From: a virus | IMG/VR virus record: IMGVR_UViG_3300046532_001026 | Coordinates: 1-21,939 of that record | Strand: one strand, 5' to 3' | Length of the DNA: 21,939 nucleotides | Shown here: one piece after another, positions 1-21,939 of the stretch | Position numbering within the stretch: the stretch's first letter is position 1 | Layout: each line of letters starts with the position of its first letter | Made by a program: the position numbers and the translations under genes | Notes under the pieces: generated by a model | Told to the model about the DNA's origin: nothing | Seen by the model: the letters and a program-made list of their open reading frames with translations, nothing else | Database searches by the model: none

Positions 1-1
1 C

Positions 2-511
2 CTTGATGAAGGTAAAGTAACTAAAAAAGAACGTGACAGTCTTGAAGATCAAAATGAACATGGTTTGCTTGCTCTCAAACTTACAAAGGCTTACGGAACT
101 CCTGCTGAAGTTAAGAAGATTGAAGCAATTAATAAAAAACATGATAAAGCAGGAAGCATAGAACGCAAAGATCAACAAGAACGTGATAAAATTTCTAACA
201 AATATTATAAAATGGCAGAAGAAGTTGAAAGTGTTAATGAGAAGAAAGATCCTGACGGTGGCGACGAGAATCTTATGATGTCTTTACGCAAAGCAGTTTC
301 TCTTCGCGGTCAGTATGATGTTGCATTTAAAGATGGTAAGAAAGTAAAAATATCACAGAAAGATGCTCAAAATCTATTAAACAGATTACAAAAAGAAAAG
401 CCCGCGGATCGCGAAGCTTTAATGAAAAGTGCTTATAAAAGCGAAAGGCATTTTAAGATGGCTTTAAAAGGGCAGATTGAAAAGAAAAAGAATCCATTAG
501 ATTTAGATTAA
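2..511 (+). CDS. C-terminal part of a charged phage protein, cut by the window edge
   Basis: The frame is open from the first bases, so this is the 3' end of a longer gene; a TTG at position 65 is internal, not a convincing start. About 169 residues are visible. They are very rich in Lys, Glu and Asp, with helical, coiled-coil-like stretches and no membrane segment. The last 70 residues (SLRKAVSLRGQYDVAFKDG, then a Lys-rich helical tail) resemble a C-terminal module I recall on several virion-associated proteins of marine myoviruses, but I cannot verify this. It lies 11 bases upstream of the next gene, in the same direction as the virion genes that follow. Function unknown; a structural or morphogenesis role is inferred from position only. 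Confidence 0.75.
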   Translation, partial: LDEGKVTKKERDSLEDQNEHGLLALKLTKAYGTPAEVKKIEAINKKHDKAGSIERKDQQERDKISNKYYKMAEEVESVNEKKDPDGGDENLMMSLRKAVSLRGQYDVAFKDGKKVKISQKDAQNLLNRLQKEKPADREALMKSAYKSERHFKMALKGQIEKKKNPLDLD

Positions 512-522
512 GGAATATACAA

Positions 523-876
523 ATGACAAAAGATGAATTACATTTATTGGATAAAAGAGCACTAGAGGATTATGGTAGGACTTTTGGTGTTGAATTAGAT
601 CGAAGATTGTCTAAATCAAAACTAGTAGAACAAGTTCTTTCAGCACAAGTCTCTTTCAATTCAGCTTCTGTAGTTATTGCAGATATTGATAGTGTCCCAT
701 TAGTAACTACAGTTGCACCACCAGTTCGAGTAGCTGTAGTTGCACCAGTGGTAGTAAAAAAAGATAAATATGAATTAGTACGTCAAGGAGATTCGTGGTC
801 AGTATCTCTTGGTATTAAACAAGTATATAAATCATCCAGTGAGGCCGCTGCAAAGAGATGGATGAATAATCACTAA
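523..876 (+). CDS. Small phage protein with SAP/HeH-like N-terminus
   Basis: 117 residues. The start ATG is preceded by AAGGAA at a good distance. Residues 1-40 (MTKDELHLLDKRALEDYGRT, then GVELDRRLSKSKLVEQVL) have the two-helix pattern of SAP, HeH or Rho-N-like domains, which often bind nucleic acid or act as adaptors. A Val/Pro/Ala-rich linker spans about residues 50-80. A short C-terminal segment with Trp (SWSVSLGIKQVYKSS) could be a second small beta domain. It sits between a charged protein and two structural proteins, so a virion or assembly role is plausible. The domain call is a pattern judgement; the function is unknown. Confidence 0.7.
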   Translation: MTKDELHLLDKRALEDYGRTFGVELDRRLSKSKLVEQVLSAQVSFNSASVVIADIDSVPLVTTVAPPVRVAVVAPVVVKKDKYELVRQGDSWSVSLGIKQVYKSSSEAAAKRWMNNH

Positions 877-946
877 GAAAACAAATATTTTGATTATGCC
901 GAGTAGGATAAGTGGTTAAAATCCGAAAAGAGAAAAGGAGACATTA

Positions 947-1642
947 ATGTCAAGTTGGGATTTTAGAAAAGAAGGTACCCAAGTCGTTAAGGGTGCTAAT
1001 ACAGTAGCAGGTATGAAAGCAGGCTATCAGCCGTTCTATGAAGCCGGTAATATGGCTTCTAAACGTAACGTTATTTCTACGACTCAAGGCTGGGTTCGTC
1101 GTGTTTGGAAAGGTGCTCGTAAACAAGAAGAAGTTCTCGTTGCGGCCGCACCTGGTTCAGGCTTCTACTATACTTCTAATGCGTATCTACATTTCCCAGA
1201 TATTGCACAGATGTATGTTAAACTAAATGCAAATGGTGTTATTTCAGCCAACGTATCAAGTAATCTTTACGTTATATTCAACTCACCTATTAAAGTTAAA
1301 GCATCTAGTAATCTTATTCATCTCGTTGTAGCTAATACAGTAGGTGGTAATACTGCTAATGCTCATATAGTCACTCAAGGTGCGGCTGGTAATACTGGAA
1401 TTGGTGCTAATAACACACTAATCTTCACTATTGCTCCATTACAAGGTGGTACTGGTTCAGCTAAAGGTACATATCAAATTGCTGGTCAAATTATTGGTGG
1501 TACTGGTAATCCTGTATACAATCCTGAAATTAACACAATTTGTTCAGCGAATCTAACGATTACTGGTGCTGTGGCCAACAATCTACTAGACGGGGTTGGT
1601 AGTAGAATTACTACTTTCCAAGTCAGTCCTAACGGTGTATAA
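947..1642 (+). CDS. Putative virion structural protein
   Basis: 231 residues, with AAAGGAGA ahead of the ATG. The N-terminal half contains RNVISTTQGWVRRVWKGARK and an Ala/Gly segment. The C-terminal half is poor in charge and rich in Asn, Thr, Gly, Ile and Val (TVGGNTANAH, GGTGSAKGTYQIAGQIIGGT), which is typical of beta-structured phage appendage or capsid-decorating proteins. No enzymatic motif is seen. It is followed 10 bases later by another structural-looking protein, giving a two-gene block that ends at a strong hairpin. I recall proteins with a similar RNVxxTTxGWVRR start in marine myoviruses, annotated only as structural. Exact role unknown. Confidence 0.72.
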   Translation: MSSWDFRKEGTQVVKGANTVAGMKAGYQPFYEAGNMASKRNVISTTQGWVRRVWKGARKQEEVLVAAAPGSGFYYTSNAYLHFPDIAQMYVKLNANGVISANVSSNLYVIFNSPIKVKASSNLIHLVVANTVGGNTANAHIVTQGAAGNTGIGANNTLIFTIAPLQGGTGSAKGTYQIAGQIIGGTGNPVYNPEINTICSANLTITGAVANNLLDGVGSRITTFQVSPNGV

Positions 1643-1652
1643 GGAATAAGTA

Positions 1653-2093
1653 ATGGCAGATAAGAAGGTAACACAACTTACAGCATTGACATCTCCTAAT
1701 GATGAAGACCTTCTTCTCTTAGTAGATGATCCTAATGGAACTCCAGTAAGTAAGTCTATTACTGTCAAGACTTTTCTTGGTGCGTTACCGTCAAACACTT
1801 CGATTACAGGTGATTTGACGGTAACGGCCAATGGATCGTTTACTGGTAGTAATGTCAACTTCACTTCTAACGTAGTAGTAACAGGCACTGCTACTTTAAC
1901 ACAGGCGGTAGTTGCTAGTGATAGATTAACTATTAAAACTACTAAAACACCGAGTAATAATAATGCTACTACACAACTAGGTACTCCCGTCACTGATAGA
2001 CCACATGATGGTACTTTATTTTGGGATACTAACTATCTTTATATTGCAGTATCTAACACAGTAATTAAAAGAGTGGCACTATCTGTATTCTAA
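1653..2093 (+). CDS. Putative virion structural or tail-fibre-associated protein
   Basis: 146 residues, with AAGGAATAAG before the ATG. The N-terminus MADKKVTQLTALTSPNDEDL, followed by LLLVDDPNGTPVSKSITVKTF, matches a leader often seen at the start of phage fibre and decoration proteins. The middle is a run of short Asn/Thr/Val beta strands (SITGDLTVTANGSFTGSN). The end (GTLFWDTNYLYIAVSNTVIK) resembles a short beta-sandwich tip found in the same class. No enzyme motif is present. It is transcribed with the preceding structural gene and ends just before a 27-codon ORF and hairpin. Structural role likely; position in the virion not determined. Confidence 0.75.
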   Translation: MADKKVTQLTALTSPNDEDLLLLVDDPNGTPVSKSITVKTFLGALPSNTSITGDLTVTANGSFTGSNVNFTSNVVVTGTATLTQAVVASDRLTIKTTKTPSNNNATTQLGTPVTDRPHDGTLFWDTNYLYIAVSNTVIKRVALSVF

Positions 2094-2105
2094 TAAGGGG
2101 TAAAA

Positions 2106-2189
2106 ATGAATTATATTCTATCAATGAATTATCAACAAGGTTTAGGGGTTCTAGAGCAATCTAGACCCCTTACTACCCTTATTACATGA
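2106..2189 (+). CDS. Possible 27-residue leader peptide spanning a hairpin
   Basis: An ATG with a good ribosome site (AAGGGG five bases upstream) opens a 27-codon frame, MNYILSMNYQQGLGVLEQSR followed by PLTTLIT. It runs straight through the hairpin at 2144-2170 and ends in TGA within ATGATGA, overlapping the start of the next gene. The ribosome site, absence of internal stops and overlapping stop/start suggest real translation and coupling, but so short a frame could arise by chance. If real, ribosomes on it would melt the hairpin and link translation to readthrough into the downstream genes. That role is inference. Confidence 0.4.
   Translation: MNYILSMNYQQGLGVLEQSRPLTTLIT
2144..2170 (+). 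terminator. Hairpin with GNRA loop, terminator-like
   Basis: The arms AGGGGTTCTAGA and TCTAGACCCCT pair with one bulged base around the loop GCAA, a GNRA tetraloop. The stem is 11 base pairs, much more GC-rich at its base than its surroundings. It lies just after the structural gene ending at 2093, where a late-transcript terminator would be expected. The tail (TACTACCCTTATT) is only moderately T-rich, so intrinsic termination may be leaky, or the hairpin may act as an RNA-end stabiliser. Confidence 0.6.
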
Positions 2190-2569
2190 TGATACTTACG
2201 GAATTGAATGTAGAACTATATGCTGCTAAAGGTTACGCAAATCCAAATTGTGCCAGCATGGAAGAGTTCAATGAAGATTTTAATAGAATTCGATATATTA
2301 AACGTCTTATCCGTCGCTATACTATAAATGGAGAGTTAAAAGAACGACTTATACTTAATCATTTAGTTATCTTATATAATACTTTTGACAATAGTACCTG
2401 TACTAGATTATTATTTTATAAATTAAAGAAACACTTGGAGTATATAGTACCATTTCTTTTGTTATTAAATAGATTACCAAAAACTGTTTTAGACGAAAAT
2501 AATAATATTATATATACTTCAGATATCAAAATGAATTCGTATGTTGTCGATAAATTAAGAAAGATATAA
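2186..2569 (+). CDS. Conserved phage protein of unknown function
   Basis: 127 residues. The start ATG overlaps the stop of the 27-codon leader frame (ATGATGA); there is no separate strong ribosome site, in keeping with translational coupling. The protein looks all-helical, with a basic stretch RIRYIKRLIRRYTINGELKE then RLILNHLVILYNTF, and Leu-rich LEYIVPFLLLLNRLP; it has no signal peptide. I recall a family with this pattern (RxKYIKRLIxRYxxxGELxxxLILNHLIVLYNVF) in many T4-like and marine myoviruses, always unnamed. Function unknown. It is followed one base later by the next gene. Confidence 0.75.
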   Translation: MMILTELNVELYAAKGYANPNCASMEEFNEDFNRIRYIKRLIRRYTINGELKERLILNHLVILYNTFDNSTCTRLLFYKLKKHLEYIVPFLLLLNRLPKTVLDENNNIIYTSDIKMNSYVVDKLRKI

Positions 2570-2570
2570 A

Positions 2571-3101
2571 ATGGCACAACCCGGTATGGACCTATTCTTA
2601 GTGTACTCATTCGTTAAACGTTTGTCTACACCTTTCAAAGAGACTTCAGCTTATAAATTAGGTCTTATCGATGAAAAAGGCAAAACTTTAAAGAAGGCTT
2701 CTTCTAAAAACGAGAAGAACGCAATGACTTATTATGATAAATTAATATTCAATTTGAAAAGACTATTGGCCAAACTTACAGGCGTAGAAGGTAAAATGAC
2801 TACGTTTGCGGCTGCTTTGTTATTATTAAAAGAAAGCGAGAAAACTAAAAATAAAAGAAGACACTTTGTCACAGAAGACGAATTCCGAAGCTTTAGGCAT
2901 AATAATAAAAAACTCATCGAAAGTTTAGTATTAACAGAAGATGCACCAGCTAACGCTGTTGCTGGAGGTAATATTGCTGGAGCAGGCCCTGGTGAAGATC
3001 CTCCAATCAGAAAAAAAGTTATAGCAAGATATAAGAAAAAAAATAAAGAAGAAGCAAATACAATAGGACGAAAAACGTTTTCGTCTATTAGAACAGCGTA
3101 A
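2571..3101 (+). CDS. Conserved phage protein with basic C-terminal tail
   Basis: 176 residues, starting one base after the preceding stop. The N-terminal half has hydrophobic helices (MDLFLVYSFVKRLSTPFKET; KLIFNLKRLLAKLTGVEGK). A linker EDAPANAVAGGNIAGAGPGE leads to a strongly basic tail (RKKVIARYKKKNKEE). I recall the APxNxVAGGNIAG linker in many marine phage proteins of different kinds, where it marks a junction before a C-terminal extension; it does not reveal function. No enzyme motif is visible. The position between virion genes and the lysis region suggests a late gene. Function unknown. Confidence 0.72.
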   Translation: MAQPGMDLFLVYSFVKRLSTPFKETSAYKLGLIDEKGKTLKKASSKNEKNAMTYYDKLIFNLKRLLAKLTGVEGKMTTFAAALLLLKESEKTKNKRRHFVTEDEFRSFRHNNKKLIESLVLTEDAPANAVAGGNIAGAGPGEDPPIRKKVIARYKKKNKEEANTIGRKTFSSIRTA

Positions 3102-3124
3102 AGAAACGATTAAAGGAAAAAGAA

Positions 3125-3295
3125 ATGCTTACCGAAGTATTCACTCAAGTAGTCGCATGGTTGACATTACAAGTAGACTGGGTTTGGTTAGTAATTGGTC
3201 TACTAGTCGGTTGGAATTTAATCAAACAACCAGTATGGGTAAGTGATCTGCTTACCTGGATTAAAACTAAAGTATTAAGTGTATTTGGAAGGTAA
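3125..3295 (+). CDS. Small single-TM protein next to the endolysin
   Basis: 56 residues, with AAAGGAAA nine bases before the ATG. The sequence is Trp-rich with one clear membrane segment at about residues 18-34 (DWVWLVIGLLVGWNLI), followed by an amphipathic stretch and a short basic end (FGR). It stops six bases before the endolysin gene and is read in the same direction. Small one-TM proteins in this position may be holins, antiholins or other lysis accessories. The role is inferred from location; the open frame, ribosome site and membrane segment are seen directly. Confidence 0.7.
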   Translation: MLTEVFTQVVAWLTLQVDWVWLVIGLLVGWNLIKQPVWVSDLLTWIKTKVLSVFGR

Positions 3296-3301
3296 TATAA
3301 A

Positions 3302-3919
3302 ATGGACTTTGAATTTACTATAGATCAACTAGAAGAAATGCTTCCTAAGTGTAAGCGAATTGATGATCTCTATGAGGCTATTCTTGATGTATGTCCTAGG
3401 TATGATATTACTACTGAAGATAGATTAGCCGCATTCTTAGCACAATGTGGACATGAGAGTAACAATTTCAACACACTGAAAGAGAATTTAAATTACTCCT
3501 CCGACGCTTTAAAACGTGTTTGGTCGAGACATTTTAATGACGAAAATGCGGAAGAATATCATAGACAACCAGAAAAAATTGCTAATAGAGCGTATAGAAA
3601 TCGTATGGGGAATGGTGATGAAGAATCCGGCGATGGTTGGAGATATCGTGGTCGTGGCGCTATACAGCTTACTGGCCATAACAATTATTCACAGTTTTCT
3701 GAAGATACTGACATGGATATTGATGAGGCTGTAGAATATTTAGAAACCTTTACAGGCGCTGTAGAAAGTGCCGCTTGGTTCTGGGAAAATAATGGATTAA
3801 ACGATCTAGCAGACGAAAGAGATAATACAGCCATGACGAAACGTATCAATGGTGGTACTCACGGCTTAGAAGATAGAAAAGAAAGATATATTCATAACTT
3901 AGACGTTTTGTTAGGATAG
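3302..3919 (+). CDS. Endolysin, glycoside hydrolase family 19 (chitinase-like lysozyme)
   Basis: 205 residues, about the size of single-domain phage GH19 lysins. It would cleave the glycan strands of host peptidoglycan at lysis. Family hallmarks are in order: FLAQCGHESNNF with the likely catalytic acid Glu52; ENLNYSSDALKRVW with the second acidic residue Glu61; IANRAYRNRMGNGDE; and GDGWRYRGRGAIQLTGHNNY, the conserved core of the fold. No signal peptide is seen, so release would depend on a holin. It is flanked by a one-TM protein upstream and spanin-like genes downstream, forming a lysis cassette. The family call is firm; the exact bond cut is inferred from the family. Confidence 0.93.
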   Translation: MDFEFTIDQLEEMLPKCKRIDDLYEAILDVCPRYDITTEDRLAAFLAQCGHESNNFNTLKENLNYSSDALKRVWSRHFNDENAEEYHRQPEKIANRAYRNRMGNGDEESGDGWRYRGRGAIQLTGHNNYSQFSEDTDMDIDEAVEYLETFTGAVESAAWFWENNGLNDLADERDNTAMTKRINGGTHGLEDRKERYIHNLDVLLG

Positions 3920-3923
3920 TATC

Positions 3924-4463
3924 ATGCTTAGTGGAATTGCCTTTAAAGTCGTTTTAGTATTTGGACTACTAAGTTCTATTGCTGGTGGGTGGTTCTATGT
4001 TCAAAGTTTAAGAGCAGAATTAGATGCGGCTTCATTACGAACTGAGAGGGCTATGGATGTAGTTAATGAACAAGTTATTACTATGGAGAAACTACAGAAA
4101 GATATCAAACTTATACAAACCATTTCAAATGACCTCAACGAAAAAATGCAAAAAGCAGAAACTAGAGTTACAACATTAAACAACAAATTCGATGCAGATA
4201 TTGATGGCCGAGCAAGAGATATTGGCAAAGAAGCAAAAATTGATCCAAAGAAATGGGCCAAGAAAATTAATCGTGCTACAAAAGATGCTCTTAGATGTAA
4301 TGAACTAGTAACTGGCGCAATACCTTTAGCCGATGAAACTAACAGTCAATGCCCTGAGTTAGTTCCTGGTGTATACACAAAAAGTTCCAGTTCAACTAGT
4401 TTGTTAAAAGAAGAAATGTTAGACGATCTCCATAAAACTGTTATTAGAAGTAGTATCAAATGA
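3924..4463 (+). CDS. Putative i-spanin (Rz-like), membrane-anchored coiled coil
   Basis: 179 residues. One N-terminal membrane anchor (about residues 6-26, AFKVVLVFGLLSSIAGGWFY) precedes a long heptad-like helix (about 28-95), then a C-terminal region with two cysteines (DALRCNELVTG; NSQCPEL). This is the architecture of Rz-type inner-membrane spanins, which span the periplasm and fuse the membranes at lysis. It starts four bases after the endolysin, and its last codon overlaps the ATG of a lipoprotein gene (ATGA at 4460-4463), as in known Rz/Rz1 pairs. The call rests on architecture and context, not on a sequence match. A general membrane-bound structural protein is the alternative. Confidence 0.65.
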   Translation: MLSGIAFKVVLVFGLLSSIAGGWFYVQSLRAELDAASLRTERAMDVVNEQVITMEKLQKDIKLIQTISNDLNEKMQKAETRVTTLNNKFDADIDGRARDIGKEAKIDPKKWAKKINRATKDALRCNELVTGAIPLADETNSQCPELVPGVYTKSSSSTSLLKEEMLDDLHKTVIRSSIK

Positions 4464-4822
4464 AGATTCTATTAGCAATATTAACTGTTAGTTTACTTAT
4501 GGGTTGCGCTCAAGTAAAAGAAATATTAACAATCAAACCAATGATCGTCGAAAGACCTACTCTAGTCATACAGAAGCCGAGACCAGTACAGAGTAAATCT
4601 GTAGAGTTTTCTATCATAACAAAAGATAATATGGAAGAAATTTTTAGTGAAATAGAAAAAAAAGATCAAGACATGGTTTTCTTTGCTTTAACTGATGATG
4701 GATATAAAGCTTTAAGCCTTAGTATTGCTGATATGAGAAGATTTATTGTTCAACAAAATGCTGTTATTAAAGCATATAAACAATATTACGAACCAGAGAC
4801 AGAAGTGGTTACAAAGAAGTAA
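4460..4822 (+). CDS. Putative outer-membrane lipoprotein, o-spanin candidate
   Basis: 120 residues. The N-terminus MKILLAILTVSLLMGC is a lipoprotein signal peptide with lipobox LMGC and predicted lipidation at Cys16. A short Pro-containing stretch (VERPTLVIQKPRPVQ) follows, then a helical domain ending in IADMRRFIVQQNAVIKAYKQ. Overlap with the i-spanin-like gene by ATGA and the lysis-region location suggest the Rz1 partner. It is longer than classical Rz1 proteins and has an extra folded domain, which is unusual. I recall the domain (RPxPLxLxxVEF, LSxxxYxxLxxNxAEMxRY) in many myoviruses next to lysis or structural genes. The lipoprotein call is strong; the spanin role is inferred. Confidence 0.65.
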   Translation: MKILLAILTVSLLMGCAQVKEILTIKPMIVERPTLVIQKPRPVQSKSVEFSIITKDNMEEIFSEIEKKDQDMVFFALTDDGYKALSLSIADMRRFIVQQNAVIKAYKQYYEPETEVVTKK

Positions 4823-4826
4823 ATAA

Positions 4827-5006
4827 ATGTACGATAACGATAGAAGAAGACATATACGAAGACAGTTTATGATAGAATGTGCTAGTATTGTAGCCGATAT
4901 AGAATCCCTTACAAATATTCTTAATGAAACTGATTTACCAAAAGATTATAATATACCATGGGATGAAATATTAAAGCCAATCTATGTGGGTATAACCATT
5001 CATTAA
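4827..5006 (+). CDS. Small hypothetical protein
   Basis: A 59-residue open frame starting four bases after the preceding stop. It begins with a basic stretch (MYDNDRRRHIRRQFMIECAS), continues as an acidic/helical segment and ends with a Trp/Pro-containing part (IPWDEILKPIYVGITIH). No clear ribosome site is present (AAGAAGTAAATA), so translation may depend on coupling to the upstream lipoprotein gene. Tight packing and fill of an otherwise empty gap support it; composition alone cannot prove it is coding. Function unknown. Confidence 0.45.
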   Translation: MYDNDRRRHIRRQFMIECASIVADIESLTNILNETDLPKDYNIPWDEILKPIYVGITIH

Positions 5007-5018
5007 AATAGTATAGAG

Positions 5019-5026
5019 TATAAATA
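5019..5026 (+). promoter_or_regulatory. TATAAATA box, T4-late-promoter-like
   Basis: The octamer TATAAATA equals the T4 late promoter consensus and lies in the 20-base gap before the holin-like gene. It is only three bases from the ATG at 5030, so a start site 5-7 bases downstream would give a nearly leaderless or truncated message for that gene. In this AT-rich genome the octamer also occurs inside a gene (19958-19965), so chance is a real possibility. Confidence 0.25.
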
Positions 5027-5029
5027 GTG

Positions 5030-5461
5030 ATGGACAATGAAGAATTAAATAAGAACACACCAAAGACTAAAGTTGATTGGTGGTGGCACGCTCCTGAATA
5101 TTTCAGTAGATGGCGTTTATTCCCTAGAGCTTTTATTACAATGTATATATATTTACTCTGGCGTGTAGTTGAGTGGTTTATGGCTATACCGGATCCTAAT
5201 ATGAATCAGGCTGGTCTAGTATCAGTTGTAGTCGGTGCTGGTGCAGCATGGTTTGGTCTATATGTAAATAGTGTGAGTAGTGGCGGAAAAGATAGTGTTA
5301 GCCCTATTATGAGAATAAAACAAACAACTACTACGGGATCCAATATGTCTGGATTTAATAATAAAACAAGAACTGATACCACTATAGGTGATACCAAAAC
5401 TAAACGGCCACGAAGATCAAGTAGATCTAGTAAAAGTTCAAGTAAGTTTGATATCAAATAA
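5030..5461 (+). CDS. Holin-like membrane protein with basic Ser-rich tail
   Basis: 143 residues from ATG 5030; a GTG at 5027 is immediately upstream. The N-terminus WWWHAPEYFSRWRLFPRAFI leads into a membrane helix at about 36-53 (TMYIYLLWRVVEWFMAI), a short loop and a second helix at about 63-82 (GLVSVVVGAGAAWFGLYV). A polar tail rich in Thr, Ser, Lys and Arg follows (KRPRRSSRSSKSSSK). Two helices plus a charged cytoplasmic tail is a class II holin-like layout, and I recall similar WYxAPEYFSRWRxFPR proteins in marine phages annotated as putative holins. Paired with the coiled-coil membrane protein that starts two bases later. Function inferred from topology and context. Confidence 0.65.
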   Translation: MDNEELNKNTPKTKVDWWWHAPEYFSRWRLFPRAFITMYIYLLWRVVEWFMAIPDPNMNQAGLVSVVVGAGAAWFGLYVNSVSSGGKDSVSPIMRIKQTTTTGSNMSGFNNKTRTDTTIGDTKTKRPRRSSRSSKSSSKFDIK

Positions 5462-5463
5462 TC

Positions 5464-5868
5464 ATGGAAACTCTAGATACTAACGTTAAAATTCTTCAAA
5501 AGGATATAATTTCCTTTCAACAGATGCTGGAAAAGTACGACACAACTATTGCAAAGATTACCGACGTAATGAATAAATTTGATAAAATAATAGCAGTTCA
5601 AGAATCTAAACTAGAAACCCATGGGAAATCTATTGAAATAGTTCATAAACGTATCGATGATATGAAAGATGAACTACATGAAGAATTCAATGGCCACTAT
5701 CATACCATACTAGATGAAATTAAAGAGTTACAGAAATTACAAAGAATTCATGCTTCTGAAATGTCTAAACGAGTAGATGCTTTAGAGAAATGGAGATATC
5801 TTGTAATGGGTGGTGCAGTAGCTTTAGGCTTTCTGCTCTCTAAGATACCCTTTGATTCAATGTTCTAA
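5464..5868 (+). CDS. XhlA-like coiled-coil protein with C-terminal membrane anchor
   Basis: 134 residues, starting two bases after the holin-like gene stops. Residues 1-105 form a long coiled coil with regular hydrophobic spacing (MNKFDKIIAVQESKLETHGK; LDEIKELQKLQRIHASEM). A single hydrophobic helix (RYLVMGGAVALGFLLSKI, about 111-128) sits near the C-terminus. This layout matches small phage XhlA/HemX-type proteins that act with holins. The juxtaposition to a two-TM holin-like gene supports a membrane or lysis role. I base this on architecture, not on a sequence match; a phage membrane-shaping protein is an alternative. Confidence 0.6.
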   Translation: METLDTNVKILQKDIISFQQMLEKYDTTIAKITDVMNKFDKIIAVQESKLETHGKSIEIVHKRIDDMKDELHEEFNGHYHTILDEIKELQKLQRIHASEMSKRVDALEKWRYLVMGGAVALGFLLSKIPFDSMF

Positions 5869-5905
5869 TAACACTTAATATACTCTATACTCTGACTACA
5901 TAGTA

Positions 5906-5934
5906 ATAATACCACTTGTCAACCCCTATGTCAA
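5906..5934 (-). promoter_or_regulatory. Candidate leftward sigma70 promoter
   Basis: On the minus strand TTGACA (5934-5929) is followed after 17 bases by TATTAT (5911-5906), one mismatch from consensus. A second TTGACA lies inside the spacer (5922-5917), within ATAGGGGTTGACAAG, a 15-mer that also forms the -35 region of the rightward promoter at 17850. No minus-strand gene follows, so any transcript would be antisense to the lysis genes; alternatively the repeated TTGACA could be a protein-binding site. Confidence 0.35.
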
Positions 5935-5959
5935 GTAAAAAATTAAATTAAATTATCTC

Positions 5960-5988
5960 TTGACATGTCCTACTTTTTGCTATATAAT
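5960..5988 (+). promoter_or_regulatory. Consensus sigma70 promoter for the replication module
   Basis: TTGACA (5960-5965), a 17-base spacer and TATAAT (5983-5988) give a perfect match to the host vegetative promoter consensus. The spacer contains TTTTTGCTA just before the -10, resembling the TTTGCTATAAT shared by four later promoters. A GGGAGAAGAGA ribosome site and the primase ATG at 6012 follow. It lies in the 143-bp gap between the lysis and replication modules and probably starts the long rightward operon. Confidence 0.85.
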
Positions 5989-6011
5989 CTAAGCTTAAAT
6001 GGGAGAAGAGA

Positions 6012-7016
6012 ATGCTTTGGGTTGATACGAAATACGCCAATTTGCTTTCATCAAAATTAGACCGATACAAAGTCAAGAGTCATAATCCATTCTTGGCTAA
6101 TTTCCGTTGTCCGATGTGTGGGGATAGTTCTAAAAACAAAAGCAAAGCAAGAGGGTATTTCTATACATCTAAAACTGGTCTAGTCATGAAATGTCATAAC
6201 TGTAGTGTGACCATTGGTTTTAGTAAGCTGATAGAAAAACTCGATACTACGCTATATCGGCAATACTCATTAGAAAAATTTGGCAATAAAAATATAGAAA
6301 AGAAATTGAAGAATAGTTTCGATTTCGCTCCCAAATTTGAACCTAAGTCTTTTACAGAACTACCATCATTTATTAAATGTGTTGCTGAATTGGACGAAAA
6401 CCATCCCAGTGTAGTGTACTGTATGAGCCGAAAGATCCCAAAAAATAAGTTTAAGTATGTGTATCATATCGAAGACATCTCCCGAATAACAGAAGTACTA
6501 GAACAATACGAAGGTAGAATCAAAACTAATGAACAAAGATTAGTATTGCCGTTCTATAATAGAGAAGGTAAGTCTATTGGTTTTACTATGAGAGCAATGG
6601 ATAATAATAAGTTACGTTATATGACTATTCGATTAGATGATAGTGAACCTATGCTATTTGGTCATGAACGTGTAGATTTTAAAAAACAAATTATATGTGT
6701 AGAAGGGCCGATTGATAGTTTATTTCTACCTAATTGTGTGGCCGTTAGTGGTAGTGATATGAAAAAAGCAACAAAGATTTTACCTGATAACACCATATAT
6801 GTTTTTGATAATCAACCAAGAAATAATCAACTATGTAGGTTGATGGAACGTATGATAAAAAACGGCAAGACTTTGTGTATTTGGAAAAGTAGTATATACG
6901 GCAAAGATGTTAACGATATGGTTAAGATAGGATACGATGTTCAGAAGATTATATATAGTAACTCATACTCAGGCTTAAAAGCTCAAAATGCATTTAGCGA
7001 ATGGAGAAAATGTTAA
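6012..7016 (+). CDS. DNA primase with zinc finger and Toprim-like domain
   Basis: 334 residues, with GGGAGAAGAG before the ATG. It would make RNA primers for lagging-strand synthesis with a replicative helicase. Residues 33-64 carry a four-cysteine zinc site (CPMCGDSS at 33-36, CHNC at 61-64) like the template-reading finger of DnaG/gp61-type primases. The C-terminal half looks like a Toprim core: IICVEGPIDSLFLP with Glu231, TIYVFDNQPR with Asp266, and KDVNDM near 299-304. Length matches T4 gp61-like phage primases (about 340). First gene after the 5960 promoter. No helicase domain is fused. The call is firm from motifs; the partner helicase lies outside the window. Confidence 0.9.
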   Translation: MLWVDTKYANLLSSKLDRYKVKSHNPFLANFRCPMCGDSSKNKSKARGYFYTSKTGLVMKCHNCSVTIGFSKLIEKLDTTLYRQYSLEKFGNKNIEKKLKNSFDFAPKFEPKSFTELPSFIKCVAELDENHPSVVYCMSRKIPKNKFKYVYHIEDISRITEVLEQYEGRIKTNEQRLVLPFYNREGKSIGFTMRAMDNNKLRYMTIRLDDSEPMLFGHERVDFKKQIICVEGPIDSLFLPNCVAVSGSDMKKATKILPDNTIYVFDNQPRNNQLCRLMERMIKNGKTLCIWKSSIYGKDVNDMVKIGYDVQKIIYSNSYSGLKAQNAFSEWRKC

Positions 7017-7065
7017 AAGATAAAATCTAATAAAAGAAACCCCGAAACAAAAGGTGAAATAGAAT

Positions 7066-7746
7066 ATGAATGCGTCTAATGAATTTAGTACTAAGTTAAA
7101 GTCCGTCACAAAACCCGTTGACGATGGACTAGAGACACCAGAAGAACTGATTGCTTATTGTGCTAGAGTATCTAATCCAACCAATCAGAACAATAAAGAG
7201 ACGGGTGATAAATTATTAAAATATTGCATTCGTAATTCACATTGGTCCATCTTTGAAATGGTAGATGCTACTATTGAAATTGAATGTACTAGAGATATTG
7301 GCCGACAAATTCTGAGGCATCGTTCATTTAGTTTTCAGGAGTTTAGTCAACGCTATGCAGAAGCATTCGATTTCGTCCGAGGAGAAGCACGATTACAAGA
7401 TACTAAAAACAGACAGAATAGTTTAGAGACGGTAGATAAAGAACTAAGAGATGTTTGGGAAAATATGCAAACAGACGTATTGATCTTAGCTAAGAAGCAC
7501 TACAAACACGCCCTTAATATGGGTATTGCTAAAGAGGTTGCTAGAAAGATTCTGCCAGAAGGTCTTACCAAATCACGTATGTATATGAAAGGATCCTTGA
7601 GGTCTTGGATACATTATTGTAGTTTAAGGCGAGATAATGGCACACAAAAAGAACATCGTTTAATCGCAGATAGTTGTTGGGAAATCCTAAGTAAAGAATT
7701 CCCTTCGGTATTTTCAGTTGTAGAAGGTCAGGAAAAAAATAAATGA
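7066..7746 (+). CDS. thyX: Flavin-dependent thymidylate synthase ThyX
   Basis: 226 residues. The enzyme makes dTMP from dUMP using methylene-tetrahydrofolate and FAD. The signature RHRSFSFQEFSQRYAE (residues 85-100) fits the ThyX motif RHRxxSxxxxSxRY, with Gln in place of the usual Asn in the middle. ARKILPEGLTKSRMYMKG and SLRSWIHYCSLR further on match the conserved substrate-binding region. An AAAGGTG ribosome site lies upstream. The stop overlaps the start of the RNR gene (ATGA at 7743-7746), coupling dTMP and dNTP synthesis in one operon. Family length is 210-250. Very likely functional. Confidence 0.95.
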   Translation: MNASNEFSTKLKSVTKPVDDGLETPEELIAYCARVSNPTNQNNKETGDKLLKYCIRNSHWSIFEMVDATIEIECTRDIGRQILRHRSFSFQEFSQRYAEAFDFVRGEARLQDTKNRQNSLETVDKELRDVWENMQTDVLILAKKHYKHALNMGIAKEVARKILPEGLTKSRMYMKGSLRSWIHYCSLRRDNGTQKEHRLIADSCWEILSKEFPSVFSVVEGQEKNK

Positions 7747-9698
7747 GTAATAGTAATCATCTGCCAACAGAGTATCAACAGTTTATTCATTTAAGTAGAT
7801 ATTCCCGCTATATCTGGGATGAAAATCGAAGAGAAACTTATCCAGAAACTGTTGCACGATACTTTGACTTTTTCGTAGAAGACCTCAAAGAAAAACATGA
7901 TTACACAATTACTAAAGAAGAACGAGAAGAACTAGAAAATGCTGTTCTAAATCAAGAAGTAATGCCTTCTATGCGCTGTTTAATGTCTGCTGGACCAGCA
8001 CTAAAGAAAGAAAATGTTGCTGGTTATAATTGTTCTTATCTAGCAATTGATCGTGTCCAAGCATTCGACGAACTTCTATACATTCTTATGAATGGTACTG
8101 GTGTGGGCTTCTCAGTAGAAAGACAACACGTTTCTAAGTTGCCTATTATTGCAGAAGATTTCTATGATACTGATATTGTAATTAATGTGTCTGATTCCAA
8201 AATTGGTTGGGCGAAATCATTAAAAGAACTTATGGCGCTATTGTATCAAGGCCAAGTCCCTAGCTGGGATGTATCTAAAGTTCGGGCTGCTGGTGAAGTG
8301 CTGAAGACCTTTGGTGGTAGAGCGTCTGGTCCAGAACCTTTAGTAGATCTGTTTCACTTCGTAGTTAATATTTTCAAGAACGCTCATGGTCGTAAATTGA
8401 CTTCATTAGAATGTCATGATATTGTATGTAAGATTGCTGAAATTGTAGTGGTCGGTGGTGTACGTCGTTCAGCACTCATTTCATTATCTAATTTAAATGA
8501 TGACCGTATGCGTGATGCTAAATCTGGTCAATGGTGGGAACACAATCCACAAAGAGCACTATCAAACAATTCAGCTTGTTATACAGAACGTCCAGACATT
8601 GGTATCTTTATGGATGAATGGAAGGCTCTGTATGATTCGAAGTCGGGTGAGCGTGGTCTATTCAATCGTGCATCTGCTAAGAAACAAGTTGAAAAAACAG
8701 GTCGCCGAAGTGTAGATCATGAGTTTGGAACCAACCCGTGTTCTGAGATTATTCTTCGTGATCGTGAATTCTGCAATCTAAGCGAAGTTGTTATTCGTGA
8801 GAGTGATAATCTAGAAGCATTAATACGGAAGGTTCGTCTTGCTACTATTCTAGGTACATATCAATCTACTCTTACTAATTTTCGTTATCTGTCTAAGAAA
8901 TGGAGAGAGAATTGTGCGGAGGAACGTCTGTTAGGCGTATCATTGACTGGTATTATGGATAATGTATTAACGAATGGTAAATCTGATGAGGCTTGGCGTA
9001 ATGATAGTTTGCGGGGATATGTCAAGACTAGAGAAGTTTTGGAGATTCTAAAAAATGTTGCTATTAAAACAAATAAAGAGTGGGCTGAAAAGATTGGGAT
9101 CCCACAATCGGTTTCGGTTACTTGTGTCAAGCCTTCTGGCACTGTTAGTCAACTTGTTGATGCTGCCAGTGGCATTCATGCACGACATAATCCTTATTAC
9201 ATACGAACGGTTCGTGGAGATAAAAAAGACCCTCTTACGATGATGATGCGTGATATGGGTTTCCCTTGTGAAGATGATGTCACTAAACCAGACCACACTG
9301 CTATCTTTTCTTTCCCTATGAAGTCTCCAGAGAATGCTATTTTTCGTAGTGATATGACTGCAATTGAACAATTAGAATTATGGAAAGTTTATCAAGATCA
9401 TTGGTGTGAGCACAAGCCTTCTGTTACAATTTCTGTGAAGGAAGACGAATGGTTGCGTGTAGGTTCTTGGTGTTATGATAATTTTGATTATATGTCGGGT
9501 GTTTCTTTCCTTCCTTTCAGCGATCATATATATAGACAAGCACCGTATCAAGACTGTAGTAAAGAAGACTATGATGCTATGTCTGATATGATGCCTACAG
9601 AAGTTTCATGGGATTTACTTAAAAACTATGAATTCTCTGATACTACAACGGCCAGTCAAGAATTAAATTGCACCGCTGGTGGATGTGAGATTTTATAA
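7743..9698 (+). CDS. nrdJ: Adenosylcobalamin-dependent (class II) ribonucleotide reductase
   Basis: 651 residues. It reduces ribonucleotides to deoxyribonucleotides by a B12-generated thiyl radical. It matches the monomeric class II type (Lactobacillus leichmannii RTPR): GYNCSYL with Cys97, NPCSEIILRDREFCNLSEV with radical Cys333, Glu335 and Cys344 (the 11-residue spacing equals Cys408-Cys419 of RTPR), GTGVGFSVER, VVGGVRRSALI and the PSGTVSQLVDAASGIH phosphate-binding region. The tail CTAGGC (Cys643 and Cys648) is the expected CxxxxC redox pair reloaded by thioredoxin or glutaredoxin; a glutaredoxin gene lies at 19557. No separate beta subunit is needed. It depends on host or environmental cobalamin and works in any oxygen level. 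No intein is visible. Confidence 0.95.
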   Translation: MSNSNHLPTEYQQFIHLSRYSRYIWDENRRETYPETVARYFDFFVEDLKEKHDYTITKEEREELENAVLNQEVMPSMRCLMSAGPALKKENVAGYNCSYLAIDRVQAFDELLYILMNGTGVGFSVERQHVSKLPIIAEDFYDTDIVINVSDSKIGWAKSLKELMALLYQGQVPSWDVSKVRAAGEVLKTFGGRASGPEPLVDLFHFVVNIFKNAHGRKLTSLECHDIVCKIAEIVVVGGVRRSALISLSNLNDDRMRDAKSGQWWEHNPQRALSNNSACYTERPDIGIFMDEWKALYDSKSGERGLFNRASAKKQVEKTGRRSVDHEFGTNPCSEIILRDREFCNLSEVVIRESDNLEALIRKVRLATILGTYQSTLTNFRYLSKKWRENCAEERLLGVSLTGIMDNVLTNGKSDEAWRNDSLRGYVKTREVLEILKNVAIKTNKEWAEKIGIPQSVSVTCVKPSGTVSQLVDAASGIHARHNPYYIRTVRGDKKDPLTMMMRDMGFPCEDDVTKPDHTAIFSFPMKSPENAIFRSDMTAIEQLELWKVYQDHWCEHKPSVTISVKEDEWLRVGSWCYDNFDYMSGVSFLPFSDHIYRQAPYQDCSKEDYDAMSDMMPTEVSWDLLKNYEFSDTTTASQELNCTAGGCEIL

Positions 9699-9710
9699 GG
9701 AGAAAGTTAT

Positions 9711-9875
9711 ATGACCGTAGAGACTATTGAATGTAGATTGTGTGATGTCGAGTTTGATATTATGCATACAGAAGAGGCAGAGATTGAATTCTGCCCCTTC
9801 TGTGGAGAAGATGTGACTAACAAAGAATCTGAAGATTGGCCAGACGAAGATATTGAATGGGAAAAAGAACAATAA
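9711..9875 (+). CDS. Zinc-ribbon miniprotein
   Basis: 54 residues, with a strong AAGGAG ribosome site. Two CxxC pairs (CRLC at 8-11 and CPFC at 28-31) make a rubredoxin/zinc-ribbon knuckle, followed by a very acidic tail (SEDWPDEDIEWEKEQ). It lies 12 bases after the RNR gene and its stop touches the next ATG, so it is part of the same transcript. Small acidic zinc ribbons occur in many phages without assigned roles; DNA mimicry or binding to host RNA polymerase are possibilities, both speculative. The gene itself is well supported. Confidence 0.8.
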   Translation: MTVETIECRLCDVEFDIMHTEEAEIEFCPFCGEDVTNKESEDWPDEDIEWEKEQ

Positions 9876-10304
9876 ATGTATACTAACCCTTGGATTTATC
9901 AGGGTGAAATATTTAATGAGAATTTGGTTGACAAACACCACGGAATGGTGTATTGTATAACTTGTCTTGATAGTGGTAGGAAGTACATAGGTCGTAAAAC
10001 GTTTTGGTTTATGAGAAAGAAACCAGGAGCTAAACGACGATCTAGAATAGAGAGTGATTGGCGCAAGTACTATGGTTCAAGTGAAGTACTAAAAGCTTTA
10101 ATCAAAGAGTTGGGCGTAGAGCATTTTAAAAGAGAAATACTATCTTTACATAAAACTAAAGGCGAGATGAATTATACTGAAGTTAAAATTCAATTCCAAC
10201 GAAATGTTTTAGAGTCTTCTGATTATATAAATGATAATATAAATGGTAAGTATTTCAAATCGAGAGTGGAGAAGTGGCATGACCCCGATGGAAAAGATTT
10301 ATAA
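9876..10304 (+). CDS. GIY-YIG-type endonuclease, Seg-like
   Basis: 142 residues, starting directly after the preceding stop. The N-terminal domain carries a divergent GIY-YIG pattern: GMVYCITCLDSGRKYIGRKT, with the YIG triad at YIGRK. A basic region with conserved Trp and Tyr follows (RRSRIESDWRKYYGSSEVLK), then FKREILSLHKTKGEMNYTEV with Glu in the metal-binding position. Stand-alone enzymes of this type are common in T4-like phages as Seg-like homing endonucleases. No DNA-binding extension is visible, so it may be solitary and degenerate. The C-terminal 26 bases overlap the start of the dioxygenase gene. Confidence 0.82.
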   Translation: MYTNPWIYQGEIFNENLVDKHHGMVYCITCLDSGRKYIGRKTFWFMRKKPGAKRRSRIESDWRKYYGSSEVLKALIKELGVEHFKREILSLHKTKGEMNYTEVKIQFQRNVLESSDYINDNINGKYFKSRVEKWHDPDGKDL

Positions 10305-11145
10305 TAGTTCTTATAAAAACTTAGATAAAGCACCGTTAAATGATGTTATTAAGGCTAAGAAAGGACTCCATCTATATCGTAAGTTACAAGCAGAAGTTAA
10401 ACATTTTGAACGATTGAGTCAGTGTAAATATTATGATAAGAAAGCTATTCGTTCAGACGTACAAGAAGAATACTTTAAGAATGGTATTGTGATCTATAAA
10501 AACTTCGTCGGTTCCCAAGTCGATAGTAGACGGGTCGGTGAAGAATTCGAAGCATACCCTCTTGGTGTATCTAAAAACGATGACAATATTATAGCTAAGA
10601 ATAGAAGTAAGGGCCGACTACTACATAAACTATCTGAATTAATCTTCCCTGTTATTTGGGATTTAATCGGTGGTAATGAAAAAGAAGTAGAGAAGAAATA
10701 CCGAGACAACACTTTCGCTCAAAGAGTAAACAACAAACCCTTTGAAAAAGACCACCAGAAATTGATTCATCTAGATACTTATTTCTCCGCTATCAAGTAT
10801 TGGTGGTTTCCTGCAAAAGTTACTAAAGAAGATGGCCCACTATGTTATGTCAAAAATAGTTGTTATGCAAACGAAGCACTACAGATGTGGTACTATAAAC
10901 AAAGTGTAGATGTGTGTGAAAAAAATTATGAAGAATGGAGAGGCAAAGATCATTCAGAAGGTTCGTTTAGAGTAAGTGAAGAAGAATTAGCTGATATGGG
11001 GTATATGTTAGAACCCGTAGAAGTAGATGAAGACACCTTAGTAATTGCTAATGTAGCAGGATTTCATTGTCGAGGAGATGCATCAGTAGAAAATGTTAGA
11101 AATGCTATTCATGGAAGTATTAGATTAGACCTACCATTGGAGTGA
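10279..11145 (+). CDS. PhyH-like Fe(II)/2-oxoglutarate dioxygenase
   Basis: 288 residues from ATG 10279, which has GGAG seven bases upstream; earlier in-frame codons lie inside the endonuclease gene. The pattern fits phytanoyl-CoA dioxygenase-like enzymes: HLDTYFSAIKYWWFP gives the HxD iron ligands (His164, Asp166), and NVAGFHCRGDAS the likely distal His263, with arginines at 265 and 274 able to bind 2-oxoglutarate. EDGPLCYVKNS resembles the usual loop between them. Such enzymes hydroxylate small molecules or sugars. First gene of the sugar operon, so a sugar or lipid-linked substrate is plausible but not shown. Family call fairly good; substrate unknown. Confidence 0.72.
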   Translation: MTPMEKIYNSSYKNLDKAPLNDVIKAKKGLHLYRKLQAEVKHFERLSQCKYYDKKAIRSDVQEEYFKNGIVIYKNFVGSQVDSRRVGEEFEAYPLGVSKNDDNIIAKNRSKGRLLHKLSELIFPVIWDLIGGNEKEVEKKYRDNTFAQRVNNKPFEKDHQKLIHLDTYFSAIKYWWFPAKVTKEDGPLCYVKNSCYANEALQMWYYKQSVDVCEKNYEEWRGKDHSEGSFRVSEEELADMGYMLEPVEVDEDTLVIANVAGFHCRGDASVENVRNAIHGSIRLDLPLE

Positions 11146-11148
11146 AAG

Positions 11149-11562
11149 ATGTTGAAATTATATTCGAATATCGTAGAAAATAAGTTGTTACATATGATTT
11201 ACTATAAGGATGACCTAGCAGCTACGCGAGAAGACGTAGCACCAGAGGAACAGTTCATTCAAGTATCCGCACTAAAACTCGAAGCGGGTAAGACGTTTCG
11301 TCCTCACAAGCATATTTGGAAAGAAGCACCAGAGCCTGAAGTTATTGCACAAGAGTCTTGGTGTATACTAGAAGGTCGTGTTAAAGCACATTTTTACGAT
11401 CTAGATGATAGTTTGCTAGGTGAATATGAGCTAGAGGTTGGTGATATTTCTTTGACATTCGAGGGCGGTCATACGTATACCATTCTTGAAGATGCTAAGG
11501 TATATGAATATAAGACAGGCCCATATCTAGGTGTAGAGATGGATAAGGTCTTCTTAGAGTAA
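11149..11562 (+). CDS. Cupin-fold protein, sugar-nucleotide or metal-binding type
   Basis: 137 residues, with GGAG upstream. It has a single cupin barrel: motif 1 FRPHKHIW followed by QESWCILEGRVKAHFY (candidate metal ligands His53, His55, Glu69), and motif 2 LEVGDISLTFEGGHTYTILE with His108. Cupins in surface-sugar operons are often sugar ketoisomerases or epimerases (FdtA/WxcM or WbuC-like); the lack of conserved active-site landmarks prevents a firm choice. Stop and start overlap the next gene by one base (TAATG at 11560). A member of the sugar operon by context. Confidence 0.68.
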   Translation: MLKLYSNIVENKLLHMIYYKDDLAATREDVAPEEQFIQVSALKLEAGKTFRPHKHIWKEAPEPEVIAQESWCILEGRVKAHFYDLDDSLLGEYELEVGDISLTFEGGHTYTILEDAKVYEYKTGPYLGVEMDKVFLE

Positions 11563-12314
11563 TGCATCACTATAATATAAGAGGTGGACTTGGTACTCAA
11601 GTTCTGCAATTTGTTAATGTTTATGCTGATTTATTGGATAAAGGTTTAACAGATGCAGAACTTGAGATTACCCTTAATTTCGGTAATTATGATGATTGGT
11701 TTTATACAAATCCTGGTAATCATACAGTAGATTTAGACTTCGTGTCTTCGTTGTTTGATTACAAGACTTTCCCTACAATCAAAAATAGAATAGGAACACA
11801 TAAATTTAATTGTTTTAATATGAAATCGGCTGTGAATATGGTTAAGTACAGAGAAACAATTGTAGATCTATTGAAACTCAGATCTCAATCTTTTGTACCG
11901 TTTAGTAAAGAATATGTATTACATACAAGGACTAAAGATAGGCAACTCATTTCTAGAAAAGAATATATAGAATATATAGGTAATTTTGACTCATCACAAT
12001 GTGGTTACATTATAGGTGATGACAATTCATTTTGTAAATCTTTGGTTAGTACAAATACTAACTGGAAATTGAGTGATAATGAAACATCGGTAAACGATTG
12101 GTTGGCACTTGCTACTGGAAAAAACAAAGTAGTATCATCGTTTACAACATATACCTTATCAGCCGCTTATTTCAATCCTAACTCAAAGTTCTATATTCTA
12201 AAATATGATCCCAATAGTATGGTCAGTAAAAGTGATTGGGATACAGTAGAATATTTTGTACAAGAGTTTAATAATCTGGAGTATGCATATCTTGAAAATA
12301 ATACTACATACTAA
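11562..12314 (+). CDS. Putative GT11-like glycosyltransferase (fucosyltransferase-type)
   Basis: 250 residues, starting within the previous stop (TAATG). The N-terminal GGLGTQVLQFVNVYADLLDK matches the GGLGNQxFQ(Y/F)xxxxxL start of family 11 alpha-1,2-fucosyltransferases. VLHTRTKDRQ stands where that family has HxRRGD, here altered, and WLALATGKNKVVSSFTTYTL matches the C-terminal nucleotide-binding region, where a serine-rich motif (NSSFSWW) is usual. The changes in key residues make donor and activity uncertain; a GDP-sugar donor (fucose or a 4-amino sugar) is plausible because GDP-mannose dehydratase is nearby. The end overlaps the formyltransferase start. Confidence 0.62.
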   Translation: MHHYNIRGGLGTQVLQFVNVYADLLDKGLTDAELEITLNFGNYDDWFYTNPGNHTVDLDFVSSLFDYKTFPTIKNRIGTHKFNCFNMKSAVNMVKYRETIVDLLKLRSQSFVPFSKEYVLHTRTKDRQLISRKEYIEYIGNFDSSQCGYIIGDDNSFCKSLVSTNTNWKLSDNETSVNDWLALATGKNKVVSSFTTYTLSAAYFNPNSKFYILKYDPNSMVSKSDWDTVEYFVQEFNNLEYAYLENNTTY

Positions 12315-12915
12315 TAATCAAAAGACAAGAGACATCCTTAGATCTTACGGACACGAATTAGTAAATAATGATTATTCTCGTCCTGATTATATAATTTGTT
12401 ATAGAACATATAACATTTTATCTAGAGAAGAAATTGATAGTGTTAACGTAGGAGCAATAAATTTCCATACTGGACCTCCAGAGTATCCAGGGCGGGGAAG
12501 TGTGAACCTCGCTCTACATCATAATAAAACAAACTTCGGTGTTACAGCACATCTAATGACGACTGAAATAGATAATGGACGCATATTAGACGTTAGATTT
12601 TTTGATATAGATAGTAGTGATAATGTTGATACTTTATGGGTGAAAACTGAAGAGAATCTACTAAAGTTGTTTTCCGATTTCTGTATGGGATTGGATGAAA
12701 CAGAATATATCACTATGAAACTAGATCAAAATGAGAACTACATATGGAATGGGAAAGCTAATAAAATGAGACAAATTGATGATTTACAAGTAATACCATT
12801 AGACTGTTCTGAGGAGCATCTAAAGAATATTATTCGATCTACTTATACACCAGAATTTAGGCCTAAAATCATCTTGCATGGATACGAATTCGTAATGGAA
12901 AAAATCAATGACTGA
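12283..12915 (+). CDS. Sugar N-formyltransferase (WbkC/VioF-type)
   Basis: 210 residues from ATG 12283; a TTG at 12292, ten bases after GGAG, is an equally good start and would give LKIILHTNNQK as the first strand. The enzyme would transfer a formyl group from N10-formyl-tetrahydrofolate to an amino sugar on a nucleotide. The catalytic pattern is clear: INFHTGPPEYPGRGSVN with Asn60 and His62, then FGVTAHLMTTEIDNGRIL with Asp97, equal to the Asn-His-Asp set of formyltransferases. It sits directly before a DegT aminotransferase and GDP-mannose 4,6-dehydratase, matching GDP-N-formylperosamine synthesis. Methionyl-tRNA formyltransferase is less likely because of the short length and context. Confidence 0.82.
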   Translation: MHILKIILHTNNQKTRDILRSYGHELVNNDYSRPDYIICYRTYNILSREEIDSVNVGAINFHTGPPEYPGRGSVNLALHHNKTNFGVTAHLMTTEIDNGRILDVRFFDIDSSDNVDTLWVKTEENLLKLFSDFCMGLDETEYITMKLDQNENYIWNGKANKMRQIDDLQVIPLDCSEEHLKNIIRSTYTPEFRPKIILHGYEFVMEKIND

Positions 12916-13660
12916 GTATAGTTCATGGCCGATTGGTCGGCTGCCCAAAGAATTCCAAAGACCAGAATTGGATCAAGTTAGGGAGTTAGGATATGATTGG
13001 AAAGACCCTAGAGACGTTGTTGATATGTTTGAGAAGAAGGTGGCAAAGTTTGCTGGTAGTCGATATGCCGTTGCTGTTGACTGCTGTTCTCATGGTATCT
13101 TTCTGGCTCTACAGTGTTTAAAAAGAAACAGACACAATAAATCATTAGCAGACATTACTATCCCTAATCACACATATGTTTCAATACCTATGCAAATCTT
13201 ACAGGCTGGGTTCAATCTACAATTTGAAGAACGTGAATGGTCTGGGATGTATCAGCTAAAGCCATATAACGTATGGGATGGAGCTACTCGCTGGACAAAA
13301 GGGATGTATACGGGTGGTTATCATATCGTATCGTTTCAATTGAAAAAAAGAGTACCAATTGGCAAAGGAGGTATGATTTTACTTGACTCAGAGGGCGATT
13401 ACGAGTATATTAAGAAGGTAAGGTATGATGGAAGGGATTTAGATGGTAAATACGATGAAGACCCTTTCGAGTATATGGGGTGGCATTATTATATGTCACC
13501 AGAAGACGCAGCCCGTGGTATTATTTTAATGGATCAGATACCAGAAGAGAACGAAGATAGTGGTGATTGGCGTAATTATCCTGATGTATCGAAAGCGAGG
13601 TTTCTAAATGGCAAAAACGAAAGTGGCTCTAATAACAGGTATCAGTGGTCAAGATGGTAG
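12908..13660 (+). CDS. DegT/DnrJ-type sugar aminotransferase, short
   Basis: 250 residues. It would add an amino group at C4 of a 4-keto sugar nucleotide using PLP and glutamate. Family marks: FEKKVAKFAGSRYAVAVDCC then SHGIFLALQCL (cofactor phosphate region), IPNHTYVSIPMQILQAGF, VWDGA with Asp124 (PLP ring nitrogen), and SFQLKKRVPIGKGG with Lys147 as the expected Schiff-base lysine. Full enzymes have 360-400 residues; this one lacks most of the C-terminal domain. Its last 53 bases overlap the next gene, which supplies the odd tail NGKNESGSNNRYQWSRW. It may be a compact variant or a decayed copy. Paired with the dehydratase it resembles GDP-perosamine synthase. Confidence 0.72.
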   Translation: MTEYSSWPIGRLPKEFQRPELDQVRELGYDWKDPRDVVDMFEKKVAKFAGSRYAVAVDCCSHGIFLALQCLKRNRHNKSLADITIPNHTYVSIPMQILQAGFNLQFEEREWSGMYQLKPYNVWDGATRWTKGMYTGGYHIVSFQLKKRVPIGKGGMILLDSEGDYEYIKKVRYDGRDLDGKYDEDPFEYMGWHYYMSPEDAARGIILMDQIPEENEDSGDWRNYPDVSKARFLNGKNESGSNNRYQWSRW

Positions 13661-14582
13661 CTATCTAACTGAATATCTACTAGAGTTGGGATATGAAGTT
13701 CATGGTGTCGTTAGACGGCATAGTGTAGCAGAAAACCAAAGCGCAAGACTATTAGACACTAATGATAAGATTACTACTCATTATGGAGATCTCCTTGATG
13801 AGCATTCTTTGTATAAAATTATGAATGAAGTTAAGCCAGACGAAATCTATAATCTGGCCGCAATGAGTCAAGTACGAATTAGTAGTGATATCCCATCATT
13901 TACTCTTAAAACAAACGCTCTGGGTGTTCTTAATATGCTAGAAGTATATAAGAACGTAGTACCTGAAGCTAAGTTCTATCAAGCATCGTCTAGTGAAATG
14001 TTTGGTAATACTGTGGATGATGATGGATTTCAACGACTAACTACACCTATGAATCCAGTTAGTCCATATGGTTGTGCTAAAGTTTTGGGATACAATCTTA
14101 CCCGACACTATCGCCACGCATACAAACTACAGACTTCAAACGGGGTTCTATTCAATCACGAATCGCCTCGTAGGGGTACAAACTTTGTAACTAACAAGGT
14201 TGTGAAGAATGCTGTAATGATTTCTATGGGATATATGGATACGTTAGAGATGGGTAATATGGATAGTAGTCGTGATTGGGGACACAGTTATGATTATGTC
14301 CGTGCTATGCATAAGATCGTTAATCACGATGTAGCTGATGATTGGGTTGTTGCTACAGGGAAATCATATTCCGTAAGAGAGATGTGTGATTATGTGTTTT
14401 CTAGTTTGGATATGAATTATAAAGATTACGTAGTTCAAAACCCAAAGTATATGCGGCCTGAAGAATTGAAGTATCTTTGTGGTGATTCAAGCAACACTCG
14501 TAAAGTTCTTAATTGGGAGCCTACTTATACTTTTAATACTATGCTTGATGAGATGATTAAGTACTGGATGGATAATCTATGA
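13608..14582 (+). CDS. gmd: GDP-mannose 4,6-dehydratase
   Basis: 324 residues. It converts GDP-D-mannose to GDP-4-keto-6-deoxymannose, the branch point to fucose, rhamnose and perosamine. N-terminal TGISGQDGSYLTEYLLE is the NADP-binding loop in the form characteristic of Gmd (TGxxGQDGSYL), with HGVVRRHS after the second strand. The catalytic set is Ser128 and Glu130 (SSSEMFG) and the YxxxK pair Tyr154 and Lys158 (YGCAK). ESPRRGTNFVTNKV matches the Gmd active-site loop, with Thr where Glu is usual. GAGG lies eight bases upstream. The start lies inside the preceding gene. The sibling enzymes for fucose (GMER) are not in the window. Confidence 0.92.
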   Translation: MAKTKVALITGISGQDGSYLTEYLLELGYEVHGVVRRHSVAENQSARLLDTNDKITTHYGDLLDEHSLYKIMNEVKPDEIYNLAAMSQVRISSDIPSFTLKTNALGVLNMLEVYKNVVPEAKFYQASSSEMFGNTVDDDGFQRLTTPMNPVSPYGCAKVLGYNLTRHYRHAYKLQTSNGVLFNHESPRRGTNFVTNKVVKNAVMISMGYMDTLEMGNMDSSRDWGHSYDYVRAMHKIVNHDVADDWVVATGKSYSVREMCDYVFSSLDMNYKDYVVQNPKYMRPEELKYLCGDSSNTRKVLNWEPTYTFNTMLDEMIKYWMDNL

Positions 14583-15280
14583 GGTATTTATTCGCTAGTT
14601 GTGATGAAAAGTATTTTGTTGAGCATGGTGTTCAGTTTATCAATAGTGCTATCAATCAAGGGGTGTTCCCATGGGTAGATATCATTAATCCAGATAGCGA
14701 TTTACTATTGTTATCTGGAAAAGCAATCAAATCTTTAAATCTACTTCGTATGACACACGATGATGATACTTATAAGATCACATATACTAAATCTAATATA
14801 ACAGATAGAACATTCTATGCTTGTAATCGATTTATCAAAGCATCTGAAATACTACTAAATGCAGAAGCAATATTAATTACAGATATTGATTGTTTCTTGC
14901 GTAAACCCATTGAATGGGATGATTTTGCTGATGCGGATTACTCTCTATATTTGAGAGATCCTTTACCAGGCACTGTTGGTTGGGAGAACACTGGTACTCA
15001 CGTCGGTGCTGGTGCAGTATACTTAACACAAAAAGCAAGAATATTCATGGAGTTTGTAAAGAGACAGATAGAACATTACGGGTTAGTTTGGTTTGTTGAT
15101 CAAGTATCTTTATGGGAAGTACATGAACACTTTCGAACAAACAATTTAGGTTTACGTTTTAAGGAGATGCCACAGAAGTATATTGACTGGGAATTCACAG
15201 AAGATGGTGTTATCTGGACTGGCAAAGGTTCACGAAAAACACAAACAAATTATCTAGAGGAGCGTGATCGTGCAAGTTGA
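14579..15280 (+). CDS. Glycosyltransferase with DxD motif (GT-A fold)
   Basis: 233 residues, with start ATGA overlapping the gmd stop. AILITDIDCFLRKPIEWDDF contains the DxD metal/nucleotide-sugar motif (Asp102, Asp104). FVDQVSLWEVHEHF stands where GT8/GT32-like enzymes have their acceptor and catalytic Asp region, and GTHVGAGAVYLTQ resembles the variable loop that precedes it. No signal or membrane segment is seen, so it acts on the cytoplasmic side. Donor and acceptor unknown; context suggests transfer to a phage- or host-specific glycan. Its end overlaps the next gene's start region by 11 bases. Confidence 0.75.
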   Translation: MRYLFASCDEKYFVEHGVQFINSAINQGVFPWVDIINPDSDLLLLSGKAIKSLNLLRMTHDDDTYKITYTKSNITDRTFYACNRFIKASEILLNAEAILITDIDCFLRKPIEWDDFADADYSLYLRDPLPGTVGWENTGTHVGAGAVYLTQKARIFMEFVKRQIEHYGLVWFVDQVSLWEVHEHFRTNNLGLRFKEMPQKYIDWEFTEDGVIWTGKGSRKTQTNYLEERDRAS

Positions 15281-16277
15281 TATCTATATGCCTAGAATGG
15301 ATGTGATGTTTAAAGAAGGCCCAGTGCCAAAGGAACGAGGACCCATTGCACCTATCAGGAAACATTGGTTGAACTTTATTGAAATGCTGAATGTAGCACA
15401 TATTGGTAAGGGAGATCAGACTAAAATTTATGAATTACCTCTTTGGCAAATCACATCAGAACGTGTTAAAGAAAATAGTCCCGATGCTGATATGATTTAT
15501 ATCCCACATAAGATGCGTGAAAACTGGTTACTTGATGATCGTATTCGTTATTATATGCAAATGGTAATCCCTACCATTTTTTCTATCGACCCATACGGCT
15601 GGGGTGCTACTGCTAAATCGTATCCATTAAGAGATTTTAACAGTTCAGAAAAACACAAACCAGAAATTTATGATTCTATGGCTAAAAGGATTCAGAGCAA
15701 CACTTCTAAGTTCGACCAGCCAGAAAGGAAACCTTTATTATTAAACTATGTACAGAATGATGGTCATAAACGTCGTCTATACGATTATGTTTTCTTTCCT
15801 TGTCAAATCCCACATGATGAAACTATCAAATATCATAGCCCTATCTCAGTAGAAGAAACTTTAGAGTGTGTTTTGAAATGGGCATCAGGCACGGGTAAAC
15901 ATGTTGTCATTAAGGGGCATCCAGTCAATCCAGGTTCTATGGCTTCTATTAAAGAGGTTGCTAAACGATATCCTCATATTTGGGTGGATGATTATAGCAT
16001 TCATGACTTGATAGAGAACGCTAAGATGGTGGTGACGGTTAACAGTGGTGTAGGATTAGAAGCAATCTTACATGGCAAACAGGTGGTGACATTCGGCCGA
16101 GCTGATTACGATCAAGTCACGTATAATGCCAATGATAAGAATTTTTATGATGTCTTGTCTGGTGCTTATAGCACAGCCGATTTAGTTAATATCAGTCGAT
16201 ATAAGAGATTTCTAGACCATTGGTATCATACTTATTACGACACAGAAAATGCTGAAACGTTTGAAAAGGTCGGGTGA
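15270..16277 (+). CDS. Capsule-polysaccharide glycosyltransferase, KpsS/LipB-like
   Basis: 335 residues from GTG 15270, eight bases after GAGGA (15257-15261); a GTG at 15264 is too close to that site. C-terminal marks of the capsule polysaccharide biosynthesis family (KpsS/KpsC/LipB beta-Kdo transferases) are visible: HVVIKGHPVNPGSMASI, then DLIENAKMVVTVNSGVGLEA with ILHGKQVVTFGRADYD, the nucleotide-sugar pocket. The N-terminal half is less typical, with Trp- and Pro-rich segments. It ends at TGA overlapping the PurS start (GTGATG). A role in capsule or LPS assembly is likely; the donor is not known, and a relative of the GT99/GT107 group is the best guess. Confidence 0.68.
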   Translation: MQVDIYMPRMDVMFKEGPVPKERGPIAPIRKHWLNFIEMLNVAHIGKGDQTKIYELPLWQITSERVKENSPDADMIYIPHKMRENWLLDDRIRYYMQMVIPTIFSIDPYGWGATAKSYPLRDFNSSEKHKPEIYDSMAKRIQSNTSKFDQPERKPLLLNYVQNDGHKRRLYDYVFFPCQIPHDETIKYHSPISVEETLECVLKWASGTGKHVVIKGHPVNPGSMASIKEVAKRYPHIWVDDYSIHDLIENAKMVVTVNSGVGLEAILHGKQVVTFGRADYDQVTYNANDKNFYDVLSGAYSTADLVNISRYKRFLDHWYHTYYDTENAETFEKVG

Positions 16278-16534
16278 TGAAAGTTGGTATTAAAGTGCTT
16301 TTACGTGATGGTGTGAAAGACTCTCAGGGAACTGCTGTAATGAATGCCTTAGAGTCTATGGGATATAAAGGTATCAAAGACATTCTTGTCGGGAAATATA
16401 TTATAGTGACGATGGATGAAGACACCAAAGAGTCTCGTATCCTGGTAAAAAAGATGTGTGATGATCTATTAGCTAATTTGGTTATTGAGAAATATGAAAT
16501 CGAATATCCGCTGGATCTCTATGATCTACAATAA
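16277..16534 (+). CDS. purS: PurS, FGAM synthetase small subunit
   Basis: 85 residues. PurS bridges PurL and PurQ in the enzyme making FGAM from FGAR, the fourth step of purine synthesis. MKVGIKVLLRDGVKDSQGTA fits the start (LKxGVxDxQGxAV), GYKGIKDILVGKYIIV the second strand, and CDDLLANLVIEKYEIE the end (LLxNPVIExYxIE). Length equals bacterial PurS. The ATG shares its A with the TGA of the preceding gene; a GTG at 16274 would add one residue but gives a weaker N-terminus. PurL and PurQ are not in the window. A lone phage PurS could assemble with host PurLQ and lift purine flux. Confidence 0.9.
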   Translation: MKVGIKVLLRDGVKDSQGTAVMNALESMGYKGIKDILVGKYIIVTMDEDTKESRILVKKMCDDLLANLVIEKYEIEYPLDLYDLQ

Positions 16535-16727
16535 GAACGTTGTTGATTGGAGACGACTGACATATCCAGCATGTGTAGGGATAGTTCGAATTGGGCGATA
16601 TCCTAACACAGTGTTGGAATATTGGTCAGACGGTGTCTTTCGAGAGATATCTTGGTATCTCAGGCTTTTTCCTATGAGATGGTTGACTTGGAATCGACAA
16701 GGAATTAAATTAAAAAAATTGAAATAA
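16521..16727 (+). CDS. Small basic hypothetical protein
   Basis: 68 residues from ATG 16521, which overlaps the last 14 bases of purS; the frame is open further upstream to 16485, but that part lies inside purS. The protein is Trp-rich and basic (VDWRRLTYPACVGIVRIGRY; LFPMRWLTWNRQGIKLKKLK). GGA precedes the ATG but no strong ribosome site is seen. It ends just before a strong promoter, so it is probably the last gene of the long operon. Function unknown. Coding status rests on the frame length and tight packing. Confidence 0.5.
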   Translation: MIYNKNVVDWRRLTYPACVGIVRIGRYPNTVLEYWSDGVFREISWYLRLFPMRWLTWNRQGIKLKKLK

Positions 16728-16731
16728 ACTA

Positions 16732-16760
16732 TTGACTCTTCCTTCGTTCTTTGCTATAAT
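16732..16760 (+). promoter_or_regulatory. Sigma70 promoter, member 1 of the repeated set
   Basis: TTGACT (16732-16737), 17 bases, TATAAT (16755-16760), with TTTGC before the -10 giving an extended TGn box. The following AACTATACTGAAACAG and GAAAGAGA leader recurs at three later promoters. It drives the 75-residue gene at 16794. Confidence 0.85.
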
Positions 16761-16793
16761 AACTATACTGAAACAGCGAAAGAGATCAGCACT

Positions 16794-17021
16794 ATGACCG
16801 TTCCAGCCAGCTACACGTTAGATGCCCCTACTTTCAATAGCAATGTACTGATGCTTATCGAAGATTTCAATTTCACCATTCGCAAGACTAAGACCCTGCC
16901 CATGAATCGCATTCTTGTTTCTGTGCGATTTGTAGATGAGTCTGCGAAGACTAAGTTCGATAATTATCTCTTCGAATCTGATATGATTTATATTCCGAAG
17001 ATTACTGAAGATAGTGCTTGA
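16794..17021 (+). CDS. Hypothetical early protein
   Basis: 75 residues, alone behind a strong promoter with a short leader (GAAAGAGA then ATG). Mixed alpha/beta composition with strands such as NRILVSVRFVDE and a Tyr/Ile-rich end (DMIYIPKITED); no signal or membrane segment and no known motif. Its TGA stop lies inside the -35 box of the next promoter (TTGACA). Base composition is richer in G+C than the surrounding virion genes. Function unknown; a small host-takeover protein is a guess from the promoter layout. Confidence 0.7.
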   Translation: MTVPASYTLDAPTFNSNVLMLIEDFNFTIRKTKTLPMNRILVSVRFVDESAKTKFDNYLFESDMIYIPKITEDSA

Positions 17022-17058
17022 CAAACCCTTTGTTATTTGCTATAATAACTATACTGAA
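17016..17058 (+). repeat. Promoter-cassette repeat, copy A
   Basis: A 43-base stretch running from GCTTGACAAACC through TTTGCTATAAT to ACTATACTGAA. It is identical to 17287-17329 except for one base (A in place of G at the 20th position). It spans the stop codon, -35, spacer, -10 and start of the leader. Confidence 0.9.
17018..17046 (+). promoter_or_regulatory. Sigma70 promoter, member 2 of the repeated set
   Basis: TTGACA (17018-17023), 17 bases, TATAAT (17041-17046), extended -10 TGC. The TGA of the -35 box is the stop codon of the preceding gene. It drives the 70-residue gene at 17080. Confidence 0.9.
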
Positions 17059-17079
17059 GAGATGATGAAAGAGAGAGAC

Positions 17080-17292
17080 ATGATGAACATTGAAATCGGT
17101 ACCAAGATGATTGGAAACTGGGGTGGGTATAGTCCTCTCAGTCTAGGTGAAGTTACTTCGATTCATGATAATGGTATGATTGAGGTCAACTTTGATGATC
17201 AAGACGGCTATACGCTCTTCCGACCGAACGAGATTCGGACTGATTACGCCACCTCTAATAAAATTGGTGTGTATATCGATAATTTCGCTTGA
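17080..17292 (+). CDS. Hypothetical small protein with SH3/KOW-like core
   Basis: 70 residues starting at ATG 17080 (GAGAGAGAC before it). The frame is open to 17014, but that part is promoter DNA, so the later start is chosen; the same GAGAC-ATG arrangement is seen at 17344. The sequence IGTKMIGNWGGYSPLSLGEV then TSIHDNGMIEVNFDDQDGYT reads as a small all-beta barrel like SH3, Tudor or KOW folds, with FRPNEI closing. Such folds bind RNA, DNA or proteins. Its TGA stop is inside the next -35 box. Function unknown. Confidence 0.72.
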   Translation: MMNIEIGTKMIGNWGGYSPLSLGEVTSIHDNGMIEVNFDDQDGYTLFRPNEIRTDYATSNKIGVYIDNFA

Positions 17293-17329
17293 CAAACCCT
17301 TTGTTGTTTGCTATAATAACTATACTGAA
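17287..17329 (+). repeat. Promoter-cassette repeat, copy B
   Basis: Second copy of the 43-base cassette at 17016-17058, one mismatch, 271 bases downstream in direct orientation. It likewise includes the stop codon of the upstream gene. Related but less similar sequences are at 16731 and 17848. Confidence 0.9.
17289..17317 (+). promoter_or_regulatory. Sigma70 promoter, member 3 of the repeated set
   Basis: TTGACA (17289-17294), 17 bases, TATAAT (17312-17317), extended -10 TGC. The TGA stop of the preceding gene lies in the -35. It drives genes 17344 and 17643. Confidence 0.9.
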
Positions 17330-17343
17330 ACAGAGAAAGAGAC

Positions 17344-17646
17344 ATGAAAATGTTTATTCCTAGCAAATTTGAAGACTGCGGTGAGTACGTTTTCTACAAT
17401 CATGGTGGTCCAGGCACCTGTCACTTCCGTAACGAGAGAAAGTTCGTTGCTCGTTTCAAGCGGGGCGGTAAAGCTTCTTTCATCAAGTTTCTGAAAGCGA
17501 ATTTTACTCCTGATGAGTATTTTGCTCGTAGCGACATGGGGGAAGCTCCTTTGACCATCCTGAACGCTAAGGGATATGTTAGCCCGATGGCGGCGAGAAC
17601 GGCCTGGCGGATGGATCTATACGATCGGCGGATGGAGGCGGGATGA
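17344..17646 (+). CDS. Conserved phage protein, unknown function
   Basis: 100 residues. The ATG follows GAGAAAGAGAC. Features: FYNHGGPGTCHFRN, then FVARFKRGGKASFIKFLKAN followed by FTPDEYFARSDMGEAPLTIL and NAKGYVSP. I recall the pattern FVARFKRGGKAxFxxFLxxNFTxEEYFARxExGExPLxIxxxKGYxxP in small proteins of unrelated phages, without a named function. The last 60 bases are very GC-rich for this genome and contain GGCGGATGGA twice, 21 bases apart. The stop overlaps the next start (ATGA at 17643). Probably an early protein because it sits behind a strong host-type promoter. Confidence 0.75.
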   Translation: MKMFIPSKFEDCGEYVFYNHGGPGTCHFRNERKFVARFKRGGKASFIKFLKANFTPDEYFARSDMGEAPLTILNAKGYVSPMAARTAWRMDLYDRRMEAG

Positions 17647-17828
17647 CAAAGATTCTAATCATTATTATATTCACCGGAGTCGAGATGACTCTAGATGCCA
17701 AAGAGCTATATGGGATAACAACAATGGAACAATGCCGCGAAGTTGTCCCTAACATTCAACGAGAGTATCCATATGCTCAGGTCTCTTGTGTCTTGGGAGA
17801 TATCACGCAGCCGATGCCCAAGGCATAA
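17643..17828 (+). CDS. Small exported or membrane-tethered hypothetical protein
   Basis: 61 residues, start overlapping the preceding stop (ATGA). The N-terminus MTKILIIIIFTGVEM is a short hydrophobic segment, possibly a signal peptide or anchor; the rest (ELYGITTMEQCREVVPNIQR then EYPYAQVSCVLGD) is soluble with two cysteines that could form a disulphide in the periplasm. No lipobox. Small Cys-pair proteins with short leader segments are common in phages and unassigned. Export and disulphide are inferred. Confidence 0.6.
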   Translation: MTKILIIIIFTGVEMTLDAKELYGITTMEQCREVVPNIQREYPYAQVSCVLGDITQPMPKA

Positions 17829-17849
17829 ATAACATACTGAAAATAGGGG

Positions 17850-17878
17850 TTGACAAGCCCCTTGATGTTTGCTATAAT
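17850..17878 (+). promoter_or_regulatory. Sigma70 promoter, member 4 of the repeated set
   Basis: TTGACA (17850-17855), 17 bases, TATAAT (17873-17878), extended -10 TGC, followed by a variant leader GTGTATAATGAAACAGTGAA. Upstream, ATAAATAACATACTGAAAA (17826-17844) looks like a decayed copy of the same leader. It drives the 24-residue ORF and the genes from 17988 on. Confidence 0.88.
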
Positions 17879-17908
17879 GTGTATAATGAAACAGTGAAAG
17901 AAAAATCA

Positions 17909-17983
17909 ATGTTTGAACTTTATGTCTTCGGTGTCTTGATGGTTATGGCGTTGGTTGCTGGATTTTCCGTGAGGAATATGTAA
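17909..17983 (+). CDS. 24-residue hydrophobic micro-ORF
   Basis: MFELYVFGVLMVMALVAGFS then VRNM, a single membrane helix with a short positive end. The ATG follows the GAAACAGTGAAAGAAAAATCA leader in the same place where the other cassette genes start, so it is the first ORF of a strong promoter. No Shine-Dalgarno better than GAAAG is seen. A micro-membrane protein (antiholin, membrane sensor) or merely a leader for the HAD gene, which starts five bases after its stop, are both possible. Too short for composition tests. Confidence 0.5.
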   Translation: MFELYVFGVLMVMALVAGFSVRNM

Positions 17984-17987
17984 GAAT

Positions 17988-18578
17988 ATGGAAAAAAAGA
18001 TTGTAGCAGATTGTGATGGCGTACTTCTAAATTGGGAGTACGCTTTTGATTGCTGGATAAATGAAAAGGGTTTCTACAAGTTGCCTGGCACTGAAGATGA
18101 ATATCATATTGGTAATCGGTATGGTATTACAACGGATAAGGGCCGAGCTTTAGTAAAAGAGTTTAATCAATCGGCTGCCATCGGCTTTCTACCAGCACTA
18201 CGTGACGCAGCTTATTATGTTAAATTGCTTCATGAAAAACACGGGTATGTGTTCGATGTAGTCACTAGCCTTAGCAAGAGTAAGTATGCGGCTAAGTTGC
18301 GTGAACGGAATTTAGATAAGATTTTCGGCGAGAATGTTTTTCGTCGGGTTGTTTGTCTTGATACTGGTGCTGATAAAGACGATTGTCTGCAAGAGTTATA
18401 TGCCGATGGTCCCAGTTATTATTGGATTGAAGATAAGGTATCTAATGCAGTAGCTGGTGCTAAAGTTGGTATGAAACCTATCTTGGTAGAACACGCATTT
18501 AATATGAATGAGAAACTAGACTTTCCAATCTTAAAGAATTGGGAAGAAATTTACAATTATATTTTGGATAACGGATGA
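17988..18578 (+). CDS. HAD-superfamily 5'(3')-nucleotidase-like hydrolase
   Basis: 196 residues. The N-terminal IVADCDGVLLNW is HAD motif I, with nucleophile Asp8 and Asp10. FDVVTSLSKSKYAAKLRERN holds the motif II Ser/Thr and helical lysines, and YYWIEDKVSNAVAGAKVG has the motif IV acidic pair and a motif III-type Lys. Length and layout suit phage and bacterial deoxyribonucleotidases (NT5C-like), which dephosphorylate nucleotides. The start ATG at 17988 is near GAGG. Overlap with the next gene is ATGA (18575). Nucleotide recycling or sanitation alongside RNR/ThyX fits the context; the substrate is not shown. Confidence 0.78.
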   Translation: MEKKIVADCDGVLLNWEYAFDCWINEKGFYKLPGTEDEYHIGNRYGITTDKGRALVKEFNQSAAIGFLPALRDAAYYVKLLHEKHGYVFDVVTSLSKSKYAAKLRERNLDKIFGENVFRRVVCLDTGADKDDCLQELYADGPSYYWIEDKVSNAVAGAKVGMKPILVEHAFNMNEKLDFPILKNWEEIYNYILDNG

Positions 18579-19132
18579 ATATTTTCGCACTATCTAATGA
18601 TCCTAATGAGTCAGCACAGATGATGTGTGATAAACATGTTGTCAAGATGGTGGTTGAATCGGCTCAACTTTTATCTACTGCCCATCGAGTGCTTGATGGT
18701 GAATGTTATCTAGAGAAGACTTCTATTGGTCGAAATATTCAACGTTGGTTGCTTAAAGATATTGTCATGGAATCTACCTTATATAAAGCAACACATATCA
18801 ATCATCCTTCATCCATTTGGGCCAGAAAGTCTAATAACAATTATAATTGGTTGTTCCTACATTTCGAAGAATTGTGTAAAGAATATACTTATCGTTATAA
18901 AAAAATTCACTTGACAGAAGATAAACTTAGGTCTATACTATACAATGTTCCTAATAACATCCCTGTCGGCAATTTGACACCCATAGTACAAGCAATGCCT
19001 GATAAATATAAAAGTTCACATTATGTAGATGCTTACAGGAGATATTATATTGGTGAAAAAAGTGGATTTGCAAAATGGACAAAACGCCAAGCACCAAACT
19101 GGATCGATGATCCCACTTATAGATCCCTATAA
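18575..19132 (+). CDS. Conserved phage/bacterial protein of unknown function
   Basis: 185 residues, start overlapping the preceding stop. Strong family pattern: MNIFALSNDPNESAQMMCDK then HVVKMVVESAQLLSTAHRVL, later YKATHINHPSSIWARKSNNN with YNWLFLHFEELCKEYTYRYK, and PIVQAMPDKYKSSHYVDAYR ending with KWTKRQAPNWI. I recall this family from many phages and some bacteria, always as hypothetical. Conserved Cys, His, Lys and Asp residues in the first half could form an active or metal site. All-helical, no membrane segment. Function unknown. Confidence 0.8.
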   Translation: MNIFALSNDPNESAQMMCDKHVVKMVVESAQLLSTAHRVLDGECYLEKTSIGRNIQRWLLKDIVMESTLYKATHINHPSSIWARKSNNNYNWLFLHFEELCKEYTYRYKKIHLTEDKLRSILYNVPNNIPVGNLTPIVQAMPDKYKSSHYVDAYRRYYIGEKSGFAKWTKRQAPNWIDDPTYRSL

Positions 19133-19292
19133 CGACGATTCGATTTATTGGGCTAAACAAGACGAGTTTGAAAAGTTACTACATTCTGGTTGGGTATATG
19201 CAGATATATACTATAGAAAGAATGTGGCAAAGTGGGAAGAGAAACTAAGATCTTTAAATCAAGAACGTATTAAAAAACATATAGGAGTATAG
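19107..19292 (+). CDS. Small hypothetical protein
   Basis: 61 residues from ATG 19107; the frame is open back to 19029, but that part overlaps the previous gene by about 100 bases, so the later start is preferred. No strong ribosome site (GGA only), suggesting coupling to the upstream gene, which it overlaps by 26 bases. Charged, helical, with YNDDSIYWAKQDEFEKLLHS then GWVYADIYYRKNVAKWEEKL. Function unknown; stops one base before the next gene. Confidence 0.6.
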   Translation: MIPLIDPYNDDSIYWAKQDEFEKLLHSGWVYADIYYRKNVAKWEEKLRSLNQERIKKHIGV

Positions 19293-19293
19293 A

Positions 19294-19560
19294 ATGGCAA
19301 AAAGTAGTGGTTATGTTTCAAGTGGAGAACGGCCTAGTGTTAACCGTTCTGTCACTAAGTCGGTAAGGAGTGATCGTACTCGATTGGATCGTATGCCTGC
19401 TATTATGGATGCTTGGCGAGCATTAAAAAATCCTTGGGTGACTGTCTCTAATCCCAACACTGCCGAAACAAACAAGAAGCTGGTCCGTGTTCGTGCTAAT
19501 GACCTATACGGTGATCCCAAGGCCTCTTATCGAATGAGTCTTGCAGGTGGAGACAAGTGA
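19294..19560 (+). CDS. Small basic hypothetical protein
   Basis: 88 residues, with AGGAG before the ATG. The N-terminal half is Ser/Arg-rich (SSGYVSSGERPSVNRSVTKS), the C-terminal half has NPWVTVSNPNTAETNKKLVR then VRANDLYGDPKASYRMS, a basic/aromatic surface suited to nucleic-acid binding. I recall similar small proteins in marine phages without function. It ends at TGA overlapping the GTG start of glutaredoxin. Confidence 0.68.
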   Translation: MAKSSGYVSSGERPSVNRSVTKSVRSDRTRLDRMPAIMDAWRALKNPWVTVSNPNTAETNKKLVRVRANDLYGDPKASYRMSLAGGDK

Positions 19561-19817
19561 AAAAAGTAGAAATGTTTACTCAAGATTTTTGTGGTTATTG
19601 TACTAAAGCTAAATCTTTGATTAACACCTACATTGAAACAGGTATGTTTGAAGAACTAATAGAGTATAACATTATGATTGGTAGTGAACATAAGAAAAAC
19701 TTGAAAGAAAGGTTGCCTGGAGCTAAGACTGTACCTCAAATTTTCTTTGATGGAGAACATATTGGTGGTTATAATGATCTAGCAGACTACATTGAAAATC
19801 ATACTAGTTTTGGATAG
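19557..19817 (+). CDS. Glutaredoxin
   Basis: 86 residues from a GTG start that overlaps the preceding stop (GTGA). The active site CGYC (Cys12-Cys15) follows a beta strand (VEMFTQDF); TVPQIFFDG supplies the cis-proline 60 that faces the active site, and GGYNDLADYIE gives the closing glycine pair and helix. This is the full single-domain glutaredoxin pattern. It could re-reduce the CxxxxC tail of the phage RNR using host glutathione, which would make the two a working pair although they are 10 kb apart. The call is firm; the partner is inferred. Confidence 0.93.
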   Translation: MKKVEMFTQDFCGYCTKAKSLINTYIETGMFEELIEYNIMIGSEHKKNLKERLPGAKTVPQIFFDGEHIGGYNDLADYIENHTSFG

Positions 19818-19826
19818 GAGAGACAT

Positions 19827-20090
19827 ATGGTAGAAGAATTTAATCGTGATCTAATCGGTGCTGCTTTGCGAGCAGGCCCAGTTGTAATTGTATTTACTAA
19901 AGCGAATGGCGAGAGTCGTACTATGAAATGCACTCTAAAAGAATCTTTAATTCCTAGTATAAATATACCTAAAGGAGCAGAGTATAAGAAGAGTGCTGAA
20001 GTTTTGCCAGTATATGAATTAGACAATGGCTGGAGGTCCTTCCGTTGGGATTCATTGCAGTCTTGGGAAAATTTAACAACCTATAGGTAA
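19827..20090 (+). CDS. WYL_2/SH3-like phage protein
   Basis: 87 residues with AGGAGAG upstream of the ATG. VVIVFTKANGESRTMKCTLK, the Pro/Ile-rich middle, and VYELDNGWRSFRWDSLQSW match the WYL_2 pattern (Sm/SH3-like beta barrel; DUF2693) of T4-like and other phages (VTFTKxNGExRxMxCTL ... VWDxxxxGWRSFRWDS). Members are thought to bind small ligands or nucleic acids. A role as a small regulator is possible but not shown. Positioned between glutaredoxin and a small acidic protein in one operon. Confidence 0.82.
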   Translation: MVEEFNRDLIGAALRAGPVVIVFTKANGESRTMKCTLKESLIPSINIPKGAEYKKSAEVLPVYELDNGWRSFRWDSLQSWENLTTYR

Positions 20091-20096
20091 AGTAAC

Positions 20097-20264
20097 ATGT
20101 CAGAAACATCAAATAAAAGCGACTTCATTGATGAGATATATGTACCACAGAAGAGTGATGTATGTCCTACTCCTATTGTAGATTTCATCGACGAAGTATA
20201 TGTTCCTAAGAAGAAAGATAAAGATCTTACTAATAATTCAGAAGAAGAATCAAAATTAATTTAG
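20097..20264 (+). CDS. Small acidic protein with a duplicated motif
   Basis: 55 residues, starting six bases after the preceding stop. It contains two near-identical units, SDFIDEIYVPQKSD (residues 8-21) and VDFIDEVYVPKKKD (29-42), separated by a short Cys/Pro linker (VCPTPI), and a charged Asn/Glu tail. Repeated short linear motifs suggest a bivalent binding peptide, for example for two copies of one partner. No strong ribosome site (AGGTAAAGTAAC). The frame, the repeat and tight packing support coding. Function unknown. Confidence 0.62.
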   Translation: MSETSNKSDFIDEIYVPQKSDVCPTPIVDFIDEVYVPKKKDKDLTNNSEEESKLI

Positions 20265-20277
20265 GGTGGATGTAAAT

Positions 20278-21282
20278 ATGTCATTGAAAATTATCATGGA
20301 TACAAATGATATCGAGCGCAATGAAATGAATGTTAACGCTATGGGTGGCACCGAGATGATGCAAAAATCACTTCACGAACGGTTGCCCACTGATATCCGA
20401 GATAAGTTTCAAATCATCCCTTCTAGGGTTCGTTCTCTGGACTCTAATAAACTTCCTATTCTCTGGCTACACGATTTGGTGGAAGATCCTGAGTCAGAAC
20501 ACCTTAAAGATCCCCAAAGTAGAAGTAGGTTCAAGCGACTCGTCTTCGTTTCTCATTGGCAGTTTGCAACCTACCACAAGATGCTAGGTATTCCTTATAA
20601 CGAGTCAATCGTTTTAAGGAACGCTATTGTACCAATCCCTAATCATACAAAACCAAAGGACGGTCCAATACGCCTCATCTATCATACCACTCCTCATCGT
20701 GGTCTTGATATCCTCGTTGCTGTCTTTGAGAAAATGGTTGAGAAATGGGGAGATAGAATTCATCTAGATGTGTATTCTTCTTTTAAAGTATATGGTTGGG
20801 AACAGCGAGACGAAGAGTATAAACCCATCTTTGATCGATGCAGGGCTCATGATAATATTACTTATCATGGGGCCGTGCCAAATCAAGAAGTACGTACAGC
20901 ATTAGAGAATTCACATATTTTCGCATATCCTTGTACTTGGCAAGAAACTTCTTGTCTAGCTGCTATTGAAGCTATGAGTGCTGGTTGTGCTATTGTATGT
21001 CCTTCTTTATCTGCTCTGCCTGAGACTACTTCTAACTTTGCTCTAATGTATCCTTATGATGAAGATAAGATGCAACATGCACATATGTTTTATCAAGTAT
21101 TAGATGCTGCAATTGAAGGTTTCTGGGAAGATGATATGCAGACTAAATTAGAATTTCAACGTTTATATACTAATACTTTCTATAGTTGGGATTTACGAAT
21201 TCAAGAATGGGAAGGCCTACTTAGGTCTATTGCCGAACAAGAAAAAGAAGAAATCATTCTCCCAACAATGGAATCTCAATAG
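20278..21282 (+). CDS. Glycosyltransferase family 4 (GT-B fold)
   Basis: 334 residues from ATG 20278, eight bases after AGGGTGG; a GTG at 20266 is less likely. GGTEMMQKSLHERL near residue 23 is the N-terminal acceptor-side loop of GT4 enzymes. The donor domain carries IRLIYHTTPHRGLDILVAVF, NITYHGAVPNQEVRTALENS and TWQETSCLAAIEAMSAGCAI, with the E-x7-E pair Glu223/Glu231. It would transfer a sugar from a nucleotide donor. It is separate from the sugar operon at 10279-16277 but may serve the same glycan or phage glycosylation. Donor unknown. It ends five bases from a convergent minus-strand gene. Confidence 0.85.
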   Translation: MSLKIIMDTNDIERNEMNVNAMGGTEMMQKSLHERLPTDIRDKFQIIPSRVRSLDSNKLPILWLHDLVEDPESEHLKDPQSRSRFKRLVFVSHWQFATYHKMLGIPYNESIVLRNAIVPIPNHTKPKDGPIRLIYHTTPHRGLDILVAVFEKMVEKWGDRIHLDVYSSFKVYGWEQRDEEYKPIFDRCRAHDNITYHGAVPNQEVRTALENSHIFAYPCTWQETSCLAAIEAMSAGCAIVCPSLSALPETTSNFALMYPYDEDKMQHAHMFYQVLDAAIEGFWEDDMQTKLEFQRLYTNTFYSWDLRIQEWEGLLRSIAEQEKEEIILPTMESQ

Positions 21283-21287
21283 ATTAA

Positions 21288-21803
21288 TTACTTATTCATA
21301 TTATTTAATGGATTGGTTAGTGCTTCTTCTAGTTGCTCTTTAAGCTTCTTTTCAAGTCTTCCCATAGAAGCATCTATACGATCCTCAACTTCGCGCATAC
21401 GATCACGGGTATCTTTCTCTGACTCACGACTTACAATTTCAACTTCACGCAATGTAGAATCTACAGAACGCTGAGTTTCTTTAACTCTACGTTCTGTAGA
21501 CTCAGTTCGCACCTCAATTCTCTGTATATCTTTTTTAAGATCCATTTTGATGTCTCTGGTATAACCTTGAGCACTTACGACTTGCTCTTCCATTACAGCA
21601 ATTTTCTCTTTCATCGATGAAAGATCAGGAGCGACATAACTTTCAATCTTGACTTTCATGTCTTGGTAGTCTTTATATACTTCAAAGCCTCCATACAACC
21701 CTCCTACGATTGATGCAACTGCGGTTGCGTATAGGAATATCTTTCCTACTTTCCCCCCCGCTTTTACTTTCACACCACCAATATTTAATTCTTGTTCGGC
21801 CAT
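21288..21803 (-). CDS. Membrane-anchored coiled-coil protein
   Basis: 171 residues on the minus strand. After a polar leader (MAEQELNIGGVKVKAGGKVG), one hydrophobic helix (KIFLYATAVASIVGGLYGGF, about 21-40) anchors it; residues 60-160 are a charged coiled coil (RIEVRTESTERRVKETQRSV then DSTLREVEIVSRESEKD). I recall marine-phage proteins starting similarly (MAEEKLTIGNxxTxAG) next to virion genes, function unassigned. It may be another lysis or virion-membrane protein. Start overlaps the stop of the next minus-strand gene (TAATG). Confidence 0.72.
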   Translation of the reverse strand: MAEQELNIGGVKVKAGGKVGKIFLYATAVASIVGGLYGGFEVYKDYQDMKVKIESYVAPDLSSMKEKIAVMEEQVVSAQGYTRDIKMDLKKDIQRIEVRTESTERRVKETQRSVDSTLREVEIVSRESEKDTRDRMREVEDRIDASMGRLEKKLKEQLEEALTNPLNNMNK

Positions 21804-21939
21804 TACTTGTCTCCGTATTGTTGTCTAACCATACTACGATGTAGTTCGTCGCTGGCCCCATTAAAGAATCTTGCGTGTGGATTATCATATGTTGTTTGTT
21901 CAGGATATATATCTTTGGTTTCATATAGTGATACTACTT
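21803..21939 (-). CDS. C-terminal end of a minus-strand protein, cut by window edge
   Basis: Only the last 44 codons are visible on the minus strand, ending at TAA (21805-21803) that overlaps the start of the coiled-coil gene. The residues (ETKDIYPEQTTYDNPHARFF then NGASDELHRSMVRQQYGDK) are polar and aromatic with no known motif. The open frame and TAATG overlap with the next gene support it as the upstream member of a minus-strand operon. Function not determinable from this fragment. Confidence 0.6.
   Translation of the reverse strand, partial: VVSLYETKDIYPEQTTYDNPHARFFNGASDELHRSMVRQQYGDK

Follow-up and report, generated by a model that had tools for sequence, protein, structure and literature searches.

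In phages of the T4 superfamily, strong σ70-like promoters known as promoter-early stem-loops (PeSLs) recur within variable regions, ahead of small and mostly uncharacterised genes, and it is in the genes lying between PeSLs that close relatives differ, some being inserted, deleted or replaced. These elements of T4-type phages were reportedly described by Arbiol et al. in 2010 and by Comeau et al. in 2014, and the former are said to have found circles excised between nearby PeSL units. PeSLs have been linked to gene shuffling in T4-type phages (PMC4503421). In the part of Nolan et al. (2006, PMC1524935) used here, early-type promoters are described as preceding many novel ORFs of T4-like phages, and the morons of lambdoid phages as carrying their own promoter and terminator and deviating in G+C. 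Highly similar regulatory sequences before mutually unlike small genes of the archaeal virus SIRV2 led to anti-defence genes (PMC11065993), and in cluster K mycobacteriophages a short conserved sequence (SAS/ESAS) is repeated before many genes of one genome (PMC3203893). Comparison of the promoter array described here with its relatives strongly supports the view that units of a promoter and its genes come, go and replace one another through recombination within promoter sequences.

Viral Affiliation and Surroundings of the Array

The DNA analysed here (the window, 21,939 bases) comprises positions 1 to 21,939 of a single virus record of IMG/VR, IMGVR_UViG_3300046532_001026. By its gene content, it is a fragment of an uncultured T4-superfamily virus, the relatives of which point to a marine origin. 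The window encodes a T4-type gp61 primase, ThyX, a B12-dependent NrdJ, an endolysin, and a sugar-synthesis block. The gp61-type primase, 39.7% identical to its counterparts in T4-like cyanophages, places the virus in the T4 superfamily, and other window genes are nearest to those of HTVC008M, Melnitz, and phiM12. Judged by single T4-type proteins, the nearest cultured phages are T4-like cyanophages, HTVC008M, Melnitz, phiM12, DLP_6, and C48C1, all of these matches being below 50% identity. No DNA-level match of the window to cultured phages was found, and the array DNA gave only weak, promoter-like matches to them. The region directly before the array (10243–16277) is a sugar and capsule synthesis block with GDP-mannose dehydratase-like, aminotransferase-like, formyltransferase-like, and capsule-synthesis genes. 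Additionally, an ORF downstream of NrdJ (9876–10301) matches phrog_447 (labelled NAD synthetase), as well as homing-endonuclease families.

Relatives were gathered by exact-pattern scans of IMG/VR. The same promoter family is found in about 17 related contigs, several of which carry arrays of 2 to 6 copies, with different genes behind the promoters. The resulting table holds 39 promoters from 18 sequences (the window and 17 contigs, designated by L numbers, with L191 a doubtful member); the relatives are all metagenome contigs, several end in or near an array, and they represent few independent lineages. The closest of them, IMGVR_UViG_3300027839_000083 (the sister contig), is 90% identical to the window over 9.3 kb. 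Five larger T4-like records (C48C1, DLP_6, and three larger contigs) gave no match to the motif, and the idea that the family is a general trait of T4-like phages was rejected on that basis. A looser 19-base pattern retrieved mostly unrelated phages with generic σ70 promoters. The sole match in a bacterial genome was to an Oscillospiraceae MAG.

Organization of the Array

The array and its flanks comprise the following features, all on the + strand:

16274–16727, left flank: a PurS-like gene (16274–16534; Pfam PurS, E 4e-24) and a 65-aa ORF (16530–16727), from profile match and sister comparison
16710–16793, promoter unit 1: stop-containing stretch, TTGACT at 16732–16737, TATAAT at 16755–16760, and a leader up to the start codon
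16794–17021, 75-aa "anchor" gene, ending at the TGA of the next −35 box
16996–17082, promoter unit 2: TTGACA at 17018–17023, TATAAT at 17041–17046, and a leader of the type of contig L007, GAAGAGATGATGAAAGAGAGA
17083–17292, 70-aa gene (start at 17080 or 17083), absent from the sister contig
17267–17343, promoter unit 3: TTGACA at 17289–17294 and TATAAT at 17312–17317; a near-copy of unit 2
17344–17646, 100-aa gene, phrog_22119 (function not assigned), with an orthologue in the sister contig
17643–17828, 61-aa gene with a hydrophobic N-terminus and two cysteines, coupled to the 100-aa gene before it
17828–17908, promoter unit 4: TTGACA at 17850–17855, TATAAT at 17873–17878, and a hairpin at 17845–17862
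17909–17983, 24-aa hydrophobic ORF, kept as 25 aa in the sister contig
17988–18578, 196-aa gene, phrog_420, the conserved right flank of the array

The four promoters that a sequence-only reading had placed within 1.15 kb (16732, 17018, 17289, and 17850), each with a 17-base spacer, were all borne out. They are of σ70 type, carry TTTGCTATAAT, and have TTTGC preceding TATAAT; three match the consensus at 12/12 positions and the remaining one at 11/12. Sites of the TTGAC-N(15–19)-TATAAT type number 5 in the window against 0.20 expected, with four at these places, and none of 100 shuffled sequences reached 5. Another consensus promoter, at 5960–5988 before the primase gene, is kept in the sister contig; with its TATATAAT spacing, it is unlike the array family. 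The same reading was accurate in reporting two 43-base copies with one mismatch (17016–17058 and 17287–17329, a span that counts the GC before TTGACA), that the TGA of the next TTGACA is the stop codon of both the 75-aa gene (17019–17021) and the 70-aa gene (17290–17292), and that the genes have no DNA similarity to each other; self-matches of at least 25 bases in the window are confined to the promoter units. In turn, other parts of it need amending. The repeated unit is longer than the 43-base copies, at about 75 nt, starting some 22 bases upstream of the −35 box and reaching the GAAAGAG leader. The common leader, ATACTGAAACAG, is exact at 16732 and 17289, but 17018 has ATACTGAAGAGATG and 17850 has ATAATGAAACAG. 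The assignment of one tiny gene to each promoter is to be corrected for 17289, where genes of 100 and 61 aa share one unit, and for 17850, where the 24-aa ORF is followed by the 196-aa gene.

Across the whole family, the promoter profile contains invariant TTGAC, TTTGC, TA.AAT, and TATA.TGA, preceded by about 22 conserved, A-rich bases that include stop codons and followed by the GAAAGAG leader. The element TATANTGA, located 4–11 bases after TATAAT (a 3-base gap), is invariant in all array promoters and looks like either an additional −10 box or a conserved start of the transcript.

The anchor protein of the relatives has 65 residues and ends in NEDY*, whereas the window copy lacks that stop and is ten residues longer. 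A structural model of the 75-aa protein has a predicted β-α-β-β-α fold with a low-confidence ten-residue tail, and a fold search with it returned only generic α/β folds, none with an E of 0.001 or better. The model of the 70-aa protein was too poor for use. Inspected by eye, the 61-aa product may be a secreted protein and the 196-aa product appears HAD-like, from its DxDGVLLxW start. No Pfam match was found for the cassette genes of the window, and only one of them matched a PHROG, of unknown function. Cassette genes in the relatives gave weak SprT-like or phage-metallopeptidase matches, below curated cut-offs, and further ones matched PHROGs of unknown function. In both L007 and L021, a gene that reads as PurN-like lies behind the same promoter family.

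Stop Codons, Hairpins and Terminators

In every unit, the TGA of TTGACA closes one reading frame, and most units close a second one with a TGA at −12 or a TAG/TAA at −6. One of these three unit stops (−12, −6, or the −35 TGA) terminates 19 of the 29 upstream genes. The capsule-synthesis protein of L006 ends in KKVEDY* and the window copy in EKVG*, as if the L006 tail had been rewritten by the unit, gaining the unit-encoded EDY*. We can tentatively speculate that the unit serves the acquisition of genes as a dedicated universal adaptor: with its stop codons in two frames, an insertion close to the end of nearly any gene would leave the upstream protein terminated, and gene conversion would keep the units similar enough for further recombination, although we lean against an interpretation this specific.

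In unit 4 of the window, the −35 box lies in the loop of a GGGG-TTGACAAG-CCCC hairpin (17845–17862), which is also found in several other units. Of 35 units folded, about 10 have a stable hairpin at −35, a frequency also reached with permuted upstream ends, and the hairpin was thus rejected as a constant part of the unit. Terminator-like sites are not above chance in the arrays of the window, L011, and L007. With terminators neither conserved nor enriched, transcripts therefore probably run through several units.

Differences between Related Arrays

The array of the sister contig lacks exactly one promoter-to-promoter unit (17018–17288). The product of the 70-aa gene of this unit recurs in L007 as an about 79% identical protein, with the same leader in a different array. 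The sister contig also lacks the PurS-like gene and the 65-aa ORF, homology resuming at 16718, and has an additional 133-aa gene ahead of unit 4. Between L008 and L011, the difference is again a single cassette, a second one-unit indel, and the single L008 promoter is chimeric: its left part matches the first L011 promoter (35:2 informative sites) and its right part the second (20:1), with the switch inside the promoter. Over the 4.3 kb that end with TTGACA, L011 and L014 differ at 3 positions; with the very next base their sequences part and lead into different genes. Between L007 and L009, homology restarts exactly at the first base of a −35 box. Behind the 65/75-aa anchor gene, six different genes occur (in the window, L006, L010, L011, L013, and L014, together with fragments).

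The ends of alignment blocks fall in promoter units in 26 of 43 cases, the units covering about 15% of the arrays, a count in which the ends are not independent and are biased to promoters, since alignments extend into conserved promoter DNA. The change involving the 133-aa gene in L006 has no promoter at its left boundary. Just upstream of a promoter at 4753 of L013 (reverse strand), a start-less fragment ending in EIIQNNA* matches the tail of the 64-aa gene of L008 and L011; we take this fragment to be a remnant carried along with the promoter.

The two clean one-cassette indels, the chimeric promoter, and the array-end swaps located exactly at the promoter strongly support the earlier proposal that cassettes of a promoter plus a small gene are gained and swapped. 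The converse pattern, in which relatives have the same fixed genes behind diverged promoters, was looked for, and the opposite was seen. The description of the cassette as duplicating fits the promoter cores, which are homogenised between neighbouring units, but not the genes, as units arrive with different genes rather than duplicated ones. Spacers are more alike in neighbouring units than in permuted ones (p about 0.001). At two orthologous promoters of L007 and L009, the flanks are identical and the spacers differ at 6/12 positions, those of L009 being one base away from the spacers at 17850 in the window and at 2573 in L007. Such sharing of spacers would fit short gene-conversion tracts.

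Mechanism and Alternative Explanations

We consider it likely that the locus is an array of variable small-gene cassettes, in which the unit of about 75 bp provides the homology for recombination that shuffles the genes. Each unit combines stop codons that end the gene before it with a predicted, nearly perfect host-σ70 promoter with an extended −10 and a short leader with a ribosome-binding site, and such a unit is placed ahead of each gene or small gene group. Because the units are alike, homologous crossover inside them would be possible, within one genome or between co-infecting relatives, and would insert, delete or replace whole cassettes, so that each newcomer gene would bring a strong promoter and the preceding gene would still end properly. 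In addition, short conversion tracts would copy promoter cores between units. In T4, homology of about 50 bp or less is said to suffice for recombination (PMC4177764), and the unit here measures about 75 bp. The promoters may be used by host RNA polymerase in early infection, and the cassette proteins may have an accessory role in host interaction.

An explanation that we regard as unlikely is that the promoters are alike solely through selection for the σ70 consensus, with turnover of the adjacent genes due to unrelated illegitimate recombination. The −35 and −10 boxes are what σ70 selects, and many unrelated phages have near-consensus promoters with TTTGCTATAAT; however, the similarity spans the entire length of about 75 nt, upstream stop codons and leader included, and different copies share or have exchanged spacers that are not part of the consensus. 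Joints are located within the promoter, and the two-parent chimera of L008 already disfavours selection as the sole cause. Chimeric joins made by metagenome assemblers at repeats could be suspected in a set of metagenome contigs, several of them ending in or near arrays, and one repeat pair of L011 is identical over 59 bp. Yet the exact repeats in the window are short (17 and 25 bases flanking one mismatch), and the order P1596-P1948-P2215 of L007 recurs in L009, which comes from another metagenome. L010 and L014, 93% identical, share the same anchor gene and spacer and have different next genes, and leaders travel with their genes, leaving an assembly origin of the differences very improbable.

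Slightly less probable still is a site-specific exchange of cassettes in which the promoter unit would act as attachment site, either in the manner of an integron or through a mobile element. While whole units do move and the ends cluster at units, the joints vary in position: L007/L009 have theirs at the −35 box, L011/L014 immediately behind it, and L008 between the spacer and the −10 box. Inverted repeats are not conserved either, the hairpins occurring as in permuted controls. No integrase or transposase was present among the window ORFs searched (part of all ORFs), and an integron or transposon was rejected for want of a fixed site and of such an enzyme among those ORFs.

Comparison with Known Systems

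If read as above, the locus makes recombination joints visible inside 29-bp promoters of natural viruses, as well as an exchange of gene cassettes between marine viruses so alike that 4.3 kb contain 3 differences. The concept of PeSLs would thereby reach uncultured marine viruses of the T4 type and an architecture lacking regular terminators. As a tag, the promoter motif can be used for retrieving small genes with fast turnover, among which anti-defence or host-takeover factors may reasonably be sought. Such a role of the small proteins is plausible by analogy with SIRV2 (PMC11065993) and with the novel ORFs of T4-like phages in the cited part of PMC1524935.

In SIRV2, alike regulatory sequences also precede small genes without mutual similarity, but its promoters are of the archaeal TATA/BRE type and their early expression was measured, whereas the promoters of the present array are predicted. 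SAS is tied to the translation start, and in ESAS, where 17-bp inverted repeats are added, the element accompanies one gene family from genome to genome, in contrast to the units described here, which are predicted promoters with changing genes behind them. Like a moron, a cassette is a gene inserted with its own promoter; a moron is, however, a single gene with promoter and terminator between two genes, whereas the array has no regular terminators, runs of genes share one unit, and the G+C content is moderately different (41.6% in the array, 36.3% in the window). Integron cassettes are defined by a fixed site, a conserved inverted repeat, and an integrase; here the joints vary, no hairpin is conserved, and no integrase is among the ORFs searched. 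The promoters in the consulted part of Nolan et al. (PMC1524935) resemble those of the array in the A-rich upstream region and, in some phages, in the G of a GTTGAC-type −35 box; that part gives a genome-wide consensus and does not report a near-identical tandem array or joints inside promoters.

The likeness to PeSLs is the closest. Here, too, repeated σ70-like promoters stand before small genes with turnover of cassettes; consensus boxes, the 17-base spacer, and the extended −10 make them strong σ70-like promoters in the PeSL sense, and recombination between units explains gain, loss and replacement among close relatives. A PeSL has a stem-loop terminator, whereas the unit of the array has no regular one, gives the upstream gene its stop codons, and includes the extended TTTGC −10 and the invariant TATANTGA start region. 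We do not file the array as a PeSL because the name-giving stem-loop was tested and is not a regular part of it. Its repeated element is better described as PeSL-like, lacking regular terminators but having stop codons built in.
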